From: a virus
Virus record (IMG/VR): IMGVR_UViG_3300025133_000040
Span: 47,832-111,831 of that record
Length of the DNA: 64,000 nt
Direction: 5' to 3' (one strand)
The translations under genes and the position numbers were made by a program. A model generated the notes under the pieces. The model ran no database searches and had not been told where the DNA came from. It saw only the letters and a program-made list of their open reading frames with translations. Positions 1 to 64,000 of the stretch are shown here, one piece after another. Positions within the stretch are counted from its first letter, which is position 1, and each line of letters starts with the position of its first letter.

Positions 1-447
1 CTCTCTTTCCGCATTTACTAGATGCGCACGGTTCTTTGTTCTTAAAAATGCAAGGTAGCTTAGGAATGGTTTGACAGGAACGTCTGTCCATCGTAGCTCG
101 GAGATTCCCAAGCGGGTTTTGTTGTGTTGTGCTTGCTCAGCGTCACTGGTAGGGTCAACAAAGTGGCCACTGTTTAACTGACGGATGAACATAGAGCCAC
201 CAACCTTCATAGCACATGCTAGGTCACGGTCCTTAGCCATGATAGGGGTGCTATCTGGATACACTAGGCAATGTAGCACAGGGTTTCCGCTTTCGTCGAA
301 CGTATCGTTCTTACCAACAATCGTATAGACAATGGTCTCTGCCATGTCATCGCCTGCTGCTGCTTCAAATGTTTCAGGCTCTTTAACCGGGCGAAAAATT
401 GCACTATCGGCTTCGTCGTTAAAGGCTCTGTTCGGATTTCTAGCCAT
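1..447 (-). CDS. Phage hypothetical protein, C-terminus beyond the window
   Basis: The reading frame opens with ATG at 447 (MARNPNRAFNDEADSAIF) and stays open to base 1, giving 149 residues without a stop. The start overlaps the end of the next gene upstream by 8 bp, as is usual here. The sequence is mixed acidic and basic with no motif I recognise. Function unknown; a small virion or DNA-binding protein is possible but unsupported. Confidence 0.7.
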   Translation of the reverse strand, partial: MARNPNRAFNDEADSAIFRPVKEPETFEAAAGDDMAETIVYTIVGKNDTFDESGNPVLHCLVYPDSTPIMAKDRDLACAMKVGGSMFIRQLNSGHFVDPTSDAEQAQHNKTRLGISELRWTDVPVKPFLSYLAFLRTKNRAHLVNAERE

Positions 448-820
448 TTATATCTTTCTTTCTTTTCTTAGGACTGCGAGTTTGCTTTCTGGACGCCAGC
501 TTATCGCCTCTTGCGTCTACAGGCACACGAGTACCACCATCTGGCATAGGCCCTTCATAAGGCTTACGCAGGTGTTCGGTATTCTCTTGGTTGATTTTGT
601 GCTTTTCGTCTTTACTGAGCTTGTCAGTATTCACGTCGGCCTTGTGGCCTAGCGACTGGGGGATTGTGGTAGATATACTAGCACATTCAGTGTAGTTTCT
701 AGTACATCTTTTCTTACCGCAGGATGGACAGGTAGGTCGAGAGGTGCTCGATTGGGCCATTGGATAGACCCTCTCAAACACTGTCTCGCATTTGTCACAC
801 TCAAAATTATAAGCGGGCAT
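440..820 (-). CDS. FmdB-like zinc-ribbon protein
   Basis: 126 residues. The N-terminus MPAYNFECDKCETVFERV and two CXXC knuckles (C8/C11 and C31/C34) match the FmdB/CxxC-CxxC-SSSS putative regulatory zinc-ribbon family; a basic tail ends in KKRKKD. Such small zinc ribbons are common in phages, with unclear roles. ATG at 820 lies only 5 bases after a TATAAT-like hexamer (825-830), so if that is a promoter the message is leaderless. The last 8 bp overlap the next gene. Confidence 0.75.
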   Translation of the reverse strand: MPAYNFECDKCETVFERVYPMAQSSTSRPTCPSCGKKRCTRNYTECASISTTIPQSLGHKADVNTDKLSKDEKHKINQENTEHLRKPYEGPMPDGGTRVPVDARGDKLASRKQTRSPKKRKKDING

Positions 821-824
821 CTTT

Positions 825-830
825 ATTATA
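825..830 (-). promoter_or_regulatory. Possible extended -10 element
   Basis: Minus-strand GGTGTATAATA matches the -10 part of the repeated promoter of this genome, but no TTGACT lies 16 bp upstream. The FmdB-like ATG follows after 4 bases, so it is either a leaderless promoter or chance. Confidence 0.35.
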
Positions 831-839
831 CACCAATAC

Positions 840-1349
840 TTAGAGGATTTGTCCTAGTAAATCATAAAATTCCCGAGGGCTTTTAAGGGTTGTGTCCACC
901 CCTTTGCCATCTGCCAGAGCTAGATTAGCTACAGGCCCCATGTTATTGTCTTTGCCAAGTACAATAGAGCCCTTCTCTGTACAAAAGGTAACATCTCTCC
1001 AGGTAGCGCTAACGATGTTGCCCATATTTCTCTTCAAGGCTATTAGGGTATCGTCGTTGTCGGTCCAGTGAATTTCATACCCATCCATCTCATAGGCATA
1101 CTCCAAATCCTCAGTACAAAAACCATCGGGGAACAAATCCACACTCACAATTCGGACTTCGTCATCCGTTGGTGCGGCGTTAATCATTTTGCTCCTACGG
1201 AATTGACGCCACTCTCCTCTGTCTAGGTCATAGCCACTAATCAGGCCGTGATGGTGGTTTTCGGAGTTGTCAGAAGTGACATAGAGCCTACGAACAGCCC
1301 CAGGTTCGGAGCCAGCCTCGTAACGGAATTTAATTACTGTGCCTTGCAT
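840..1349 (-). CDS. WYL-like single-domain protein
   Basis: 169 residues. The first 55 residues (IKFRYEAG, then AVRRLYV, GLISGYDLDRGEWRQF and RRSKMI) follow the WYL pattern: an F-x-Y strand, an R-x-x-x-V segment, then L-x-GYD with an R-x-F end. In bacterial regulators WYL domains sense nucleic-acid or nucleotide ligands. There is no helix-turn-helix, so it would act alone or with a partner. The rest is unrecognised. A full promoter at 1394-1421 lies 45 bp upstream, giving a leader of about 40 nt. Confidence 0.5.
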   Translation of the reverse strand: MQGTVIKFRYEAGSEPGAVRRLYVTSDNSENHHHGLISGYDLDRGEWRQFRRSKMINAAPTDDEVRIVSVDLFPDGFCTEDLEYAYEMDGYEIHWTDNDDTLIALKRNMGNIVSATWRDVTFCTEKGSIVLGKDNNMGPVANLALADGKGVDTTLKSPREFYDLLGQIL

Positions 1350-1393
1350 GTGGTTTCACCCTATAGAAGAATAACGAACGTGTCATATATTCA

Positions 1394-1421
1394 AGTATAG
1401 GGCAAAACCCACACAAGTCAA
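1394..1421 (-). promoter_or_regulatory. Sigma70-type promoter
   Basis: TTGACT (1421-1416), 16-bp spacer, TATACT (1399-1394). It drives the WYL-like gene. The -35 overlaps the stop codon of the HNH gene. Confidence 0.75.
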
Positions 1422-2134
1422 GCAATAAAAGCGTTGATTTCGTCCTCTACAGACTCGTCATCGTCGCTTTCAATGTAAGACTCACCAAGGCCAGCAGCCT
1501 CACGAGCCTCAATAATTTGCCTATATCTTTTAGTTAGATGCGGCTCCCACTCTGGTTCAATTTTGTTCCAGGGAGTTAGACCTAAGATATAGTGAGCGGA
1601 ACTAGGAGCCTTGGGCCGATAGCCATTAATTAGACGGAAAGAGGTGTCTATAAGCTTGCTGTCAGCCTTCTCGCTGTTGCACGTACCGCAACATGTAACA
1701 ATATTTGTCCATGTCGTGGGGCTCCCGCGCCTGTTTTGTTCCTTCCATAGCTTACGAGGGACAACATGGTCAAGAGTAAGCATGGCTATGTCAGGATACA
1801 CCTCACCGCAGTACATACAAGTAGACTTATCTCTAATGTAGATATTCTTACGGGAGAATTTAATCTTGCCCTTCCTAGGCTTATACCTAGGAACCACGCC
1901 AACGGCTGGCACAGGGTATTTTCTGCCATGAGTTCCTAGAATGTACTCACTCTTGTAGAAATCAATAACATTAATACCCTTGCTAGGGTCTTCTGAGTAT
2001 TTCCAACTGTCTTTGACAGCTTCCCTCCAGTTGAGCATACCCAAAGAAGTCCAGTCGGCGTTTAAAACTAAACACCTACCATGATTCTTCCTCGTAGTGG
2101 GCATAACTCGGTTCGCAGATTCTCTGTACGCCAT
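1418..2134 (-). CDS. HNH endonuclease
   Basis: A single HNH nuclease core: CMYCG, then LTLDHVVPRKLW, then NIVTCCGTCNSEKAD, i.e. CXXC, catalytic DHV and a second CXXC with the final Asn. The opening LVLNADWTSLGML is typical of the phage and bacterial family that cuts DNA or serves packaging. Start: ATG at 2134 has GAGG 9 bases upstream; ATG at 2104 is also possible and would shorten the 59-bp overlap with phoH. It could be a free-standing homing enzyme or a packaging-associated nuclease; context does not decide. Confidence 0.85.
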   Translation of the reverse strand: MAYRESANRVMPTTRKNHGRCLVLNADWTSLGMLNWREAVKDSWKYSEDPSKGINVIDFYKSEYILGTHGRKYPVPAVGVVPRYKPRKGKIKFSRKNIYIRDKSTCMYCGEVYPDIAMLTLDHVVPRKLWKEQNRRGSPTTWTNIVTCCGTCNSEKADSKLIDTSFRLINGYRPKAPSSAHYILGLTPWNKIEPEWEPHLTKRYRQIIEAREAAGLGESYIESDDDESVEDEINAFIA

Positions 2135-2864
2135 TTTCCAAATCCTCAATACGGTCCACGATTCTCTGAACTAATTCAGAGCGGACAATGTCGTCCTTAG
2201 TCAAGTGAGAAACCCCTACACCCCTCACATCCTGCAATGTCTCAGCCAACCTCAACATACTGCCAGCTACGCCATCATTCAGGTCTGTTTGGTCTGGGTC
2301 TCCTGTGATTACCATTGTACTACCAAATCCGATTCGAGTCAAGGCACTTTTTAGCTGTCCGTAGGAAGCATTTTGAGCCTCGTCAAGGATAATGAAGGAG
2401 TTTTTGAATGTCCTACCCCTCATATTGCCTAGAGTACACACTTCAATGGTCTCTCTATTGAGCAATCTTCTGAAGTCGTCTTCAGTAAGGTAGTTCTTCA
2501 TTTCGTCGTAGATAGGGCGTAAGAACGGCATGGTCTTCTTCTCTAATGTGCCAGGAAGAAAGCCGGTACGTTCATTTTCGATAGTCACAAGAGGACGGGT
2601 AACGATAATCTTCTCGTAGTTACCCTTAGCTAGACCTAGGATAGCTTCTGATGCAGCTATAAAGGTTTTACCAGTGCCAGGGGGGCCTATTGCAAACGTC
2701 ACCTCATTTCGATGTATCGTTTTTAGGTAGGATTTTTGCCCTGGAGTCTTAGCCGTAACTTCCCATTGTTTTAAGTTAAGGCCAGTGTCTTCTCGTTGAC
2801 TTTTTCGTTGTTTTCTGCGTGTTGGCATGGGATTGTCTCTCAAGTTAGTAGTAGTATTGTCCAT
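2076..2864 (-). CDS. phoH: PhoH-like P-loop ATPase
   Basis: About 262 residues. Walker A GPPGTGKTF, Walker B FIILDEAQNA, and TRPLVTIENERTGFLPGTLEKK and GDPDQTDL segments define the PhoH family, a predicted RNA-acting ATPase common in phages. ATG 2864 is chosen because AAGGA lies 7 bases upstream and the RNR stop ends 10 bases before; a GTG start at 2891 would sit inside the RNR gene. Co-transcribed with RNR. Role in phage infection is unproven. Confidence 0.92.
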   Translation of the reverse strand: MDNTTTNLRDNPMPTRRKQRKSQREDTGLNLKQWEVTAKTPGQKSYLKTIHRNEVTFAIGPPGTGKTFIAASEAILGLAKGNYEKIIVTRPLVTIENERTGFLPGTLEKKTMPFLRPIYDEMKNYLTEDDFRRLLNRETIEVCTLGNMRGRTFKNSFIILDEAQNASYGQLKSALTRIGFGSTMVITGDPDQTDLNDGVAGSMLRLAETLQDVRGVGVSHLTKDDIVRSELVQRIVDRIEDLENGVQRICEPSYAHYEEESW

Positions 2865-2874
2865 CGCCCTATCC

Positions 2875-5199
2875 TTACACGATACACGCACCTCCTGCGC
2901 AGGCTATCGCCTCTTCTGGTGCTGTGTTGTCTTCCGTTTCAATCATAAGAAGGTAATCTACCTTCTGGAAGCTCTCTTTTAGGTCGCAATATCGTTTCCA
3001 GTTGTACACGTCCTTTAGGCAGTACGTCAGTTTTTTAGTGTCGTCACCAAAATATTTCTTAGCATACTTCTTTGCATTTCTCATAAAGTTTAGTCGCTTT
3101 GCAGCCAACTCAGCTATCTTGTGAAACTCTTCAACAGTTTCAGCATCGCCATCGAACGCATCCTTCCACTGGTCATTCAGGATAAAGTCACAAGCCGCCC
3201 ACAGGTCTTCGTCGAACACCTTTAAGGCGTCCTCAATAAGCCCTGAGGTCCATATAGCAGCGTCACCATACTCTCTCACGATTTCCTTGGAGGTGTACAC
3301 AGCCGTGAACGGTGCCTGTTTGTAGTCCTTGTCGCCTGATTGGGGCAGCAAAGAGATACCGCAAAAGTATTCTCGGTTACCGTAGATAAACTTGGAAACA
3401 TCACCCCATTCATCTGGTTGGACCGTTATAGTATTACTCACATTATGACGTAGCCAGGGTTGTGTACACAGGGATTCCCTTGTGCCTGCCTCAACCCAGT
3501 TTTGCTGAGTGCTTTTAACCAGTTTGAGTAGGTCAACAGCCGCCATTTGGTTTTTAGTCTTCGCTCCGTTAGGAACTTCAATAGGGAAGTAGATAACGTC
3601 GTCTGTTTTATTGGCTGACCACACCGATTCTTCGCACGCCTTAGGGTTCTTCATCTTGAAGAACTGATAAGGGGCTTCGTCTTTGTTGGCTTGCACCAGT
3701 CTCAAGTATCTCTTCGCATGGTGGGGGTGGATGCCTGAGCTAGTACCTAGCACACAACTTGATGTGCCTTCTGGCTTTAAGCATGTAGCACGAGCGGCTT
3801 GGTTGATGCCTATAGCCTTGGCTATCCTCTTGTTTGTGTCAAGCACAACCTGAGCACCCTCTCTTTGAATCTTAGGGTCAAGCACAATGTCGGTCTTCTC
3901 CATTGTACCTGTCATAGAGACACCTAAAAGGGCCTCTCGTCTAAATATAGCTTCCGAAGTAGCCCCCAAGTACGGGAACGAGGTGAACCCAGCTTGGAGA
4001 GTGCCAATAATTGCTGCGGCTTTACAGCGTTCAAGGAAATCTTCTTTGTCTTTGACCGAACCAGAGTTAATGGTACAGAGATTACATCCCTGCCAGCCAG
4101 ACTTGAGGCCAATTTTTCCAAGGTCGCCTGTGTATCCTCCACCTTTGTACTTCTCCATGTAGGCGTCATACTTTGCTTGGTCTACCACGTCGTAGCACCA
4201 GAACTGAATCTCAACACACGGATTAAACAGGGCTTCCTCGTCGTCGGCCCAGACAAACCCAGGCTCACCAAATTGCTTTGTATGCTCAAGCAACGCATTG
4301 AACTGCTCAAAGGAAGTCTTGCCACGAATAAGGATAGCTGAGTTGTTTGAACGAGCACGCTGAGGGTTCTCCTTGCGCCAGTTGCCAGTCTTAGCCCGAG
4401 CCATTTCCAAGTCGTCAGGACTGAAGATAGCAATAGTTGCTGAGCGTCGTACGCCGCCACTTAACACAGCGTCGGAGGTGTGCATACATAAGTCGTAAGC
4501 GTCGATGGGTCGTAAGCGAGTCTGGCCATCTGTGATACAGCGGTCTAGCAGCTCACGAATCTTCTCAAGGGAATTGCGTAGGCCGTCAGGACCAGGAGCT
4601 TTACCAGTACCAGCACTCAGGCGAGCACCTTTTTCTCTAATCTTACTGTAGTCAAATTCTACCTTGCCGCACTTGTCAGGGTCGTATTCAGCAAACTCTT
4701 CCATACCCTCTTGGACACCGAAGTAATTAGTAAGCAAGACACCTAGCGCATCTGACCAGCCCTCAATAGTGTCTGGTATCTCATATGTTTTCACATTAGA
4801 CTGCACGCCTACATAAAATGACGGCAGCTTAGCGACGTGGTGCTTCTGAACACTGAACCCTGCTCCACAACCACATAGCAAGAGCCAAAAGAACTCCTGA
4901 AAGAAACGGGGGCGGTCGCAGTAGCTTGACACGCAATTAAAACAGCGAGCGTGCTTCTTCATCATTGGCTTACCGCCAAACTGCAATGCTCGCTGACTTC
5001 CTAGGACACGTTTCTTGTGGGACATGTCATACGCCCAATTAATATCTTCCTCAATATTAAATTCAGAGTACTTGTCAAGCATCATACTTCGTACTCTGTC
5101 AATGGCTTCCTTCCAAGTCTCTCTTCTGTACTCTTTCTCTATCCACCTTGCGTACTTCGCTGTAAAGGTGTAACTCATTAGCTCTTGTGTTACCGACAT
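2875..5199 (-). CDS. nrdJ: Class II (adenosylcobalamin) ribonucleoside-triphosphate reductase
   Basis: 774 residues. It makes deoxyribonucleotides from ribonucleotides using a B12-derived radical. It resembles the monomeric Lactobacillus-type RTPR: early FNCVSSYC segment, active-site loop NPCVEI (thiyl-radical Cys), CNLCTINSG, GVSMTGTME, and the C-terminal redox pair CAGGAC with the CX4C spacing seen in RTPR. It looks complete. It needs cobalamin but not oxygen or a second subunit, which suits hosts in variable-oxygen water. Followed by phoH after 10 bp; preceded by a small basic protein. Confidence 0.93.
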   Translation of the reverse strand: MSVTQELMSYTFTAKYARWIEKEYRRETWKEAIDRVRSMMLDKYSEFNIEEDINWAYDMSHKKRVLGSQRALQFGGKPMMKKHARCFNCVSSYCDRPRFFQEFFWLLLCGCGAGFSVQKHHVAKLPSFYVGVQSNVKTYEIPDTIEGWSDALGVLLTNYFGVQEGMEEFAEYDPDKCGKVEFDYSKIREKGARLSAGTGKAPGPDGLRNSLEKIRELLDRCITDGQTRLRPIDAYDLCMHTSDAVLSGGVRRSATIAIFSPDDLEMARAKTGNWRKENPQRARSNNSAILIRGKTSFEQFNALLEHTKQFGEPGFVWADDEEALFNPCVEIQFWCYDVVDQAKYDAYMEKYKGGGYTGDLGKIGLKSGWQGCNLCTINSGSVKDKEDFLERCKAAAIIGTLQAGFTSFPYLGATSEAIFRREALLGVSMTGTMEKTDIVLDPKIQREGAQVVLDTNKRIAKAIGINQAARATCLKPEGTSSCVLGTSSGIHPHHAKRYLRLVQANKDEAPYQFFKMKNPKACEESVWSANKTDDVIYFPIEVPNGAKTKNQMAAVDLLKLVKSTQQNWVEAGTRESLCTQPWLRHNVSNTITVQPDEWGDVSKFIYGNREYFCGISLLPQSGDKDYKQAPFTAVYTSKEIVREYGDAAIWTSGLIEDALKVFDEDLWAACDFILNDQWKDAFDGDAETVEEFHKIAELAAKRLNFMRNAKKYAKKYFGDDTKKLTYCLKDVYNWKRYCDLKESFQKVDYLLMIETEDNTAPEEAIACAGGACIV

Positions 5200-5209
5200 T
5201 GTTAATCCG

Positions 5210-5479
5210 TTATGTTGTTTTCTTTGCTTGTTGTTTCTCAGCGTACTTAGATGCTTCCCTGGCTAGTTTGTCAGCGGCCTTGCCCTTAGGTAGTTCGCTC
5301 TTAGCTGCTGACGTTCTTCTTTTGTTTCTGCGGGGCTTGCCTTGATACTTAAGGTAGAAATCTGAGATTGCGCCTGCATCATCAGACCTAAGCACTTTAC
5401 GTTGACCAGTAGGATTTCCTTGAGCATCTTTTACGTACAAAACCAACTCAAAGTTTTTACTATCTTGTTTTTCCTTCAT
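5210..5479 (-). CDS. Small basic protein of unknown function
   Basis: 89 residues. The first half has a beta-like pattern (FELVLYVKDAQGNPTGQRKV); the second is Lys/Arg/Ala-rich and ends EKQQAKKTT, suggesting nucleic-acid binding. It lies between a terminator and RNR and probably shares the RNR message. Not recognised. Confidence 0.65.
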   Translation of the reverse strand: MKEKQDSKNFELVLYVKDAQGNPTGQRKVLRSDDAGAISDFYLKYQGKPRRNKRRTSAAKSELPKGKAADKLAREASKYAEKQQAKKTT

Positions 5480-5497
5480 ACTATATCCTCTCTAGAT

Positions 5498-5529
5498 AAA
5501 AAAAGACCCGCCACACGAGATGACGGGTC
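5498..5529 (-). terminator. Intrinsic terminator
   Basis: Minus-strand GACCCG, 13-nt loop, CGGGTC, then seven T (5504-5498). It ends the ncRNA candidate at 5498-5715. Confidence 0.8.
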
Positions 5530-5715
5530 GTAATTTTTGACAGCGACACAATTAAGTTTTGGACCTTCTGTGATACTGGGTTAAAGTTGCTCAACGGTAG
5601 TTAACACGTTTTTCTTGTCAATGTTTAAGTATCATCACGGTCCAGAGTGTGGGTCGGAGAGGTGTCGCTGTAACGGGCGTTATTGAAAATGCTGCCGCTC
5701 TTTATGTTCCCCGAC
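5498..5715 (-). ncRNA. Structured small RNA candidate, unknown class
   Basis: No ORF. A closing helix pairs 5670-5662 with 5549-5541 (CAGCGACAC with GTGTCGCTG, 9 bp). Inside it, GGACC (5643-5639) pairs with GGTCC (5565-5561) and TGATAC (5635-5630) with GTATCA (5576-5571), leaving a large asymmetric internal loop. The unit is framed by an extended -10 (5727-5722) and the terminator at 5498-5529, so it can be its own transcript of about 215 nt. The shape (closing stem, central bubble, apical stem) recalls 6S RNA, but I see no sequence match. A terminator-type leader of the RNR operon is the alternative. Confidence 0.55.
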
Positions 5716-5721
5716 TATCTT

Positions 5722-5727
5722 ATTATA
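5722..5727 (-). promoter_or_regulatory. Extended -10 promoter for the ncRNA
   Basis: GGTGTATAAT in minus sense. No good -35. The same bases encode the terminal Gly-Val-stop of the dCMP deaminase gene. Confidence 0.5.
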
Positions 5728-6319
5728 CACCTGGAAAAGTCATCTCTCGGAATAACATTTTCCCAAATGCTAAGTGTTTAAATATTTCCATAAAAACTAC
5801 GTAATCTTCTGTCTCTGCGGCCTTATGTGGGCGTCCAGCGTGTATCACCTCCACAACACCGGCCTGTCTCATAAGCATTGTACAGTATTCACAGGTAAGG
5901 TTGGTGACATACACCTTGGAGCCCTTAAGGGATGTTCCATTGTAGGCAGCGTTGCAGATACCGTTAGCTTCTGAGTGTACCATCCACTCATACTTAGCCT
6001 TGAGCCTACCTGTTTCATCTCTCATGTTAGGTAAAACAGAATCGTCGAAATCCCTGGGGAAACCATTGTAACCAGTGACTAGCTCTTTGTTATCCCTTAC
6101 GAAGACACAGCCAACTTTTGTTTGAGCGTCATGGCTACGCTTAGCAACGTCAAAGGCCCTACCCATAAAGAAAGTGTCCCAGCAGGGCCTCTCGTGGGGG
6201 ACTTGAAATTCCTTGTATTCCTCAAGGCGTTTTCTAGCTGCGGAGGATAGCTTAGGAGGTCTGCTAACAGCCCTGCCTTGCCATACCCCATCTTCTGTAT
6301 AATATGATTCCCTTGCCAT
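5723..6319 (-). CDS. dCMP deaminase
   Basis: 198 residues. Zinc-dependent deaminase fold: HSEANGIC supplies the zinc His and catalytic Glu, and NLTCEYCTMLM supplies the CXXC pair; SHDAQTKVGCVFV precedes them. It converts dCMP to dUMP for thymidylate synthesis, fitting the ThyA gene in this window. The ATG at 6319 begins 6 bases after the -10 of a strong promoter, so the message looks leaderless. The gene ends in a Gly-Val-TAA that is also a -10 element. Confidence 0.9.
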   Translation of the reverse strand: MARESYYTEDGVWQGRAVSRPPKLSSAARKRLEEYKEFQVPHERPCWDTFFMGRAFDVAKRSHDAQTKVGCVFVRDNKELVTGYNGFPRDFDDSVLPNMRDETGRLKAKYEWMVHSEANGICNAAYNGTSLKGSKVYVTNLTCEYCTMLMRQAGVVEVIHAGRPHKAAETEDYVVFMEIFKHLAFGKMLFREMTFPGV

Positions 6320-6325
6320 GTCTAA

Positions 6326-6353
6326 AGTATAGACTTGGAACCCTTAAAGTCAA
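6326..6353 (-). promoter_or_regulatory. Sigma70-type promoter
   Basis: TTGACT (6353-6348), 16-bp spacer, TATACT (6331-6326). The deaminase ATG lies at the expected +1. Confidence 0.8.
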
Positions 6354-6736
6354 GCTTGTTTTTCTCTTCTGCGGTATTTATTCCAGAACACCCAACCACC
6401 CACACGTAGGGCTGCCCAGCAAAGAAATGCTTGGAACTTATTGGCGTGATGGCTGCCAGCGATGGCGCACTTATACCAGATACTATCAGCACGATAGCGA
6501 GAAACCTTGCCGGTTTCATAAAGATGGTCGTGAACGACTCCAGCGATGTCAACCTTAGACCATCGCACCACCCCCCGGCCAAACCAGGGGATGCTGCTAT
6601 AATCTGTTGTAAAATTCTCTGGAACTATAATGGTTATTCCGTCTACTTTAACAGCCAAGACACGAAGCAAACGACGCCTGCCGTTGCCTAGTCTTTCTAT
6701 TCGTAGCGGCCCACTGATAAGTTGTGCTTCTTCCAT
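6350..6736 (-). CDS. DUF1353 phage protein
   Basis: 128 residues. The family signature is clear: IIVPENFTTDYSSIP followed by AGVVHDHLYETG and RADSIWYKCA. DUF1353 proteins are widespread in tailed phages, often near lysis or tail genes; their activity is not established. The short C-terminal hydrophobic stretch (FLCWAALRVGGWVFW) could be a membrane anchor. Confidence 0.85.
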   Translation of the reverse strand: MEEAQLISGPLRIERLGNGRRRLLRVLAVKVDGITIIVPENFTTDYSSIPWFGRGVVRWSKVDIAGVVHDHLYETGKVSRYRADSIWYKCAIAGSHHANKFQAFLCWAALRVGGWVFWNKYRRREKQA

Positions 6737-6738
6737 GG

Positions 6739-7128
6739 TTAGCTAAATACTTGAAAGGCGTTAAGAATTAGACCAATTACCAAGCCTATAACACTAACAA
6801 CAGAGGTGATACCTACTACGGTAGCGTACATATTAGAAATTCCTAATGTGTTTTTATCTACCTTATCTTCAAGCTCACCCATCTCCTGTCTGTAGTTACT
6901 TTCTACAGACATTTGAAGCTCATATATTTTCTTGACAAAGTCAACACGAAATGCGTTGAGTGCTTCTTGAATTTTTACGGCATCTGCTGTTCTAGCTTTG
7001 GCTTCTTCACGTACAGTAATATCAATCCTCTCCAACTCTTGGAGGATTAACCTTTTATACTCTACGAAATTATCTGCTTTATCGGGCATCGACTTACTTT
7101 CGGGTTGCTTATCTGGTTTTCTAGACAT
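6739..7128 (-). CDS. Coiled-coil protein with C-terminal membrane segment
   Basis: About 129 residues. Start at ATG 7128 (MSRKPDKQ), because a longer frame would run into the terminator at 7142-7183. Residues about 25-95 are charged and heptad-like; residues about 100-125 are one hydrophobic helix. This resembles small phage holin-associated or XhlA-like proteins, but there is no sequence proof. It lies next to the DUF1353 gene. Confidence 0.65.
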   Translation of the reverse strand: MSRKPDKQPESKSMPDKADNFVEYKRLILQELERIDITVREEAKARTADAVKIQEALNAFRVDFVKKIYELQMSVESNYRQEMGELEDKVDKNTLGISNMYATVVGITSVVSVIGLVIGLILNAFQVFS

Positions 7129-7141
7129 AATATCTGCCCAC

Positions 7142-7183
7142 AAAAAAAATATCGGCAGCCTCATATTTCAGAGACTACCGATA
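7142..7183 (-). terminator. Intrinsic terminator after the putative structural gene
   Basis: TATCGG ... CCGATA stem with an inner CTC/GAG pair, followed in minus sense by eight T (7149-7142). Confidence 0.8.
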
Positions 7184-7189
7184 CCCATA

Positions 7190-8017
7190 TTAACCTACAG
7201 TCTTAGCGCTGTAATCATCCTGCTCAGGCAATGGCTTACCTGTACGGTAAACTAGCTCGCCAGGAATGGCTAAGGTTGGTGCAGCAGCATTGTCAGTACC
7301 CATCGTGGATGCGTCGTCCGCAACCGTTGGGGCAGTAGAGAATGTACCGCTGTAGATGTTCCAGTAACCAGCACGAATGGCTGTAGCTACACGATTGGTT
7401 CGCATGTGTTCTAGCTTGTGGATAGAACGACGAACGCCGAAGTCACTTGCGCCAGAGCGAAGGACTGTGTTAGACTGACCTGCAAGGGTAGTCGTAACCT
7501 TACGCATAACATAAGCACCAGCCGTCATCGTGGCAAAATTGCCAGCAGCAGCTCGGTACGCCAAGGTTCCTTCACCTAGACCGTCACTAGGAAGGTCAGT
7601 AGTGAAAGTGTTAGTGGTCTCTGCGGTAACCCGCTGAGGACCATGGTAGATACTATTAGTATCTGACACATTGATAATATCACCAACACTTAGAACGTGG
7701 CTTGCCAATGTGTAGACAGAGAAACCGCCAGCGGTTGCAGCAACACTAGTAACAGCCACAGAAGCACCCCACTGAGCAGAACCAACATTGATGCCGCCAA
7801 GTACCAAGGAGCCGTAATGAGGACGACCACGGTCGCCAAAGGGAACGTCGGTCATGCCGATGCTCGTTGTTCCACCAGTACCTAGACCAGTAGCTCGACC
7901 CTTGTTGAGGTCGGTTGTGCTTGCACCTGAGGCTGAGCCTGCGGTGTCATAATAATCGTTGCCTGCGGAAGGATTTACCAACAGGTAAGGGTCGTAAAGA
8001 CCGAAATGGCCACCCAT
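7190..8017 (-). CDS. Putative virion or tail protein
   Basis: 275 residues, very rich in Gly, Ala, Ser and Thr with few charges. An N-terminal low-complexity part precedes a beta-like middle (GFSVYTLASHVLSVGDIINV) and a more charged C-terminal part with the helix SIHKLEHMRTNRVATA. The composition is typical of phage decoration or tail proteins. No cysteine or enzymatic motif. It has a terminator right after it and possibly its own extended -10 at 8089-8094, as expected for a strongly expressed structural gene. Confidence 0.6.
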   Translation of the reverse strand: MGGHFGLYDPYLLVNPSAGNDYYDTAGSASGASTTDLNKGRATGLGTGGTTSIGMTDVPFGDRGRPHYGSLVLGGINVGSAQWGASVAVTSVAATAGGFSVYTLASHVLSVGDIINVSDTNSIYHGPQRVTAETTNTFTTDLPSDGLGEGTLAYRAAAGNFATMTAGAYVMRKVTTTLAGQSNTVLRSGASDFGVRRSIHKLEHMRTNRVATAIRAGYWNIYSGTFSTAPTVADDASTMGTDNAAAPTLAIPGELVYRTGKPLPEQDDYSAKTVG

Positions 8018-8052
8018 AATACTACTCTTTCTTAAAGTAGTTAATCAAGTTC

Positions 8053-8703
8053 CTAGTGTGTCCTATCTTTTGAGTTCCTGTTCATACTATTATACACCGC
8101 CATTGGCGATTGGAAGTTAATTCCATATATATTAGATGTCTTTACAGTGTCATATTGGTTTGACTTCCAGATTTTCCCGTTAGTTATGCAGGATACTCCG
8201 TACTTTTCCTGCAATTCTAAGGCCCATAGCAGGTTGTCAGAAAAATCGTCAAGAAAATTCCCATTAGACGGGTAGAAATACTCAACCCCCAGGTCGCACG
8301 CAATAGCCGTCACTTCGTAGATGGTCTTACTATCCATGGCGCGATAGTCTAGCATGACCCTGAGGGTAGACCCGTGCTCCTCACACACCTTCCTCTGGGA
8401 CTCTATATCGTCGGCAACCAGCTCAAGTTTGCGGTTGGCCGTCCATACGGTGGGTATGACCAGATTGATGGCGTTGGCCCCTCGCCTAATAGCAGAAAGG
8501 GCTGAGTGGCTACGGACAGACGACTCCAGGGTGTTCACTTCTGCCGCAATATCTATATCTTTTTTGACCACCTCGCGGAACAAAGGGATAAAAAACGGGC
8601 TCGTAAGTACGCTATTGCACCCTAGCTCTATAGACTGGAAGAAGCCCTGTAGGGCATCATCCTCTTTAAGGTCTCTTCCTTTGATTGTTACTTCCTTATA
8701 CAC
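8053..8703 (-). CDS. DeoC-like TIM-barrel aldolase, catalytic Lys not seen
   Basis: 216 residues. The order of segments follows deoxyribose-phosphate aldolase: AINLVIPTVWTANRKLELV, TLRVMLDYRAMDSKTIYEV, LGVEYFYPSNGNFLD, then YGVSCITNGKIW. Where DeoC has KTSTGF with the Schiff-base lysine, this protein has YPSNGN, so it may be inactive or use another residue. Family assignment is by pattern only; another TIM barrel is possible. Overlaps the ClpP-like gene by 8 bp. Confidence 0.45.
   Translation of the reverse strand: MYKEVTIKGRDLKEDDALQGFFQSIELGCNSVLTSPFFIPLFREVVKKDIDIAAEVNTLESSVRSHSALSAIRRGANAINLVIPTVWTANRKLELVADDIESQRKVCEEHGSTLRVMLDYRAMDSKTIYEVTAIACDLGVEYFYPSNGNFLDDFSDNLLWALELQEKYGVSCITNGKIWKSNQYDTVKTSNIYGINFQSPMAVYNSMNRNSKDRTH
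8089..8094 (-). promoter_or_regulatory. Possible extended -10 element
   Basis: GGTGTATAATA in minus sense within the end of the DeoC-like gene, without a -35. It could drive the putative structural gene. Confidence 0.35.
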
Positions 8704-9397
8704 TTAGCACTTTCTCCCTAGCCTTGGCTGTAGTCTCATACCCTTCGTCACCGATTACGCCGTCAGCAAAACCATAATAGACCGCCTCTTTAGCGGTGAG
8801 CCACCACTCCTCTTTCAGGTCCATCTTCTTCTGAAGGAACGTCTTAACGGCCTTTTCCCCCATGTTTCTTTCCTTGAAGTATTCACCACCAACGCACACT
8901 CTAACGTAGTTGTCAAGCATAACGTCACAGGTCTTCTTTAGTTGCTCGGCCTCGGTTAGGAACTGCTTAGAGGTTCCAACCATACCTGCGCTACCATGGT
9001 GAATCATAAAAGAACAATTAGGCATCAACAGCCTTGTGTCTGCTGCCTGCATCATAATGCTGCTCATAGAAACAGCCCAGCCATGAGAGATAGACAGGAT
9101 GTGGCAGGTAGAATGGGCAATGGCATCGTATATAGCCATCCCGTAGGGCCACTCACCACCAGTACAACAGAAGTGTACTGTTATGGGTTCACTATCAAAG
9201 GCTTCCAGGTATCTCAGATTCTTTATAAAGACATTAGCCACGCTAAAATCTATACCTGATTCTAAGCTTTCATCGTCGTAAGATTCTGAGTTAACGAATA
9301 TCTCTTTGGAGTCTATATGAATACCTTGATTGTGCATTACTTCCAGCGCCCCGTGCCTCTGGGGTACTGTTCTTTTCTTTACACTAGGTATTGCCAT
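8696..9397 (-). CDS. ClpP-like serine protease
   Basis: 233 residues. ClpP/crotonase fold: VHFCCTGGEWPYGMAIYDAI, then HGWAVSMSSIMMQAADTR with the nucleophilic Ser, then NCSFMIHHGSAG with the catalytic His; a later Asp in ERNMGEKAV or DLKEEWW may complete the triad. ClpP-like enzymes in phages often mature prohead proteins; a role in host proteolysis is also possible. Lies in the ThyA-sigma operon. Confidence 0.82.
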   Translation of the reverse strand: MAIPSVKKRTVPQRHGALEVMHNQGIHIDSKEIFVNSESYDDESLESGIDFSVANVFIKNLRYLEAFDSEPITVHFCCTGGEWPYGMAIYDAIAHSTCHILSISHGWAVSMSSIMMQAADTRLLMPNCSFMIHHGSAGMVGTSKQFLTEAEQLKKTCDVMLDNYVRVCVGGEYFKERNMGEKAVKTFLQKKMDLKEEWWLTAKEAVYYGFADGVIGDEGYETTAKAREKVLSV

Positions 9398-9932
9398 TTT
9401 TTACTCCGTCCGTTTCCTTAGTTGTCTCGTCCAACAACCACGGAACAGATGATGGGTCTTGAGCACTGAGCAAGTCAGTGATGCGCTTACGGCTCCTCTT
9501 CTGTTGGTGGGGCTTGGTCTCTAGATTTTTAAAGTGCTCGTCAACTTGCTTGCTAATGCTGCTAAACACCTCACTGGGCTTGAATAGCTTACCTACGGCG
9601 ATTCTCATACGTAAAGGAGACATAACCTCAAAGGACTCGACGCCTAAAGTTTCTGATACAATTTCACAAATCGGATAGCTAATATTAAAGGAGGTATGAC
9701 CCTGCCAAAAATTCATAATATCCATAAGAGCCCTAGGGCCAACGAGAGGTATGACGCCATGGTCACTAATTAGAACTCTGTGTTTTTTACCTACAGGGTG
9801 AGGCCCATCAAGGGGTTCGCCTTCAAATTCGTCGTCAAGTCTATCGTCTGCGTCTGGGTCATAGTCAAACTCTGTGTCGTCAGCAAATGGGCTTGCCCAC
9901 TTCTCCCAAACGATTAGGTTTTTATTTTTCAT
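9384..9932 (-). CDS. Hypothetical acidic protein
   Basis: 182 residues, acidic N-terminus (DDTEFDYDPDADDRLDDEFEG), then a central region ISYPICEIVSETLG and a basic Ser/Lys-rich tail. Not recognised. ATG 9932 abuts the thyA stop. Confidence 0.65.
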   Translation of the reverse strand: MKNKNLIVWEKWASPFADDTEFDYDPDADDRLDDEFEGEPLDGPHPVGKKHRVLISDHGVIPLVGPRALMDIMNFWQGHTSFNISYPICEIVSETLGVESFEVMSPLRMRIAVGKLFKPSEVFSSISKQVDEHFKNLETKPHQQKRSRKRITDLLSAQDPSSVPWLLDETTKETDGVKNGNT

Positions 9933-10846
9933 TATACCGCTACCTCTCCGAAGTCAAGTTTAGAGTGAGGATTATAGTCAATTAGTTCCGTCTTGTCGTG
10001 TGTCCAATCAAAGATGCTGAATTGTTTTTCCTCTGGATGCAGCTTCAACTTAGGTAGTTGTCGCGGCTTCCTCTTTAGCTGTTCCTTCGCAACTTCAATC
10101 TGATTCTCATAGATGTGTGCATCACATAGGGTGCCGCTCAGATTTCCAGGCTTAAGCCCCGAGTCCTTACATAGTAGCTCCAATAGGAGCCCGTAACTTG
10201 CGATGTTGAACGGTACGCCCAGCATCATGTCGCATGAACGCTGCGTCCAGTGTAGGCTTAGTTCGCCATCAATGTGTGTTAGTATCCACATAAGGTGGCA
10301 GGGCGGTAGGGCCATAGCCTGAATCTGGCTAGGGTTCCACGCACTCACTACTAGTCGTCGGTCGTCAGGATTGTTTTCTAGTTTGCTTACCACTTGCTTG
10401 AGCTGGTCGATGCCTTTTAACTGGCCGTCACAACCCTCACTATAGACTTCGTTCCATTTGCGCCACTGGTAGCCATAGATGGGTCCAAGGTCATCCACTC
10501 TTTTTTGTATTTTTTTTCTGTTTGGAAACGGGTAGTCAATACCATTATTGATAACATTTAAATCCCCATGAACTATCCTGTCAACCTCTACAGGATTGGC
10601 CCACTCGTCCCATATCTTACACTTGCGTTTCTGATACCAAGACTTAGAGGTGATACCCCCTATGAACCCCTCTAGCTCAACAGCCATGGTTCGGAAGGCA
10701 AGCTTCTTAGTCGTGCAAGCAGGGAAGCCCTCGTGCATCTCATGTGAGAAGAACTGGTTGGGACATACTATGGTCTTACCGGCTCGTGTGTCCTTGGGCT
10801 TACCCTTGGACAGGATATTGTCTACAATGTCAAGATACTGCTGCAT
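9932..10846 (-). CDS. thyA: Thymidylate synthase
   Basis: 304 residues. Converts dUMP to dTMP with methylene-tetrahydrofolate. Catalytic loop LPPCHLMW with the nucleophilic Cys, RRLVVSAWNPSQ phosphate-binding segment, and QRSCDMMLGVPFNIASYGLL are all present, and DAHIYENQIEVAKEQL closes the fold. Complete length for ThyA. Works with the dCMP deaminase at 5723. Confidence 0.96.
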   Translation of the reverse strand: MQQYLDIVDNILSKGKPKDTRAGKTIVCPNQFFSHEMHEGFPACTTKKLAFRTMAVELEGFIGGITSKSWYQKRKCKIWDEWANPVEVDRIVHGDLNVINNGIDYPFPNRKKIQKRVDDLGPIYGYQWRKWNEVYSEGCDGQLKGIDQLKQVVSKLENNPDDRRLVVSAWNPSQIQAMALPPCHLMWILTHIDGELSLHWTQRSCDMMLGVPFNIASYGLLLELLCKDSGLKPGNLSGTLCDAHIYENQIEVAKEQLKRKPRQLPKLKLHPEEKQFSIFDWTHDKTELIDYNPHSKLDFGEVAV

Positions 10847-10848
10847 GT

Positions 10849-11319
10849 TTAGTCCTTTGTGTGCTCAGCGTCGTGAGCAAACTTCTTAAGGGTTGACTGG
10901 GCATTGATGACTGGCTGGTGAACCGAAAGGTTCTCAGTATCCTGCCAGCTTACAATTATTTGCCTTACAAAATCCTTGAGGTCTGGCTGCCCTAAGACAA
11001 CGTCAACCAACGTCTTATAGATTACCTCGTTGAACTCGCCATTGGTAACATCAGCCACCAACTGCCCAAGCCTGGAGGCCGTTCTATTCATGTCTTCCTC
11101 AGGACACCACACCACATTAATGCGAGCCTGATGTGACCTATCTACATAGAAGGTTACACCGCATATCATATCCTCAGAGCCTAAACTATTTTGCCCTGCC
11201 TCTTCTGCTGCCTCACCTTGTTCTTCTATGTATTTCTGCACATTGTACTGCTGAACAACCTCGTCTGTAGTGGGAACATCGAATCCAAGTAGGTTATTAA
11301 AAAATCTTTCCCAAGCCAA
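10849..11319 (-). CDS. Hypothetical protein
   Basis: 156 residues. N-terminal helical part with an EEQGEAAEEAG stretch, then CGVTFYVDRSHQARINVVW. No recognised family. It sits 2 bp before thyA and is probably translated with it. Confidence 0.6.
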   Translation of the reverse strand: MAWERFFNNLLGFDVPTTDEVVQQYNVQKYIEEQGEAAEEAGQNSLGSEDMICGVTFYVDRSHQARINVVWCPEEDMNRTASRLGQLVADVTNGEFNEVIYKTLVDVVLGQPDLKDFVRQIIVSWQDTENLSVHQPVINAQSTLKKFAHDAEHTKD

Positions 11320-11353
11320 AGTACTCTCCCTTATATGTTATACACCTATAAAA

Positions 11354-11854
11354 CTAGCTAATTGACCATAGCTGTAGTAGCTCATCTCGCACTCTTTCTG
11401 GGTGTAGCGTGGAGAAATTAATAAAAACCTCGTCCATTATATGGTCCATGTCATACAGGCAGAGGGTGGCGTTACCGTCACCCCCCGCTGTAATAAGCCT
11501 CTTTGGTGGGTTGTCCTCTACGAATCGTTTAAGCTCTTTAACGGATGCGATGTATAGGTCTGTCACCATGTGAGCCCAGAAATTAGCGGTGGTTGCACCT
11601 AAGCCACTAGGCTTACCTGACTTAGGATTGAAAGTTTCGATTGCTATATTACCACTACGGTTAGCATAAATATCGTACTTGACTTCTGTTGTGAAGCCTT
11701 TGTCCTTATCTATAGTAGAAGTTATATCAAAGAATTTTCTTTTATTTACTGGTCCCTCATTAAGCTCGGACGGGAACCCCGCCTCTTCGTAGAGCTTAAG
11801 CACAGCGTTCTCTGCTGTCTTACCGATTGCTAAATCACGAGTCCACGCCGACAT
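11354..11854 (-). CDS. Putative PD-(D/E)XK-type nuclease
   Basis: 166 residues. KFFDITSTID followed by GFTTEVKYDIYANRSGNIAIE gives the D...EXK arrangement of the restriction-endonuclease fold, with the later IAIE strand as in small phage resolvase- or VSR-like nucleases. The assignment rests on motif order only. Overlaps the sigma factor gene by 20 bp. Confidence 0.5.
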   Translation of the reverse strand: MSAWTRDLAIGKTAENAVLKLYEEAGFPSELNEGPVNKRKFFDITSTIDKDKGFTTEVKYDIYANRSGNIAIETFNPKSGKPSGLGATTANFWAHMVTDLYIASVKELKRFVEDNPPKRLITAGGDGNATLCLYDMDHIMDEVFINFSTLHPERVRDELLQLWSIS

Positions 11855-12467
11855 AGGCAGCCAATCCTTTCATTTTTTCTTTTGCTTTTTTAATAGATAG
11901 TCGCACAGCTTCTCTTGTCACCCCTTTTTCACAGGCAATGTCTTGCAATGTCCTATTCTCTATATAGTAATTATAGGCACAACTATGCTGCTTGTCAGTT
12001 AATTTATCGTCGGAAAGCAAAAATTCAACAAACTCCTTGTTCTCCACGTCTTTTGCTGTCTTTGTGGAGTCTTCATCTGGGTCAGCAATTATTGAGAGTA
12101 GCTCTTGAGAGTCTTCTCCGCTCCCCATTAGTGTGTGCAAGGACTTAACCTGTTTCTTATAGGCTCTTTTACGTCTAGTTAGGTATCCACACACAGCATA
12201 CCTTGCCATGGACTTGCGATAGCCTTCTTTGCTGCCTCGCCCGTCAAAGTTCCAATCACTTAACATAATTTGCGTAGTAATGTTTGCCATAGCATCGTCG
12301 TTGCTTAAAATTTCATTCGATGCTTGGTAGCCAAATTCACTTCTCATTGAAATGACTAAGTATCGTGCAATTTTTTGGTATTCATCTAGGCTCAGGTCTA
12401 CTTGACCTTTCTTATCTTCTTTAAAATTATTACCAACGTAGCCTAGTGTAGCAATGTCAAGATTCAT
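11835..12467 (-). CDS. Phage sigma70-family RNA polymerase sigma factor
   Basis: 210 residues. The region-2-like core (MLSDWNFDGRGSKEGYRK, then MARYAVCGYLTRRKRAYK) is followed by an acidic linker and region 4 with a helix-turn-helix: LTDKQHSCAYNYY, RTLQDIACEKGVTREAVRLS. It should direct host polymerase to phage promoters, as late sigma factors such as T4 gp55 do. The repeated promoters here look like ordinary sigma70 sites, so this factor may read others that I did not find. Confidence 0.8.
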   Translation of the reverse strand: MNLDIATLGYVGNNFKEDKKGQVDLSLDEYQKIARYLVISMRSEFGYQASNEILSNDDAMANITTQIMLSDWNFDGRGSKEGYRKSMARYAVCGYLTRRKRAYKKQVKSLHTLMGSGEDSQELLSIIADPDEDSTKTAKDVENKEFVEFLLSDDKLTDKQHSCAYNYYIENRTLQDIACEKGVTREAVRLSIKKAKEKMKGLAAYVGVDS

Positions 12468-12865
12468 TCGTTTCTCCCATAAAATAAAGCGTTACCAACC
12501 ATAATGTCCTGTAAGTCTTGTTTTCCTATGTCCTGTTGTGACACCGTTGCGGTATCAATCAATTGATAGTTGTACTCGTACTCTTCTTCAACGAGTCCAA
12601 AATATATAGCCCAACTAGGGGGGTCGTCCATGTCGTCTATCCACGTAGTTGCATTATCGTCAGATAGAACGTCTAATCTTAACCATTTTCCAGTTGGTCT
12701 TTTAACAGTCATGTCGGTGTCGTAGTACACCGGGAAGTTGTGCAACCCTTTCGGAAGGTGCATGTCTTTCAAAGATATGCCCATCTGCAACTCAAGCGCT
12801 GCCATTCTAATGGCGTTGTTAATTTCCCCTTTGTTGTCGGGGTGAGTCACAATTGCTATAGTCAT
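12464..12865 (-). CDS. Hypothetical protein
   Basis: 133 residues. The start AIVTHPDNKGEINNAIRMAA looks like an alpha/beta nucleotide-type opening; the rest is acidic. Overlaps both neighbours by 1-4 bp (translational coupling). Not recognised. Confidence 0.6.
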   Translation of the reverse strand: MTIAIVTHPDNKGEINNAIRMAALELQMGISLKDMHLPKGLHNFPVYYDTDMTVKRPTGKWLRLDVLSDDNATTWIDDMDDPPSWAIYFGLVEEEYEYNYQLIDTATVSQQDIGKQDLQDIMVGNALFYGRNE

Positions 12866-13950
12866 TATACAGTAACTCCCATTGAAGTCAATAGGGTTTT
12901 TGCGGTATTTTCCCAGGAGAATCGCCCTGCTGTCACGATTCCTTGGGGGTTGTCTGGCCTATTTTTATAACAGAATCTCATATGTTCGATAAGTTGCTCC
13001 TCTTGGTCGAGGTCAAAGTCCATCCACTCTCCCTGCCCATGGAACCAGATACCATCATAGGCATCTTCTAGGCCATCGCTGGGCTCAATCAAAAAGGAAT
13101 TGTCAGCATCGCAGTACTCAGTATGCGCAGAGTAGTTCGTTGTGATGACTGGCTTACCACACGACATCATTTCAAGTAGCTCCATATTCCAGCCCTCAGC
13201 ACGAGCAGGGAAAACCCCACAGTCTACCGTTGCCATAGCCGCAGCAACGTCTTTATGTCCTTTTACTGCCGGTAAAACATGTATCTTGCTCGCCAAGGAC
13301 AACGTGCTATACTGGTTGAGCCAACCCCTTGTCTGTCCAGGTGTTAGGAATGGGTTGTGAGGCATCATTATGAGCCTTACGTTGTCTGTTTTATTAAACG
13401 CCTTGTCGAAGCACCTGCCAAGTGTGTCGTGCCCCTTGCGCTTCTCCCACTTGCCAATGTTGAAGAAGGTATATTCATCCTCTGGTTTAAACAAGGTCGT
13501 CAGTTCGTCCGTACGGGCCTCTGCGTTGAACACACTACTGTCTACGCCTAAAGGCACAACATCGGCTTTTCTACCTATCTGCTCCTCTATGATTGAGGCA
13601 GCCCAAGAGGAGCACACTGTGAGCCTGTCGGGAAATCCAAGGTGGTGCTTTTCTATATCGTTGAATTTATTCAACTCAAAGATTGGCATGGCAGTATACT
13701 CGCCACGACCTACTCTATTGGCTAGGTCAAACTGGTGCCAGATTTGCAGAGTAGGGGCGTCGTAGTCAAACTCGTTGGCGTTGGCAGCACAGCCGTTAAG
13801 GAAGTCTAGTTCCTCCTTGGTGTCTGCCTGTATGTTCCCCTTGGAGAATAAGGACACCTTGTGGTCTAGCTTGTGAAGGGCGTCGATAATATATTTAGTA
13901 GCAATGCCGTAGCCAGTATTGCTAGTACTTCCCATAAGATTTATATTCAT
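12865..13950 (-). CDS. GT4-type glycosyltransferase
   Basis: About 361 residues, GT-B fold. N-terminal MGSTSNTGYGIATKYI with the Gly-rich donor loop; NIGKWEKRKGHDTLGRCF; and the GT4 signature PARAEGWNMELLEMMSCGKP followed by VITTNYSAHTEY. It moves a sugar from a nucleotide-sugar donor onto an unknown acceptor. ATG 13950 overlaps the upstream stop as ATGA. Confidence 0.88.
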   Translation of the reverse strand: MNINLMGSTSNTGYGIATKYIIDALHKLDHKVSLFSKGNIQADTKEELDFLNGCAANANEFDYDAPTLQIWHQFDLANRVGRGEYTAMPIFELNKFNDIEKHHLGFPDRLTVCSSWAASIIEEQIGRKADVVPLGVDSSVFNAEARTDELTTLFKPEDEYTFFNIGKWEKRKGHDTLGRCFDKAFNKTDNVRLIMMPHNPFLTPGQTRGWLNQYSTLSLASKIHVLPAVKGHKDVAAAMATVDCGVFPARAEGWNMELLEMMSCGKPVITTNYSAHTEYCDADNSFLIEPSDGLEDAYDGIWFHGQGEWMDFDLDQEEQLIEHMRFCYKNRPDNPQGIVTAGRFSWENTAKTLLTSMGVTV

Positions 13951-14993
13951 TCCTCGTTCGCCTCGCACATTAGCTTGCTTACTGTTTCATTAAACTCTGA
14001 AAAGTGGGTCGTTCCAATCTCTTCGTAGCCCACAACAGGGCCAGACAGCCTACCCTGTGCCATCAGGTTGACTACAGAACTAACAGGGAACGCTGTAGCC
14101 ATTTGCATAGCGCTGAACCTCTTGTTTGCCACAACATACTTTGACACAAAATTCCTGTCCACATCCACATGGAACACGACCTTATCGTCCTCTTCTGTCC
14201 TTTCAGCGTCTAGTATGTCGCAAACATACTTAGGAGGAATATCAGACTTAATTAATAGAGACATAGCGGCGTGGTGTCCAAGCCATCTGACTGTCTTGTA
14301 CTCGCAGTCCTCAACCCCTTTCTTAAGCATACTGTCAATAGTATGGGAGGCACCACCACTAGTGCGGAAACACTCATACTGTCCCTCTCCCGGCCACGAG
14401 GACGTAACCTTAGCATAGCCGCTCATACCGGGAGCCTTAAGAACCTCCCCTCCTTTTAGTACAACGCAATCGTCTTTATATTCGTTGATAAGCCCATCGG
14501 CAGACCAAGTCCTTTTATAGTTATAAACCTTTCGCTCGTCATACTTAGCAGGAATACCTCCGCACAGCATTACAACCTTTTTAACCGGCTCACCCCTTGG
14601 TAAACCATATAACATTTCAGCCACAATATTAACCCAGCCAGGAGCGAGGCCCTGGTCTGTTGCTGCGATTCCCCCTCTAAGCTTAGCAAACTTATTAATG
14701 TCGGACGACGTTTTTACGTGCCCTCCAAGGTCAACGTAGGGAACACCCTGAGAGATAGCGTCTATAGCCACCTTAAGGTTTTGATGGTACGGCATAGCAG
14801 ACACAACTACCGCAACATCGTTGTGCTCATTTATTTTAAATTCATCATACACTCTAGGGAAGTCTACGTTGGGACCACCGGGATATGATGTGTCCACACC
14901 AACAGTATGATAGCCTAGCTGCTTCAAGGCCCAGCAGATTGCTTGACCCATGTTGCCGTTCGCTCCGTATACTACAATTTTCTTATCTTTCAT
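13947..14993 (-). CDS. Saccharopine dehydrogenase-like oxidoreductase
   Basis: About 348 residues. N-terminal Rossmann motif VVYGANGNMGQAICWAL, then VAVVVSAMPYHQNLKVAIDA and GVPYVDLGG, the layout of saccharopine dehydrogenase and carboxynorspermidine synthase. The C-terminal half GGIPAKYDERKVYNYKRTW fits the substrate domain. Reaction in a phage is unknown; lysine or polyamine metabolism are the family precedents. Start at ATG 14993 has GGAG 7 bases upstream. Confidence 0.75.
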   Translation of the reverse strand: MKDKKIVVYGANGNMGQAICWALKQLGYHTVGVDTSYPGGPNVDFPRVYDEFKINEHNDVAVVVSAMPYHQNLKVAIDAISQGVPYVDLGGHVKTSSDINKFAKLRGGIAATDQGLAPGWVNIVAEMLYGLPRGEPVKKVVMLCGGIPAKYDERKVYNYKRTWSADGLINEYKDDCVVLKGGEVLKAPGMSGYAKVTSSWPGEGQYECFRTSGGASHTIDSMLKKGVEDCEYKTVRWLGHHAAMSLLIKSDIPPKYVCDILDAERTEEDDKVVFHVDVDRNFVSKYVVANKRFSAMQMATAFPVSSVVNLMAQGRLSGPVVGYEEIGTTHFSEFNETVSKLMCEANEE

Positions 14994-15345
14994 TGAGTAT
15001 CTCCTTAAACTCTGGGAGGTCGCCGTTCTTTTTAACGCACTCATCTTCGTAGAGGTGCATAAGCCTGCGTCTCATCTCGTCTTCCATGTCTGGGAAGACA
15101 CCAAGAGCGTCGGACAAGCTTGTATAGCCAAGCTTTCCTTCTGGGAAAAATGTTTGAAGCCACAACCGACTAACGAAGTAGTTAAATGCGCCCTTAACCT
15201 TGCCGGAAGGAACGGTCTTAAGAATCTCAGAAATATCTTCAATCCCAGGCTGAGAGCGAGAGCTAATAGCCCCACACCACTGAGATAAGAAACCAATCTG
15301 GTCTTTGATGTGTTGTCTGTCTTTTTTTGGCTCAATGTATGGCAT
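14983..15345 (-). CDS. Conserved phage protein, DUF6899-like
   Basis: 120 residues. MPYIEPKKDR at the start, GAFNYFVSRL in the middle and YEDECVKKNGDLPEF near the end match a small phage family normally ending in R-R-x-x-x-P-Y-E-D ... NGD. Function unknown. Overlaps both neighbours slightly. Confidence 0.65.
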   Translation of the reverse strand: MPYIEPKKDRQHIKDQIGFLSQWCGAISSRSQPGIEDISEILKTVPSGKVKGAFNYFVSRLWLQTFFPEGKLGYTSLSDALGVFPDMEDEMRRRLMHLYEDECVKKNGDLPEFKEILNER

Positions 15346-15668
15346 TATAATTCCTCCAGTATCTTTCCAAGTTGTTCTTCTTCATCTCTTCGTAATGCCT
15401 CTATGCAGTTTGCACGAGCACAGCTAAGGGCCTTCTGATATAGCTGAGACGACAGGCGTTTAAACTCAACAGTTGTTTTGTAGATTGTTTTTCCGTCTAT
15501 TTTTATATGAATGACTTCGGTACGATTCGTAGACGAGAACACGGTCCTTTTCAACCCAACGCATTTACCACTCTCGCTTTTGGCTACTATTACTTCCTCG
15601 CTTGCGTTTGAAAATTTCCAATCTAGATTGCCAAGAACCATAAAAAATTTACATCTATTAGTTGCCAT
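15345..15668 (-). CDS. Hypothetical protein
   Basis: About 107 residues. Start ATG 15668 has AGGA 6 bases upstream and overlaps the end of glpX by 11 bp. Beta-rich first half, helical Lys/Glu-rich end (RRDEEEQLGKILEEL). Not recognised. Confidence 0.65.
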   Translation of the reverse strand: MATNRCKFFMVLGNLDWKFSNASEEVIVAKSESGKCVGLKRTVFSSTNRTEVIHIKIDGKTIYKTTVEFKRLSSQLYQKALSCARANCIEALRRDEEEQLGKILEEL

Positions 15669-16644
15669 GCGTAGTCCTAATTTCCCTATAGGTGCCAGAG
15701 GCACTTTTCATAAACAGTGAATGAGTCAAAGGCTTCGACCCCTTACGAACCTGAACACCGTCAAGCAAGCTGCCATCCGTAATGCCCGTTGATATAAAAG
15801 CACAGTCGCCCCTCACTAGGTCGTTTTCGTTTAAAATCTCTCCGCACTTAACAAACCTTGAACTACCGTCCATCATTCGCTCAACTTCTTCCATCTCAAA
15901 GCCCCCTCCAAGGCACTTAACTGCGGCAGCAGAAATAACAGCCTCAGGTGCGCCGCCGATACCACAGTACAGGTCGATGCCAGAGTTAGGTAGACACGTA
16001 GCGATAGAGGCATTAACATCACAGTCTTGAATAAGTTTAATCCTACAGCCAATTCCCCTTAGTAGTTCAATGCTGTGTCCGTTACGCGGCCTATCAAGCA
16101 TACACACCGTAACTTCATTAACCTGCTTCTTTAGCGCGTCAGCCACCATGGTAGCTACCTCACTAATAGGAAAATCAAGCTGGTGGTACTTGTCGCCTCC
16201 GTACCTGTTGTCAATGTATTTCTTAGTGCGAGGTCCATAGCACATCTTCATTACGTAGTGAGCCTCGGTTGTGTACATCGTGTCAGGGCCAGAGAAAGCC
16301 ATTACAGAACTAGCCTCAGGCCCACCTTTAGAGGTTTGAGTTGTGCCGTCTACAGGGTCTACAGCAATGTCATAGATTTTCTCCCACTGAGAGTCTTTCT
16401 TATTAACATACTTACCAACGCCTCTGTACTCGCCAACCCACTCACCGTCAAAGAGCCCAGGAGCCTCGTCCTTCTTACCCTCACCAATAACAATCTTACC
16501 ACAGATAGGCATACGGTTGAGTCTGTCTCGCATTGCCTCTGTTGCCGCCCCATCTGCCCCGTTCTTATCCCCGCCACCAATGTAGGACGACGCCGCAATA
16601 GCAGCCGCTTCTGTCACCCTAATTAAATCTAACGAAAAATTCAT
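15658..16644 (-). CDS. glpX: Class II fructose-1,6-bisphosphatase (GlpX type)
   Basis: 328 residues, full length. Family hallmarks: DGAATEAMRDRLNRMP, metal motif IGEGKKDEAPGLFDGEWVG, and the phosphatase signature DPVDGTTQTSKGG; later GAPEAVISAAAVKCLGGGFE. In bacteria GlpX makes fructose 6-phosphate in gluconeogenesis and can act on sedoheptulose bisphosphate. In a phage it could redirect carbon to pentose phosphates and nucleotides or to sugar nucleotides for the glycosyltransferases here. AGGA 7 bases before the ATG. Looks active by motif. Confidence 0.93.
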   Translation of the reverse strand: MNFSLDLIRVTEAAAIAASSYIGGGDKNGADGAATEAMRDRLNRMPICGKIVIGEGKKDEAPGLFDGEWVGEYRGVGKYVNKKDSQWEKIYDIAVDPVDGTTQTSKGGPEASSVMAFSGPDTMYTTEAHYVMKMCYGPRTKKYIDNRYGGDKYHQLDFPISEVATMVADALKKQVNEVTVCMLDRPRNGHSIELLRGIGCRIKLIQDCDVNASIATCLPNSGIDLYCGIGGAPEAVISAAAVKCLGGGFEMEEVERMMDGSSRFVKCGEILNENDLVRGDCAFISTGITDGSLLDGVQVRKGSKPLTHSLFMKSASGTYREIRTTHGN

Positions 16645-17172
16645 CTAGCTGTCCTTTTTTCTGCTGTCAATTCCACAGTCCCAACATTGTTTTTGTCCTA
16701 GCTTTAGATTGCGCGTGGATACGTGCAACTCATTACCACACTCACACTTGCAGAGCCACTTGGCTGAGCGGTTGTGGGTTGTATTATACGAACCGTCCTG
16801 TCTTAGTACGGTCAATTTGTTAAACACCTTACCTGTAAGGTCTAGTTTGTTGTGTCCACCCCGGCGACCCCTGTTTGGCCCAGCCCCGCAAGAGAAGTCA
16901 AGGTCGTTATCAGCAATCTTCTGCTTAATAACGCGATGGCTAAGGCCGCTTGCCCTAGCTAGACTGGGAATGGTGCGATACCTCACCCCATCATGCTCTA
17001 CGTCAATGATGCTAGACTTATGTAGCCTGTCTCGGCTAACGATAAGTTCAGGAGGATACTCGTGCTTTATTCTGTCACGAATAACTCGCTTATTTATATA
17101 CGGGTAGTCCTTGTGGATTTGACTAATCGTATTATAAGTTTTACCATTGATTGTAATTGAAAAACGAAACAT
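16645..17172 (-). CDS. Zinc-ribbon DNA-binding protein of homing-endonuclease-associated type
   Basis: 175 residues. C-terminal DLTGKVFNKLTVLRQ, then WLCKCECGNELHVSTRNLK and QCWDCG form the zinc-binding module often found with HNH or AP2 domains in phages. Two repeated N-terminal segments (YNTISQIHKDYPYINKRVI and YRTIPSLARASGLSHRVI) look like tandem helix-turn-helix DNA-binding units. No nuclease core is visible. First gene after the promoter at 17213-17240. Confidence 0.65.
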   Translation of the reverse strand: MFRFSITINGKTYNTISQIHKDYPYINKRVIRDRIKHEYPPELIVSRDRLHKSSIIDVEHDGVRYRTIPSLARASGLSHRVIKQKIADNDLDFSCGAGPNRGRRGGHNKLDLTGKVFNKLTVLRQDGSYNTTHNRSAKWLCKCECGNELHVSTRNLKLGQKQCWDCGIDSRKKDS

Positions 17173-17212
17173 TAATGCTCACCATATAAGTTATGTGACT
17201 ATCCATACATAA

Positions 17213-17240
17213 AGTATACACGAAAGTGCGACGGAGTCAA
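17213..17240 (-). promoter_or_regulatory. Sigma70-type promoter of the glpX-thyA operon
   Basis: TTGACT (17240-17235), 16-bp spacer, TATACT (17218-17213). Heads an uninterrupted gene run down to the terminator at 7142. Confidence 0.85.
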
Positions 17241-17247
17241 GTAGAAA

Positions 17248-17583
17248 TCACCTATTATCTCCATCCCCTTTTAAGGTGCCCTTTTCTTTTCTCTTCTTTA
17301 ATTTATCCAGGTTGTCCCTAAACACGTCGTCCAGATTAACCCCTAGCTCCGTAGCCGTCTGAGCCAGATACCATGCTACGTCTCCCAGCTCGCCAACCAG
17401 GGCCTCCCTCTTGCCTGCCTCAAGGACGCCGTCGCTATCCCTAAGCACCTTCTTTGTCTTGTTGGCTATCTCGCCAGCCTCACCCGCGAGTCCTAGAACG
17501 GTGTAGACTAGTCCACCAATCTCTCCTGCGCCGGGGTAGATTGCTGTTTGCGCTGTCCTGCTTTGGTAGTCTGATGCTTGCAT
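17248..17583 (-). CDS. MazG-like nucleotide pyrophosphohydrolase
   Basis: 111 residues. All-alpha NTP pyrophosphatase: GLAGEAGEIANKTKK carries the EXXE metal motif and GELGDVAWYLAQ the EXXD motif. It may clear dUTP or modified nucleotides, or lower ppGpp as proposed for phage MazG. ATG 17583 has GGAG 6 bases upstream. Confidence 0.85.
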   Translation of the reverse strand: MQASDYQSRTAQTAIYPGAGEIGGLVYTVLGLAGEAGEIANKTKKVLRDSDGVLEAGKREALVGELGDVAWYLAQTATELGVNLDDVFRDNLDKLKKRKEKGTLKGDGDNR

Positions 17584-17597
17584 CTGTCTCTCCATGT

Positions 17598-17623
17598 AAA
17601 AAAGGGCCTGTCGGAACAGACCC
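17598..17623 (-). terminator. Intrinsic terminator
   Basis: GGGTCTGT, TCCG loop, ACAGGCCC, then six T. Ends the sulfotransferase message. Confidence 0.8.
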
Positions 17624-17646
17624 AGAGGTAAAACGAATAATATGAT

Positions 17647-18228
17647 TTAATAACCAAAGACTTCAAAGTCTTTAGCCCATGTGGTTTTGATATACTCTTT
17701 AACTTCTGGTGTTAATAGCTGGTCGTAGTCTGGACTTGGATTCACATTGTATTGAGGCAGCGAGAAGGTAATGCCCAACTCGTCCCCTATGGCTGTGAGG
17801 TCTTGCTCTAGACTCTCAAATCTAACCCATCTAGTTATGAGGTCTCGTCCTCCATACCTTAGATAGGTGTGCTGGAAGCCCGCTTGGTTGCCTCTAAACT
17901 TAAGGAAGGCTAGGAAGTCTATGTTGGTTGCTATGTTGTGCCAGGGGTGACTTTCGTTTCGCTGACAGTAGCGATAGAACGAGGCTAGCCTAGTGTAGGG
18001 GTTTCTGACAGAGGCGAAGACAATACCAAGACTGCTAAAGTAGTCCCACCCATTCTTAGCTACGAAGTGCTGAGGGTGATAGTGGTCTAGATTGGAGCCT
18101 TGAAAATACAGAATATTATGATGCGGCTCTAGGGCTTTTTTAATGCTGGAGCCACCAGTTTTTTCCATGTGAAAGAACGCTGCTACGTACTTGTTCTTAC
18201 GGTAGTAATCTCTTTTAGTAGCTTTCAT
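17647..18228 (-). CDS. Sulfotransferase-like protein
   Basis: About 193 residues. FFHMEKTGGSSIKKAL is the 5'-PAPS-binding loop and VRNPYTRLASFYRYCQ the 3'-phosphate motif of the Sulfotransfer_2 family, which moves sulfate from PAPS to carbohydrates. Start at ATG 18228, since the longer frame runs back through the terminator at 18238-18266. Could sulfate host surface glycans or phage glycans. Confidence 0.75.
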   Translation of the reverse strand: MKATKRDYYRKNKYVAAFFHMEKTGGSSIKKALEPHHNILYFQGSNLDHYHPQHFVAKNGWDYFSSLGIVFASVRNPYTRLASFYRYCQRNESHPWHNIATNIDFLAFLKFRGNQAGFQHTYLRYGGRDLITRWVRFESLEQDLTAIGDELGITFSLPQYNVNPSPDYDQLLTPEVKEYIKTTWAKDFEVFGY

Positions 18229-18237
18229 ACTATCCAT

Positions 18238-18266
18238 CAAAAAAAGTGGACCCCCGAAGGGGTCCA
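18238..18266 (-). terminator. Intrinsic terminator of the first tRNA operon
   Basis: TGGACCCC, TTCG loop, GGGGTCCA, followed in minus sense by seven T. Ends the transcript from 20637. Confidence 0.85.
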
Positions 18267-18443
18267 TAAAATTTCCCAAGCCACCCTTTGAGTAGAACGT
18301 ATCCCCCAAAGTCACCGTACACAGTACAACTATTACCACCTACCGGCGAAAGTAAGGGTCGAGGGTTCGCCCTGTTATAAGACCACGCTGATAGAACCCG
18401 CAGGTAGCTAGGCGTGCTTAGTACAGACCCTCACATAGTTGAG
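18267..18443 (-). other. Non-coding, probably structured, operon trailer
   Basis: About 177 bases between tRNA-Ile and the terminator with no supportable gene. Complementary stretches include GAGGGT/ACCCTC (72 nt apart), CTACC/GGTAG, GCGAA/TTCGC and CTTTG/CAAAG, suggesting a folded RNA. Class unknown. Confidence 0.35.
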
Positions 18444-18517
18444 TAGGTTACCAGGGAGTCGAACCCTGCACATCTGCCTTATAAGAGCAGCCTCCCCAAC
18501 CGGAGGAGCCGTAACCC
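18444..18517 (-). tRNA. tRNA-Ile(UAU)
   Basis: Acceptor GGGTTAC/GTAACCT, anticodon loop CTTATAA, T arm CAGGG-TTCGACT-CCCTG, discriminator A. No encoded CCA. Reads the rare AUA codon directly, without needing lysidine. Confidence 0.85.
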
Positions 18518-18523
18518 AAAATC

Positions 18524-18826
18524 TTATTCTTCTTCCATCTCTTTAAGTCTTAAGCACTCAGCGACAGGACCATCGTAAAATTCCAAGTCAACGTCCAGGC
18601 TAGAGCACTTGTAGTTGCACATGTCGTCCATAGAAATCAGATAAGGACAATCACCACACCAAAGCTCGCCGCAAACGACTGCGCCCTCAGGCATGTTAAT
18701 GTTCAAAACCTTGTCATAGCACTTCTTACATACGTCATACTCAATTGTCTTGTCCTTGGCTGGACAACGACACTGGCCCATTAGTATTCCACATTGCTTG
18801 CAGACTGTTTTAATGTGTTCAGACAT
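18524..18826 (-). CDS. Cys-rich small protein, likely zinc-binding
   Basis: 100 residues with twelve or more Cys, in pairs CKQC, CRCP, CKKC, CGDC. Two or three zinc ribbons are likely. Lies between tRNA genes in the same operon. Function unknown. Confidence 0.65.
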   Translation of the reverse strand: MSEHIKTVCKQCGILMGQCRCPAKDKTIEYDVCKKCYDKVLNINMPEGAVVCGELWCGDCPYLISMDDMCNYKCSSLDVDLEFYDGPVAECLRLKEMEEE

Positions 18827-18834
18827 TAGTCTGC

Positions 18835-19005
18835 CTATTTCAAAAGATGGACAATGTACATACGATAGCCTTTTTCGTCAACCCTAATTAGGGCGGTGCG
18901 TTGGCTGGCGCTTGGAATAGCCCCTACGGCTTCTCTCTTGGTGTCGTACTCAGCAGTACGAATACCTTTTCCACCGTTGGCTACAGTACGAACTTTGTAC
19001 TTCAT
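18835..19005 (-). CDS. Small basic protein
   Basis: 56 residues (MKYKVRTVANGGKGIRTAEY ... VHLLK). GGAG lies 7 bases before the ATG, which supports translation. Beta-rich and basic, perhaps RNA- or DNA-binding. It sits inside the tRNA operon. Unknown function. Confidence 0.6.
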   Translation of the reverse strand: MKYKVRTVANGGKGIRTAEYDTKREAVGAIPSASQRTALIRVDEKGYRMYIVHLLK

Positions 19006-19034
19006 CGTTCTTCTCCGGTTAAAATCCTAGTGAG

Positions 19035-19104
19035 TACCAACGGAAGGAATTGAACCTTTCTCACAACGCCTTATGAAAGCGTGCTCCCGCCTCGGGTCGC
19101 TGGT
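19035..19104 (-). tRNA. tRNA with CAU anticodon (Met or Ile2), shortened D arm
   Basis: Acceptor ACCAGCG/CGTTGGT, anticodon loop TTCATAA, T loop TTCAATT. The D region is only 15 nt: CCCG-AGG-CGGG with a 3-nt loop. Could be elongator Met or lysidine-type Ile. Confidence 0.7.
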
Positions 19105-19108
19105 AAAG

Positions 19109-19190
19109 CAGCGGGTGAGGGAATCGAACTCTCGCGCCCTTACGACGACTGTTTTCAAGACAGTTTAGCACGCCAACTGCAATACCCGCT
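19109..19190 (-). tRNA. tRNA-Ser(UGA)
   Basis: Acceptor AGCGGGT/ACCCGCT, anticodon loop CTTGAAA in an ACTGT/ACAGT stem, long variable arm, discriminator G. Class II shape as expected for Ser. Confidence 0.85.
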
Positions 19191-19194
19191 GTAG

Positions 19195-19265
19195 CTGGCC
19201 CCGAAGGATTTGCACCTTCGCGAAGACATTCAGAGTGTCTCATGCTACTGTTACATCAGGGACCA
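19195..19265 (-). tRNA. tRNA-Gln(CUG), elbow variant A18/G55
   Basis: Acceptor TGGTCCC/GGGGCCA, discriminator G, anticodon loop CTCTGAA in AGACA/TGTCT. D loop reads AACAGTA instead of AACGGTA, and T loop TGCAAAT instead of TTCAAAT. Confidence 0.8.
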
Positions 19266-19267
19266 GT

Positions 19268-19298
19268 AAAAAAGAGAGCTTTAGCAGTTTATTCTCTC
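19268..19298 (-). terminator. Possible intrinsic terminator inside the tRNA operon
   Basis: GAGAG, 15-nt loop, CTCTC, then six T. It precedes tRNA-Gln(CUG), so it may attenuate rather than end the operon. Confidence 0.55.
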
Positions 19299-19558
19299 AG
19301 CTTGTGAGGTCAACCTGTTGGTTGACCACTACACGACCTATAACAGCCTTCGCAAGCTTCACCCCTGTCGTTGCAGCTTTAGACCGCACGCAACAGCACG
19401 TTAAATTAGTGGTAGTTGTTCTGGACTTGGTGATTGGTGGTTGCAGCCACCGAACCCCTCATTCGTAAATCTTCAAAGCCTGGGAAGCCAATCCGATTTA
19501 CCCCTTGCGGGCAGCGTCACCAACTTTCGCCGGTAACCGTAGGCACTTCCACCTACCA
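19299..19558 (-). other. Intergenic stretch with strong hairpins, no supported gene
   Basis: 260 bases. It contains a perfect 8-bp hairpin with a 4-nt loop at 19308-19327 (GGTCAACC/GGTTGACC). Tiny open frames of 18-30 codons exist but lack convincing start signals. It could be structured RNA or several micro-genes. Confidence 0.35.
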
Positions 19559-19810
19559 CTATGGTATTTTATTTCCCAGATTCATATTAGCGATGAACCG
19601 ATGACGTACATCAGGAAAACACCCAAAAACTATCGTTCCTTCAAGCAGACACTTGGGATGGCACCCACGCTCTTGCTGTTCAGCTACTAGGTGATTTCTG
19701 TAATGCCACTTACATACTCCACCACGCACCACGACACTGTTAGGGCGATGGTAAGCCCCTCCAACGTACACGCTTTCGTCTATGCTGCAAGCAGCTTGGT
19801 CACCCGTCAT
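19559..19810 (-). CDS. Possible small Cys/His protein
   Basis: 83 residues. VCKWHYRNHLVAEQQERG followed by CHPKCLLEG gives a plausible C-x-x-H ... C-H-x-x-C zinc site. No Shine-Dalgarno is seen before ATG 19810, so the start or the gene itself is uncertain. Lies between tRNA-Thr(UGU) and non-coding sequence. Confidence 0.45.
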   Translation of the reverse strand: MTGDQAACSIDESVYVGGAYHRPNSVVVRGGVCKWHYRNHLVAEQQERGCHPKCLLEGTIVFGCFPDVRHRFIANMNLGNKIP

Positions 19811-19854
19811 ACCGAAAGGGTAAACCAGTTTAAAGTCCCGACGACAGTGGGACA

Positions 19855-19925
19855 GAGCCTACATCCGGTGTCGAACCGGATAGTCGTCTTTACAAGAGAC
19901 AACGCTGGAGCCGCCAGTGTAGGCT
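19855..19925 (-). tRNA. tRNA-Thr(UGU), short D arm
   Basis: Acceptor AGCCTAC/GTAGGCT, anticodon loop CTTGTAA, T arm TCCGG-TTCGACA-CCGGA. D arm TGG-CGGCT-CCA has only 3 bp and a 5-nt loop. Confidence 0.8.
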
Positions 19926-20118
19926 AATTTCGTTCTTCTTCTGGTCGCCAGTGCTCCCAGTTTATTTCAGTCCAACAATCGCTGTAGTCTTCCGTACAGC
20001 GTTCTTCCTCCGTATACTCGTTGTGACAATTAGGACACTCGCCACCGTTCCAGTCTTGTATTATTCCAACCTCGTGCCCGCACCTTGGACAGTCTAGTTC
20101 ATAATCAAATTCTTCCAT
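19924..20118 (-). CDS. Small zinc-ribbon protein
   Basis: 64 residues. CPRCG near residue 10 and CPNCH near residue 28 form a two-knuckle zinc ribbon; the rest is acidic with several Trp. AAGGA precedes the ATG. The stop overlaps the 5' end of tRNA-Thr(UGU) by 2 bp, so processing must cut at the gene end. Confidence 0.75.
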   Translation of the reverse strand: MEEFDYELDCPRCGHEVGIIQDWNGGECPNCHNEYTEEERCTEDYSDCWTEINWEHWRPEEERN

Positions 20119-20131
20119 GTCACTTCCTTAG

Positions 20132-20148
20132 GTTTTGCGAAGCAAAAC
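20132..20148 (-). other. Hairpin between CDS start and tRNA 3' end
   Basis: GTTTTGC/GCAAAAC, 7 bp with a 3-nt loop, right after the 3' end of tRNA-Thr(CGU). Possibly a processing or stability element. Confidence 0.45.
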
Positions 20149-20150
20149 AG

Positions 20151-20217
20151 AGCCTTAGTTCGGAGTCGAACCGAATTAGAAACATTACGAGTGTCTCTGT
20201 CCACCATGGACTAAGGC
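20151..20217 (-). tRNA. tRNA-Thr(CGU), minimal D arm
   Basis: 67 nt. Acceptor GCCTTAG/CTAAGGC, anticodon loop CTCGTAA, T arm TTCGG-TTCGACT-CCGAA. D arm is TCCA-TGG-TGGA with a 3-nt loop. Confidence 0.8.
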
Positions 20218-20225
20218 GACGTGAG

Positions 20226-20310
20226 CGGTTGGAACAGGAATCGAACCTGCAAGCCCCCGAAGGACTACTTACTTTCCAAGTAAGGTGCTCTGCCTATTAG
20301 CTACCCAACC
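20226..20310 (-). tRNA. tRNA-Ser(GGA)
   Basis: Acceptor GGTTGGG/TCCAACC, normal D arm, anticodon loop TTGGAAA in CTTAC/GTAAG, long variable arm, discriminator G. Confidence 0.88.
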
Positions 20311-20314
20311 AAAG

Positions 20315-20382
20315 TAGCTCGTGAGGGAGTCGAACCCACGCTATCGGATTAGGAATCCAATGCCCCATCCTCGGGACAAGCT
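20315..20382 (-). tRNA. tRNA-Arg(CCU), short D arm
   Basis: Acceptor AGCTTGT/ACGAGCT, anticodon loop TTCCTAA in TTGGA/TCCGA, T loop TTCGACT. D region 15 nt. Reads AGG. Confidence 0.8.
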
Positions 20383-20521
20383 AAATTGCCCACTGTCGTG
20401 GGCTCTATCCACCACCGTGAATAGATAAAACCATTGATGCGTTGAGTCTGTCATACTGCGCATCTTTATACGACTCAACCCACATAAGTGACAGCTTACG
20501 GGTCTGGTTGTCGTGGTTTAG
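20383..20521 (-). ncRNA. Structured RNA with an H-type pseudoknot
   Basis: 139 bases between two tRNAs. GTTGAGT (20441-20447) pairs with ACTCAAC (20473-20479), and CTGTCA (20448-20453) pairs with TGACAG (20489-20494), in interleaved order. A separate perfect hairpin GCCCAC-GACA-GTGGGC lies near 20388-20403. Class unknown. Confidence 0.5.
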
Positions 20522-20593
20522 TAGGCAATAAAGGAATCGAACCTTTGTTTTCTGCTTGTAAAACAGATGTACTGGCCATTGTACGAATCGCCC
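20522..20593 (-). tRNA. tRNA-Val(UAC)
   Basis: Acceptor GGGCGAT/ATTGCCT, D arm GTAC/GTAC, anticodon loop TTTACAA, T arm AAAGG-TTCGATT-CCTTT. First gene after the operon promoter. Confidence 0.88.
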
Positions 20594-20636
20594 AGAGGCG
20601 ACAGTCTACGGGACTTACCCTCAACTGTCTATATAT

Positions 20637-20664
20637 AGTATACACCTAAACCGCCTCAAGTCAA
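20637..20664 (-). promoter_or_regulatory. Sigma70-type promoter of the first tRNA operon
   Basis: TTGACT (20664-20659), 16-bp spacer ending GGTG, TATACT (20642-20637). Confidence 0.88.
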
Positions 20665-20683
20665 GGTGTATTTTGAATATTTT

Positions 20684-20836
20684 TCATATTCCGTTCTTCT
20701 TATCTGCCGCCCTTTTGGCAGCCTCATAGTTAGTATATGACGCCCAGGTGAAACGACGAGTATCGTTGTCCCAAATCTTCCACGCCACAGTACTGTGAAC
20801 CCCGTCCCAAATATCTTTTACAATATATCTAAGCAT
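20684..20836 (-). CDS. Small Trp-rich basic protein
   Basis: 50 residues (MLRYIVKDIWDGVHSTVAWK ... ADKKNGI). Its ATG overlaps the stop of the phosphoesterase gene (TAATG), which supports coupled translation. Unknown function. Confidence 0.65.
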   Translation of the reverse strand: MLRYIVKDIWDGVHSTVAWKIWDNDTRRFTWASYTNYEAAKRAADKKNGI

Positions 20837-21450
20837 TAGTGATACGAAGTCCCTTTGTCGTGGTGGTCTACACTTTCAGGCTCTATGTGCCTCATGTACT
20901 CCACAATGTCATCCAGTAGCATTGGGGTGTACCTTTCAGAGTTAGGACCATGACAGTCCATGCCCACGTCCATCTGCCTGCCACAATCCCTAGTGTAGGT
21001 GCCATGACAGTGACCATATAGGTTGATAGACCCTCGACCTACCTCGTTCCACGACCCCAGAGGATAGTGACCCATGGTAATCAGCTTCTTACCGTGTCTA
21101 AACTCTCGGTATCGTCTGATGGTGGAGAAATGCTTGGTGTGCGCCTCTCCCTTGAACTTACGATTCTCTGGGTCTAGAGTGTCGTCGTGGTTACCTAGTA
21201 ACAGGTGAATCGTACGGCACTTGATTCGCGCACGCATCCCAGGAATGTCCCTCGGACCCATGGCGAAGTCGCCCAGGTGAATCAGGGTATCGCCCTCACC
21301 AACAACGCTGTTGATGTTGTCGATAATGGTGCTATCCATCTCGTCCACAGAAGCGAAGTCTCGGTAGCCCTTATCCCAGGAGGACAAAGCAGGCCCGCTG
21401 ATATTTACATGGCCGAAGTGAGTATCGGCGGTTACAAAGATTTTATTCAT
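20836..21450 (-). CDS. Calcineurin-type metallophosphoesterase
   Basis: About 204 residues. Five motifs in order: ADTHFGH, GDFA, GNHD, GHYP and GHCHG. ATG 21450 has GGAG 6 bases upstream. Substrate unknown; its position directly after an RNA ligase makes RNA-end processing (removal of a terminal or cyclic phosphate) an attractive guess. Confidence 0.88.
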   Translation of the reverse strand: MNKIFVTADTHFGHVNISGPALSSWDKGYRDFASVDEMDSTIIDNINSVVGEGDTLIHLGDFAMGPRDIPGMRARIKCRTIHLLLGNHDDTLDPENRKFKGEAHTKHFSTIRRYREFRHGKKLITMGHYPLGSWNEVGRGSINLYGHCHGTYTRDCGRQMDVGMDCHGPNSERYTPMLLDDIVEYMRHIEPESVDHHDKGTSYH

Positions 21451-21451
21451 T

Positions 21452-22492
21452 CTATTCTCCATGCTTTAAAGCATACTTGTTGCTGATGACCTTGAAAGAC
21501 AGGGGCTTTCCCAATACCTCGTTCCAGCCACCGCCATTAGCTAGGCGAACCACGATTCCTTCAGCGCGACTGCCGTTAGCGTACTTGGTTTCGTCAGCTA
21601 GTTCTAGCAGGCCCTCTAGTGTCCAAGTAGGACACTCCTCGTCTGCTGGGCCTAGGTAGCACAGGTCTACCATGGTAAGCTCATATTCCTCACAGAACTT
21701 TTTGGTCTGACGGTAGTTCAGAGTGTAGTCCTCTTCAATATCGAACACGTTGAATACCCTGAACTCAGGCTCTTTCAAGCCCTCTCGGTTGTTCTGAATA
21801 CCAGGACCAACAATCTCACCCTGTACGACGCAGTTGTCGGGCAGAGCGGCAAGTGAATACTTTAAAGCCATCCTACCGTAGACACCACCGTCAATCTTTA
21901 GCTCCATATTGCGTGAGCAAATACGAAAATGATTGTCTTCCATAATATAGGTAGCAGATGTACCGTCATGCTTAACAGAGATATAGACTTCCTTACCCTG
22001 AATCTTTTCAATGAGAGAAGGTAGGTTCTGAATCCTTTCCTCGTCTGTCTTTGAGACCAAGTGAGTAGGGAAGTGACCAATAGCATCTGCTGACTGAGGT
22101 GCGGGCTTCTCGTACTTGAGCACTTCCAGTGCCTCGGTTACGTCGTCGCCTTCTGTTACTAGAGGTCGCACAGGAACAGTCCAAGTTACTCCCTCGTCCT
22201 CAACTTCTTCTAATCTATCTAGAACAGATAACGGAAAACAAATTCCCTGTGAAACTACACCACGTAGCTTGATTGTCTTGACTCTGAACTGCTTGTTCCG
22301 AAGGAACTCAAACTCTGGTCGCTCTGGAAGGATAGAATCCAACGCCACGTAGACGCAGAGGTCACCCTCTTTGAACTCGCCCTTCTTGGCGACCACGGTC
22401 CAGCCTAGTACCTTGATTAGCTCTAGGCTATCAGCATTGTCATGTGGCAGTACAGAGGCCACCCTTTGAATTGTTGCTAGTTTGTTACTCAT
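21452..22492 (-). CDS. RNA ligase, DRB0094/Rnl2-related type
   Basis: 346 residues. The N-terminal third (KLATIQRVASVLPHDNADSL, VVAKKGEFKEGDLCVYV) resembles the OB-fold cap of Deinococcus-type RNA ligases. The nucleotidyl-transfer domain has motif I SVKHDGTSATY (catalytic Lys), CSRNMELK, VQGEIVGPGIQ, AEGIVVRL and a final SFKVIS motif V. It seals 3'-OH/5'-phosphate nicks in RNA after ATP activation. Complete by motif. Lies between a phosphoesterase and small unknown genes. Confidence 0.82.
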   Translation of the reverse strand: MSNKLATIQRVASVLPHDNADSLELIKVLGWTVVAKKGEFKEGDLCVYVALDSILPERPEFEFLRNKQFRVKTIKLRGVVSQGICFPLSVLDRLEEVEDEGVTWTVPVRPLVTEGDDVTEALEVLKYEKPAPQSADAIGHFPTHLVSKTDEERIQNLPSLIEKIQGKEVYISVKHDGTSATYIMEDNHFRICSRNMELKIDGGVYGRMALKYSLAALPDNCVVQGEIVGPGIQNNREGLKEPEFRVFNVFDIEEDYTLNYRQTKKFCEEYELTMVDLCYLGPADEECPTWTLEGLLELADETKYANGSRAEGIVVRLANGGGWNEVLGKPLSFKVISNKYALKHGE

Positions 22493-22691
22493 ATTCTATT
22501 ACTACCTCAAAATGCGTCATTGTTGGAAAGTTTTCAGGTCGAATTCTCGCACCGACTCCTAGAAGTCCCGTAAGCATACTGTCACGGGGTTCTTCAATGC
22601 CATTGTAGGACTGGTGGATTTGCCTCTCACTCATAATGACTATGTCTTTATGGAAATGTTCTTTGTTGAACGCCCTGATTACTACACGCAT
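22485..22691 (-). CDS. Hypothetical protein
   Basis: 68 residues, starts MRVVIRAFNKEHFHK. Overlaps the RNA ligase start by 8 bp. A beta-strand-rich small protein; not recognised. Confidence 0.6.
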   Translation of the reverse strand: MRVVIRAFNKEHFHKDIVIMSERQIHQSYNGIEEPRDSMLTGLLGVGARIRPENFPTMTHFEVVIEYE

Positions 22692-22904
22692 TTAATTTCC
22701 CTCAATATACGCAAGCACTCGCTTACGTTTCTGACATATCTCACAATCGCACCAACCACTGTCACCTCTTTCAGTGTGTGGACAGGGATTAGCAACAAGC
22801 TCATAGAGGTCGTAAGCAAATTCGTTCATTCGCATCCTCTTATTGGTCGCCTCTAGCTTTTCCCTTAGTCCCTCAAAGGCTGTTCCCTCGTAAGATATGC
22901 CCAT
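22692..22904 (-). CDS. Small Cys/His protein
   Basis: 70 residues. CPHTERGDSGWCDCEICQ suggests one zinc site. Adjacent genes abut exactly. Unknown. Confidence 0.6.
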   Translation of the reverse strand: MGISYEGTAFEGLREKLEATNKRMRMNEFAYDLYELVANPCPHTERGDSGWCDCEICQKRKRVLAYIEGN

Positions 22905-22913
22905 TGTACCACC

Positions 22914-23129
22914 TTATTCCTCGGAGTCAACCGTTTTTGGGTGTAAAATCTGGTCAACAAGTCTTTTTCTTGTCGGCAGGTCGATGTAGGGACTAGTAGC
23001 CGTACTCCTAGCGAGCATCTCTCGGCTAATCTTGTCGTCTCTAACCGTATTGTAGTTGTCCATGCAGCACTTCTTGAACTTCTTCTTACTGCCACACCCA
23101 CACAATGAATTTCTTCCACGTTTTTGCAT
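22914..23129 (-). CDS. SEC-C motif zinc-binding protein
   Basis: 71 residues. N-terminal GRNSLCGCGSKKKFKKCC is the SEC-C motif found at the end of SecA and in many small proteins; it binds zinc and can contact proteins or nucleic acids. Confidence 0.8.
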   Translation of the reverse strand: MQKRGRNSLCGCGSKKKFKKCCMDNYNTVRDDKISREMLARSTATSPYIDLPTRKRLVDQILHPKTVDSEE

Positions 23130-23136
23130 AGTCTTG

Positions 23137-23580
23137 CTACCTTTGATTGAGTTGGTTTATCTTATTTAAACTAGGGAAGCTCATAGAAGCCGGTGGCTTC
23201 TCATTTTTATACTTAGCCACGAGCACCTTACGTGCTTCAATGTCTTTCAGCGTCTCTTGGAACCTCGCCTCTGATTCCTCTTGCCACTTCTTTCTCTTAG
23301 TAATTTTCTCGGGGCTATAAATCTTACGATATATAGGAAGCTCGTCAATAGACCCGAGAGGTACATAAGCCACTACCCACCAATACATTCCATCCTCGCT
23401 CTCAAGCATCAGAGAATAGCCATCTTCATCACGGCAAAAGTTATGGAACTCATTCCACCTTGTGTAGCTTTGCACCCAGTCACACGCTAGAAGTTCCTCA
23501 ACGGTTTCAAACTCGAAAGTTTCTTTGTTGGACTCACTAACATCTACAAAATTAGGGTAGTGTTTCTTAGCCTTATGCAC
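23137..23580 (-). CDS. Hypothetical protein, GTG start
   Basis: About 147 residues. GTG 23580 follows GAGGAGG by 6 bases and overlaps the kinase stop by a few bases; a longer ATG frame would lie inside the kinase gene. Contains VEELLACDWVQSYTRWNEF. Not recognised. Confidence 0.65.
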   Translation of the reverse strand: MHKAKKHYPNFVDVSESNKETFEFETVEELLACDWVQSYTRWNEFHNFCRDEDGYSLMLESEDGMYWWVVAYVPLGSIDELPIYRKIYSPEKITKRKKWQEESEARFQETLKDIEARKVLVAKYKNEKPPASMSFPSLNKINQLNQR

Positions 23581-24073
23581 TGAGCACCTCCTCAATCTTA
23601 CCCCTAATGGAAGACGTAGGCTCCCACTTGCTGTGCATGTTCTTAATGGTTTCAAGAGGCACACCGTGAGAAGTGTGGCCCACACACGCAATAGGGTCGT
23701 ACCGCCAAGAGGTATCAGGCTCTAGCACTTCTACCTCGTAGCCGTACTTCTTAGCCAGCAACACGTAGGGCTTGATTTCCTTCCAAGTGATATTGGTGTT
23801 GTCAATAATCACCGTATTCGTAGGGGGTAGCACTTCGTCTACCATATACTCCTCGGCTCGTTCTTTGTTCCAGGCATGAGCCTCACCAATCCTTCGCATG
23901 TTGAAGTCGTAGTGCCCGTCAGGACGTAGCCAGTAGCTATCAGTAGAGCAGACGCGAGACGACCAGTTCATGCTCACCCCTAGTTCGCCAGCAGTCGCAC
24001 GTCTAAACTCGTTCACAGCGGTGCTCTTACCGCTTCCAGGTAAGCCCCTGGCAATAATTAATCGCTTCTTCAT
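23573..24073 (-). CDS. Polynucleotide kinase-like P-loop kinase
   Basis: 166 residues. Walker A ARGLPGSGKSTAVNEF, lid and acceptor motifs SSRVCSTDSYW and VIIDNTNITWKEI, like the kinase half of T4 Pnk. It would phosphorylate 5'-OH RNA ends. No HAD phosphatase domain is attached, so 3' healing would need another enzyme, such as the phosphoesterases nearby. ATG 24073 is 2 bp after the Rnl1-like stop. Confidence 0.8.
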   Translation of the reverse strand: MKKRLIIARGLPGSGKSTAVNEFRRATAGELGVSMNWSSRVCSTDSYWLRPDGHYDFNMRRIGEAHAWNKERAEEYMVDEVLPPTNTVIIDNTNITWKEIKPYVLLAKKYGYEVEVLEPDTSWRYDPIACVGHTSHGVPLETIKNMHSKWEPTSSIRGKIEEVLSA

Positions 24074-24074
24074 T

Positions 24075-25181
24075 TTAGTTTTCCTTATCAGCCTGGGGCT
24101 TTACCATCTTCCAAATGGCCTCGGAGTAATCCTTGCCATCAATTATCATAAACACTAGGTTGCGGTACTTATAGTTGGTCATTCGCTGAGCAATAGCCTT
24201 GCGATTACCCTTATGCTTGGTCACCTCTAAGTACTTCGCCTTGGCCTCGGCCTCGATAGTGTCGTACTCAGCCTGGAAACCATTAGCCATGTCCATAACA
24301 TAAGTATAGAACTCGTCCGGTACTTTGTCAAGCCACTTATTTAAATCTTGGTTGTGCCGAAGCTGTTCCCACACTCTCTTAGGGGTTACGCCCGTCATAA
24401 TCTTGTGCAGCCTACAGTACTCGTCGAACTTAAACTTCATGCGGAAGTTCTTGAGCGTTGGGTAAACCAGGACGTAGCCCTCTTCGTTTTCAGGCTGGTC
24501 CAGAGTCTCCAACTGAGACAAGTAGTTCGCACCTTCTAAGGGCTCGATGGAATTCCAACCAGCCTTCTTAGCCTTCTCGAATAAGTCCCAGCGGTCCTGA
24601 CCGTCCCAGTTTTCAGTGACAGCAAGTAGCCGTAGCTCCTCAGTGTCGCCGTAGTCTAGAACGATGCGGTTCTCTGGGTAGATAATTTCTACCAGATATG
24701 TACATTCGGTGTCACAACCTTCAAGAATCTCGTCGTAGTCACGTAGCATCTCACGACCCTTGTACGCCTGTGGAGACGCAAAGGAACCACGAGTAGCAAT
24801 GTCCCACCGACCCTGCATTGGGCTGAAGAAGACCACGCCTAAGGAACCATCCATCTTTGGGTAAGCCTTGAAGGGCTCAGCATGGATGCGACCTAGGAAT
24901 TCCTGGTACTTCATACCGTACAGGTGCTTGGTCCGGTTACGGATAACTGGAATCTCACCCACGTTGAAGAACTTGGTGAACGGTCGAGCAACAATGTTGT
25001 TGCGGTGGTCTAAGACCAAACCACGACACATCATGGTAGCTTCGTCCCACTTGGCTTCAATCTGAGTGTTCGTTGTGTAGTTATAGATAAAGAGCGTGTC
25101 TTTTGGGTGTTCACGTACGGATACGTAGCCCTGCGATACACGCTCCTGAATCTTTTCTAGTAAGTTGTTTTCAAGTCTCAT
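24075..25181 (-). CDS. T4 Rnl1-like RNA ligase
   Basis: About 368 residues. Motif I YPKMDGSLGVVFF with the AMP-linked Lys; upstream CRGLVLDHRNNIVARPFTKF is characteristic of Rnl1; EGYVLV (motif IV) and NFRMKFKFDEY (motif V). T4 Rnl1 mends tRNA cut in the anticodon loop. ATG 25181 has AGGA 7 bases upstream. Next to the kinase, as in a repair pair. Confidence 0.88.
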   Translation of the reverse strand: MRLENNLLEKIQERVSQGYVSVREHPKDTLFIYNYTTNTQIEAKWDEATMMCRGLVLDHRNNIVARPFTKFFNVGEIPVIRNRTKHLYGMKYQEFLGRIHAEPFKAYPKMDGSLGVVFFSPMQGRWDIATRGSFASPQAYKGREMLRDYDEILEGCDTECTYLVEIIYPENRIVLDYGDTEELRLLAVTENWDGQDRWDLFEKAKKAGWNSIEPLEGANYLSQLETLDQPENEEGYVLVYPTLKNFRMKFKFDEYCRLHKIMTGVTPKRVWEQLRHNQDLNKWLDKVPDEFYTYVMDMANGFQAEYDTIEAEAKAKYLEVTKHKGNRKAIAQRMTNYKYRNLVFMIIDGKDYSEAIWKMVKPQADKEN

Positions 25182-25191
25182 AACTTCATCC

Positions 25192-25554
25192 TTATAACCA
25201 GGGCTTCTCACCCATCTTTACCCGAACATCATTACCTATCTTGCGAGAGTATTCAATCATCTGTTTGGTTCCACGGCTTTTACCGTCCCAAAACGCAACA
25301 GTAGCATCGGCATAGTCTGCCATCTCAATGTTGCGTAGTATTCCAGCCTTCTTTCCTAGGCCATCCCAGTCTGCGGGACATCTCTTGACCGCAATCCCTC
25401 TTTCGTTGGCCCACTTCTCCCCTAGTGTATCTGCCCCTCTAGCACAACCGCAAACTACTTCTGTAACATTGCCGTTTGTGTTGAGGTAATCCATACAACT
25501 AGAAAGATAATCATAGTCTTTAAAATCTCTGGAACCTACTATTGCCACTCGCAT
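25192..25554 (-). CDS. SLOG-superfamily protein, YspA/DUF2493-like
   Basis: 120 residues. MRVAIVGSRDFKDY, CGCARGADTLGEKWA and SRGTKQMI mark the cpYpsA-related SLOG fold, proposed to bind or process NAD/ADP-ribose-like nucleotides. The pairing with a macro-domain gene next door supports an ADP-ribose link. Exact activity unknown. Confidence 0.8.
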   Translation of the reverse strand: MRVAIVGSRDFKDYDYLSSCMDYLNTNGNVTEVVCGCARGADTLGEKWANERGIAVKRCPADWDGLGKKAGILRNIEMADYADATVAFWDGKSRGTKQMIEYSRKIGNDVRVKMGEKPWL

Positions 25555-25567
25555 AAATGTCCCGCCC

Positions 25568-26155
25568 TTAAAATTGAATCCTGTTCATCTTGTTCTGTTC
25601 TACGTGTGCATCATACAGCGTGTTGTAGTTAAACACCCTGCCAACGTCGTCGTACGCTTGTCTCATTTGATTGGCGCATTTTCTCGGCGTCATCCTGCCA
25701 GTAGCAGTACATAGCCCTGGACATAGGATGCTTTGAATTTCGTTGAAATCCTCGTCAAAACTTAGAGCAGCACGAAATGCTAGGTAGGCATTGATTGTAT
25801 TACTAACATCCTCTGGGACTCTCATAGTTGGAGCACAGATAAGATGAGGTAATGCACAGCCAAGCGTTGGAACAATCATAGCTTCGCCCACTAGAAGCTC
25901 TCCGTTGACAAGAGACCTTAACTCATGTTGTAGTCTAACCTGTAGGTCCGTACCAAAGTAGTTGGTGTACACTTGGTCGATGCCACCGTCCATAAACCCG
26001 AAGGAATTAGCTGGGCTAATCACAGCGTCGGCATCCATGTGTTCGCCTGGGGCAAAAATCTTACCGTGGCTAATGTGTACGTTGTCACAACCTTTGAACG
26101 CTCTCGTCCACTCAGCTACTAGGCTGAGGTTTAAGTCTCTAAGATAAATTTCCAT
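25568..26155 (-). CDS. Macro-domain protein
   Basis: 195 residues. ADAVISPANSFGFMDGGID is the ADP-ribose-binding loop; a second Gly-rich phosphate loop is in CPGLCTATGRM. Macro domains bind or hydrolyse ADP-ribose derivatives, including ADP-ribose 1''-phosphate from tRNA-splicing-type repair. One base overlaps the ATP-grasp gene. Confidence 0.82.
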   Translation of the reverse strand: MEIYLRDLNLSLVAEWTRAFKGCDNVHISHGKIFAPGEHMDADAVISPANSFGFMDGGIDQVYTNYFGTDLQVRLQHELRSLVNGELLVGEAMIVPTLGCALPHLICAPTMRVPEDVSNTINAYLAFRAALSFDEDFNEIQSILCPGLCTATGRMTPRKCANQMRQAYDDVGRVFNYNTLYDAHVEQNKMNRIQF

Positions 26156-27087
26156 TAGTATGATTTGTCCTCTCGGTATCTGTCACTCGAAATTTTAGCA
26201 GTACCATTGTCTTGATACTCTTCCCACTCATCCACCGCTGCGCGAGACACATGCTCAACGATAGCGTCGTTGTTACACATGTACATGCCAGCGCAGGAGA
26301 AGGAGCCAATCTCCAAGACCTTTGTCCTACCGGACTTGGTCCTACAAACATCTAAACTCCACACTCTGTCGGGTGAGTAGTCTAAGCTATCAACCACCCC
26401 TTGAGCGTACTTCCAGGTCTCAGCCTCCTCGCCAAGCTCTGTTCTTGTTGGCCTGTACTTAGACCCAGCGATAACTTTGTCGCCCACCACCACGAACCTG
26501 TATTCTGCCACAACATTTACCGGATAGGTAATGATGCACAACTCGTTATCAGGAACGTCATAGAAACCCAGCGTTTCTAGGTCTCTCTCAAAGTGTTCCT
26601 TCTGTACAGCCTGACCAGTGAAAATCTTATTGCCTGCATCGGGCCTGATGAACACGGTATTAGACTGGCCGAATGTTTTAAAAATGAATTCCTTCTGACG
26701 TAGTAGGTCTCCGTAAGGGAGAATCATATACTCGTCGCCATTAAGTAGTTCGCTCTTGAACTTAGGGTAGTAGTTGACACACCTGAACGCATCCCAGTTA
26801 CAATACACACCAGGAATCCACTTGGCTTCCTTGCGAATCATATCACAGAACTGAATCGACCCACGAATAACTACGCAGTCATCGTCGTCGAAGAAGTCCA
26901 GGTAGTTCTTCTTCATGTTTCTAAACTCGTTGGAGGGGAAGGACGCATACAGAAGACCCTCTTTGAGCTTCTGTTCCTCCTCCTCGTCGAGTGACTTGTA
27001 TATTATATCATACTTCGCCAAGGACGCAAGTAGTTCTGTCTCATTTTCTTCAAATACTAGGCTTTCAATCAACCACTTAGCTTTCAT
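26155..27087 (-). CDS. ATP-grasp protein (DUF4343-like)
   Basis: 310 residues. FIRPDAGNKIFTGQAV and YRFVVVGDKVIAGSKYRP are ATP-grasp elements, and VLEIGSFSCAGMY gives metal ligands near the end. ATP-grasp enzymes join a carboxylate to an amine or thiol. Substrate unknown. Sits between the 2H phosphoesterase and macro genes. Confidence 0.75.
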   Translation of the reverse strand: MKAKWLIESLVFEENETELLASLAKYDIIYKSLDEEEEQKLKEGLLYASFPSNEFRNMKKNYLDFFDDDDCVVIRGSIQFCDMIRKEAKWIPGVYCNWDAFRCVNYYPKFKSELLNGDEYMILPYGDLLRQKEFIFKTFGQSNTVFIRPDAGNKIFTGQAVQKEHFERDLETLGFYDVPDNELCIITYPVNVVAEYRFVVVGDKVIAGSKYRPTRTELGEEAETWKYAQGVVDSLDYSPDRVWSLDVCRTKSGRTKVLEIGSFSCAGMYMCNNDAIVEHVSRAAVDEWEEYQDNGTAKISSDRYREDKSY

Positions 27088-27091
27088 CGCG

Positions 27092-27469
27092 TCAGTCCTT
27101 CAAAATTAAATGTCCGAATGTTAAATGAAACGGGAACTTAAGTTCCGACCTGAGCCCTAACTCAGCCCTTATGTCTGAAAGGGTGGGGCAGAACACAGGA
27201 AGCCAAAACATCCCGTCTCGATTCTGTGGGCTACCGTACTCAAACTCTACTGTGTCTCCCTCGTACTTCCCCCAGTGCTGGGGGTACACAGGGCTTTCGT
27301 AAGTCCCCGCCACCAATGTAATGTGCGGCTCTCGCTTGCCAGGGTTTAGTCTGCGCGTCTTGTTCTTTGCCAGCCAATATAGGTGACGATAGTACTTGAG
27401 GATGCTCGGGTCAACCAGGACCAGTGCCCAGGAACGTCCATACGTGATGGTTCCAGTTGTCTTATACAT
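27092..27469 (-). CDS. 2H phosphoesterase-like protein
   Basis: About 125 residues. Two H-x-T motifs, HITLVAG and HLTFGHL, define the 2H family, which opens 2',3'-cyclic phosphates or 2'-5' links. ATG 27469 has GGA 7 bases upstream. It could prepare cyclic-phosphate tRNA ends, process ADP-ribose 1'',2''-cyclic phosphate, or degrade immune cyclic nucleotides. Confidence 0.78.
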   Translation of the reverse strand: MYKTTGTITYGRSWALVLVDPSILKYYRHLYWLAKNKTRRLNPGKREPHITLVAGTYESPVYPQHWGKYEGDTVEFEYGSPQNRDGMFWLPVFCPTLSDIRAELGLRSELKFPFHLTFGHLILKD

Positions 27470-27473
27470 GTTT

Positions 27474-27731
27474 CTATCCAGAGCATGGTAGTATCTCAAA
27501 GCCCTCTAGTTTAATTTCTCCAGTGGTTTTTACGCGACCACCGTCACAAAAATTGCCTAGCTTATGCCTCGTCATACACTCTTCAAAAGCGGCTCTCACA
27601 CCATTTAGAACCTCCTCGTCTCTTTCTGTTTCCCCATAACAAAATTGCATAACACTATGGATGGCCTGTACCTCGTTATAGTCTAACCCAAACTCAAATT
27701 CGTCTGGAATCTCTGCGTAGTGTCTAGCCAT
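27474..27731 (-). CDS. Hypothetical protein
   Basis: 85 residues, acidic, helical (YNEVQAIHSVMQFCYGE). One base overlaps the gene before it. Not recognised. Confidence 0.6.
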   Translation of the reverse strand: MARHYAEIPDEFEFGLDYNEVQAIHSVMQFCYGETERDEEVLNGVRAAFEECMTRHKLGNFCDGGRVKTTGEIKLEGFEILPCSG

Positions 27732-27952
27732 TATGCTTCTTTCACCCCACCTATATGCTCAGGAAACTTCCAAACGTCCATTGCCCAGTCAGTATCGGCA
27801 TACATATGCCCATAATCAAGCCCTGCGTAATCACATATGACCTTGACTGCGTCGATAGCACCCAGGTTGTCGCCCTCAGCAACCAGCTTGTTGCAAATGT
27901 AGACGCCAACCCTAGGGCCGTGCTCTTGTTCTACTATAGTAATGTCACTCAT
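27731..27952 (-). CDS. Hypothetical protein
   Basis: 73 residues with a small alpha/beta pattern (VGVYICNKLVAEGDNLGAID). Start overlaps the membrane-protein gene. Not recognised. Confidence 0.6.
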   Translation of the reverse strand: MSDITIVEQEHGPRVGVYICNKLVAEGDNLGAIDAVKVICDYAGLDYGHMYADTDWAMDVWKFPEHIGGVKEA

Positions 27953-28106
27953 TAGCCATTTTTCCTATATAATATCCCTGCAAGGAGTTGCAAAGTGCCA
28001 CTAAAGAGCAGGCAACACCCGCCCCTGGCATGTCCTCTACAACAATCAGCCCGTACGAAATCATAAAACAATTTAATAGTATCATAAGATATGATGCCGC
28101 AACCAT
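27945..28106 (-). CDS. Small two-helix membrane protein
   Basis: 53 residues starting MVAASYLMILLNCFMISYGL, with a second hydrophobic stretch GVACSLVALC. The ATG overlaps the upstream stop (TAATG) and GGAGG lies 10 bases before. Holin-like size, but no lysis genes are near. Confidence 0.6.
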   Translation of the reverse strand: MVAASYLMILLNCFMISYGLIVVEDMPGAGVACSLVALCNSLQGYYIGKMANE

Positions 28107-28465
28107 TAGCAGAGTACCTCCATCTCAATATCATTATTATGGTAGTAGGTAATCTCCCACTCAGTCCTAAGCAGGCGGTCGTCGAGCAGTTCAACGCCCC
28201 TTAGTTGAGCGTCGTTAGAGTCTAACAACTCACAGAATTTAGTTACTTCTGACTGCCGACCGACCTTAAACCTGCGTACAGAATGACCCGTAGGCTTCTT
28301 ATCCACAGGACAAATCTCATACAGACTAATGGAAAATTCCTTACCGTTTATAGGGTGAATCACCACGGCATCCCTAACCGCCTCAAACCGCACGAACTCA
28401 TATACGGTGTCATACCTGTCTACAACAAGGTCTCCCGCTACTAAATCACCAATGAATTTAACCAT
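28106..28465 (-). CDS. Hypothetical beta-rich protein
   Basis: 119 residues. IGDLVAGDLVVDRYDTVYEF suggests an SH3-like or KOW-like start. Overlaps the Toprim gene by 25 bp. Function unknown. Confidence 0.6.
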   Translation of the reverse strand: MVKFIGDLVAGDLVVDRYDTVYEFVRFEAVRDAVVIHPINGKEFSISLYEICPVDKKPTGHSVRRFKVGRQSEVTKFCELLDSNDAQLRGVELLDDRLLRTEWEITYYHNNDIEMEVLC

Positions 28466-28968
28466 TCATTTGCCTCTTCCTGTGGAACCGCGTTCATGTC
28501 CTCGGCAGGAGGGGTAACGAACCTCCCTAGCCGCCCTAACTTCTTGCCTGCCCCATTCTCGTCAACGTCTCCGACAACGACGATAGGGCGACCTCTTGTG
28601 ATTAGCTTCCAGTAACCTAGGAACGCCTTACCAGGGGTAGAAGTCAGTGCAGCCACGCAAGAGTAGCCCGCATTGATAACCCTGATAGCGTCCCAGACTC
28701 CCTCAACAACGAACAGAGTCTCGGTCTCATAGAAATGTTCAAGCCCCCACAGCATACAGTAGGACTTGTTAGCCTTGTTGATGTAACGACCGCCAATCTC
28801 GTTGCTTCGCAGCTTAGGAGCGGCCCAGTTGTATCGGGAGTATCCTAGGAGTTTGCCGTTTCCCAAGGTTCAGAGAGGAAACCTTACGATTTCCTCCTTC
28901 CAGTCCACCCAGCAGCGGATTCTGTCTGTCAGTCCTCGCTCTGTTAGATGGTCTTTGAAGTTATTCAT
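28441..28968 (-). CDS. Toprim primase-like protein with in-frame TGA
   Basis: ATG 28968 opens a 32-codon frame ending ...KEEIVRFPL, TGA (28872-28870). The same frame continues: LGNGKLLGYSRYNW, then Toprim motifs LFVVEGVWDAIRV (Glu) and PIVVVGDVDENGAGKK (DxD). The text on both sides of the TGA reads as one primase-type protein of 175 codons. Possible explanations: readthrough, a recent nonsense mutation, or re-initiation at TTG 28866. TGA is a normal stop elsewhere here. The ATG sits at the expected +1 of its promoter. Without zinc finger or polymerase domain it may not prime by itself. Confidence 0.7.
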
Positions 28969-28974
28969 ACCTAT

Positions 28975-29002
28975 AGTATACACTAAAGCGTGGTGGAGTC
29001 AA
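28975..29002 (-). promoter_or_regulatory. Sigma70-type promoter
   Basis: TTGACT (29002-28997), 16-bp spacer, TATACT (28980-28975), then ATAGGT and ATG. Leaderless arrangement. Confidence 0.85.
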
Positions 29003-29012
29003 GCGAATCCAT

Positions 29013-29037
29013 AAAAAAAGCCCAGGAAAACCTGGGC
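29013..29037 (-). terminator. Intrinsic terminator
   Basis: GCCCAGG, TTTT loop, CCTGGGC, seven T. Lies directly before the promoter at 28975. Confidence 0.88.
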
Positions 29038-29064
29038 CTCTCCACTTTATTTGCAGTTAAGTGT

Positions 29065-29373
29065 TTAATCGAAATCAGCATCGGGGTTTATTTTAAATCT
29101 AAGGATGCTTGCGTTACACCTGTCGTTATCGTAGACAACACCGATTGCTCCCCAGTTCGACTCGTCTATCCCGCATAGCCCGTTCAGTATCCCCACCAAA
29201 CCAACAGCATCGCCCCCGTTTTTATCCATAACTTGACAGGTGGGGTGGTTGCTGAGTGCTTTAGTGCAAGGGATTCTAATGTCCACAAGGGAGCCTATAG
29301 CCCTTCTGTCTGCACGTACAAGGCTATTGAGATAGTCAACCATCCTCATCGCTAGTTCTTTGTCGAGAGACAT
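29065..29373 (-). CDS. Hypothetical protein
   Basis: About 102 residues. Start ATG 29373 has AGGA 7 bases upstream. Contains LAMRMVDYLNSLVRADRRAI and IGVVYDNDRCNASIL. Last gene before the terminator. Not recognised. Confidence 0.6.
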   Translation of the reverse strand: MSLDKELAMRMVDYLNSLVRADRRAIGSLVDIRIPCTKALSNHPTCQVMDKNGGDAVGLVGILNGLCGIDESNWGAIGVVYDNDRCNASILRFKINPDADFD

Positions 29374-29383
29374 TGGTTCTTCC

Positions 29384-29629
29384 TTATGCGTCGTCGGAAA
29401 TATCAATCACAATCTTAAGAGGTAGCTCGTCAACTTGACCAAGTAAGAAACCACGAATAGTAGCATCGTCCTTGTCTGCTCTTACAAGCTTGACACTCAT
29501 GCCGTCTTGAAGGTCGAGGATAAAGTCTTTGATTAGCCCCTTGACTTCGTCAATTCCTTCATCGGCCTTAGACATTGTGCCGTGAGCGTGCTGCTCTAGT
29601 CCGTCTAATCTTCTACGTAATCTTCCCAT
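29384..29629 (-). CDS. Hypothetical protein
   Basis: 81 residues: a charged N-terminal helix, then a small beta unit (MSVKLVRADKDDATIRGFLL). Overlaps the glycosyltransferase start by 25 bp. Not recognised. Confidence 0.6.
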   Translation of the reverse strand: MGRLRRRLDGLEQHAHGTMSKADEGIDEVKGLIKDFILDLQDGMSVKLVRADKDDATIRGFLLGQVDELPLKIVIDISDDA

Positions 29630-30279
29630 GTCGTTTCCTTTTGGTTAGCGTCTGAAGACAAGCCTGCGATACGTTCCTCGTAAGGCATGTGACTCCAATG
29701 ATGTATAAAACCCTTCTCGTTCCTGTGTTTCTTATGGACGTTCCACTTGCTGTCCAACCACCCTACTAAATCTGTGTACTTGTTTTTCTCTAGAAGATTA
29801 TAAGGTGAATGAATTTGGTATCCAATCAGCCTAAGGAAGGATGACTGCTCCCACATGGAACCGTATATATATGTGGTCCATATCTTATCTAGCAACTCTA
29901 AGGTTGCGGCTGTGTTTTTAACTACGAGCACACCAGTATTTGGACACGCTTCGTCGCTTTCTAGTAGCTGATTCACCATGTTAATGGGTTTGCCTGTGAC
30001 TTCAGACGCTATATCTTTTGATAGATTAACTATCACGGCGTCACAGTCCAGCCAAAAAACAGTGTCGAACCCTTCTAGTATCGCTTCTTTTATTAGTGGG
30101 ATTTTTGACCAAGCAGGCTTCCTCCCCTTACTACGACCAGAGAAAGACCCGCCCCTAACGGAGCGGAAGTCGTAGCTATGTCTAAGTGCGTATGTTCGAG
30201 CGACTGGCTCTGTTATGTCTAGAAAACTTAAGTGTTGCTCTCCAGACGCACCCATTAGTAGTAGCTTTTTATCATTCAT
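29605..30279 (-). CDS. GT34/GMA12-like glycosyltransferase
   Basis: 224 residues. KPAWSKIPLIKEAILEGFD, VFWLDCDAVIVN with a DxD metal site, CPNTGVLVVKN, and a late HHWSH. This is the layout of alpha-galactosyl/xylosyltransferases of the GMA12 type. Follows tRNA-Ser(GCU). Confidence 0.75.
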   Translation of the reverse strand: MNDKKLLLMGASGEQHLSFLDITEPVARTYALRHSYDFRSVRGGSFSGRSKGRKPAWSKIPLIKEAILEGFDTVFWLDCDAVIVNLSKDIASEVTGKPINMVNQLLESDEACPNTGVLVVKNTAATLELLDKIWTTYIYGSMWEQSSFLRLIGYQIHSPYNLLEKNKYTDLVGWLDSKWNVHKKHRNEKGFIHHWSHMPYEERIAGLSSDANQKETTWEDYVED

Positions 30280-30292
30280 AAGCAGTTGGGAA

Positions 30293-30371
30293 GGGAATTG
30301 AACCCTCAGGACGCTAACGCGCCCAACAGATTAGCAATCTGCCGCACCTCACCAATGTGTGCCGCCCAACT
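30293..30371 (-). tRNA. tRNA-Ser(GCU)
   Basis: Acceptor AGTTGGG/CCCAACT, D arm GCAC/GTGC, anticodon loop TTGCTAA in GCAGA/TCTGT, long variable arm, discriminator G. An isolated tRNA gene between two protein genes. Confidence 0.9.
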
Positions 30372-30477
30372 AAAAATCAACGGTGGTTAACCCGTCTAGG
30401 CCCTCTTCGGGTCGGCCATATGAACCTTTGTATACATCACAGCGTTCCACTTGTGAGAGGTTAGTAGTGTTATCGCA
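30372..30477 (-). other. Short non-coding stretch with a hairpin at the stop codon
   Basis: 106 bases between the nucleotidyltransferase stop and tRNA-Ser. GTAGTG-CGATAA-CACTAC begins at the stop itself. No gene seen. Possibly a processing signal. Confidence 0.35.
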
Positions 30478-31161
30478 CTACTTTTCGAGGGTAGGCTTAA
30501 GCCTAAGCCCCAGGTCGTTCAAGTCAAACAAAACTTGGTCAAGACCAAACTCACTTAGTAAGCCCAGGGTCTTGTAGGTGTTACACATGAAAGCCTTAAG
30601 CAACTCCTCTCGGACTCGCTCAACAGATACTTCCGCAACCTTGGGAGCAAGAGCATAGATAGCCCCATAAACACCGTAAGAAAAATCCATGTCCTTGGTA
30701 ACTGCGAAGCGAATGGCTCGCAGGATACGCAAGTAGTCTTCTTCAAACCGTTCCCTAGGGGTGCCAACACACCGGATGATGCCAGCCTTAAGGTCAGACT
30801 GACCGCCGTGCGGGTCGATGTAACGACCGCTCTCATCCTTAGCGATTGCGTTCATGGTAAAGTCACGACGCGCGAGGTCGTCCTCTAGGGTGCCCATCTC
30901 GACACTCTCTGGGCGACGACCATCGTAGTAGTCCCCGTCCTTACGAGAACACACGAAGTCACAAGCACCCATACCAGGAACCTTGGCTCGGATGGTAAGG
31001 TACTCTTCCTTCTCAAGGAAAATCTCACCGCCTCGCCGCTCAATCTCAGCCTTCATAGCTGCGTAGGAAGGACCGACTACGGTGTAGTCAATGTCCTTGG
31101 ATTTCAGCCCAAGGATTTCGTCCCGTACGTAACCGCCGACTTTGTAGAATTCGATGCTCAT
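30478..31161 (-). CDS. CCA-adding-type tRNA nucleotidyltransferase (short form)
   Basis: 227 residues. Head motifs GGYVRDEILGLKSKDIDYTV (metal DxD), RRDFTMNAIAKD, DPHGGQSDL and the neck motif EEDYLRILRAIRFAV place it in the class II tRNA nucleotidyltransferase/poly(A) polymerase family. Most tRNAs here lack an encoded CCA, so it could finish them. It lacks the usual C-terminal body and tail of about 150 residues, so specificity is uncertain. Confidence 0.85.
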   Translation of the reverse strand: MSIEFYKVGGYVRDEILGLKSKDIDYTVVGPSYAAMKAEIERRGGEIFLEKEEYLTIRAKVPGMGACDFVCSRKDGDYYDGRRPESVEMGTLEDDLARRDFTMNAIAKDESGRYIDPHGGQSDLKAGIIRCVGTPRERFEEDYLRILRAIRFAVTKDMDFSYGVYGAIYALAPKVAEVSVERVREELLKAFMCNTYKTLGLLSEFGLDQVLFDLNDLGLRLKPTLEK

Positions 31162-31313
31162 TGTATTACTTCCTCAATCAACCTTAGTCGTTGTCCTGAG
31201 AGGTCTTCAACCCCTATTAAATCTTGCAACTCTAAATCAAAAAGCTCTGGATGTTCTTGAGGGTCAAAGGTAATACTTAGCAGTCTACCATCTTTGTCCC
31301 TTACAATGTCCAT
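31158..31313 (-). CDS. Hypothetical small protein
   Basis: 51 residues starting MDIVRDKDGRLLSITFDPQE. Overlaps the nucleotidyltransferase start by 4 bp. Not recognised. Confidence 0.6.
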   Translation of the reverse strand: MDIVRDKDGRLLSITFDPQEHPELFDLELQDLIGVEDLSGQRLRLIEEVIQ

Positions 31314-31314
31314 G

Positions 31315-31461
31315 CTACCACCATAGTAAGTATGAAATGACCCACTCCGCACCCCAGAAGCCTAGGCCAGCGGCCCAGCCAAGTAAATGAAAGAGACCAA
31401 ACGCCTCCACCGTATGTCGTAAAGGGCCTTTTTTCTTCTCAGGTTCTTTCCACTTTGCCAT
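31315..31461 (-). CDS. Small membrane protein
   Basis: 48 residues starting MAKWKEPEKKKGPLRHTVEA, then one or two hydrophobic segments (LLGWAAGLGFWGAEWVISYL). Coupled to both neighbours. Unknown. Confidence 0.6.
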   Translation of the reverse strand: MAKWKEPEKKKGPLRHTVEAFGLFHLLGWAAGLGFWGAEWVISYLLWW

Positions 31462-31615
31462 CTGCCTCGTCCTCACAATGTTCACATGGTTCTATCCAAC
31501 TATCGTCGCAGGAAGCGTGAGGAACACCCTCTCTACACCAGCCACAAACAACCACCTCTTTTGTGTCCCAGCAAAATGGACACTCGTCTCGTCCTTTTAT
31601 TTTTAATCCAATCAT
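31439..31615 (-). CDS. Small double zinc-knuckle protein, leaderless
   Basis: 58 residues. CPFCW, CGWC and CEHC give at least two zinc sites. The ATG lies at the expected +1 of the promoter at 31622-31649 (TATACT-GTAGGT-ATG). Unknown function. Confidence 0.68.
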   Translation of the reverse strand: MIGLKIKGRDECPFCWDTKEVVVCGWCREGVPHASCDDSWIEPCEHCEDEADGKVERT

Positions 31616-31621
31616 ACCTAC

Positions 31622-31649
31622 AGTATACAGTGGATTCTGTTAGAGTCAA
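31622..31649 (-). promoter_or_regulatory. Sigma70-type promoter
   Basis: TTGACT (31649-31644), 16-bp spacer, TATACT (31627-31622). Its -35 TTGA supplies the TGA stop of the upstream gene. Confidence 0.85.
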
Positions 31650-32248
31650 CCCCTGTACCAAAAATATCTTCGGCACTTAGCCTTGGACATGATTATGTCC
31701 GCTCCAATGTCCTTCTCGTGCCACCAAGTGAACGTGTAAGACACGGTCTCGGTCCTTGTCGCTGTCCTGTACTCACTAGAAGGAACACTCTTCCATCTGG
31801 AAACCCATCGCTCTAGGTCTACCCTGACTTGCGCTTTCTTCTTTTCGTCCCACACCATGACGTGATATGGCTGTGCATACTCATAGAGAACCCTCTTGCA
31901 CACCTCGTAGGTATACTCATAGGACTCCCTGTGGTCGTCTAGACGGAAAGGAATGTCGTGTTCGTAGCAGTAGTCATATAGCTGCCACATTTTTTCTTGA
32001 TTATCTAGGTCAAAGTCGAGGCTGTGTTTATTGACACGACCATCGTCTCTGTATTGTTTCTTTCGCTTACGCTTCCACTTCCAACTCTTTTGTGGTGTGG
32101 AAGCTGGAATGTCATCGTAAGTGTGGGGAAGCTGACTCCTGTGTCGCTTGCCTCTGACGTATCGCTTGTACTCAACGTCGCTGTTTGCCTTGCGCTCTGA
32201 CGTAGTCTTCGGCCTACGGTAGCCACCACCATGACGGTGTCGTCTCAT
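31646..32248 (-). CDS. Very basic hypothetical protein
   Basis: 200 residues, dense in Arg, Lys, Tyr and Trp (WKWKRKRKKQYRDD), then KMWQLYDYCYEHDIPFRLDD. The basic character suggests nucleic-acid binding. Stop codon is the TGA within the promoter -35. Confidence 0.6.
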   Translation of the reverse strand: MRRHRHGGGYRRPKTTSERKANSDVEYKRYVRGKRHRSQLPHTYDDIPASTPQKSWKWKRKRKKQYRDDGRVNKHSLDFDLDNQEKMWQLYDYCYEHDIPFRLDDHRESYEYTYEVCKRVLYEYAQPYHVMVWDEKKKAQVRVDLERWVSRWKSVPSSEYRTATRTETVSYTFTWWHEKDIGADIIMSKAKCRRYFWYRG

Positions 32249-32307
32249 AACGGACTCCTTGATTAAAGATTAATAGTGTTACCTAAAAATCATCGGAAGC
32301 CCCTTTG

Positions 32308-32457
32308 TTAAGTCTTGTCATTGTCTCTTTGCTTTAGTTTTTTCCAGTATCTTTTGTTTTTAATTCTTCTTAGAGCTTTAGCGTGCTCTTTTTGAGACTC
32401 CATCACATCCTCAACACTTTTGTTTTTTAGTATGCTAGGAAGCTTCTTCTTTTCCAT
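32308..32457 (-). CDS. Small basic helical protein
   Basis: 49 residues (MEKKKLPSILKNKSVEDVME ... QRDNDKT). AGGA lies 6 bases before ATG 32457. Unknown. Confidence 0.6.
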   Translation of the reverse strand: MEKKKLPSILKNKSVEDVMESQKEHAKALRRIKNKRYWKKLKQRDNDKT

Positions 32458-32507
32458 GGTTGTTCCTCGAAAATTTTTTTTAAGAGCAAAGCTCCAAAGG
32501 GCTACTT

Positions 32508-32837
32508 TTAGTATTCTGTCTTGCCGCCGTCAACCTGTCCGTCAGAATAACTTTCACCATTGATTATAACCGTGGTGCCAACGTCTTTAATCTGAACAGC
32601 CTTAATCGCAGGCTTCTTCTCAGGAGCAACAGGCTTAGGCTCTGGCTTTGGCTCTGGCTTCACTACATCCACTTGAACCTCAGGAACCACAACTGGCACC
32701 TCGATAGGAGTAATGCTAAGGTTGTACCCAAGCATAGCTGATAGTGCAACTGCTGTGAACCAAGCCGTCTTTGCTTTCTCCCATTGGTCAAAAGCCCAAA
32801 CCTTAATAGTTTCAACCCAATCTTTTTTCTTAGTCAT
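32508..32837 (-). CDS. Membrane-anchored Pro-rich protein
   Basis: 109 residues. One N-terminal membrane segment (WFTAVALSAMLGYNLSI), then KPEPKPEPKPVAPEKKP and a small globular tail. Similar in plan to the gene at 33665. Possibly an envelope-spanning phage protein. Confidence 0.6.
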   Translation of the reverse strand: MTKKKDWVETIKVWAFDQWEKAKTAWFTAVALSAMLGYNLSITPIEVPVVVPEVQVDVVKPEPKPEPKPVAPEKKPAIKAVQIKDVGTTVIINGESYSDGQVDGGKTEY

Positions 32838-33082
32838 TTCAGTGAATCTCCAGTATTCTTTCTGTGACCACGAATCATCTTATTGATGTCGGGAACCTCG
32901 TCAATCTCGTTACTACCAACTCCTACAATCTCCCAGCCGCCTACCCAGGAACCATCGTCTTGTTTTATCTTGACGATTCGCCCCATCGAAGCAAAGCCAG
33001 AAGGAATCCACGCTACTTGTTTCATTATACCCGAACCCTCTGGTCGAGTCAAGGTGCATTGTTTGTATTTTTTCTTAGCCAT
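32834..33082 (-). CDS. Conserved small phage protein
   Basis: 82 residues. MAKKKYKQCTLTR, VAWIPSGFASMGRIVKI and WVGGWEIVGVG fit a small family seen in many phages, function unknown. A promoter-like pair overlaps its codons, but the N-terminus argues for the 33082 start. Confidence 0.65.
   Translation of the reverse strand: MAKKKYKQCTLTRPEGSGIMKQVAWIPSGFASMGRIVKIKQDDGSWVGGWEIVGVGSNEIDEVPDINKMIRGHRKNTGDSLK
33026..33054 (-). promoter_or_regulatory. Possible promoter inside a CDS
   Basis: TTGACT and TATAAT with 17-bp spacing within the 32834-33082 gene. Could drive the genes below; may be chance. Confidence 0.4.
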
Positions 33083-33509
33083 AAGTCAACTCAAAAAACT
33101 CTCTCTTTAGGAAGTATGTTTGCTTGTTAGGGAGAAGGACTTTGTCTCGTCTCCATGAGTCTTTTAGTATTGGTATCGCGCTTCTGTGGCATACCCAGAG
33201 GTGTGTGCTTGGTTTATTATCATAGATAGGGACCAGCATAGTCTTACTTCTGTTTAACCGTGTGAAGACGTTGAAGTCTATGTCTGTGAAGCTTACTAGG
33301 GGGCTCACCCAGCACACCAAAGGGTAGTGATGGAGGGCTTTTATAACGGTGGCAACGCGACTCCAATAGGGGTTGCGATGGGTCATTACTAGCTCAGAGT
33401 GCCAGTGGAGAGAGTGTCTCTCAGCGTACTCAATTATGCCCGGCAGATTCTTCTTGCCGACCTTCCTCTGTCGCCCTACCGCACCTGTTAAGATGAGCTT
33501 GTTCGTCAT
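33075..33509 (-). CDS. Hypothetical protein, possible glycosyltransferase
   Basis: About 144 residues. Start ATG 33509 chosen because longer frames enter the tRNA-Arg gene. Contains VSFTDIDFNVF, a possible DxD, and LILTGAVGRQRKVG. No firm family. Confidence 0.5.
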   Translation of the reverse strand: MTNKLILTGAVGRQRKVGKKNLPGIIEYAERHSLHWHSELVMTHRNPYWSRVATVIKALHHYPLVCWVSPLVSFTDIDFNVFTRLNRSKTMLVPIYDNKPSTHLWVCHRSAIPILKDSWRRDKVLLPNKQTYFLKREFFELTYG

Positions 33510-33544
33510 TCTTTTGTTGGCTCTATCATAGAAATTATCATAAG

Positions 33545-33613
33545 TAGCTAGTGAAGGAGTCGAACCTTCCAACCAAGTTTCGTAAACTCGGTGCCCCATC
33601 CCGAGGACCAGCC
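33545..33613 (-). tRNA. tRNA-Arg(ACG), short D arm
   Basis: Acceptor GGCTGGT/ACTAGCT, anticodon loop TTACGAA in CGAGT/ACTTG, T arm GAAGG-TTCGACT-CCTTC. D region about 16 nt. Isolated between protein genes; A34 would need inosine to read CGC. Confidence 0.8.
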
Positions 33614-33664
33614 ATAGAGAGGGCTATGCCGCCCCCTCGTTGTACCGATTTTCAAGTCGATACG

Positions 33665-33889
33665 CTATCTTCTTCGCCACCTGCCAAACAACCTGTTGTT
33701 AGGCTTCTTGGCCACAGGCTTAGGAGTTGGCTTTTTCACTTCTGGCTTCACTACGACCTCTTCCACTACAGGTGGGGCGAACTCATAGCTGACATTAACT
33801 ACTGGGTTCATGTCGTACGAAACCGGAGACATGTCATATGCTAGTCCGACCGCAACTAGTACGGCGACAACATTAATTATCTTATACAC
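33665..33889 (-). CDS. Small membrane-anchored Pro-rich protein
   Basis: 74 residues. N-terminal hydrophobic helix (IINVVAVLVAVGLAY), then VVKPEVKKPTPKPVAKKP and a basic end RRR. Same plan as 32508. Unknown. Confidence 0.6.
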   Translation of the reverse strand: MYKIINVVAVLVAVGLAYDMSPVSYDMNPVVNVSYEFAPPVVEEVVVKPEVKKPTPKPVAKKPNNRLFGRWRRR

Positions 33890-33890
33890 T

Positions 33891-34868
33891 TTACGCCTCG
33901 CTTAGCTCAAGGACACGGTTAGCCGTGTCATACACTAGCTCCCTGTTGTATCCTCTCACAGAAGCAACAACATAACCGCCCCCACCATTAATCATAGACT
34001 GAGAAATCTTAGGGCGAACAAAGAACGAGCCATCAGGTTGCTCGTGCCTCTTAGGTCCACCGTTCCATTCTCCCCAGCTATTCTGAATTAAAAATAGAGG
34101 TCCACCGTATTTTTGGTGAGCGTAATCCGTATCGTCTACACCAATCCAAGCCATAGCGTGATTCCACCCGCCCCCTCGCTCGCACAAGCCGTCCTCATTA
34201 CGAGTTGACCTAAATCCGTAGCCAGAACACATAGGAATACCAAAACCCATAGCTAAGGCATCAATAGCCTCGTCCATAGACTTGACATTAAACACACGCA
34301 TTGCCTTGTTCGTTGCCGCAATCTTATTAAGCCAAGCTGGGGTGCTTGAGCCTCCCCAGTTATGACCGATACGACTGTTGTAACGACTCAAGTCAACAGA
34401 ATTTCTTCCGTCTTCATACTTGTCACGGACCAGGAATCCACCTGGACCTTTTTGTGAGACGTACATAGCCAAACGCGAACAGTTCGCACCTTGACCACGA
34501 TGCCCACGGTAACCGTAAATGTTTTCCGTAGCAAATCGCCCCTTGTACGTGGTCTCACCAAACATAGCGTCGATACAATAGTCCATCATACCGCCGTTAC
34601 GAGTAGCGTGACTCACGCAGTCACCCGTCGTCTGACTCTCATAACCGCCGAAGTCGGGGTCTAGAGTCAACGCTGCCTTATATGGCAATGACAATCGCCC
34701 CTTACCACGACCCTTGGCACCTGGAAAGGCGTCATAGAATCGTGGGGTAACCGTTCTCATAGCAGCATAAGACGCTGTATCATGTATAACCCCTTTGAAA
34801 CCACCATCATAAATGTCTAGTAGTTGCTTTGGCGTAGGGGCGAAGTCATAATCTATGAAATTTGGCAT
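33891..34868 (-). CDS. Papain-like (C1) cysteine protease
   Basis: 325 residues. QTTGDCVSHATRNG carries the catalytic Cys after a Gly-Asp in place of the usual Gln-x-x-x-x-x-Cys spacing; GGGWNHAMAWIGVDD has the His and FLIQNSWGEWNG the Asn. The triad order matches papain. No obvious signal peptide or long propeptide. Could act on virion or host surface proteins; it lies among membrane and secreted genes. Confidence 0.82.
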   Translation of the reverse strand: MPNFIDYDFAPTPKQLLDIYDGGFKGVIHDTASYAAMRTVTPRFYDAFPGAKGRGKGRLSLPYKAALTLDPDFGGYESQTTGDCVSHATRNGGMMDYCIDAMFGETTYKGRFATENIYGYRGHRGQGANCSRLAMYVSQKGPGGFLVRDKYEDGRNSVDLSRYNSRIGHNWGGSSTPAWLNKIAATNKAMRVFNVKSMDEAIDALAMGFGIPMCSGYGFRSTRNEDGLCERGGGWNHAMAWIGVDDTDYAHQKYGGPLFLIQNSWGEWNGGPKRHEQPDGSFFVRPKISQSMINGGGGYVVASVRGYNRELVYDTANRVLELSEA

Positions 34869-34871
34869 GGG

Positions 34872-35231
34872 TTACGCTGTTGCTCCAAAATCATAATCAA
34901 CTGCGGGAGTCATAGCGGCCACGCCTTCATCATAAAGGGCAGACAACTCTTCTTCGCTCTTAGTTGCGGCCTTGTCAATCATGGCCTGAGCAGCGCGCTT
35001 TACGTTTCTACGACCGCGAACACCCATCGTCTTACGAACGTGAATCCGCAAACCAACCTGCTGTAGGCGAGAGGGGTTACCTGCTGCCTGCACAAAGTTA
35101 TTTCGATTCTCTTGGCAACCCTGGATAAGTTCCATAATCACCTCGATGATAGCCATAATACCAGTAATACTACCGTAGCCACCTTCGTTACAATCTTCAC
35201 AAACTTCTTCTGCAAATGCTTCAATACTCAT
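34872..35231 (-). CDS. Hypothetical helical protein
   Basis: About 119 residues. ATG 35231 has GGAG 7 bases upstream. CEDCNEGG near the start, then an Ile-rich helix and a basic helical end. Sits between the protease and the secreted protein. Confidence 0.6.
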   Translation of the reverse strand: MSIEAFAEEVCEDCNEGGYGSITGIMAIIEVIMELIQGCQENRNNFVQAAGNPSRLQQVGLRIHVRKTMGVRGRRNVKRAAQAMIDKAATKSEEELSALYDEGVAAMTPAVDYDFGATA

Positions 35232-35232
35232 T

Positions 35233-35979
35233 TTACTTCTCCAAAACTTCGACAACTTGTTTAAAGGCTGCAACGTGACCGTCGAGGTCAGACGCTTTCA
35301 AGCCCTGTTCTTTAAAAGCCTTACCTAGTCCAGGCCAGAATCCTGCCCACGATTTAAGTGCGGCACTAGGAAGGGCAGTAGCAACTCGCACCTTCGCTTC
35401 ATTTACCATTGTTGCTGCGTCCCATGCTTCTGGGTTCGCTTCAACTTCTTGGCAGATATTAGCATAAACATCTGCAACCTTACCCTTAAACGTCAGCCCA
35501 GCCTCGTCAACCTTAGTTAAAGCAGCGGTAATCTTTTGCTTAAAGGCGTTGCTTGGGTTTGGGTTGGGGTTGGGGTTTGGATTGGGGTTTGGATTAGGAT
35601 TGGGGTTGGGAGACGGACCAGAACCTAAAACCTCAATAGTAGCAAAGTGCTCATTATATTGAATGTTTTTCTTAAGGTCTGGAACACTGGTGCCATCGGG
35701 CTTCCAGTCTGGGTCAACCTTAACGTCAACCGAGATTGTAGTAAGCCTAATCTCGTACTTACCGGGAGGAGCCCAAACGTGAAGGCCCCTGCCGCTATCT
35801 ACCACAATCTTTACTGCCGGACTAGGCACATTCCAAATATAAACATCAGCCTCAGCTTGTGCCTCGACAATGATAGGCTTATGCGCATCAACCTTGTCTG
35901 GGGCACTAATTTGCGCACTCACCGGCACTGAAACCAGCATCATAATAGAAGCCAATAGTCCGATAGTCCACTTTTTCAT
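35233..35979 (-). CDS. Secreted protein with Asn-Pro repeat linker
   Basis: 248 residues. Signal peptide MKKWTIGLLASIMMLVSVPV followed by SAQ. A beta-rich domain (about 25-120), a linker of some ten Asn-Pro pairs, then a helical C-terminal domain. It is likely exported to the envelope or attached to the particle. No family recognised. Confidence 0.7.
   Translation of the reverse strand: MKKWTIGLLASIMMLVSVPVSAQISAPDKVDAHKPIIVEAQAEADVYIWNVPSPAVKIVVDSGRGLHVWAPPGKYEIRLTTISVDVKVDPDWKPDGTSVPDLKKNIQYNEHFATIEVLGSGPSPNPNPNPNPNPNPNPNPNPSNAFKQKITAALTKVDEAGLTFKGKVADVYANICQEVEANPEAWDAATMVNEAKVRVATALPSAALKSWAGFWPGLGKAFKEQGLKASDLDGHVAAFKQVVEVLEK
35553..35610 (-). repeat. Tandem Asn-Pro codon repeat
   Basis: Degenerate 6-bp units (AAYCCM type) encoding the linker of the secreted protein. 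Likely to vary in copy number. Confidence 0.85.
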
Positions 35980-36073
35980 AGTTATCTCCTAGTTACGTAG
36001 CGGCACAACAATCCGTCCTAGCTCGCTACCATTTTCACAAACCCGCTGCTCCTAACAGCGGACATTAATTAAG

Positions 36074-36142
36074 AGAGGAAGGACGGAATCGAACCGTTTG
36101 ACATTGGAGTTGCAATCCAACGCCCCGCCACGAGGCATTAGT
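36074..36142 (-). tRNA. tRNA-Cys(GCA)-like, acceptor not paired
   Basis: Good anticodon arm TTGGA-TTGCAAC-TCCAA and T loop TTCGATT. The 3' acceptor strand CTTCCTC has no complement at the expected 5' position (ACTAATG), and the 5' end overlaps the stop of the next gene. May be edited or decayed. Confidence 0.45.
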
Positions 36143-36710
36143 CTCCGACCTCTGATACTACCTTATCATACCCCTTAAACTTAGTTTGCAGGCCCCTTTT
36201 GGCTGCCACAACATTTTCAAGGTCGAAAAGCGTGAGTTTTCCCTTATATACACCCATATTCTGTTTTATGCAGTCTGGGAAACACATTTTCGTTTCTTTC
36301 GTCCTCTCGCAGAGAAGACCAATCATCTGAGCCCACTGGTGTTCGTTGTTTAGTCTTTTGGCCTTGTGCATTACGTAGCCACGAACATCTGCGTCATCAT
36401 CAAGTATAACGCCAACAAGGGCAGAGGTCAAGGTGGAATCGTAAAATTCTGAAAGGACTCCGTCTAGGATGTTGCTTGCCCATAAAAAATCTTTAGCCCA
36501 TAATTTATATATTGTATCACCTCTAGCAAAAAGCTCTCTACGGTATATAATGTTGCGAGTCTTATATCCAGTTCCCCATGGTTCCGGCCCCTTCTTAGTA
36601 ACTAGTCTCGCTGTTTCTTCGTAGCGGAACGTCTCGTAGCCGTGAGCGGCCAACATCATCACAATTGGAATGAACTTGTCGTCATTTGTGGTGAGGCTTG
36701 GTCTTCGCAT
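36138..36710 (-). CDS. Hypothetical protein, perhaps kinase-like
   Basis: 190 residues. YKLWAKDFLWASNILDGVL and VRGYVMHKAKRLN recall phage proteins with a degenerate kinase fold, but I see no catalytic loop. ATG overlaps the next gene by 29 bp. Confidence 0.55.
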   Translation of the reverse strand: MRRPSLTTNDDKFIPIVMMLAAHGYETFRYEETARLVTKKGPEPWGTGYKTRNIIYRRELFARGDTIYKLWAKDFLWASNILDGVLSEFYDSTLTSALVGVILDDDADVRGYVMHKAKRLNNEHQWAQMIGLLCERTKETKMCFPDCIKQNMGVYKGKLTLFDLENVVAAKRGLQTKFKGYDKVVSEVGD

Positions 36711-36897
36711 CTAGAAACGCCTTATATTTAGCCCGGTAGACTTGAAACGCATCGTCTTTTGATGTATGTTTAGAACATCTTAATGTAAGACGGCTGATTG
36801 CTGGTTGGCAGCAGCAAGTTCCATCCCCTAAAGTGTGTTGGCAAACGGGCTTGAATTCTTCTATTAGTTGTTTTATTGTCTTGCCTGTGTCTGTCAT
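36682..36897 (-). CDS. Cys/His-rich small protein
   Basis: 71 residues. VCQHTLGDGTCCCQPAISRL followed by CSKH suggests one zinc site. Downstream of the RNase P RNA terminator. Unknown. Confidence 0.6.
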   Translation of the reverse strand: MTDTGKTIKQLIEEFKPVCQHTLGDGTCCCQPAISRLTLRCSKHTSKDDAFQVYRAKYKAFLDAKTKPHHK

Positions 36898-36965
36898 CTC
36901 ATTTTGTAAAAAAAATTTTTTGACGATTTGGTTTAAACGGCTACTTTTAGAGCTTCGCTCTTAAA

Positions 36966-36991
36966 TAAAAAGGCGAATCGTCTGACATTCG
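36966..36991 (-). terminator. Terminator of the RNase P RNA gene
   Basis: CGAAT ... ATTCG stem followed by CC and five T. The loop holds the 3' strand of P2, so folding of P2 and of the terminator should compete. Confidence 0.65.
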
Positions 36992-37229
36992 TCTAGGCTT
37001 TTCAGCCTTCCCCACCATTACGTGAATGTGGCAATTACTCACCACCCAAAGATGCACTAACCCGACTATCACTAGGTCGCTCACGCCCTAAGTCTGTTTA
37101 GCTTGCACGCATTGTGGTACAAGCGGCCTAAGCCTCCCACAAGGAGCGATTGTGCCCTGAACTTGTCCTCTAGGTGCTACGCACCCAGCGTCAGACTATA
37201 TAGCCAGGGTTCTGTAAATTCGTCTCATG
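36966..37229 (-). ncRNA. Circularly permuted RNase P RNA (rnpB-like)
   Basis: Key conserved parts of bacterial RNase P RNA are present but rotated. The transcript begins with the usual 3' element ACAGAACCCTGGCTATA (CR-V), then P2 5' GTCTGAC (37196-37190), a P3 hairpin GGTGC-GTA-GCACC, and CR-I GAGGACAAGTTCAGGGC. It ends with CCTAGACGAATG and P2 3' GTCAGAC (36986-36980). P4 forms between AAGTTCAGGG (37164-37155) and CCCTGGCT with the universal bulged U kept and an extra compensated A-T pair. P1 is replaced by a short link, and new ends lie in J2/4. It has its own promoter and terminator. It should cut 5' leaders from the many tRNAs, using host protein. Confidence 0.82.
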
Positions 37230-37234
37230 TCTAA

Positions 37235-37262
37235 AGTATACACTAGAACGGGCTGGAGTCAA
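37235..37262 (-). promoter_or_regulatory. Sigma70-type promoter of the RNase P RNA gene
   Basis: TTGACT (37262-37257), 16-bp spacer, TATACT (37240-37235). Confidence 0.88.
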
Positions 37263-37273
37263 CCTTATTCCAT

Positions 37274-37296
37274 AAAAAAAGCCACCTTTCGGTGAC
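37274..37296 (-). terminator. Intrinsic terminator of the second tRNA operon
   Basis: GTCACC, GAAA loop, GGTGGC, seven T. Confidence 0.85.
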
Positions 37297-37301
37297 TTAA
37301 G

Positions 37302-37374
37302 AGCAGTTAGAGGGAGTCGAACCCGTCGTCTAAGCATCGGCAATGCCTTGTAATGACCGTTATACGATAACTGC
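37302..37374 (-). tRNA. tRNA-Gly(GCC)
   Basis: Acceptor GCAGTTA/TAACTGC, anticodon loop TTGCCGA, T loop TTCGACT, discriminator U. Confidence 0.88.
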
Positions 37375-37378
37375 TTAG

Positions 37379-37449
37379 TAGGCCATAATGGAATCGAACC
37401 ATCGTCATCTGCACGTCAAGCAGATATTCTACCATTGAAATAATGGCCC
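37379..37449 (-). tRNA. tRNA-Val(GAC)
   Basis: Acceptor GGGCCAT/ATGGCCT, D loop AATGGTA, anticodon loop TTGACGT in TCTGC/GCAGA, T loop TTCGATT. Confidence 0.85.
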
Positions 37450-37453
37450 AAAG

Positions 37454-37525
37454 TGCGACTGCTCGGTACTGCCCCGAGTTCTCTGAGTTGGAAGCCCAGC
37501 GTTCTACTATTTCTACTACAATCGC
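37454..37525 (-). tRNA. tRNA-Gly(UCC), elbow variant A18/G55
   Basis: Acceptor GCGATTG/CAGTCGC, anticodon loop CTTCCAA in CTGGG/CTCAG. D loop AATAGTA and T loop GGCAGTA lack the canonical GG and TTC. Confidence 0.78.
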
Positions 37526-37537
37526 GTGGTTAATCTT

Positions 37538-37684
37538 TTATCTAGCTCTATATGTCGTAGTTTCACCACAAGACCGACACCTGAAAAACGTCCTAAACTC
37601 AGACGACGGCGAAATGTCAACCATGTTAAAAGAATTACAGTCCTTGCAGACCGGAATAAACTTTCTTAGCAGTTTATAAAACAT
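37538..37684 (-). CDS. Small zinc-ribbon protein
   Basis: 48 residues. CKDCNSFN and CRSCGE form one zinc ribbon. AAGGA precedes the ATG. Encoded between tRNA genes. Confidence 0.7.
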   Translation of the reverse strand: MFYKLLRKFIPVCKDCNSFNMVDISPSSEFRTFFRCRSCGETTTYRAR

Positions 37685-37702
37685 ATCTTTCCTTTCCTTA
37701 AG

Positions 37703-37774
37703 TGGGTCGCCGGGGAGTCGAACCCCGTCCTATTTCGTTAAGAGCGAAAAATGCAACCATTACACCTGCAACCC
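37703..37774 (-). tRNA. tRNA-Lys(CUU)
   Basis: Acceptor GGGTTGC/GCGACCC, anticodon loop CTCTTAA in TTTCG/CGAAA, T loop TTCGACT. Confidence 0.9.
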
Positions 37775-37778
37775 AAAG

Positions 37779-37849
37779 AGCCTCTGACTGGAATCGAACC
37801 AGTGTTTTCTCGATACCAACGAGATGCACTACCATTGTACTACAGAGGC
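37779..37849 (-). tRNA. tRNA-Thr(GGU)
   Basis: Acceptor GCCTCTG/CAGAGGC, D loop AATGGTA, anticodon loop TTGGTAT in TCTCG/CGAGA. Confidence 0.9.
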
Positions 37850-37854
37850 TTAAG

Positions 37855-37926
37855 TACCCCGCCTCGGAATCGAACCGAGTCCTAACTGGTTAAAAGCCAG
37901 CAATGCTACCATGACACTCACAGGGC
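37855..37926 (-). tRNA. tRNA-Lys(UUU)
   Basis: Acceptor GCCCTGT/GCGGGGT (three wobble pairs), anticodon loop CTTTTAA, T arm CTCGG-TTCGATT-CCGAG. Confidence 0.85.
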
Positions 37927-38293
37927 AAAATAAAAAGGGTCAATGAGACTATAATCACCATGAGTAATCTTTTGTTGTCGTACTCACAACGTCCGTTGGA
38001 CGATTTACGCCTCCGAAGAGAACTCCTGCCAGGGAGTCGATTAACAACGTGTCCACCTACCAAGTAGGTAATCACTCGCGACTGCAATATTTAAGAGCCT
38101 GCGTTAGCTCTATCTAAACAACTACTCAACCGCATCCATTAACTCTGCCTTGCGAGCAGTTCAACTCCGCTAGGAGTTTAGTCGCTTTCCTCGATTAACT
38201 TGATTGACCTTGCGAGTCGCCCAAGTCAGTATTACCCCGAAGGGCTACCGAATTAAGTCGCTTTCGTTGTCTAGTGTGTCAGGACTTTTGCTT
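37927..38293 (-). ncRNA. Large structured non-coding RNA, part 1
   Basis: 367 bases without a gene between two tRNAs. It holds an H-type pseudoknot (TGAGTA 37961-37966 with TACTCA 37981-37986; GTTG 37974-37977 with CAAC 37987-37990) and many short helices: ACTCC-TAGC-GGAGT, CTGC-TCGCAA-GGCAG, CCTAC-TTG-GTAGG, CGTCC-AAC-GGACG. Ends in a weak terminator-like GACCC plus T-rich tract. Possibly the 3' half of an ornate large RNA with part 2. Confidence 0.5.
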
Positions 38294-38368
38294 TGGTTAA
38301 AAATACAGGAATCGAACCCATACAGATTGTTTGATACAACAATTGCCCTACCGTTAGGCTAATTTTCA
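38294..38368 (-). tRNA. tRNA-shaped gene with encoded CCA and odd anticodon loop
   Basis: AT-rich acceptor TGAAAAT/ATTTTTA followed by A and CCA; normal D arm and T loop TTCGATT. The anticodon arm is ATTGTT/AACAAT with a 6-nt loop GTATCA (or 5 bp and 8 nt), so the anticodon is unclear. Confidence 0.6.
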
Positions 38369-38772
38369 TTTGGCGAGAGACGTGCTGACACAGTTGCTCC
38401 ATATCCTTTTGGGATGCAGAATACAACACGCCTCTCTGTACAGAGTCTTGCGGACTCTTATACCGTAGTTCAAGAGAAGGTGTGCCCCCTCTCTCTCATA
38501 CTACCACATCCCACTTGTTTGCAGCTTGCAGAATGTAGTTACTGTTCCTTCCTCAGAAGTAAACTGTTAAATCCCTATCCCAGGCTATCACCTCTGGGAA
38601 GTAGTCGATAGTGTTACCCTCGTGCTACTTTCAGGCAGTCGTTCTTCCTATTGCCCATTACAGGACAACAAGGAAAGGTCAGCTTGAATGAATGGACTCT
38701 TACGAGCGACAGCTTGCCACGCTGCCTTTGGGGAGATTGCTCTCCTTACCCTAATGACTTCATACAGCCAAG
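38369..38772 (-). ncRNA. Large structured non-coding RNA, part 2
   Basis: 404 bases with no minus-strand gene. A 10-bp helix joins GAGAGGCGTG (38436-38427) with CACGTCTCTC (38384-38375). There is a GNRA hairpin GGAGA-GCAA-TCTCC (38745-38732), CAGC/GCTG, AAGTAG/CTACTT, CCCAG/CTGGG and AGAGTC/GACTCT hairpins. The size, complexity and tRNA neighbours resemble GOLLD/ROOL-type phage RNAs; I cannot match the consensus. Confidence 0.5.
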
Positions 38773-38840
38773 TGGAGGTACAGGAAATCGAATCCTGCTA
38801 TCTTCTCTGCCAGAGAAAAATCTTGCCCACAAGCACCCCC
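38773..38840 (-). tRNA. tRNA-Ala(GGC), short D arm
   Basis: Acceptor GGGGGTG/TACCTCC with the G3-U70 identity pair, anticodon loop CTGGCAG, T arm CAGGA-TTCGATT-TCCTG. D arm CTTG-TGGG-CAAG has a 4-nt loop. Confidence 0.8.
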
Positions 38841-38910
38841 GTATCACTGATTCGTCCAGGCTGGCTCAGTGAAAGCCTTTTTAAATTCAACCGCCGCTGG
38901 CGGTGAACAG

Positions 38911-38983
38911 TGGACACAAAGGGAATCGAACCCTACACAACCGCATTGCAAGTGCAGTTCGCCCCCTTGGAACATGTGCGCCC
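38911..38983 (-). tRNA. tRNA-Ala(UGC)
   Basis: Acceptor GGGCGCA/TGTGTCC with G3-U70, anticodon loop CTTGCAA in CTGCA/TGCGG, T loop TTCGATT. Confidence 0.88.
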
Positions 38984-39301
38984 TTAGTTTAGCACCCTGT
39001 CCAGCCACCAGTGCCAGTCAGGAAACTCTTCGTATAACTCGTATCTACACAGTATTCGCTCTCGAATATCTGTGTTCCACATTGCTACAGTAACGTCCAT
39101 CCAGTGCTTTCCAACAGCGTAGCCGTTGTACTTGTCGCCTGTCTGTTGGAATAACCCGAGTCTGAGGTCTCCCTCGCCACGAGATTCCCAGAGGAACATC
39201 GCAACCGCAGCGTCGTCGGAAAAGTCTAACACCTCAGACTCACCAGCGAAGTACTGGTAAATAGGCTGTATCCTTCTCCATTTCGTTGACGGCTTCGCCA
39301 T
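38984..39301 (-). CDS. Hypothetical Trp-rich protein
   Basis: 105 residues from ATG 39301, 5 bases after the previous stop. Contains VAMFLWESRGEGDLRL and EEFPDWHWWLDRVLN. Ends directly at the tRNA-Ala(UGC) 5' end. Not recognised. Confidence 0.6.
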   Translation of the reverse strand: MAKPSTKWRRIQPIYQYFAGESEVLDFSDDAAVAMFLWESRGEGDLRLGLFQQTGDKYNGYAVGKHWMDVTVAMWNTDIRERILCRYELYEEFPDWHWWLDRVLN

Positions 39302-39305
39302 CAAC

Positions 39306-39608
39306 TCAACAACTTCTATGCCCGCAGGCACAATCAACCTCAGAGACAGACCACGCTTCACGCCTTCCTAGCTTGATAACTTCATTGATTTTCTCAGACT
39401 CTACGATGCAACAAGCCATAAACCAAGCCTGAAACGCACCTTCGTCGTCCTTGAAAGCATATGCCATCTTAGCACACCGCTTAGCAAAGGCTTGAACATC
39501 ATCTGTTCTCGCTGAAAAATCTGTCTCTGTCAGCAACTCAATCATTGCTCCACCTTTATTCGGTGAAGAGTTGTCGCTGTGAATATATGTCTCTATAAGT
39601 CCAGGCAT
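39306..39608 (-). CDS. Hypothetical helical protein
   Basis: 100 residues. AAGG lies 7 bases before ATG 39608. Middle is helical (VQAFAKRCAKMAYAFKDDEG); the end CACGHRSC could bind metal. Not recognised. Confidence 0.6.
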   Translation of the reverse strand: MPGLIETYIHSDNSSPNKGGAMIELLTETDFSARTDDVQAFAKRCAKMAYAFKDDEGAFQAWFMACCIVESEKINEVIKLGRREAWSVSEVDCACGHRSC

Positions 39609-39617
39609 TAGGCCACC

Positions 39618-39785
39618 TTAAATCCAATCGTGATATTCCCGCTTTCCTGTGTACCCGCTGTATTCCCAATTGCATGTCAAGCACTTCTCCCAGTCGCCAG
39701 AGCTATCACGCTCGTGCTCGGAGTCGATACATTGCTGCATCGTTGTCTCTTCACAGTTTTCGCAGTATCGTTCATCATAATACAT
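39618..39785 (-). CDS. Small zinc-ribbon protein
   Basis: 55 residues. YCENCEETT and KCLTCNWEY are the two knuckles. Start ATG 39785 lies 3 bases after the 3' end of tRNA-Ile(GAU), so tRNA trimming would leave the message almost leaderless. Confidence 0.65.
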   Translation of the reverse strand: MYYDERYCENCEETTMQQCIDSEHERDSSGDWEKCLTCNWEYSGYTGKREYHDWI

Positions 39786-39788
39786 AAG

Positions 39789-39859
39789 TAGTCTTCCAGG
39801 GAGTCGAACCCCGCCAATCACCTTATCAGGGTGAGTCGCTCAACCAGAGCGCGAAGACC
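39789..39859 (-). tRNA. tRNA-Ile(GAU)
   Basis: Acceptor GGTCTTC/GAAGACT, D arm GCTC-TGGTT-GAGC, anticodon loop CTGATAA in TCACC/GGTGA, T loop TTCGACT. Confidence 0.85.
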
Positions 39860-39863
39860 ATGG

Positions 39864-39948
39864 GGGAAGGCTGGGGATTTGAACCCACATTCTCCCATAT
39901 GATAGCTTGTATCACAGGGCGCATTAACCACATATGCTATGCCCGACC
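39864..39948 (-). tRNA. Degenerate tRNA-like gene
   Basis: Good D arm GCAT-ATGTGGTTA-ATGC and T loop TTCAAAT, but acceptor and T stem have mismatches, and the anticodon arm GTGATA/TATCAT has a 5-nt loop CAAGC. A Leu(AAG) reading is possible but weak. Confidence 0.4.
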
Positions 39949-39953
39949 AAAAG

Positions 39954-40026
39954 GGTGATATGAGGGGGTTGAACCCTACTCTTCCTCGTTCACAGCGAGG
40001 CGTGCGACCGCTACACTAATACCACC
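39954..40026 (-). tRNA. tRNA-His(GUG)
   Basis: Acceptor GTGGTAT/ATATCAC with G-1 opposite C73, the His identity pair; anticodon loop CTGTGAA in CCTCG/CGAGG. Confidence 0.88.
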
Positions 40027-40032
40027 ATAAAG

Positions 40033-40102
40033 CAGGCTGTTGAGGAGTCGAACCCCATTCATTCGGGTTGGAACCGAAGACCTCTCCCAGGAGGAACAGC
40101 CT
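40033..40102 (-). tRNA. tRNA-Trp(CCA)
   Basis: Acceptor AGGCTGT/ACAGCCT, discriminator G, anticodon loop TTCCAAC in TTCGG/CCGAA, D loop 6 nt. Confidence 0.88.
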
Positions 40103-40112
40103 GTGATACTTC

Positions 40113-40463
40113 CTAATTAGGAAGCACTAATTTGTTTCCTGGTACAGCGATTTGAGGCTTCTCAAACACCATAGCCAAGTACATCTCTTCAATTTCTTCA
40201 ATTGGTTTTCCGCTTTGCAGGACGTGCTCAGTGGAAATGTCAATTCTATCTTCTTCTGTCCTCAACAGAGGAAACGGCTTAGCGAGCGCCGGTCCCTGCT
40301 CTGTCTCAATGAACTGATAAGCATACTTAAGCCTTATCCGTCCCTGTGTTTTACCACCGTCGTCCACGCCAATAATGTCGTGCCCAGCTAGTGTCTTGAC
40401 ATATACTAAACTGTTTTCAACTTCAGTATAACTAGGCTTCTTTACTTGCGTATCCTCTGGCAT
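40113..40463 (-). CDS. Conserved-looking hypothetical protein
   Basis: 116 residues from ATG 40463 (AGGA 7 bases upstream). LVYVKTLAGHDIIGVDDGGK begins a beta-barrel-like domain; the end is EEMYLAMVFEKPQIAVPG. A phage LSm-like fold is possible. Confidence 0.55.
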   Translation of the reverse strand: MPEDTQVKKPSYTEVENSLVYVKTLAGHDIIGVDDGGKTQGRIRLKYAYQFIETEQGPALAKPFPLLRTEEDRIDISTEHVLQSGKPIEEIEEMYLAMVFEKPQIAVPGNKLVLPN

Positions 40464-40576
40464 CTGCACTTCCTTTGTCGTAATCGACCTGTGATGTATC
40501 CTGTTAGTCCAATGCCACTAGCGAAGCTTAGTAACATAATTTCAAAAAACCCACCACAAATACATGATAGTAACAT
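40442..40576 (-). CDS. Small membrane protein
   Basis: 44 residues. Hydrophobic FFEIMLLSFASGIGLTGYI then a basic tail. AAGGA lies 9 bases before the ATG; 22-bp overlap with the next gene. Uncertain but plausible. Confidence 0.5.
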   Translation of the reverse strand: MLLSCICGGFFEIMLLSFASGIGLTGYITGRLRQRKCRCQRIRK

Positions 40577-40603
40577 TAGTTAAAGTCCTTGTGTTGAGCT
40601 TAG

Positions 40604-40675
40604 TAGCGCGACGGGGAATTGAACCCCGGTCTCAAGGTTGAAAACCTAGTATCCTAACCACTAGACGACCGCGCC
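40604..40675 (-). tRNA. tRNA-Glu(UUC)
   Basis: Acceptor GGCGCGG/TCGCGCT, anticodon loop TTTTCAA, T arm CGGGG-TTCAATT-CCCCG. First gene of the operon from 40714. Confidence 0.85.
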
Positions 40676-40686
40676 TTACTTCTTTA

Positions 40687-40714
40687 ATTATACACCTAAG
40701 TCGGCTGGAGTCAA
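40687..40714 (-). promoter_or_regulatory. Sigma70-type promoter of the second tRNA operon
   Basis: TTGACT (40714-40709), 16-bp spacer ending GGTG, TATAAT (40692-40687). Confidence 0.9.
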
Positions 40715-40930
40715 GTCTTCACTTAAAAGAATTTTCTTAACTGCGTCGGCCAACTCAAGGCCCGTCTCTTTTCTCTCAGCATCCTCCGCAAGCAACTCAC
40801 CCTTAAGGTGACCATCACAATAACACTCGTAAGCAAACTCGCTGTAGTCCTTTGGTTGAGTCATAAGCTCCTTACCAAACACCCCATGAGTAAGACCCGT
40901 CATCGTATAGCTTAGCTTCTGCTTCTTCAT
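40688..40930 (-). CDS. Small acidic protein
   Basis: 80 residues from ATG 40930. Contains EFAYECYCDGHLKGELLAED. Its last codons Gly-Val-TAA are the -10 element of the tRNA promoter. Unknown. Confidence 0.6.
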   Translation of the reverse strand: MKKQKLSYTMTGLTHGVFGKELMTQPKDYSEFAYECYCDGHLKGELLAEDAERKETGLELADAVKKILLSEDLTPADLGV

Positions 40931-40955
40931 TGCTTTCCCTTTCCTGTGCCTCAAG

Positions 40956-41027
40956 TAACCCATCTCAGAATCGAACTGAGTCTTAAAGGTTCAAAACCTC
41001 GCGTGCGAACCATTACACTAATGGGTA
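40956..41027 (-). tRNA. tRNA-Gln(UUG)
   Basis: Acceptor TACCCAT/ATGGGTT with an unpaired first position, anticodon loop TTTTGAA, T arm CTCAG-TTCGATT-CTGAG. Confidence 0.85.
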
Positions 41028-41040
41028 GTAATGCTACAAG

Positions 41041-41114
41041 TAAGAGCGGTGGGAATCGAACCCACACTATACGGAATTTAAACCCGCTCCCTCTTCCATT
41101 TGGGGCACGCTCTC
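41041..41114 (-). tRNA. tRNA-Leu(UAA) with short variable loop
   Basis: Acceptor GAGAGCG/CGCTCTT, D arm CCC/GGG, anticodon loop TTTAAAT in GCGGG/TCCGT, T arm GTGGG-TTCGATT-CCCAC. Variable loop only 5 nt, unlike normal class II Leu tRNA. Confidence 0.75.
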
Positions 41115-41115
41115 A

Positions 41116-41185
41116 TGGCAGTCGCAAATGGTCTCTCACCACTATCTCCCCTGGCCTGGGGCATTTTGCTTTAAACTACACGACT
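41116..41185 (-). tRNA. tRNA-shaped gene, 6-nt anticodon loop, G55
   Basis: Acceptor AGTCGTG/TGCGACT, then G and encoded CCA. Anticodon arm CCCC-AGGCCA-GGGG lacks U33; T arm AGTGG-TGAGAGA-CCATT has G55. Decoding is doubtful. Confidence 0.55.
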
Positions 41186-41189
41186 AAAG

Positions 41190-41261
41190 TAGGGACAGTT
41201 GGACTCGCACCAACAACCTCTGGCTTTTGAAACCAGTGCTCTACTATTTGGCTATGCCCCC
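41190..41261 (-). tRNA. tRNA-Leu(CAA), elbow variant A18/G55
   Basis: Acceptor GGGGGCA/TGTCCCT, anticodon loop TTCAAAA in CTGGT/GCCAG. D loop AATAGTA, T loop TGCGAGT. Short variable loop. Confidence 0.8.
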
Positions 41262-41266
41262 TTAAG

Positions 41267-41338
41267 TAGTGACGGCGGGACTCGCACCCGCAACCTCCTG
41301 TTCCTAAAACAGGTGCTCTACTATTTGGCTACGTCACC
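41267..41338 (-). tRNA. tRNA-Leu(UAG), elbow variant A18/G55
   Basis: Acceptor GGTGACG/CGTCACT, anticodon loop TTTAGGA in CCTGT/ACAGG. D loop AATAGTA, T loop TGCGAGT. Short variable loop. Confidence 0.8.
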
Positions 41339-41344
41339 ATAATT

Positions 41345-41415
41345 ATAACACTACAGGATTCGAGACCTGCACCTCCTCCGCTCATGGAGACGAACCTCAA
41401 TTAGTCTAAGTGCCA
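41345..41415 (-). tRNA. tRNA-like, possibly Leu(GAG), odd loops
   Basis: Acceptor TGGCACT/AGTGTTA, normal D arm GAC/GTC. Anticodon arm TCTCC/GGAGG with 6-nt loop ATGAGC containing GAG after U; T loop 8 nt (TCTCGAAT). Confidence 0.5.
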
Positions 41416-41420
41416 TAAAG

Positions 41421-41492
41421 CTGCCGCTGCGGGAGTTGCACCCACATTTCCCTGATGTTTGTCAGGTTGCCCTACTGTTGGACGAAGCGACA
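41421..41492 (-). tRNA. tRNA-shaped gene, elbow variant, 6-nt anticodon loop
   Basis: Acceptor TGTCGCT/AGCGGCA, discriminator G, D arm GTCC-AACAGTA-GGGC, T arm GTGGG-TGCAACT-CCCGC. Anticodon arm CCTGA-CAAACA-TCAGG has no U33. Decoding doubtful. Confidence 0.55.
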
Positions 41493-41610
41493 TCAAAGCA
41501 ACTCTGTACCATCCCAACATACGCTTTCGCAAGACAGACTACAGGAAGGTGGTAAGCCGTATCCTGCGTACTTTTCATCTCATCACGCCGTATGCGGGCA
41601 AAGCCGCAAG
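41493..41610 (-). other. Non-coding spacer, probably structured
   Basis: 118 bases between tRNA-Asn and the next tRNA-like gene. GCATACG pairs with CGTATGT, GCGT with ACGC and CAGGA with TCCTG, a possible cloverleaf-like fold that I cannot assign. Confidence 0.35.
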
Positions 41611-41683
41611 CTCTCAGTCCAGGTAACGCTCCTGGCAACATCTGGTTAACAGCCAGCGCCGTTCACTTGCTCGGTCACTGAGA
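41611..41683 (-). tRNA. tRNA-Asn(GUU), elbow variant
   Basis: Acceptor TCTCAGT/ACTGAGA, discriminator G, anticodon loop CTGTTAA, T arm CCAGG-AGCGTTA-CCTGG with G55 and A54. D loop AGCAAGTGAA lacks GG. Easily missed by T-loop-based searches. Confidence 0.7.
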
Positions 41684-41707
41684 GTGTTGTGTCATGCTTG
41701 TTCTTAA

Positions 41708-41735
41708 AGTATAACACGGTTTCAGTTGGGGTCAA
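41708..41735 (-). promoter_or_regulatory. Sigma70-type promoter of the Leu/Asn tRNA operon
   Basis: TTGACC (41735-41730), 16-bp spacer, TATACT (41713-41708). Confidence 0.85.
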
Positions 41736-41737
41736 CC

Positions 41738-42697
41738 CTAATCTTGAGGATATGTCCAACAATTTTCACATGGTGTTCCCTTTAGGTCTTTGGAAAGCAT
41801 TGCCTTCCTCAAATCCTGGTACTTCTGGCTATGCCAAGCCTCCATAAATGTCACTTCGTTTAAATCACCCATATCAAACTCATGGGTATGATTGAAACAA
41901 CAACCAGACATTTTACCGTCCCATGTGATTCTCGCCTCCCTAAAGAGAGCGAAGCATAAATCGGTCGTAAACGGTGCCCCGTAGCGACCAAAGTTTCCGA
42001 TGACGGGCTTCTTACCCATCGCCTCCATCTGTTCTAAATTAAGACCCGCCTGAGAGTACAAAGGAAGCCAGTAGTGCTCGTCCACATAGGGCCTCAGCTC
42101 TGCCACACTCTCTTCCATCTTCTCAAACTGCTCACCGTCATAGCGGATACTAGACAGGTACAAGCCACAGTCAGCCCCAAGTTCTTCTCGTACAGCGTAT
42201 GCGTCCTTAATGTTCTGGACCACTATATGAAAGTTTTTACCTGGAACTCTAGCCATTTCCTCAAACTGTTCTTCGTCTGAGCTGTTGAAACTAAACTTCA
42301 GACTGTCAAGTCCAGCCTCCATGCACTTTCTAACTGTTTCTTTCTTAGCTAACCGTCCGTTGGTTGTTAAGAATACATATGGGAACTTACAAACATTCTT
42401 AGCGTAATCAATTGCTTCCGGCAACCACTTACACAAGAATGACTCCCCTAGGAAAAACAACCCAATCTCTTCTACTCCGCTATCCCTTGCGTCTTTAACA
42501 GCCTTCTTAAAAAACTCTTTGTCCATTTCTGATTGCTCTCGCAACTTCAATGCCGTAGCGCAAAAGCTACATCGAAAATCACAATGAGCAGTAAGCTCGA
42601 TTTTCAAGGCGTGTGGACAAGGAGGCGTAACTGATTGACACTCTTCTGGAATTACCGTCACATTGTCAATTTTATCAGTGATTGTTCTTTTTTCCAC
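41738..42697 (-). CDS. Radical SAM/SPASM protein
   Basis: 319 residues. CDFRCSFC is the CX3CX2C cluster motif; the C-terminal CFALFREARITWDGKMSGCC plus CENC is a SPASM-type auxiliary cluster. Such enzymes modify peptides or small molecules. FFLGESFLCKW is the Gly-rich SAM contact. Target unknown. Confidence 0.88.
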   Translation of the reverse strand: MEKRTITDKIDNVTVIPEECQSVTPPCPHALKIELTAHCDFRCSFCATALKLREQSEMDKEFFKKAVKDARDSGVEEIGLFFLGESFLCKWLPEAIDYAKNVCKFPYVFLTTNGRLAKKETVRKCMEAGLDSLKFSFNSSDEEQFEEMARVPGKNFHIVVQNIKDAYAVREELGADCGLYLSSIRYDGEQFEKMEESVAELRPYVDEHYWLPLYSQAGLNLEQMEAMGKKPVIGNFGRYGAPFTTDLCFALFREARITWDGKMSGCCFNHTHEFDMGDLNEVTFMEAWHSQKYQDLRKAMLSKDLKGTPCENCWTYPQD

Positions 42698-42710
42698 GCT
42701 TAGTTCCTTA

Positions 42711-42980
42711 TTATTCGTCGAGTTCCGATACTATAATACATTTATTAGTATCTGTATATTCCGAACCCGCAGTCATTGCTCCAGGCCCTTCAACTCCGCT
42801 GTAGTAATAGCTTTGATTAATGGCACTAATGCCATTTGATACGTTTTCTAGCTCGTTAAGCATAGCAGTACGAACACTTGTCAAACCTGTCACTAACCCC
42901 GCCACCAATATGCCGCTAAGCATAATATATTCAGCAGAAATAATCCCGCCGATTTCATCGTTCCATAGTCTTTGTAGCAT
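42711..42980 (-). CDS. Flp-type pilin-like protein
   Basis: 89 residues. A short N-terminus with Glu (WNDEIGGIISAEYIM) leads into a hydrophobic helix SGILVAGLVTGLTSV, then LENVSNGISAINQSYYYS. This is the Flp/TadE-like prepilin plan, similar to small proteins I know from planctomycetes. In a phage it may mimic or jam host pili. Host inference is tentative. Confidence 0.6.
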   Translation of the reverse strand: MLQRLWNDEIGGIISAEYIMLSGILVAGLVTGLTSVRTAMLNELENVSNGISAINQSYYYSGVEGPGAMTAGSEYTDTNKCIIVSELDE

Positions 42981-43015
42981 GACTTATGTCTCTCTATATT
43001 AATAATTAATTGCAA

Positions 43016-43086
43016 GTTTGACCGCAGGAATCGAACCTGCCCCTCCTACTACGAGCAGGCGTGCTACCACCATACACTTGGTCGCA
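43016..43086 (-). tRNA. tRNA-Thr(CGU)-like, weak acceptor
   Basis: T arm GCAGG-TTCGATT-CCTGC and D arm GTG/CAC good; anticodon loop CTCGTAG with a 4-bp stem. Acceptor pairs only GACC/GGTC; the outer three pairs fail. Confidence 0.5.
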
Positions 43087-43087
43087 G

Positions 43088-43159
43088 TAGGGTATCGGAG
43101 AGTCGAACTCCGCGCTCCCTGCTCCCAAAGCAGGTGTCACACCCCGCGACTTATACCCT
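43088..43159 (-). tRNA. tRNA-Pro(UGG)
   Basis: Acceptor AGGGTAT/ATACCCT, D arm GTC/GAC, anticodon loop TTTGGGA in CCTGC/GCAGG, T arm CGGAG-TTCGACT-CTCCG. Confidence 0.9.
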
Positions 43160-43163
43160 AGAC

Positions 43164-43421
43164 TTATCTTTTACTAACAGATGGGCCATAAACCCCTCCG
43201 CTAATCCTCCAAAGTTTCTTAGCCTTTCTTAAGGAGGTAGCAAATTCATCAGCTTCTTCCTTTGTTGGAAAAGCTTCTACTTCTTTATTTAGTTCTCCAA
43301 GAACCCCATAATTACAAAACCAAATCGACCCCCAAGTTACATACCAAAGTTGAATTGCTTCAACCGTGTGTGTTTCATTGGAGACCAAGGTCTCAATCTT
43401 TTTCTTCTTAAACGGCCACAT
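43164..43421 (-). CDS. Hypothetical small protein
   Basis: 85 residues from ATG 43421 (AAAGG 5 bases upstream). Starts MWPFKKKKIETLV; contains AFPTKEEADEFATSLRKAKK. Not recognised. Confidence 0.65.
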   Translation of the reverse strand: MWPFKKKKIETLVSNETHTVEAIQLWYVTWGSIWFCNYGVLGELNKEVEAFPTKEEADEFATSLRKAKKLWRISGGVYGPSVSKR

Positions 43422-43453
43422 AGCAACCTTTCTTTCCTGTTTCAAATTCCTAG

Positions 43454-43470
43454 GTGAGCAAAGCTCACAG
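43454..43470 (-). other. Hairpin after tRNA-Tyr
   Basis: GTGAGC/GCTCAC, 3-nt loop, immediately 3' of tRNA-Tyr. A sister hairpin follows tRNA-Arg(UCG) at 43772-43787. Confidence 0.5.
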
Positions 43471-43555
43471 TGAGAAGTAAGGGAATCGAACCCCCTGCCG
43501 CCACCGCACATATTAATGGCCAGTGGGCTACAACCACCGATGCGGAATACCTCTC
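43471..43555 (-). tRNA. tRNA-Tyr(GUA), D arm almost absent
   Basis: Acceptor GAGAGGT/ACTTCTC, anticodon arm GGTGG-TTGTAGC-CCACT, long variable region, T loop TTCGATT. Only 10 nt separate acceptor and anticodon stems. Confidence 0.7.
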
Positions 43556-43692
43556 ATGTTTTGCCAATAGTTACCGTCCACGGTTCTCTAGTAACTATTT
43601 ATTCCTGATGATTCAGAGCAACCCGAACCAGCTCTCAGCCTTTATCAGCGAACTTTCATAACTACCTACCGTCAGCAGTTATTACAAGCAAG
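43556..43692 (-). other. Non-coding, structured stretch
   Basis: 137 bases. ATAGTTAC/GTAACTAT (8 bp) encloses ACCG-TGGA-CGGT; ATAACT/AGTTAT and AGAGC/GCTCT hairpins follow. The heptamer GACGGTA occurs twice. No gene. Confidence 0.4.
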
Positions 43693-43765
43693 CCACCTAG
43701 ACGGGAGTCGAACCCGCAACGCTCCGGTAGACAACCGGACCCCATTACCGTATGGGCTCTAGGCG
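43693..43765 (-). tRNA. tRNA-Asp(GUC)
   Basis: Acceptor CGCCTAG/CTAGGTG, discriminator G, anticodon loop TTGTCTA in TCCGG/CCGGA, T arm GCGGG-TTCGACT-CCCGT. Confidence 0.9.
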
Positions 43766-43771
43766 AAATAA

Positions 43772-43787
43772 GTGAGCGTTAGCTCAC
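43772..43787 (-). other. Hairpin after tRNA-Arg(UCG)
   Basis: GTGAGC/GCTCAC with a 4-nt loop; same stem as at 43454-43470. Confidence 0.5.
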
Positions 43788-43789
43788 AG

Positions 43790-43861
43790 TAGGCAACCAG
43801 GGAATCGAACCCCATCCGATGCGTCCGAAGCGCATTGTGCTATCCATCACACCCGTCACCC
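43790..43861 (-). tRNA. tRNA-Arg(UCG)
   Basis: Acceptor GGGTGAC/GTTGCCT, anticodon loop CTTCGGA in ATGCG/CGCAT, T loop TTCGATT. Confidence 0.88.
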
Positions 43862-43865
43862 AAAG

Positions 43866-43938
43866 TGGTGCCCTAGGGAATCGAACCCTACTACGCCGAA
43901 CTTCAACCGGCTGCCGTCACCAGATTAGCTAGGACACC
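43866..43938 (-). tRNA. tRNA-Phe(GAA)
   Basis: Acceptor GGTGTCC/GGGCACC, anticodon loop TTGAAGT in GCCGG/TCGGC, T arm TAGGG-TTCGATT-CCCTA. Confidence 0.88.
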
Positions 43939-43957
43939 ATAATATTCATGTTCAAAC

Positions 43958-44197
43958 TTACCCATGACCATTACTGTCCTCTTGCAAGGACTTGTAATGT
44001 TCTTTACTCTTTTTCTGCCAAAAGGACACTTGGCCTACCGCAATCGGAAAGAAGTCATAGACTTCAACCAAGTTCTCGTAGGTAAAATGGGCATATGAAG
44101 GAAACTCACTACCCATAGGTCTGTAGACCCCGCCGTGTTCCTCAACATACTCAAAAATACAGCTATCATCAGGTCTCACTAAGTATCTCGCCTTCAT
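43958..44197 (-). CDS. Hypothetical protein
   Basis: 79 residues (MKARYLVRPDDSCIFEYVEE ...). ATG overlaps the upstream stop (ATGA). Encoded inside the tRNA operon. Not recognised. Confidence 0.62.
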   Translation of the reverse strand: MKARYLVRPDDSCIFEYVEEHGGVYRPMGSEFPSYAHFTYENLVEVYDFFPIAVGQVSFWQKKSKEHYKSLQEDSNGHG

Positions 44198-44358
44198 TGG
44201 ATGGTCTCACCCTCATGCCCAGTAATTGCAGGCATAAACGCTCTTGCAAGCTCAGCTCGCCGTTCTGCCCAATCATCTTTAGACTTGCTAAAAACAGCCA
44301 TTAAGCTATCTGCACACTCCAAAGCCAACTCAAACGCATCTACTGAACCATCGCTCAT
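44194..44358 (-). CDS. Small acidic helical protein
   Basis: 54 residues, starting MSDGSVDAFELALECADSLM. AAAGGA precedes the ATG. Probably folds as one or two helices. Unknown. Confidence 0.62.
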   Translation of the reverse strand: MSDGSVDAFELALECADSLMAVFSKSKDDWAERRAELARAFMPAITGHEGETIQ

Positions 44359-44379
44359 ACATATTTTCCTTTTATGTTA

Positions 44380-44543
44380 TAGCTAAGGCACCTTCGTTAG
44401 GGTGCTAAAATGAAAAAAGCGTCACCAATTATGCTGCGCGGAGGTCCGTACCCTTATCGGCCCCATTATCATTACCATGATAAAAGGCGAGACGTTCGGG
44501 TTTTTGGGCCAACGGCCATAAATTGATTAAAGTATTCATAGAG
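44380..44543 (-). other. Non-coding stretch with hairpins
   Basis: 164 bases. GGCC-GTT-GGCC and TATCAT-GGTA-ATGATA hairpins, and six T near 44413 after a weak stem that could be a poor terminator. No gene seen. Confidence 0.35.
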
Positions 44544-44615
44544 CATCCGGTAGGGGAGTCGAACCCCTGTCCGCTGATAGAGAATCAGCTATCCTAGCCA
44601 CTAGACGAACCGGAC
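44544..44615 (-). tRNA. tRNA-Glu(CUC)
   Basis: Acceptor GTCCGGT/ACCGGAT, discriminator G, anticodon loop TTCTCTA in GCTGA/TCAGC, T arm AGGGG-TTCGACT-CCCCT. Confidence 0.9.
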
Positions 44616-44652
44616 AAAAGTGAGGAGAAGCTTTCTTCTCCTGACTATTATA

Positions 44653-44680
44653 AGTATACACCCAAAACGCCTGGAGTCAA
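44653..44680 (-). promoter_or_regulatory. Sigma70-type promoter of the third tRNA operon
   Basis: TTGACT (44680-44675), 16-bp spacer, TATACT (44658-44653). The TGA in TTGACT stops the GNAT gene. Confidence 0.88.
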
Positions 44681-45114
44681 CTATAATTCAGAAAAACTTT
44701 TTCACGAACCATTGGATAGTAGTCCCCAGTAACGCCAGTAGCCCTAAATCCCATCTTTTTAAGGAACAACTGACCCCTTAAATTATCGTCCCGAACCTCA
44801 AATTCGATACGATTGCGACTAGGACGAAACTTTGCCAACATTTTATCCATCATTCTTGTGCCAACCTTCCGGCGGCGAAAATCCTCATGGACAGCAAATG
44901 TTATCATATAATACTTTTCTTTCATAAGCTCGTAAAGCATATAGCCAGCAAGCTCATCATTTAATGTCGCAACCAGTCCGATACAGTTCCTTCTTTTAAG
45001 TATGTCGGTAAATTCCTGTCGCGTCATAGGGTCGTCAAAACACATCCACTCCGTCTGAGAAACCCAATCCATATCCGCTGCAATCATCCACCTCATAAAA
45101 AACTTGTCGGTCAT
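44677..45114 (-). CDS. GNAT acetyltransferase, RimI-like
   Basis: 145 residues. MITFAVHEDFRRRKVGTRMM is the acetyl-CoA-binding Q/RxxGxG/A region, followed by RIEFEVRDDNLRGQLFLKKM and FRATGVTGDYY. RimI acetylates ribosomal protein N-termini in bacteria; here the target is unknown. First gene after the promoter at 45131. Confidence 0.85.
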   Translation of the reverse strand: MTDKFFMRWMIAADMDWVSQTEWMCFDDPMTRQEFTDILKRRNCIGLVATLNDELAGYMLYELMKEKYYMITFAVHEDFRRRKVGTRMMDKMLAKFRPSRNRIEFEVRDDNLRGQLFLKKMGFRATGVTGDYYPMVREKVFLNYS

Positions 45115-45130
45115 CGTTGCTTGTCTCCAT

Positions 45131-45158
45131 GATTATACAGGTAATCCAGCTAGGGTCA
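45131..45158 (-). promoter_or_regulatory. Sigma70-type promoter
   Basis: TTGACC (45158-45153), 16-bp spacer, TATAAT (45136-45131). The -35 holds the TGA of the GT29-like gene. Confidence 0.85.
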
Positions 45159-45740
45159 AGGGAGTATTCTCACTTTTCCCAAATCAATTTGCTTTTGAAT
45201 GTATGCCGCCTCTTTTCCCCAGTTGTGCCCCCTGGACCCAACCCCGCTTTTTGGGTAGTAGTGCTTGAACTGCCCCTTATACCCCTCCACGTAGTCAAAC
45301 CCAGTGATATAAAAGGGCCTATCTAACACATCACAGAAGTACCCTATAGCTAATACACCTACAGAGCACCACTCCTTGCTTGGTTGGTTTATTCCTACTG
45401 CCTCACCAATTTTCTGACAGAACCCCGAACCCACATGTACGTATTTTTTATTATAGATGTTTCGTACGTTCTTAGCTCGTCCGTTCATAGACGCTGTGCC
45501 GCTACAATATGTGACAAAATTTATTACCTTTTTCAGGTCTGGAGCCTTACACCAATGAACGTCGTGGGTCGAGCGACGACAAAAGTAGTCAACTCGCTCG
45601 CCGCAGTCCCTCTCGAAACCCTTAACAACATAGTTGTTCATGCGAGACACAACACCAAAGGAATCAATCACCTCTCCCTTTCTCTTGTCTTTCAGGGTGG
45701 AGCCGTTACCAACTAGAATAAGCGTCTTTGAATAACTCAT
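45156..45740 (-). CDS. GT29 sialyltransferase-like protein
   Basis: 194 residues. LILVGNGSTLKDKRKGEVID, then FGVVSRMNNYVVKGFERDCG, match the L-sialylmotif of GT29; FYITGFDY lies near the S-motif position. GT29 uses CMP-sialic acid or CMP-KDO-like donors, which suits the adjacent CMP-sugar synthetase. Confidence 0.7.
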   Translation of the reverse strand: MSYSKTLILVGNGSTLKDKRKGEVIDSFGVVSRMNNYVVKGFERDCGERVDYFCRRSTHDVHWCKAPDLKKVINFVTYCSGTASMNGRAKNVRNIYNKKYVHVGSGFCQKIGEAVGINQPSKEWCSVGVLAIGYFCDVLDRPFYITGFDYVEGYKGQFKHYYPKSGVGSRGHNWGKEAAYIQKQIDLGKVRILP

Positions 45741-46455
45741 AATCCTCTCTTGTGTCTATTGACGGGAATTTCTCTGATACAATACATTTTATACTGAGCC
45801 CTTCTTCCATCCAGTGTAATTGCTCTAGGTTTTCTTCATAGGCTGCACTATATTCAAGAGGAGGGCCTAGTCGTTGTATCTCTTTCAATGTTGAGTACTT
45901 GAATCCGTAAATTCCGCTATGAATCCACCTAGATTCTGCGTTGTATGGAATTGGGGCACGAGAGAAATACATGGCCTCATCGTCACAATCCATAACCACT
46001 TTGACCATATTGGGGTTAGTGTGGTCTGAGTCGCTATCTAGATAGGCTAGGGTGGCTATTTGAGGTAGTAGGGGCTCATCGTGACTTAGTGTGCTAACAA
46101 TCCAATTGAGGTACTTCTCACCCTGCTCAGGCTTAAGGATGCAATCCCCCTGGACGTTGATGACAATATCATCGTCTTGGAGATTAAGTGTCCTTACGGC
46201 CTCAATCACGCGAGATGTTCCTGAGTCATGCGTGTAGGTCATTACACAATTACCGTCAAAGGCTTTAACAGCGTGGTCTATTTCTACGTCTTCAGTAGCC
46301 ACAAACACATACTTAGACTTAAAGCCCTTTACACCCTCGTATGCGTGTTGAATTAGGGGTTTACCCGTTTCTGCCAAGAGCATCTTGCCTGACAGTCTCT
46401 TGCTGTTCAACCTTGCCGGGAGCACTACTATTGTCCACGGATTCCTTCTTCTCAT
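45706..46455 (-). CDS. KdsB-like CMP-sugar synthetase
   Basis: 249 residues. IVVLPARLNSKRLSGKMLLA (CTP loop), YVFVATEDVEIDHAVKAF, HDSGTSRVIEAV, VINVQGDCILKPE and an ENLEQLHWMEEGLSIKC end are the CMP-KDO synthetase pattern. It would supply a CMP-activated sugar to the GT29-like enzyme. Strong GGAGG 8 bases before ATG 46455, inside the previous gene: a 95-bp overlap. Confidence 0.82.
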   Translation of the reverse strand: MRRRNPWTIVVLPARLNSKRLSGKMLLAETGKPLIQHAYEGVKGFKSKYVFVATEDVEIDHAVKAFDGNCVMTYTHDSGTSRVIEAVRTLNLQDDDIVINVQGDCILKPEQGEKYLNWIVSTLSHDEPLLPQIATLAYLDSDSDHTNPNMVKVVMDCDDEAMYFSRAPIPYNAESRWIHSGIYGFKYSTLKEIQRLGPPLEYSAAYEENLEQLHWMEEGLSIKCIVSEKFPSIDTREDYELFKDAYSSW

Positions 46456-46819
46456 TCTTCATTCCTCCGAAAGTTAATCTTTCAATATCATTTGGGTCCA
46501 AGTCATTCGTCCAATAAACCTCAAGACACTGACAATCTGTACTTGCCTCAAACTTATGGAAGACGCCTGGAGGGACATCTGTAAACTGCCCCGCTTCCAG
46601 CACAGTTACATCTTCACCTGCCTCCCTATAGATTATAACACGAAGTGAACCTGAAATCAAGAAGAATCTGTTCCATTTTTGATTGTGGCAATGTTGGGAG
46701 CAAAATCCACCTTCTTTGATTTTAAGGTAATGTACCTCTGATTGGGGGCCACAGAAGATGCACTGGGTATGACCCCAGAATTTGGACTGGATGGCACCAG
46801 CTAGTGTTTTATGGCTCAT
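46361..46819 (-). CDS. Cupin-domain protein
   Basis: 152 residues from ATG 46819. GGFCSQHCHNQKWNRFFLI and VPPGVFHKF are the two cupin motifs (His/Glu metal site), as in mannose-6-phosphate isomerase-type or sugar-binding cupins. The C-terminal 30 residues are disordered-looking and overlap the KdsB-like gene. Confidence 0.72.
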   Translation of the reverse strand: MSHKTLAGAIQSKFWGHTQCIFCGPQSEVHYLKIKEGGFCSQHCHNQKWNRFFLISGSLRVIIYREAGEDVTVLEAGQFTDVPPGVFHKFEASTDCQCLEVYWTNDLDPNDIERLTFGGMKNEKKESVDNSSAPGKVEQQETVRQDALGRNG

Positions 46820-46821
46820 TC

Positions 46822-47376
46822 TTACTTCCTCTCTGCAACAATACGAATAATACAAGGGTCTTCACTTGCAATTGCTGAAAAGCCATTTCTTTCTGACAGG
46901 TAAGTTACATTATAGTTTCTACTTATAAGCTTTTCTAAGAATCGTTGACAATTAATCAAGCGACGATAGTGGGTGGTATCAGGAACTTCACCTTTGTCAG
47001 ACCTCATTTCAGCAAATAGCCGTCCTCGACACCAGCCCAATAGCAAGTCTTCTGAGTCTGAATCCATTGCGTGGAACCCAAAACGACAATACAGCACGTC
47101 TGGGGAGCCATTAGTTAAAATATACTGTTCCGCTGTAAACCTTAAAAAAGAAGCACAGCCCATTCCATTCGGCTTATTAGACGGGTCCACCCCCTTTATG
47201 GATGAGCAGTAGTTAGAAAGTACATATGTGTCCCTACCGTCTCCGCAGCACATATCGACGACCTTTTTGCCCTTAAGTATGTCTGCATAGTTTGACACAA
47301 CCCACTTAGCAAATCCGCTAGGCTCTTTAGGTTTGTGGGTCTTATAGTACTCAACCCAATACTCATTGCTGTGCAT
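46822..47376 (-). CDS. SAM-dependent methyltransferase
   Basis: 184 residues. VVDMCCGDGRDTYVLS is motif I with an acidic loop, followed by IKGVDPSNKPNGM and a later DVLYCRFGFHAM. Class I methyltransferase; glycan or small-molecule target likely from context. Confidence 0.8.
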   Translation of the reverse strand: MHSNEYWVEYYKTHKPKEPSGFAKWVVSNYADILKGKKVVDMCCGDGRDTYVLSNYCSSIKGVDPSNKPNGMGCASFLRFTAEQYILTNGSPDVLYCRFGFHAMDSDSEDLLLGWCRGRLFAEMRSDKGEVPDTTHYRRLINCQRFLEKLISRNYNVTYLSERNGFSAIASEDPCIIRIVAERK

Positions 47377-47875
47377 GATGTCCCTTTTTAGGTGTCTTCC
47401 AGTCTAATCCATACAGCCTATCAAAGTAGGCTGTCGGACACGAAACAGTGTTAAATGTTCTGCCGCAAAAATCTACAGTCCCAAATTCATCTAGTTGCCA
47501 CTGAGGAATACTGTATTTCATACATTGATACTTCTCGTTTTTTAACTCAAACATATAAATATCCATAGGGATTTTATCAGCGACAATTGTTAAAATCTCT
47601 TTAGTCTGCCTAACTAATTGATAAGAGGTCTCTTTAATGGCTTGTACTATTTTGTCTGCGTCGTCGTGGAAAATAGCAACATCTATATCTAGGTCGTGCG
47701 AAATAAATTTTTTATCGCGACAGGCTGCCAAGGCCGTTCCAAACACCAGCCAATGTTGCACCTCACAGCTATCGAACAGTTCCGACACGCCTAGTAAAAA
47801 CCTTGAAGCGTCCTTGTGGTTTAGCTCATTGTTTCTTTGATATACTTTAATCTTTTGCCTAAGTGCCTTGTCCAT
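47363..47875 (-). CDS. LicD-like nucleotidyltransferase
   Basis: 170 residues. WLVFGTALAACRDKKFISHD followed by LDIDVAIF is the LicD-type DxD nucleotidyltransferase core, used to add phosphocholine or similar groups to glycans. Overlaps the methyltransferase gene by 14 bp. Confidence 0.75.
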   Translation of the reverse strand: MDKALRQKIKVYQRNNELNHKDASRFLLGVSELFDSCEVQHWLVFGTALAACRDKKFISHDLDIDVAIFHDDADKIVQAIKETSYQLVRQTKEILTIVADKIPMDIYMFELKNEKYQCMKYSIPQWQLDEFGTVDFCGRTFNTVSCPTAYFDRLYGLDWKTPKKGHHAQQ

Positions 47876-48675
47876 TATACCGCTCCGCTACTCCAATGTG
47901 TTCCTTTGTTGTGCTTAATATATGGAGCAAATGACCCATGCGCAACAACATGGCCCGTAGGGGTTGGTTTTTTAACCACGTCTCTCGCGTTGTGTTTACC
48001 GTCTTTAAGAACCTCCCACAACATCCAGGCTTCGTCCCATCTCTCGTACTTACGAAATTCACCGCTGGCGAATCGTCCTTGCATCTCTGATATGATTTCG
48101 CTGTGCGCTTTAAATACCCAAAAGCCAGTTTCCGTGCCTACCTTAGCCCTACGACGTGTCGGACCCATATGATACAACATATCATGTTCCCCAAGCTGGT
48201 CTATGATAAATTGTTCTGGTAGCGGCTTTTTAAACACTATGTCGGTGTCCATCCACACTATAACATCCGAAGCAGAAAGCATTGAGGCGGCATAAACAGA
48301 GACAAATTTCCTGTGCCATTGAGATGCCCGTCTTCTCATACCTCCAGCGGGACATCCTTTTCTGTGTCCTTCATGGGGGGCCTTCTTATTATAGGGGCAC
48401 TTGCAGACGAACTCACCCCCTAAGGCTTTAGGTATGATGTCTTTGTTGGCGTCAAGCCAATTAGTAAGGATGCCGCTTTTCATAATGTCAAGATATAGAC
48501 CACAATCACTCCACGGGTTACCACTGTATATCTCCTCAAGAAAGTCGTGGTCGCCCTCATAGTAAATGTCTAATTGAGACCCCCAGGCGTGCTTAGCCCA
48601 ACTCTCAAGGCATGTCCGTCCTGTTGCTTCATACAGTTGTTTGTTCATTGATGTAATGTATGTTATATTAGACAT
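47875..48675 (-). CDS. Glycosyltransferase
   Basis: 266 residues from ATG 48675. VYAASMLSASDVIVWMDTDI carries the DxD; GFWVFKAHSEIISEMQ and GHVVAHGSFAPYIKHNKG follow. GT-A fold, donor unknown. Confidence 0.68.
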   Translation of the reverse strand: MSNITYITSMNKQLYEATGRTCLESWAKHAWGSQLDIYYEGDHDFLEEIYSGNPWSDCGLYLDIMKSGILTNWLDANKDIIPKALGGEFVCKCPYNKKAPHEGHRKGCPAGGMRRRASQWHRKFVSVYAASMLSASDVIVWMDTDIVFKKPLPEQFIIDQLGEHDMLYHMGPTRRRAKVGTETGFWVFKAHSEIISEMQGRFASGEFRKYERWDEAWMLWEVLKDGKHNARDVVKKPTPTGHVVAHGSFAPYIKHNKGTHWSSGAV

Positions 48676-49513
48676 AGTCTCTAATCCTTTGCCACGGCAG
48701 ACCCTCACCAAACTCTTTTATTGTATATTGAATGTCGGCTATACGAGCCAGCATGGGTTGCCTGTCAAACGTAATCGGCTCAATAGTGTCAAGTATATCG
48801 TGCTGATAGTAGTCGTAGCAAATACAAGCCTTGTCCGTTACGACACAAGGAACACCTTGGACTATCGAATCTATGGCTGCGTTGCTGCTTTTAGTTATTG
48901 TGGACCACGCATTATTAAGTGCCTTGCTTATCTCCTTAATGTTTAGTCCGTTAATACCTTTAGGAACTGAAGGTGCCATGGGATGTGCTTTGAAGTATAC
49001 CTTCTTCTTTGTTTCTCTGGATATTAACCTTCCCCATTCAACATACTCTTTCATAAAAGATTGTGGCTTAGCCTTTAAGAACCCGTTTGGGTTCTGCCCT
49101 AGCACTAAAATATTGCCACCTTCAGTCCTCCATGGTTTAACGTCGATGTCAAACGATTCAAGCCTATCGTAGTTTTCTTTTATTTCTCCAAAATTAGCAA
49201 AGTTTTTAAATCCGTTCAACCCAAGAACCCAGTACGTTTCCCTTTCCTTGTTTATGTATCCAACATCTATAATTCCGTAGGGCTTGTTCTCCCCCTTACA
49301 TATATTAGCTATTGTCTTACGAGCAGCGGCCCAAGCTACTCCGCTCACAACGGGCGCTCCAGTCATAATAACTGCGTCGTATTTTTTTATGTGACCTAGC
49401 TGGGTAATAGGAACTATAGTGGCGCTGTCTGTCTTGTTGATTCCAGACTCTAAATGCTCAATAAGCTTATTATTTTTTGTGCTTGGTTTTGTGTTGAATA
49501 TAGCAACCTTCAT
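48668..49513 (-). CDS. Capsule-polysaccharide-type protein
   Basis: 281 residues. KVYFKAHPMAPSVPKGINGL, ISKALNNAWSTITKSSNAAI and DSIVQGVPCVVTD resemble KpsC/CDP-glycerol glycerophosphotransferase-type GT-B transferases. N-terminus starts MKVAIFNTKPSTKNN. Confidence 0.65.
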   Translation of the reverse strand: MKVAIFNTKPSTKNNKLIEHLESGINKTDSATIVPITQLGHIKKYDAVIMTGAPVVSGVAWAAARKTIANICKGENKPYGIIDVGYINKERETYWVLGLNGFKNFANFGEIKENYDRLESFDIDVKPWRTEGGNILVLGQNPNGFLKAKPQSFMKEYVEWGRLISRETKKKVYFKAHPMAPSVPKGINGLNIKEISKALNNAWSTITKSSNAAIDSIVQGVPCVVTDKACICYDYYQHDILDTIEPITFDRQPMLARIADIQYTIKEFGEGLPWQRIRDYV

Positions 49514-50196
49514 CAGTAGTCCATCCCTATGTCTCTTGCTGCCTCACGCCACTCGTCGGCGTAGTCACAGTCCTTGTAATCGTCGAACCAAGGACCGCCC
49601 TGAGTGTAGTGGATGACCTTTGGTTGTTCCTCTGGCTTGTCGTACTCGCCCTCAAGCCAGTTATAGGTCAATGGTAGCTCACCTATCTCAGAGTCGTCCA
49701 GATGGGCAAACCTGTGAAGCTCAGAAGGTGTTGCCAGATTGACACGATTGACGTGTAGGGCCTTGTTGGAGGGATGACCACAGTTCCACAGAACGCATGA
49801 GGACCAGTTCTTTCGAGGGTATGACACTTGCTTCTGACCGTCCATCTTAATACTCTGACGAGGTGTGTAGTCGTGCTTGACTACATGAACGGCTTTTCTG
49901 TCGTCGGCGTAGTCAAATATCTCTTCAATGTTACAATTGAATAAAAAGTCACAGTCGCAGAACAAAGCGTGCCCGTTGAACTTCATCGACCAGGGGACCA
50001 GGAAACGAGTGTAGGTAAACTCCACAGAGCAAGGCTCACTTCTGGGCCTGTAGTACACCCCCATCTTACGTAGCACTTCTTGCTTAAGTGGGTGTATCCT
50101 TACCGAATTGGGGGATATGTGCCTGTGAATAGAGTTGACACATACTCGATATGCGTCCTCTTCTCTGCTGTCCCAGCCAATAAATACATCAAACAT
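49513..50196 (-). CDS. Glycosyltransferase, GT8-like
   Basis: 227 residues from ATG 50196. MFDVFIGWDSREEDAYRVCV, EFTYTRFLVPWSMKFNGHAL then FCDCDFLFN (DxD). Widespread in marine and freshwater phages. First gene after the tmRNA terminator. Confidence 0.75.
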   Translation of the reverse strand: MFDVFIGWDSREEDAYRVCVNSIHRHISPNSVRIHPLKQEVLRKMGVYYRPRSEPCSVEFTYTRFLVPWSMKFNGHALFCDCDFLFNCNIEEIFDYADDRKAVHVVKHDYTPRQSIKMDGQKQVSYPRKNWSSCVLWNCGHPSNKALHVNRVNLATPSELHRFAHLDDSEIGELPLTYNWLEGEYDKPEEQPKVIHYTQGGPWFDDYKDCDYADEWREAARDIGMDY

Positions 50197-50225
50197 ATTA
50201 TAAGTTTCCTGTTGTGAGTATGTAT

Positions 50226-50251
50226 AAAAAAAGCCCCTCGATTGAGGGGCT
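50226..50251 (-). terminator. Intrinsic terminator of tmRNA
   Basis: AGCCCCTC, AATC loop, GAGGGGCT, then T-run (50232-50226). Confidence 0.9.
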
Positions 50252-50254
50252 GAG

Positions 50255-50606
50255 TGGAGATGCGGGGAGTCGAACCCCGGTTCTGCATTGAAACCACATA
50301 AACATTCTACGTGCATAGTAACTACTTTTTAGGTCGAGTAACCAGACCGATACGTCTTTCCGTAAGTCAAACCGCTCTTAAGCGGCCAAAGCAGCATCAA
50401 AACTGGATGCACTGACTACGCTGACCTGCGCAGTTGAGGTTCCGTTAAAGCTACGGAAGGAACTCTTTTTGGAAGGCGAACCAACCAAAGCAACATCAAA
50501 GCTGTTGTTAGCATTTAAAATTGTAAACGATTTTTTACGTGGCCCTTCGTTCAACCACGGCACGCTACTTACACTTTATCCAACCAGTCGATACCATTTC
50601 ATCCCC
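50255..50606 (-). ncRNA. ssrA: tmRNA with 44-residue tag
   Basis: 352 nt. 5' end GGGGATGAAATGGTATCGAC and 3' end CGGGG-TTCGACT-CCCCG-CATCTCC-A form the tRNA-Ala-like domain with the G3-U70 pair; CCA is not encoded. Resume codon GCT (50512-50510) follows TTTTAAAT, a usual context. The tag begins ANNSFDVALVG, continues SPSKKSSFRSFNG, TSTAQVSVVSA and ends SSFDAALAA, stop TAA (50380-50378). Typical tags are about 8-35 residues. Only about 120 nt follow the stop, so some of PK2-PK4 may be missing or replaced by the long frame. Own promoter and terminator. Rescues stalled ribosomes. Confidence 0.93.
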
Positions 50607-50616
50607 GGTCTACTTA

Positions 50617-50622
50617 ATTATA
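50617..50622 (-). promoter_or_regulatory. Extended -10 promoter of tmRNA
   Basis: GGTGTATAAT in minus sense; +1 falls close to 50609. No good -35. The same bases encode the Gly-Val-stop of the upstream gene. Confidence 0.65.
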
Positions 50623-51244
50623 CACCTTTCATCCCAAATATTTTATCATAATCTAAAAATCTCCAATCTCCGAAGGCTGGAATGTCCTTTGGCTCATCTT
50701 CGTTAACGCCTTCAATGTAAAATTTTGCCTCCTGCCAACTGCCGAAAAACATTTCGTGGCTCAGTCCGAGCCCCCAAAGGAAGTTCGGAACCCCTCGCTT
50801 GCCTTGCTTGCACACCAAAATGACAGGTTTCTTCTCAAGTGAAGCGTACGTCAATTCGGTATTTGTACCTGACGAGTGTACGTCAGTGTCAATATGGACG
50901 ATGCAGAAGTTGCAAAGGTCAATGAGGTGTAGGTCGGCCCTGACTACCTGTTTAGATAGTCTTTCGACTTCATCCCACTTGCTTAATCCTTTTAGATAAT
51001 TAATGTGCTCGTAGTAATTGTCATTCTCCTCTAGGGAGTCTACAATCGGGTTGTCGCAAGGGTTGAGAACACCAATACCCAAATTCCAGAGGAAATCAGA
51101 CATGTCTTCTCGCCACCCAACGCCACGGTCCTCTACGAAGTCCATAGGCCCAGCTAGGTAGCACATTGAGCCACCGAGCCTATTTGTCTTTTTCCTCACC
51201 TTGTCTTGTCCTGCTTGCCAAGCTAATAACTCTTGTGCGTCCAT
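50618..51244 (-). CDS. Nucleoside 2-deoxyribosyltransferase-like protein
   Basis: About 208 residues. MCYLAGPMDFVEDRGVGWRE, VVRADLHLIDLCNFCIVHID and SSGTNTELTYAS match the deoxyribosyltransferase fold used in nucleoside salvage or 5-hydroxymethyl dNMP cleavage. ATG 51244 overlaps the upstream stop (TAATG). Confidence 0.75.
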   Translation of the reverse strand: MDAQELLAWQAGQDKVRKKTNRLGGSMCYLAGPMDFVEDRGVGWREDMSDFLWNLGIGVLNPCDNPIVDSLEENDNYYEHINYLKGLSKWDEVERLSKQVVRADLHLIDLCNFCIVHIDTDVHSSGTNTELTYASLEKKPVILVCKQGKRGVPNFLWGLGLSHEMFFGSWQEAKFYIEGVNEDEPKDIPAFGDWRFLDYDKIFGMKGV

Positions 51245-51372
51245 TAAAACCATCCATCCCAAAAATAAACAAATCCCATGTTATCCCCACCTTCACGAGG
51301 GGTCCAGTCCCGAAGCTCTCTCATGCCTATCCAGAGACCGTATATGAAGCAGACTACTATTACTTCGCCCAT
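51244..51372 (-). CDS. Small membrane-type protein
   Basis: 42 residues (MGEVIVVCFIYGLWIGMREL ...). Coupled on both sides by short overlaps. One hydrophobic segment. Unknown. Confidence 0.55.
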   Translation of the reverse strand: MGEVIVVCFIYGLWIGMRELRDWTPREGGDNMGFVYFWDGWF

Positions 51373-51608
51373 GGCATCTTCACCAACCTTTCAGCGTCGT
51401 CGCAAAGAATTAGTTCGTCTTCCTTAAAGGGTATATAACTAGTATAGGGGTCAACCGTATTGGAGTCAAGCCCCCCGTACGAGGTAACTTCCAACCACCA
51501 ATCGTAGGCGGGTTCGGTTGACTTGTAGGCACTGTGAATCTCATAGACCTCAAAGTGCCCAGCGTCCAACTCTTTTCTAATGTGTACTTCGTCACCAATG
51601 TTCATCAT
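51360..51608 (-). CDS. Hypothetical protein
   Basis: 82 residues. Starts MMNIGDEVHIRKELDAGHFE; looks like a small beta-barrel (KOW/SH3-like). Overlaps both neighbours. Unknown. Confidence 0.6.
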   Translation of the reverse strand: MMNIGDEVHIRKELDAGHFEVYEIHSAYKSTEPAYDWWLEVTSYGGLDSNTVDPYTSYIPFKEDELILCDDAERLVKMPWAK

Positions 51609-52186
51609 CCTACCACCGCCTTAACCTGTTGAAGGAAGCCTACTGTCTCGCCTACCAAACTTCTTTTATAAACCATAAGATACGATGGGTGCCAGATTGG
51701 GATATGACACATTTCCCATCCCCATATACCCTTCAGGTCATAGCACTTACCAACGTGCTCACCCATAACGATGCTTTGAACGCCCATCACCTCTTTGGTT
51801 GCCACACCACCCATGGTAACTATCACTGTAGGTTTAACGCTCATAATCTCCTCCTTGAGCCAGTTGTGGTGCTGAGCCACCTCTTCTTTCGTAGGGGGCC
51901 TGTTGGCCCGTCCGAAGCCTCCCTTGGTTGGACGGGCTTTGACTACGTTTGTTATGTAACAGTCCTCTCTCGCAAGCCCTGCGCGTTCTAAGAGCGTATT
52001 TAGGAGTTGACCGGCCTTTCCTTGGAATGGGAGTCCGCAAGCGTCCTCGTCTTTTCCAGGTGCTTCGCCCAAAAGCATGATTTTAGCATCTTCTGGGCCG
52101 TCACCGAAGACCAGTCGCTTAGCACCGTCGATTAGGAGTTCAGGTTGCTCTGAATACTTCTTATTGATTTCAGTGAGCGAGGTCAT
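51605..52186 (-). CDS. Uracil-DNA glycosylase, family 4/5 type
   Basis: 193 residues. IMLLGEAPGKDEDACGLPF followed by QGKAGQLLN is motif A of the family 4/5 UDG fold; WHPSYL is motif B. The four-Cys iron-sulfur ligands of family 4 are not evident. It removes uracil from DNA; a role in excluding dU from phage DNA fits the dUMP genes here. Confidence 0.85.
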   Translation of the reverse strand: MTSLTEINKKYSEQPELLIDGAKRLVFGDGPEDAKIMLLGEAPGKDEDACGLPFQGKAGQLLNTLLERAGLAREDCYITNVVKARPTKGGFGRANRPPTKEEVAQHHNWLKEEIMSVKPTVIVTMGGVATKEVMGVQSIVMGEHVGKCYDLKGIWGWEMCHIPIWHPSYLMVYKRSLVGETVGFLQQVKAVVG

Positions 52187-52382
52187 ATTTCACATTCTCC
52201 CAGGCTGATTCGGCTAGAGTTTTGGCGTCCTCAACAGGAGGAGATACCGACTCAAGCCCACTGTGATACCTCTCAGCGGCCCACGCCGCAATAAACGTGG
52301 TTATGTACTGATTGACGAACTTGTCTTTTCTCGCCTGTTTCTCCCTGTCCCTGTCTCGCTGCCACTGTAGTTCTTCTTTCAT
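52170..52382 (-). CDS. Small helical protein
   Basis: 70 residues, charged N-terminal helix (ELQWQRDRDREKQARKDKF). Overlaps the UDG gene by 17 bp. Unknown. Confidence 0.6.
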   Translation of the reverse strand: MKEELQWQRDRDREKQARKDKFVNQYITTFIAAWAAERYHSGLESVSPPVEDAKTLAESAWENVKYDLAH

Positions 52383-52786
52383 AAGGGCTTCGCCCCTTTC
52401 TTAATCAATTGAATCTTATGCGGTCTGCGATATAAGGTTGTGGAGGTCGATGGCCCCTCTGGACCCATGTAGACGAACGCACCACCAAACTCACCAGAGA
52501 CCGTAATGCCATCCTCGTGGACCTCACGGACCTTGACTATGCCCTTAACGCCCATTGTGATTTCCTCACCTGTCTCAGTGTCAATATGGACTGGTCCTGT
52601 GCTCTGTAAGACCTTAATCACGTCTCCAGGTCTCAATGTTCGCCATTCGACTGCTTTACCTGTAACACGCCTTAAGAATTTTGGTTTAAAGTAGAATTTT
52701 TCCCCACATTCTACACATTTCTTCCTTCTAGCGCCGCTATTTAGCGTTCCACACTTATCACACTTCTTTTTTCCCTGATTACCCAT
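52379..52786 (-). CDS. Zinc-ribbon protein with beta-barrel tail
   Basis: 135 residues. CDKCGTLNSGARRKKCVECG is a zinc ribbon; the rest (WRTLRPGDVIKVLQ, EEITMGVKGIVKVREV) looks SH3/KOW-like. May contact ribosome or polymerase. Confidence 0.65.
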   Translation of the reverse strand: MGNQGKKKCDKCGTLNSGARRKKCVECGEKFYFKPKFLRRVTGKAVEWRTLRPGDVIKVLQSTGPVHIDTETGEEITMGVKGIVKVREVHEDGITVSGEFGGAFVYMGPEGPSTSTTLYRRPHKIQLIKKGAKPL

Positions 52787-53105
52787 ACCCCATCGCTTTC
52801 ATTGCTTTGTTAAACGCCTTAGCCTGTGCCGTTGGCGTGTGAGTCTCTTCCCAGTTGATTACATCGACCTCATTGTCGCGTGCTCGCAACTTCATCGCGT
52901 CTTTAAGGTGCCCCATAGCCGTATTAAAATCAACTCTATCTTTTGGGGCAGCAGAACAGAAACAGTTCTCTCTTACTTGAGGTAAAAGAAATAATAGCTT
53001 TAACCACCCTACAGGAGTCGCCTGTGTTTGCTCTAGGTTCCAGTAGTCGTCGCTGTCCACCAGAATGTCGGATGCCGATAGGATTGGTACTTCGTCTGGT
53101 ATCAT
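52779..53105 (-). CDS. Hypothetical protein
   Basis: 108 residues. GGAG precedes ATG 53105; 8-bp overlap downstream. VGWLKLLFLLPQVRENCFC is hydrophobic, the end is basic and helical. Unknown. Confidence 0.6.
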   Translation of the reverse strand: MIPDEVPILSASDILVDSDDYWNLEQTQATPVGWLKLLFLLPQVRENCFCSAAPKDRVDFNTAMGHLKDAMKLRARDNEVDVINWEETHTPTAQAKAFNKAMKAMGYG

Positions 53106-53127
53106 TGTGCTCCTTCCTTATGCCTCA

Positions 53128-53155
53128 ATTATAAACCAATATCGCCTGGAGTCAA
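53128..53155 (-). promoter_or_regulatory. Sigma70-type promoter
   Basis: TTGACT (53155-53150), 16-bp spacer, TATAAT (53133-53128). Confidence 0.85.
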
Positions 53156-53162
53156 GGGCCTC

Positions 53163-53555
53163 TTACAAATAAACCATTGACACGCTATCGCATGTGGATT
53201 TACTGACGTGCTGTGGGAGGTCTCTGACTAAGTTCCTTATGCTGTCTATGTGTTTCTGAGTAACGTCACAAATGATACCATGCTCTTGCCTCTCAGAGAA
53301 ATATTCAAGAAATTTAAGCCTATCCTCTTGCATGTGAAGTGTCTGATGACATTCACTACATAGAATATCGCACTTAGCTATTTCAGTCATTAGTCGCTCA
53401 AATGGCACATCACAACCGCCGATGTTAAAACTCTTTTCCCTCTTAATTCTATGATGAAATGTTAGCTTGTCGGGGTCGTCACACAGACAGTACTTGCACT
53501 TACTATGGGCCTTGATGTTCATGTAGGCATATTTACATTGTGTTCGTCTAGTCAA
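53163..53555 (-). CDS. HNH endonuclease
   Basis: 130 residues. CKYCLCDDPDKLTFHHR, then CDILCSECHQTLH: an HNH nuclease with two CXXC knuckles. Small and free-standing; likely a homing enzyme beside ruvB. Confidence 0.8.
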   Translation of the reverse strand: MTRRTQCKYAYMNIKAHSKCKYCLCDDPDKLTFHHRIKREKSFNIGGCDVPFERLMTEIAKCDILCSECHQTLHMQEDRLKFLEYFSERQEHGIICDVTQKHIDSIRNLVRDLPQHVSKSTCDSVSMVYL

Positions 53556-54430
53556 GCGAGCACCCTTCCTTTCGAGGTTCTTTTAATTAAGTCTTTCCTT
53601 AAAAGATATGGTTCAATTTGTTCTGTGATAGTCTCAGGTGCCAGCCCAGTTTCCGCGACTAGTGTTTTCAGGCCAATCGGGGTTCCAGCGTATTCTTTTA
53701 ATACATCTAAGTACTGCCGGTCTTGAGGCGTCGTACCATCTGGATGAATCTCTGCCAGCTTCAAAGCGTCAGCAACCGCACCAACGCTCACCTCCTCTTT
53801 AGGGAACACGTAGTCACCTACCCACTTCAAACGTGCCAGAGCGATGCGTGGGGTGCCTCTACTCGTCTTTGCTAGGTAATCAGCACTAGCAGAGGTCACA
53901 GTCAATCCCATCTTCGCACCAGCAAGTTTTATCAGATAAGATAGTTCGTCGGTGTTATACAGAGACAGGTGGTATTTCAAAGTAAATCTATCATACAATG
54001 GAGGTGCCAGTGCTCCTGCCTCGGTCGTCGCCCCAATCAACGTGAAGGGCTCAAGGTCGATGCTCATTTCGCCGTCACCCCCAATGTCAAACCTAAAATC
54101 CTCCATAGCGGGGTAGAGAAACTCCTGCACAAGTGTGGTGCAACGGTGTATTTCATCAATGAACAAAATATTATTGCCAGCCCGAGCCAAATAAGGCAGC
54201 AGACTTTTGATTGAGCGAAGATTGGCACCATTCGCAATGATAAGCTCTTGGCCCATTTCATTAGCAATCGCCTGAGCCACGGTCGTCTTACCAGTGCCAG
54301 GAGGTCCATCGGCTAAAATGTGTGGTAACATTTCGCCCCTCCCTTTTGCTGCCGCAATAGAGATGTTTAATCTCTGCTTGATATTGTCTTGTCCTACAAT
54401 ATCTTCTAGCTTCGTTGGTCGCAGACTCAT
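53552..54430 (-). CDS. ruvB: RuvB-like Holliday-junction helicase
   Basis: 292 residues. PTKLEDIVGQDNIKQRLNIS, Walker A DGPPGTGKTTVAQAIA, Walker B ILFIDEIHR, FTLIGATTEAGAL and YDRFTLKYHLSLYN, and a winged-helix end with EPYLLRKDLIKRTSKGR. This is full-domain RuvB. It should drive branch migration with a RuvA-type partner; the next gene upstream may be that partner. Confidence 0.93.
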   Translation of the reverse strand: MSLRPTKLEDIVGQDNIKQRLNISIAAAKGRGEMLPHILADGPPGTGKTTVAQAIANEMGQELIIANGANLRSIKSLLPYLARAGNNILFIDEIHRCTTLVQEFLYPAMEDFRFDIGGDGEMSIDLEPFTLIGATTEAGALAPPLYDRFTLKYHLSLYNTDELSYLIKLAGAKMGLTVTSASADYLAKTSRGTPRIALARLKWVGDYVFPKEEVSVGAVADALKLAEIHPDGTTPQDRQYLDVLKEYAGTPIGLKTLVAETGLAPETITEQIEPYLLRKDLIKRTSKGRVLA

Positions 54431-54831
54431 TACAACTCAATCCTCTTCAAGGTCTTCTGAATCAACTCAGTACGATTAACGTCCCTATTCTCTGCATAAG
54501 CCTTTAGCAAAGGACTACGAACCTCACTCACGCTATAACCCATCTTCTTAAAAAACTTAAGGGCCTTGACAATCGCTGGACTACTAATGTCATCCGAATG
54601 TACGACCTTTTGCCGCGAGAGAGGCTTAGCCTGTCCTGGCGACTGACTGGTGGCAAACTGGGGGGTCACTTTGCATTTGTTGATTTCTGCTAAGTGGTGC
54701 ATAGCATTACAGCAACAAAACCCAACGCCCGCAATTCTAACTTCTTCATAATCAAACTTATACAAAGCGTCACACGTCGGGCAGTTGTACCCGAAGGTGA
54801 CTGATACGCTTTTAGGTTTTAGTTTGCTCAT
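54430..54831 (-). CDS. Zinc-ribbon protein with RuvA-domain-III-like end
   Basis: 133 residues. N-terminal CPTCDALYKFDYEEVR and CCCNAMHHL form a zinc site. C-terminal IVKALKFFKKMGYSVSEV to the end resembles RuvA domain III (AL-x-x-L-G-Y), which contacts RuvB. Adjacent to ruvB with a 1-bp overlap. May recruit RuvB without a full RuvA tetramer. Confidence 0.55.
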   Translation of the reverse strand: MSKLKPKSVSVTFGYNCPTCDALYKFDYEEVRIAGVGFCCCNAMHHLAEINKCKVTPQFATSQSPGQAKPLSRQKVVHSDDISSPAIVKALKFFKKMGYSVSEVRSPLLKAYAENRDVNRTELIQKTLKRIEL

Positions 54832-55021
54832 TCATTTTACTCTGGTCAAAGAGAAAGTGTAGTTCGACAATAGGTATCGACGTGGAAAGATACACCCTCT
54901 TAAAGGTTGCATCGTCCCCACACATAAGAGTGGGCCATTTCTTTTCGGCCTCGTCTGCCAACTCCCTTAACTGACTTGGGGTTGTATATACCTTGATAAC
55001 TTGGTCAACTCTTCCGTCCAT
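54812..55021 (-). CDS. Hypothetical protein
   Basis: About 69 residues from ATG 55021 (MDGRVDQVIKVYTTPSQLRE). AGGA precedes it. Unknown. Confidence 0.6.
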   Translation of the reverse strand: MDGRVDQVIKVYTTPSQLRELADEAEKKWPTLMCGDDATFKRVYLSTSIPIVELHFLFDQSKMNEQTKT

Positions 55022-55205
55022 CCTTTTCCTCGCGTTGCTTGATGATTCGAGCACGCTGCTTAACAGCACCCTCGCCTTCCCCTAGACGGGCGTCTAGTGA
55101 GTCCAGTTGTTGCTTAGGAGACAATGACTGCCATGCCTCTAGTCGCTCTTGACAGTCTCGCTGTCGTCGTTGTTTGTTGTGTTTTAAGTTGGCTTGTCCT
55201 GCCAT
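55005..55205 (-). CDS. Small conserved phage protein
   Basis: 66 residues. SLSPKQQLDSLDARLGEGEG followed by AVKQRARI is a pattern seen in many phages. Its ATG overlaps a TACAAT -10, so either the promoter serves genes below or a later start is used. Confidence 0.6.
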   Translation of the reverse strand: MAGQANLKHNKQRRQRDCQERLEAWQSLSPKQQLDSLDARLGEGEGAVKQRARIIKQREEKDGRKS

Positions 55206-55231
55206 TGTACAACACCTTTCGTTGGAGTCAA
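55204..55231 (-). promoter_or_regulatory. Promoter-like pair, TACAAT type
   Basis: TTGACT (55231-55226), 16-bp spacer, TACAAT (55209-55204). Confidence 0.65.
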
Positions 55232-55236
55232 GGGGC

Positions 55237-55584
55237 CTAGCCCCCGAAGAATGGAAATAACCAGTAGTGGTAGATTGAGCAGATGCCTAGCCCCGCCCAC
55301 GGCACCAAAGCGAACGTGAGCAGTTTTTCACAGCATGTGTCTAGCTTTTCATCCTCGTTAAATTTTGTTTGACAATATTTTTCTGCCCAGTTAAATGGAT
55401 TAGATAAATAGTTTTTGATGGCACCCGCCACAAGAACTAAGCCAAAAATTTCTAACTGGGTTGGTTGTATGCTAAACACAGGAGCGACGAACCATTCCCA
55501 TGCGTAGTAAAACATATAAGAATATGCAAACGGAGCATAGACAAACACTACTAGAGCAAAAATTAAAGTAAAAAGAGATTTCAT
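55237..55584 (-). CDS. Membrane protein
   Basis: 115 residues from ATG 55584 (AGGA upstream). Three hydrophobic segments (SLFTLIFALVVFVYAPF; IFGLVLVAGAI; FALVPWAGLGICSIY). Unknown. Confidence 0.65.
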   Translation of the reverse strand: MKSLFTLIFALVVFVYAPFAYSYMFYYAWEWFVAPVFSIQPTQLEIFGLVLVAGAIKNYLSNPFNWAEKYCQTKFNEDEKLDTCCEKLLTFALVPWAGLGICSIYHYWLFPFFGG

Positions 55585-55595
55585 AGTTTTGTTTC

Positions 55596-55874
55596 CTAAT
55601 TGATACAAACTGAGTTGATTGGATGGTCGTTTTTGTAATCCTCTAGACTAGGACAATCTTCGTCGTCTTCGTCGTAGAAGTATTCGTAATTATCTTTCAT
55701 GCTGTCGGGGCTAGTAAAGTCGCGGTCTCTAAAGTGTCCGACAGATGGCTCCCACGACACCTCTCTAAACGAGTTACCCTCTGGGTCAATACCGTAGACT
55801 ACGGTGTGCTCCAATGCCTCTGGGTTTTCTTTTACTAATAGATTTAAGTGTTCAAGGTATTCTTTTAATTTCAT
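55596..55874 (-). CDS. Acidic hypothetical protein
   Basis: 92 residues, very acidic middle (YEYFYDEDDEDCPSLED). Last gene before the rII terminator region. Unknown. Confidence 0.62.
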   Translation of the reverse strand: MKLKEYLEHLNLLVKENPEALEHTVVYGIDPEGNSFREVSWEPSVGHFRDRDFTSPDSMKDNYEYFYDEDDEDCPSLEDYKNDHPINSVCIN

Positions 55875-55890
55875 CGTAGACTTTCTTTGT

Positions 55891-55916
55891 AAAAAAGAGC
55901 GGGGACCGGAGTCCCC
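55891..55916 (-). terminator. Intrinsic terminator after rIIB-like
   Basis: GGGGAC, TCCG loop, GTCCCC, then GCTC and six T. Confidence 0.85.
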
Positions 55917-55931
55917 ACCCCCAGGAGATTC

Positions 55932-56894
55932 CTAGCCTTCGCCGTCTTTAACGACACGCTTAGTACGAGCGGCATATAGGTCGATGACTCCAGTCTGCAA
56001 GCCCTCACCGACTGGTGGCGACTCAATAGCACCAAACGACTCGACGATGGCACCCACGTCCCAGAACCCGTCGTCCTCAACGACTGACTCTTGAGGTAGC
56101 TCACGGTGTGGGTCGCTCAAATCCTCGCCGTACGCCTGCTCTAGCTCTTGTGAGCCGTAATGTTCCCCCACGACCTCGTACCAACAGCTTCGCATCTTAT
56201 TAGCACCAGAATCAGAGGGGATGCTGACTACATCTTCTGGTTTAATTACGCAGAGCATTACGTGCCCAGTCTCGCCGTCTCTGTAGTTGGACACACTGAT
56301 TGCGTAGTCCAGACTGCCAGTATGATAGCCAAACGAGCAAAGCTTCTGACGGTCGTCGTCCACCTCGTTGCGATTAAAGGGCTCAACATAGCCACCGACA
56401 CTATTGTCAACCCTCCCGGTGTACCAGTCCGTATAGTCCTCTCTCACGCCTTTGTAGCCAACAAAACAACCGTTGTCTAGGATGGGCATGTTGTTACGGA
56501 CGAGGAAGGAAAACAGACTATCAACCGCCCAGCTTGATGGGTTTAGATTGTATAATCTATCAATGAATTTCATCAAGCCGACAACCGGCAGCCCCTTCCT
56601 TTGGAACCGTTGAATGGTCGCGGCAGCATCGTTGTTTAGCTCCCTGCCATCAAAGTAGACTACCCCATCTTCGAGTAGTACCTTCCCCTCAGTGTAGGTA
56701 GCCAGCTTAACCGCCTTAGCACCCTCGATATTCGAGAGTGTTTTGGCGATGCTGTACTCGACAGGCCCAAGGTGCAACTCCTCTTTGACCTTTTCATAAG
56801 AGGGGTGAGAGGGGTCGAAGTAGAACGTCTCCCCCTCCAATGGATAAAACAGAGAAACTTGTTGACCACTTAATGTTGGGATACAATTTAGCAT
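55932..56894 (-). CDS. rIIB-like protein
   Basis: 320 residues. GCFVGYKGVREDYTDWYTG, CSFGYHTGSLDYAISVSNY and KPEDVVSIPSD are the T4 rIIB hallmarks. In T4, rIIA/rIIB protect against a prophage exclusion system (Rex). Overlaps rIIA-like by 7 bp. Confidence 0.8.
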   Translation of the reverse strand: MLNCIPTLSGQQVSLFYPLEGETFYFDPSHPSYEKVKEELHLGPVEYSIAKTLSNIEGAKAVKLATYTEGKVLLEDGVVYFDGRELNNDAAATIQRFQRKGLPVVGLMKFIDRLYNLNPSSWAVDSLFSFLVRNNMPILDNGCFVGYKGVREDYTDWYTGRVDNSVGGYVEPFNRNEVDDDRQKLCSFGYHTGSLDYAISVSNYRDGETGHVMLCVIKPEDVVSIPSDSGANKMRSCWYEVVGEHYGSQELEQAYGEDLSDPHRELPQESVVEDDGFWDVGAIVESFGAIESPPVGEGLQTGVIDLYAARTKRVVKDGEG

Positions 56895-59029
56895 TTTGCA
56901 CTCTCCTGAGAATCTACTAACTTGATGTATTCGGATACAGCGTCGAACGTACGACTGCTTGGATAGCCTTTGCCTAGCAACGAGAACATAGGATACTTCT
57001 CGTTGACTCCCTCTTCCATCCCAGTGAGGTCTGTTAGGACTTCTGGGTCGAAGCGGTGATTAAACTGATACGCTGCGGTTTGCAACGTGATGACAGTGTC
57101 AGAGAACTTTTGTCTATTCTCATTGACTTCTAGTACGGCGTCGAAAAAATCTGACGCTGGACTGTCTTTGCCAAGGTTAAGCCCCTTAGCAAATTTTACC
57201 ATTTCATCTAGCGACCGATAGTTGCTCGCCGTATGAACGTGATTGATAGCACCTTGCAGGTCTCGGTCCTTGACCGCAGCATCAATCTGAATAGTGGCCC
57301 ACTCGTGGAACAACGTCCAGTTGTCGTCCTCGGCCAATTTCTTAGCCTTGGCTACAGTGATGCCGTAGACAGTTGGCACGTTAATGCCAGCGGTCTTGAG
57401 GTCTCGGACGTTCCTGACTACTCTTGCGGGATGACCAGTACCAACCACTTCGTAGTTGTTGATGACTACGTACACTCCACCCTCGTCAGTGTCAAGCTCA
57501 CTCTGGTCCCACCAATCAGCCCTTCGCTGAACCCCGTAAGGGGCGTGAGAACCAGCGTTGAGGTCCAACGTACGAGCGGCAACTTTATTTCGCTCATAAG
57601 TTCTCTTTGGAGGGGCGGGAACATCGCTCACGTTGAACGTGTGTTCGTCGCCATACCCAATCGCGGCTTGAAAATTACTGAGTTCGCTATCGGTCCCACG
57701 GACCAAGTAAATCTTATCAGTCATATTCTCGTCACGGATTGCCCTCATGCAAGCAGAGAAACCACCCTTCTTAGTGTCGTACGTGACAAAGTGCATAGTC
57801 CTATCTCTTTCGAGATTAATCTCTTGCACATTATCCTTACGTAAGGGGTGGATTCTGCGAGACCAGCGTCCAGCCTTTCGGAACTCCCAGATTTCTAGAC
57901 CGTCGATGCCCTTAATCTTATCAACCAAGACAGTGGTCTCGTGGATTGAGATACCGTTCCACTTAGCTGGCAACGAGCCTAGCACACTGTAGAGGAACTT
58001 GTACTCGCCATACTTCATTTCCTGATAAAGCAAACGTGCCGCCCAAAGGTTTTTACACGCCTTAAGTTTATCATTGATAATGTCAGTTAGTTCCTCAAGG
58101 ATAGCTGACAGTCGTTGGCGAATAGCCTTGACCGTGTAAGGACGATACTGTAGAGCCTCACGACCGTATCCAAACAACACCTCTCCTGGCCCAAAGTCTA
58201 GCACTAGACCTTGGTCTAAGAGAATCTGGTAGTTGTTCTTAGCGTTCTTGCCGCCGTAGTAGTCGTCTGGGTCATACCCTTCGTCGCCAAAGAACGTGTG
58301 GTCGATTGGGTACTCAACCTGAGCCATTACAGCAAGAGACTCGTTACCCTCGCCTCGCAAGCCCCAACCTTTGCCCTCAAGGACAAACTCGTGCTCGTTG
58401 ACTCCAACGTCGTCGTTGACTACGATGGGACGATACTTAAATGGTCGCAGAGCGACTCTGACTGCCTTCTTAAAGGCTAGAAAGTCCTTTTCTTTGACAG
58501 GAATAGAGACCTCAAACCCGTTGGGCTCGTCGGTCTTGAATGTTCCCTGCGGAATCAACTTGGGGTCGCCCTTGTCGTCCTTCGCATTGCAGTACACATG
58601 CTTCTCACCGTTGTGGTAAGATGTGGCAGTAAAAATGTCACTGTAAGCAAACGGAGACTTAGAGCCGATGCCCATACAACCAGTGATTGCACGACCGTTG
58701 ACCTCATTGGTCTTGTTTTTGTCGGACGCACCAAATGTCTGATACATTTTGCGCATCTTTTCGTCGGACATACCAGTTCCAAAGTCCCGAATCTTAAGAA
58801 CGGGGGAACTATAGGTAGGTAGAGTAATCTCTACAGGTCTCTCTTGTCCTGCCTCAGCATGACTATCGCTGGCGTTGTTACACAACTCACGAATGATAGC
58901 TCGTGGAGCATCCTTGTACGGACCATCGGCAAGCAAAGACATAAACTCTGCTGAGCCCGATACGTTGTAAGCGATTGGTTCGTCTGACCCGATGGTCGTA
59001 AAATTCCGATTACCTTGATTCAACTGCAT
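56888..59029 (-). CDS. rIIA-like GHKL ATPase
   Basis: About 713 residues. GHKL (Hsp90/topoisomerase-type) ATP fold: AIIRELCNNASDSHAEAG (N box), KIRDFGTGMSDEKMRKMY (G1), CMGIGSKSPFAYSDIF (G2). Large C-terminal body as in T4 rIIA. Start ATG 59029 has AGGAG 7 bases upstream. Pairs with rIIB-like. Confidence 0.82.
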   Translation of the reverse strand: MQLNQGNRNFTTIGSDEPIAYNVSGSAEFMSLLADGPYKDAPRAIIRELCNNASDSHAEAGQERPVEITLPTYSSPVLKIRDFGTGMSDEKMRKMYQTFGASDKNKTNEVNGRAITGCMGIGSKSPFAYSDIFTATSYHNGEKHVYCNAKDDKGDPKLIPQGTFKTDEPNGFEVSIPVKEKDFLAFKKAVRVALRPFKYRPIVVNDDVGVNEHEFVLEGKGWGLRGEGNESLAVMAQVEYPIDHTFFGDEGYDPDDYYGGKNAKNNYQILLDQGLVLDFGPGEVLFGYGREALQYRPYTVKAIRQRLSAILEELTDIINDKLKACKNLWAARLLYQEMKYGEYKFLYSVLGSLPAKWNGISIHETTVLVDKIKGIDGLEIWEFRKAGRWSRRIHPLRKDNVQEINLERDRTMHFVTYDTKKGGFSACMRAIRDENMTDKIYLVRGTDSELSNFQAAIGYGDEHTFNVSDVPAPPKRTYERNKVAARTLDLNAGSHAPYGVQRRADWWDQSELDTDEGGVYVVINNYEVVGTGHPARVVRNVRDLKTAGINVPTVYGITVAKAKKLAEDDNWTLFHEWATIQIDAAVKDRDLQGAINHVHTASNYRSLDEMVKFAKGLNLGKDSPASDFFDAVLEVNENRQKFSDTVITLQTAAYQFNHRFDPEVLTDLTGMEEGVNEKYPMFSLLGKGYPSSRTFDAVSEYIKLVDSQESAKC

Positions 59030-59097
59030 TGTCATTCTCCTGGTCTGACAACCTAATTTCTGGGCAACCACCGTTGGTTGCTCCCTTGTATGTCTCT

Positions 59098-59125
59098 ATT
59101 GTACCACGAGTCCAGATGGGGTCAA
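59098..59125 (-). promoter_or_regulatory. Promoter of the rII operon, TACAAT type
   Basis: TTGACC (59125-59120), 16-bp spacer, TACAAT (59103-59098). Confidence 0.78.
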
Positions 59126-59128
59126 CCC

Positions 59129-59419
59129 TCATTCTCGACTTTTGTCAATTTCTTTATCTATCTCAAAAATTACCGACAGGGGAATGTCGTACCGACTTCG
59201 TAGTGCCCTGATGATGGTGTGTAGGTCGTTGTTGGCCGCTATTGCACCTCTGTAAGACTCCTCGATAGCGTACAGTTGCTCCCATGTGGTCTTGGTTTCA
59301 ATCTCTGGATAGTCGGCAGCGATGCTAAGGGCGATGCCTTTAATTCTATCAGCAAGTTTCGCCTTGTGTCTAGCTGCGTCGGTAGCGTCGTTTATTAGCT
59401 CTCTGATTCTCGCACTCAT
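59129..59419 (-). CDS. Hypothetical helical protein
   Basis: 96 residues, mostly helical (IRELINDATDAARHKAKLAD). Unknown. Ends just before the rII promoter. Confidence 0.62.
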   Translation of the reverse strand: MSARIRELINDATDAARHKAKLADRIKGIALSIAADYPEIETKTTWEQLYAIEESYRGAIAANNDLHTIIRALRSRYDIPLSVIFEIDKEIDKSRE

Positions 59420-59646
59420 ATCTTAACAGTCTCTCCGAGTGACAGGATTAATTTCTGTTGGTGAATTGCATTGCCTTCCTTGTTCCAAATCCTAAGCACG
59501 CCACCACCGTAGTATAGCTCGATACAATAAACTAAGTCGCCTGCTTTATGTAGGCCAATATCTACCTTCAACGTGCAGTTGTAGTATTGAATACTTTCTT
59601 CGCCGGTAAATTCGCCCTCTTCCCAACTAAATAGTTGTTCTTCCAT
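59416..59646 (-). CDS. Hypothetical beta-rich protein
   Basis: 76 residues from ATG 59646 (AAGG 6 bases upstream). Starts MEEQLFSWEEGEFTGEES. Unknown. Confidence 0.6.
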   Translation of the reverse strand: MEEQLFSWEEGEFTGEESIQYYNCTLKVDIGLHKAGDLVYCIELYYGGGVLRIWNKEGNAIHQQKLILSLGETVKI

Positions 59647-59875
59647 AACTTGCCTTCCATTTCTTAAATGATACAATTAATTCCATCGTACCTTCGATGC
59701 CAAAGACTACGTCCAGTCTAAGACCTGGGTTTTTGCTTTCAAAATCTACGACCTTACCGATGTAAAATTCTTTGTTCGTACAGTCGTTGGATTGGTAGAT
59801 GGCGACGATTTTGTAGTCGTCAGACTCTTGATGTATGTCGTCGCAAAATCTAAAAGTGTTTTTAGGTCTACTCAT
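59627..59875 (-). CDS. Hypothetical protein
   Basis: 82 residues (MSRPKNTFRFCDDIHQESDD ...), beta-rich middle IVAIYQSNDC. Overlaps both neighbours. Unknown. Confidence 0.6.
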   Translation of the reverse strand: MSRPKNTFRFCDDIHQESDDYKIVAIYQSNDCTNKEFYIGKVVDFESKNPGLRLDVVFGIEGTMELIVSFKKWKASYGRTTI

Positions 59876-60065
59876 GCGACTCCCCTACGAGCTTCTGCCC
59901 CCAACACAAACAACAGAAGATAGCAGACGTTAGTACTAGCTGTACGACGTTGCCGATGCTAAGCCTCTCAAATGTGAAATACAAATTAGAGACAAGGGTG
60001 AAGCTAACACCACAAGCCAACGTCAGTACGCTCAGTGCGTTGTGTGCGAAAAATTTACCCGACAT
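59868..60065 (-). CDS. Small membrane protein
   Basis: 65 residues. Two hydrophobic segments (ALSVLTLACGVSFTLVSN; VVQLVLTSAIFCCLCWG). Unknown. Confidence 0.62.
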   Translation of the reverse strand: MSGKFFAHNALSVLTLACGVSFTLVSNLYFTFERLSIGNVVQLVLTSAIFCCLCWGQKLVGESHE

Positions 60066-60675
60066 GTGCTTTTGCCCTTTCGGAGTACTCAGTCCAAATC
60101 TCTAAGTCAAATAACGCAGGAGTGGTGCCCTCTGGCACTCGACTAAGAAACTCCTGCTCCAACTCTAGGTATCGTCTACCACTCGGTCGGTTCTTTAATG
60201 TTTTAACTAAATCAAACTCAACACCCTGGTGATGCAACCACTTGAGAATGTGAGTGTCCAACGCTGCGTGCTGCACATTGTGCTGACTACACATAACGAA
60301 GAACCTCGCAGTTTTGTTGCCGATGCCGTGGATGGTCTCAAGCTGAGCCACCGTGACAGTGCGAAGGTCGAAACCAGATGCCATCAACTCGTGGATAGCT
60401 CGACCCTTCATCTTGTGAGGGGTGATGCCAAATTCTTTAAGAAGAATTGACAGTGCCAACTGACTACCGATGGTTGCCGTTTCCAGCGAGGAAAACGGGG
60501 TCCAGTCACCAGTCATGCGGTTCCATAAAGAATCTTTGACAAGTTTAAGCATCTTGTCAACGGCAGGTGCCATTCGGTCAGACGGTTTGCCGATTGCGGC
60601 AATACAGAAGATGGCTAGTTCTTCTAGCTCAGCGTCGGTCCAGTCCGTTCGGACGATGTTCTTTGGGTCAATCAC
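60055..60675 (-). CDS. HhH-GPD-type DNA glycosylase-like protein
   Basis: 206 residues. ETIHGIGNKTARFFVMCSQH is the helix-hairpin-helix and AALDTHILKWL carries the Asp of HhH-GPD enzymes such as endonuclease III. No FeS cluster Cys. GTG start with AGGAG 7 bases upstream. It probably excises damaged bases. Confidence 0.75.
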   Translation of the reverse strand: MIDPKNIVRTDWTDAELEELAIFCIAAIGKPSDRMAPAVDKMLKLVKDSLWNRMTGDWTPFSSLETATIGSQLALSILLKEFGITPHKMKGRAIHELMASGFDLRTVTVAQLETIHGIGNKTARFFVMCSQHNVQHAALDTHILKWLHHQGVEFDLVKTLKNRPSGRRYLELEQEFLSRVPEGTTPALFDLEIWTEYSERAKAHVG

Positions 60676-60699
60676 TTGGTTTCTCCTGTGGGTAATTAA

Positions 60700-60790
60700 A
60701 ATAAGAAGGTGCAGGGTAGCCTTATCCCCTGTTTTACGGGACGTTCTTTAACTTTTCCGCAACTTTCGTTGCTCTCCCGTAGCACTGACC
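60700..60790 (-). promoter_or_regulatory. Structured mRNA leader
   Basis: Between the promoter at 60808 and the glycosylase gene: ACGGGA/TCCCGT closes around GCAAC-GAAA-GTTGC, followed by CAGGG/CCCTG. Possible regulatory or stabilising leader. Confidence 0.4.
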
Positions 60791-60807
60791 TTCTCTCTTA
60801 TGCCCCA

Positions 60808-60835
60808 ATTGTACCACAACACCAGATGGAGTCAA
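60808..60835 (-). promoter_or_regulatory. Promoter, TACAAT type
   Basis: TTGACT (60835-60830), 16-bp spacer, TACAAT (60813-60808). Confidence 0.8.
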
Positions 60836-60836
60836 G

Positions 60837-61004
60837 CTATCTGATGCCTTTTTTATCCAAATCTTTTCGGAGCTTATCCATTTCCATGTTCTGTATCAAT
60901 CCGTACCCTTTGATGAACCCACCCACAAAGGGGGTCGTAAGGAACCCTAAAACGAATCCCAGTGCAATCATAGGGGATACTAAAATCACTAATAGAATTT
61001 TCAT
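60837..61004 (-). CDS. Small membrane protein
   Basis: 55 residues. Hydrophobic ILLVILVSPMIALGFVLGFL, then a charged helix (MEMDKLRKDLDKKGIR). ATG overlaps the stop upstream. Unknown. Confidence 0.62.
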   Translation of the reverse strand: MKILLVILVSPMIALGFVLGFLTTPFVGGFIKGYGLIQNMEMDKLRKDLDKKGIR

Positions 61005-61195
61005 GCTGCTTCGTCCTTTAACTTATGATACAATTCAAATGCCTTCTCTTTGGTATCGCCGGGAAGGACGTTGACTTCGATGCCGTTGAATGAGAAGAAA
61101 ACAACTACGTCATTTTCCTCAGCCAGTTCAGACGCATACTTACACGCCCACGATAGGTTTCTACCGTTCTGGACAAAAAATTCTTCTCGTCTCAT
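61001..61195 (-). CDS. Hypothetical protein
   Basis: 64 residues (MRREEFFVQNGRNLSWACKY ...), alpha/beta. Unknown. Confidence 0.6.
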   Translation of the reverse strand: MRREEFFVQNGRNLSWACKYASELAEENDVVVFFSFNGIEVNVLPGDTKEKAFELYHKLKDEAA

Positions 61196-61557
61196 TTAGT
61201 AGTTGCCCTATTTGCGTGTACCATAATACCAATAGCGTGCGTCCCAACGCTCTTACTATGAACAGGGTAAACGCTAGTACGTCCAAACACATCCCGAAGG
61301 TCGGCGGTCAATTTCTTAACAAGGTCAAAAACCCCGAATGTCCACTCGCTATTGGCACCTGGGAGTTTAATCGACAAGGTATGCTGACTACCTTCTTCCT
61401 TAATACCTCCGTAGATATTATACAAGTCGAGGCACATCTTATCCGCTAGTTTTTGACAGCTATCTTTTACTGTTTCCTCAAGATAGTCACGCACTTCAAC
61501 CTCTACGGGACTACCAACGACTACCCTGTTTCTTGACTTGTCGTATCTTGCACTCAT
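61192..61557 (-). CDS. Hypothetical protein
   Basis: 121 residues: charged helical first half, then TLSIKLPGANSEWTFGVFD. Overlaps both neighbours by 4 bp. Unknown. Confidence 0.6.
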   Translation of the reverse strand: MSARYDKSRNRVVVGSPVEVEVRDYLEETVKDSCQKLADKMCLDLYNIYGGIKEEGSQHTLSIKLPGANSEWTFGVFDLVKKLTADLRDVFGRTSVYPVHSKSVGTHAIGIMVHANRATTK

Positions 61558-62231
61558 GCGATTTCTCCGTCTTTGTCTAGTGATAAATGGGACAATTCAT
61601 CTAAGCAAATAAACTGTGTCCCGTCAACAACGTCTACTCTGTCCTGATGGAAGTGTCCATACACCCATAGCTTTGGCTGATGAACCTCAAACATATTCTG
61701 TAATAGATTTTGTGTGAGCGTGGTGAATGTGTCTGGTTCCAACCCGAAGTTCCGCAGAACCGCTGGATTACCAATTAATTTCGCAATAGAATTAGGGCAA
61801 GTGTGAGTCAACATAATATCGGGCTTAGCCTCTTCATACGCATCCAGAGCACGTCCTGCGTCTCTGTATGACAACTGTTCTTCCATCCACCATCCCGCCT
61901 GATTAGCCACTCGCCACTCGTAGTCGATTGAGTACGCCCCTCGGCAGTAGAAGAACTGCACACCGCCCACACTAGTCAGACCGTAGTCTCCTAAATTGTA
62001 TGGGCAATCTTTAATAATGTCGTAGTTATCATGGTTCCCCCCAAAGAAGGCATGACAAAGCGGGTCGAGCTTATTCAGTTCGGAGTAGTCAAACCCCATA
62101 TCACCTATCTGCACACTATGTTCAGCAGCACCAGCGACATTCAGGTAGTTTCGCCCTCTGTTTCTTTGGTGGTTGCTGCCACGACCGATGAAACCGTGAA
62201 CGTCCCCGATGATGCGAAGATGGTCTTTCAC
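61554..62231 (-). CDS. Calcineurin-like phosphoesterase, GTG start
   Basis: About 225 residues. IIGDVHGFIGRG, QIGDMGFDY, FGGNHDNYD, LTHTCPN and YGHFHQD are the metallophosphoesterase motifs. GTG 62231 has GGAG 5 bases upstream and overlaps the previous stop. Substrate unknown. Confidence 0.82.
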   Translation of the reverse strand: MKDHLRIIGDVHGFIGRGSNHQRNRGRNYLNVAGAAEHSVQIGDMGFDYSELNKLDPLCHAFFGGNHDNYDIIKDCPYNLGDYGLTSVGGVQFFYCRGAYSIDYEWRVANQAGWWMEEQLSYRDAGRALDAYEEAKPDIMLTHTCPNSIAKLIGNPAVLRNFGLEPDTFTTLTQNLLQNMFEVHQPKLWVYGHFHQDRVDVVDGTQFICLDELSHLSLDKDGEIA

Positions 62232-62431
62232 TATGACTCCGATGTTCCAGAGGATATGTCGTGGGGTACGATACCCCGATGCTTCATTGTGATGGAGTTT
62301 ATTCGCCCCCAATGTTCTTGGCGAATTTCCTGTGCTATGCTGGTAGCGTCTTGGAATGACATGGCTCGAATACTAACGTATTGGGCCTCGTCTGTATCTT
62401 CTGTAAGATATTCAATCTCATACTCGTTCAT
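62231..62431 (-). CDS. Hypothetical protein
   Basis: 66 residues from ATG 62431 (MNEYEIEYLTEDTDEAQYVS ...). GGAGG upstream. Unknown. Confidence 0.6.
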   Translation of the reverse strand: MNEYEIEYLTEDTDEAQYVSIRAMSFQDATSIAQEIRQEHWGRINSITMKHRGIVPHDISSGTSES

Positions 62432-62658
62432 CGTCGGTTTTCCTCCCACCTAATAGAACCATCGAGGTAAGCAACCCACTCACCCTCGTCAGAAAAATCC
62501 CAGCCCTCTTTCTCACGTAGGTCTGCCAAGTCGGTGTATGTATTATCTAATACAGTATCCTCCTGGGTAAAACCTATCAGTCGTTCTAGCCTCTCGGCTT
62601 GTCGAACGGTTAAGGTCAGCACGACCTTATTTCTATTGACAACTTTAGCGGTACTCAT
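62428..62658 (-). CDS. Hypothetical protein
   Basis: 76 residues from ATG 62658 (MSTAKVVNRNKVVLTLTVRQ ...). AAGGAG upstream; the longer frame would overlap the promoter. Unknown. Confidence 0.6.
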   Translation of the reverse strand: MSTAKVVNRNKVVLTLTVRQAERLERLIGFTQEDTVLDNTYTDLADLREKEGWDFSDEGEWVAYLDGSIRWEENRR

Positions 62659-62699
62659 GCGTCTGCTGCTCCTTGTTTGTTTCGTCTGTCTATGCTTCC

Positions 62700-62727
62700 A
62701 TTGTACCACAGGTTGGGACGGGGTCAA
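62700..62727 (-). promoter_or_regulatory. Promoter, TACAAT type
   Basis: TTGACC (62727-62722), 16-bp spacer, TACAAT (62705-62700). The -35 contains the TGA stop of the coiled-coil gene. Confidence 0.8.
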
Positions 62728-63065
62728 GCCTCAAGTGCGTCAACTCTCTCACTCAACGAGAGCAAGTGGGCATATATCGCGGCCTCGCCAACCATTTTTG
62801 ACTCAGCGTTAAGAACTTCGTTCTCGGTCGCCAGTGCCTTGTTCTTCCCCCGAAGCCTAGCGTTCTCGGCGTATGCCTCGATACGCAATCTCTCTGCCCT
62901 GTCTCTTAGGTCGGTGAGTATCTCTACCTTAGCCAACAGCTTGTCGTGCTCGTCAGCTATTTTCTCCAAGGTTCTCGCCGTGTCGTTTCGGAACTGCTGT
63001 TCGCTGTGAACCCTAAACCACTTGGCAACATTAAATAGTATTTGCGTGTTTGTTAATTGTTCCAT
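62724..63065 (-). CDS. Coiled-coil protein
   Basis: 113 residues. Almost all helical with heptads (KIADEHDKLLAKVEILTDLR, ENARLRGKNKALATENEVLN). Probably a scaffold or oligomer. Stop TGA is in the promoter -35. Confidence 0.65.
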   Translation of the reverse strand: MEQLTNTQILFNVAKWFRVHSEQQFRNDTARTLEKIADEHDKLLAKVEILTDLRDRAERLRIEAYAENARLRGKNKALATENEVLNAESKMVGEAAIYAHLLSLSERVDALEA

Positions 63066-63069
63066 AGAT

Positions 63070-63258
63070 TTAAACCCCTATTGAATCCCTCAGTTCTCGT
63101 TCTCGGCTCTGTAAAGCCGCCAACATCCCACCCGTAGCATTAAGCCCACCAAGTCGTTGAAGTGTTTCTAATCCCAGCAGCACCTCGATTGCCTCCTCAG
63201 CGGACATAAAAATTTCTACGTCCAGCTTGTTTACCTTCTTAAATTCTGTGCGACTCAT
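63070..63258 (-). CDS. Hypothetical protein
   Basis: 62 residues, basic start, helical middle (SAEEAIEVLLGLETLQRLGG). Unknown. Confidence 0.6.
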   Translation of the reverse strand: MSRTEFKKVNKLDVEIFMSAEEAIEVLLGLETLQRLGGLNATGGMLAALQSRERELRDSIGV

Positions 63259-63270
63259 GTAAATTATCCT

Positions 63271-63504
63271 TTAGATTGTGATAGAAGCGTAGTCTATAAC
63301 GCTATGAAATCGGAACAACCCCTCATTCCCCCTGTCGTTATACGTCCTGACAACGTCAAAAATACTAGGACGACTAACATCACAAGGGACGTACACACCG
63401 GAATAAGTGCCTTTTGCCCTGTCTACAGAGGTAACTCGAATAAGAAACGTCAAGTTACTATCTTTGACAAAATATAACTTACCTAGCTTAATCTGACTTT
63501 CCAT
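63271..63504 (-). CDS. Hypothetical protein
   Basis: 77 residues from ATG 63504 (AGGG 6 bases upstream). Beta-rich (MESQIKLGKLYFVKDSNLTF). First gene of its operon with a leader of about 120 nt that can close CAACG/CGTTG. Unknown. Confidence 0.6.
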   Translation of the reverse strand: MESQIKLGKLYFVKDSNLTFLIRVTSVDRAKGTYSGVYVPCDVSRPSIFDVVRTYNDRGNEGLFRFHSVIDYASITI

Positions 63505-63630
63505 GTGTTTCCCTTTGGTGATGGTACTTTTCAACGGTCAGCCCGTATTAGGGACTTCCTGTAACTCTGCTAGGAGTCAGTGTCGTTAATTCGTTGTTGA
63601 TTTTCCCGATTGTGTCTTTGCTATAACTAG

Positions 63631-63658
63631 ATTATAAGGTAATAACTGATGGAGTCAA
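63631..63658 (-). promoter_or_regulatory. Sigma70-type promoter
   Basis: TTGACT (63658-63653), 16-bp spacer, TATAAT (63636-63631). Confidence 0.85.
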
Positions 63659-63660
63659 GC

Positions 63661-63990
63661 CTAAACGCCCCAATGATTCTCATTTATTTCGTCTCTTACC
63701 CTACAACTCTCTACTGCCTCATCGACTACCTTCTGCTCATTGTCAGATAGCATCCTCTCGATAGTCACTTTAGATTTCTCAGAGATTTTAGCCCACATCT
63801 TATGGTGTTCAACGTGGAAGTCTTTCCAGGGGATGTCGCTCGCCATCCACTCTGTAGCGGCAATAAGGTGCTGCATAGTCACGTAGTGCGTATAGCAATC
63901 AGCAACTAAATCTTGTATTTCAATATCGCTATATGGTTCCTCTTCATCTATTTCGGGAATGTCTAATTCTACGATAACTTTAACTTTCAT
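63661..63990 (-). CDS. Hypothetical protein
   Basis: 109 residues from ATG 63990 (MKVKVIVELDIPEIDEEEPY ...). Acidic, helical C-terminal half. The window edge hides upstream signals; a GTG at 63999 is also possible. Unknown. Confidence 0.6.
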   Translation of the reverse strand: MKVKVIVELDIPEIDEEEPYSDIEIQDLVADCYTHYVTMQHLIAATEWMASDIPWKDFHVEHHKMWAKISEKSKVTIERMLSDNEQKVVDEAVESCRVRDEINENHWGV

Positions 63991-64000
63991 GTTATTCACC

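Follow-up and report, generated by a model that had tools for sequence, protein, structure and literature searches.

A predicted circularly permuted class A RNase P RNA, almost without a specificity domain, in two phage genomes

To our knowledge, RNase P RNA is one of two near-universal ribozymes and is known in a single linear order. Engineered circularly permuted RNase P RNAs show that such layouts can work. Natural circular permutation is known for different RNAs: tmRNA, whose permuted form usually ends up as two pieces once processed, and the 5S rRNA of organelles, a case reportedly described by Valach et al. in 2014. Truncation can also work, as in the laboratory-made E. coli catalytic-domain construct (PMC5839562). 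The minimal RNase P RNA of Pyrobaculum (archaeal type T/P) keeps its catalytic domain and has a degenerate specificity domain (PMC5839562, PMC4919922), but it functions with archaeal proteins, follows the normal order and lacks P18.

The window analyzed here is a stretch of 64,000 nucleotides, bases 47832-111831 of the 111,831-base IMG/VR virus record IMGVR_UViG_3300025133_000040. Its minus strand contains, with high probability, a class A RNase P RNA that is natural, phage-encoded and circularly permuted and has lost nearly all of its specificity domain; its enzymatic activity is inferred. Sequence and comparison together establish the identity, permutation, domain loss and conservation of this RNA. 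In common with bacterial class A RNAs (RF00010, rnpB; E. coli M1 RNA), it has P2-P7 and P15-P18 with the same connectivity on the circle, the P6-L17 pseudoknot, CR-I, CR-IV, CR-V, the bulged U, J5/15 and the GGU motif. The P2 pseudoknot with P4 is also present. In contrast to class A, it has a permuted order, has lost P1, has P19 opened into a terminal helix, retains 19 nt of the specificity domain, carries an extra hairpin before P18 and is encoded by a phage. Assignment to Pyrobaculum type T/P was rejected, since P18 and bacterial-type CR elements are present. The combination of permutation and specificity-domain loss, in a phage, appears to be new; full-text literature searches (with incomplete coverage and without bioRxiv) found neither a natural circularly permuted RNase P RNA nor a phage-encoded one. 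A natural form that is permuted, stripped and viral shows which connections RNase P needs.

Architecture of the permuted RNA

Read 5' to 3', the structured core (37223-36973, 251 nt) runs ACGAAUUUACAGAACCCUGGCUAUAUAGUCUGACG-P3-AGGACAAGUUCAGGGC...CUAGACGAAUGUCAGACGAUUCGC. The order of parts is CR-V/P4 3' strand, P2 5', P3, CR-I/P4 5', P5, P6 and P7, followed by P15-P17, P18, CR-IV and P2 3'. The motifs quoted in a preliminary description of this locus are all on the minus strand: ACAGAACCCUGGCUAUA, P2 5' GUCUGAC, P3 and GAGGACAAGUUCAGGGC, and, at the far end, CCUAGACGAAUG with P2 3' GUCAGAC. The same description gave the extent as 36966-37229, which we narrow to the core above. The features are as follows (R2 and R3 are rearranged covariance models and G001 is a second phage, all described below).

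36973-37223, minus: permuted class A RNase P RNA, structured core of 251 nt (R2, R3, 63 conserved pairs)
37235-37262, minus: sigma-70-like promoter TTGACT-16-TATACT, predicted start ~37228 (consensus scan, 10/12)
37218-37222, minus: new terminal helix, 5' strand CGAAU, putative opened P19 (covaries with ACUAAG/CUUAGU in G001)
37202-37215, minus: CR-V, ACAGAA plus P4 3' strand CCCUGGCU (sequence; R2/R3 alignments)
37197-37201, minus: AUAUA linker joining the old 3' and 5' ends, without P1 (sequence; identical in G001)
37190-37196, minus: P2 5' strand GUCUGAC, 7 bp with 36980-36986 (two compensatory changes in G001)
37170-37188, minus: P3 hairpin (comparison with G001; R2 alignment)
37155-37169, minus: J3/4 and P4 5' strand (CR-I), with bulged U and extra U-A pair (sequence; R2)
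37152-37154, minus: P5 5' strand CAC, pairs with GUG 37106-37108 (one compensatory change; R3 alignment)
37145-37149, minus: P6 5' strand UCGCU, pairs with AGCGA 37077-37081 in L17 (one compensatory change; topology test)
37137-37141, minus: P7 5' strand UGUGG, pairs with CCACA 37113-37117 (one compensatory change)
37118-37136, minus: specificity domain remnant, 19 nt (everything between the P7 strands)
37103-37105, minus: J5/15 CAA (matches bacterial GCAAG; identical in G001)
37056-37102, minus: P15, P16 and P17 with L17 and the GGGU region (see single elements)
37099-37102 and 37056-37059, minus: P15, GCUA/UAGU (one compensatory change)
37091-37094 and 37064-37067, minus: P16, GACU/AGUC (one compensatory change)
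37060-37063, minus: GGGU, putative CCA-binding motif (identical in G001)
37013-37054, minus: extra stem CAUC/GGUG around a 7-bp GUAA-loop hairpin, between P15 and P18 (three compensatory changes)
36995-37008, minus: P18 with GAAA tetraloop (4/5 pairs changed on both sides)
36980-36994, minus: CR-IV AGACGAAUG and P2 3' strand GUCAGAC (R3 aligns CUAGACGAAUG; P2 covariation)
36974-36978, minus: terminal helix 3' strand AUUCG, then CCUUUUUAUUU (covariation with G001)

P4 comprises 8 bp; its bulged U and its extra pair (U-A), for which the base inserted in one strand is balanced by one in the other, are as in the preliminary description. The old ends are joined through AUAUA and the P1 closing helix is absent, so that P1 is lost rather than merely joined, a point that had not been recognized. 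The new ends fall in J2/4, the site of the canonical P19. The terminal helix is best read, by inference, as an opened P19, because P19 extends P2 stacking in known RNAs (PMC12974513) and the new ends open that site.

Also beyond the preliminary description, the specificity domain is almost absent: only the 19 nt between the P7 strands remain, and CR-II, CR-III and P8-P14 were not found in the window RNA. With both P1 and the specificity domain missing, the RNA is filed as a class A variant and not as a standard member. The catalytic core can be placed by comparison (P2-P7, P15-P18, J5/15 and the GGU loop), including elements that had not been assigned before (P5, P6, P7, P15, P16 and the GGU loop). 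The partner strand of P6 lies in L17, an arrangement shared with E. coli (PMC5839562), and GGGU precedes the P15 3' strand in both phages. An earlier placing of the P5 3' strand and P15 (near 37053) and a reading of AAACAGAC as CR-II were both dropped after the covariation listing. The sequence AGACGAAU is present twice on the minus strand, at the RNA 5' end (37218-37225) and in CR-IV (36987-36994); an alternative, local hairpin of the 3' AUUCG strand, ahead of the U-run, is thus also possible.

Rearranged models and a second phage

Rfam RF00010 gives no RNase P match in native order, which is expected of a permuted gene, and canonical-order searches did not match the window RNA. For the rearranged models, canonical bacterial rnpB sequences were used (13 from genomes of several phyla, more from one phylum), with CR-V moved before P2 and P1 left out. 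R2 has 62 positions and was made from 22 rearranged bacterial pieces, without phage sequence. Across 240 kb of two phage genomes, its best two matches are the two phage RNAs (26.9 bits in the window, 25.5 in G001; next match, 11.8), and 21 chance loci selected by motif pattern score at most 16.7. R3 has 186 positions, from 14 rearranged bacterial sequences with the specificity domain left out. Its single match in the same 240 kb is the window RNA at full length (25.4 bits, E 1.9e-6), with P5 3'-J5/15 aligned as GUGCAAG and CR-IV as CUAGACGAAUG. Without filters, R3 matched only the 5' half of the G001 RNA. E-values of both models are rough, given a short calibration. A sequence profile of rnpB matched CR-IV and CR-V only when the 3' end of the RNA was joined to its 5' end (9.0 bits; maximum of 3.8 bits among 9514 control circles). 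The preliminary description had anticipated a covariance match only after rotation, and a positive result was obtained in an equivalent form, in which the rotation was applied to the models and not to the sequence.

The second phage, G001 (IMGVR_UViG_3300037882_001257, 126 kb), has ~80 genes in common with the window phage, mostly at 30-67% protein identity and for the majority of proteins around 45-60%, and carries the same permuted RNA as a 460-nt gene (L002 3331-2872, minus strand). The two RNAs were aligned over alignable parts only, unalignable inserts having been cut from both beforehand. In this alignment, 63 pairs in 12 helices are 100% standard in both phages, and 15 are compensatory, with both sides changed. 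None of 500 shuffles paired as well, and slid partners were only 25-39% paired. P2 changes from GUCUGAC/GUCAGAC in the window to GACUAAC/GUUAGUC in G001 (7 bp, two compensatory changes), and the terminal helix from CGAAU/AUUCG to ACUAAG/CUUAGU. P18, which has a GAAA loop and is followed by CR-IV, is compensated in 4/5 pairs. P5, P6, P7, P15 and P16 have one compensatory change each; they were picked among helices shared by the two sequences, so their 100% pairing is partly by construction. P4 (8 bp in both phages) never varies and is therefore left untested by covariation. When the class A order P5-P6-P7-P7'-P5'-P15-P16-P6'-P16'-P15' was imposed, the real sequences scored 26.5, compared with at most 21.0 in 400 column shuffles. 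The P4 bulged U with its flanks, J5/15 CAA, GGGU and the AUAUA join are identical in both phages.

The evidence base is two sequences only, both metagenome contigs. The rearrangement is judged to be real and kept by selection, because a distant relative carries the same RNA. The RNase P identity first proposed for this locus is borne out by the presence of all quoted motifs, the R2 and R3 matches and the covariation with G001. The proposed circular permutation, with the old ends joined and new ends in J2/4, finds support in the rearranged-model matches and the compensatory changes.

A feature of G001 that had not been described is a 103-amino acid open reading frame (ORF) inside its RNase P RNA gene (L002:2935-3246, minus strand), with its stop codon in the GUAA tetraloop. 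The ORF is probably coding, because towards its C-terminus it is similar to phage proteins (40% identity, E 2e-4, for Providencia phage Kokobel2). RNA blocks conserved with the window fall within the ORF, and a simple replacement of the specificity domain by it was dropped because these blocks align inside it.

Possible function and rival explanations

The RNA is surrounded by a tRNA operon (directly upstream), a GOLLD RNA and a tmRNA. There are ~29 tRNA genes in the window phage and ~34 in G001, and no RnpA gene was found in either phage record. The preliminary description assigned the RNA its own promoter and terminator. A promoter sequence is present (TTGACT-16-TATACT at 37262-37235, 10/12 consensus), although chance alone would give 0.7 matches of this kind in the region. 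The terminator could not be upheld: the 3' end has a U-run (CCUUUUUAUUU), and no consensus terminator was called there. The sole terminator-like stem found, with a U-run, is upstream (37298-37279, minus strand), at the end of the tRNA operon and before the promoter.

Sequence and comparison show that the gene was opened at P19/J2/4, that its former ends fused with loss of P1, and that the product folds into the standard catalytic core. We infer the rest: transcription would start at a promoter of the gene's own, immediately past the phage tRNA operon, and the RNA would bind host RnpA protein and cleave the 5' leaders of phage tRNA precursors, with phage tmRNA and GOLLD RNA perhaps as further substrates. 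Such an enzyme might be used if the host's RNase P is in short supply or a poor match. Recognition of tRNA would be expected to depend mainly on the acceptor stem and 3' end, not the elbow, because the specificity domain is almost absent. Maturation of phage tRNAs with host RnpA, as the preliminary description had suggested, is plausible; this function is inferred, with no data on expression, cleavage or binding. The E. coli catalytic domain cleaves on its own, with ~500-fold lower kobs/K (PMC5839562), so such an RNA can be active. Against an active enzyme stand the missing elbow-recognition part, the ORF inside the G001 gene, the match of R3 to only the 5' half of that RNA and the apparent lack of the RNA in related phages. 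On balance, we consider it reasonably likely that this natural permuted, catalytic-domain-only RNase P RNA is the phage's private subunit, re-equipping the host enzyme for the phage's own tRNAs and, in one lineage, also hosting a protein-coding gene. The RNA would then be a natural test of the tRNA recognition achievable by a catalytic domain with RnpA.

The most serious rival is a decoy: an RNA of permuted RNase P ancestry that is no longer an enzyme and weakens host RNase P by binding host RnpA or pre-tRNAs. RnpA binds the catalytic domain of RNase P RNA, the very part retained after the specificity domain was almost lost, and neither phage encodes RnpA. Nevertheless, a decoy would not need the catalytic features that are identical in the two phages (P4 bulged U and flanks, J5/15 CAA, GGGU), and a phage with ~29 tRNA genes needs RNase P; we regard this explanation as unlikely. 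More doubtful still is an active RNA that acts on other substrates (tmRNA, GOLLD, phage mRNAs) or on itself rather than mainly on tRNAs. Lost elbow recognition could widen the substrate range, and tmRNA and GOLLD genes are in the same region, but the tRNA operon is directly upstream and GGGU, whose counterpart in known RNase P pairs with tRNA 3' ends, has been kept.

Two further explanations are already contradicted by the comparisons above. The lack of any Rfam match in native order would fit a different phage noncoding RNA that resembles RNase P by chance or convergence, but the R2 and R3 matches, the profile match seen only across the join and the full core topology with covariation make this very improbable. 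That both records are metagenome contigs leaves room for an assembly artifact, in which an ordinary RNase P RNA gene was misjoined. However, two highly diverged phages share the permutation and the AUAUA join, their helices are compensated and the new terminal helix covaries, and the chance of a misjoin seems negligible. Phage tRNA maturation by a private RNase P RNA remains our preferred reading.

Distribution and neighboring RNAs

Among the records examined, only the window phage and G001 have the permuted RNA. Pattern scans of IMG/VR yielded the G001 locus as the sole true relative, and a pattern scan of 84,980 genomes returned 13 matches, about the number expected by chance, with no relative among them. 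Eight IMG/VR candidates (L001, L003-L007, L160, L161) were rejected as chance matches in coding DNA, and two from the genome scan (L102, L107) as ordinary rnpB 3' ends. Similarity searches of INPHARED and PLSDB found no homologue. An R1 search over 80 phage records related by a tail protein recovered G001 only, and RF00010 detected canonical RNase P RNA in 0 of 50 related phage records. Because the patterns were exact and the records fragmentary, these negatives carry limited weight; a search with R2 across genomes missed even G001, and its negative result was discarded. The RNA would seem to be dispensable, since related phages appear without it. Order-dependent models such as those of Rfam can miss RNase P RNAs, and therefore phages and reduced genomes that have been called as lacking one may need another look.

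Two other RNase P-like loci were noted. A record named Microcystis phage MaAM05 (MW495066.1) includes a stretch resembling ordinary rnpB, with fabI, engB and mtgA nearby, and may be bacterial DNA. A weak second RF00010 match (33.6 bits; G070:C22:272535-272760, minus strand) is just downstream of the rnpB of that genome.

The GOLLD RNA of the window (37943-38436, minus strand, 171 bits) adjoins the tRNA operon and includes a tRNA-like call at 38294-38368. With the exception of this doubtful call, none of the phage tRNAs encodes CCA. Nearly all tRNAs of both phages end with the discriminator, C and then T, and such a uniform N-C-U 3' end is unusual. The window tmRNA (50252-50606, minus strand) scores 119 bits with Rfam and was not called by ARAGORN; that of G001 is at 111986-112333, with the tag AGDLWRDIS.
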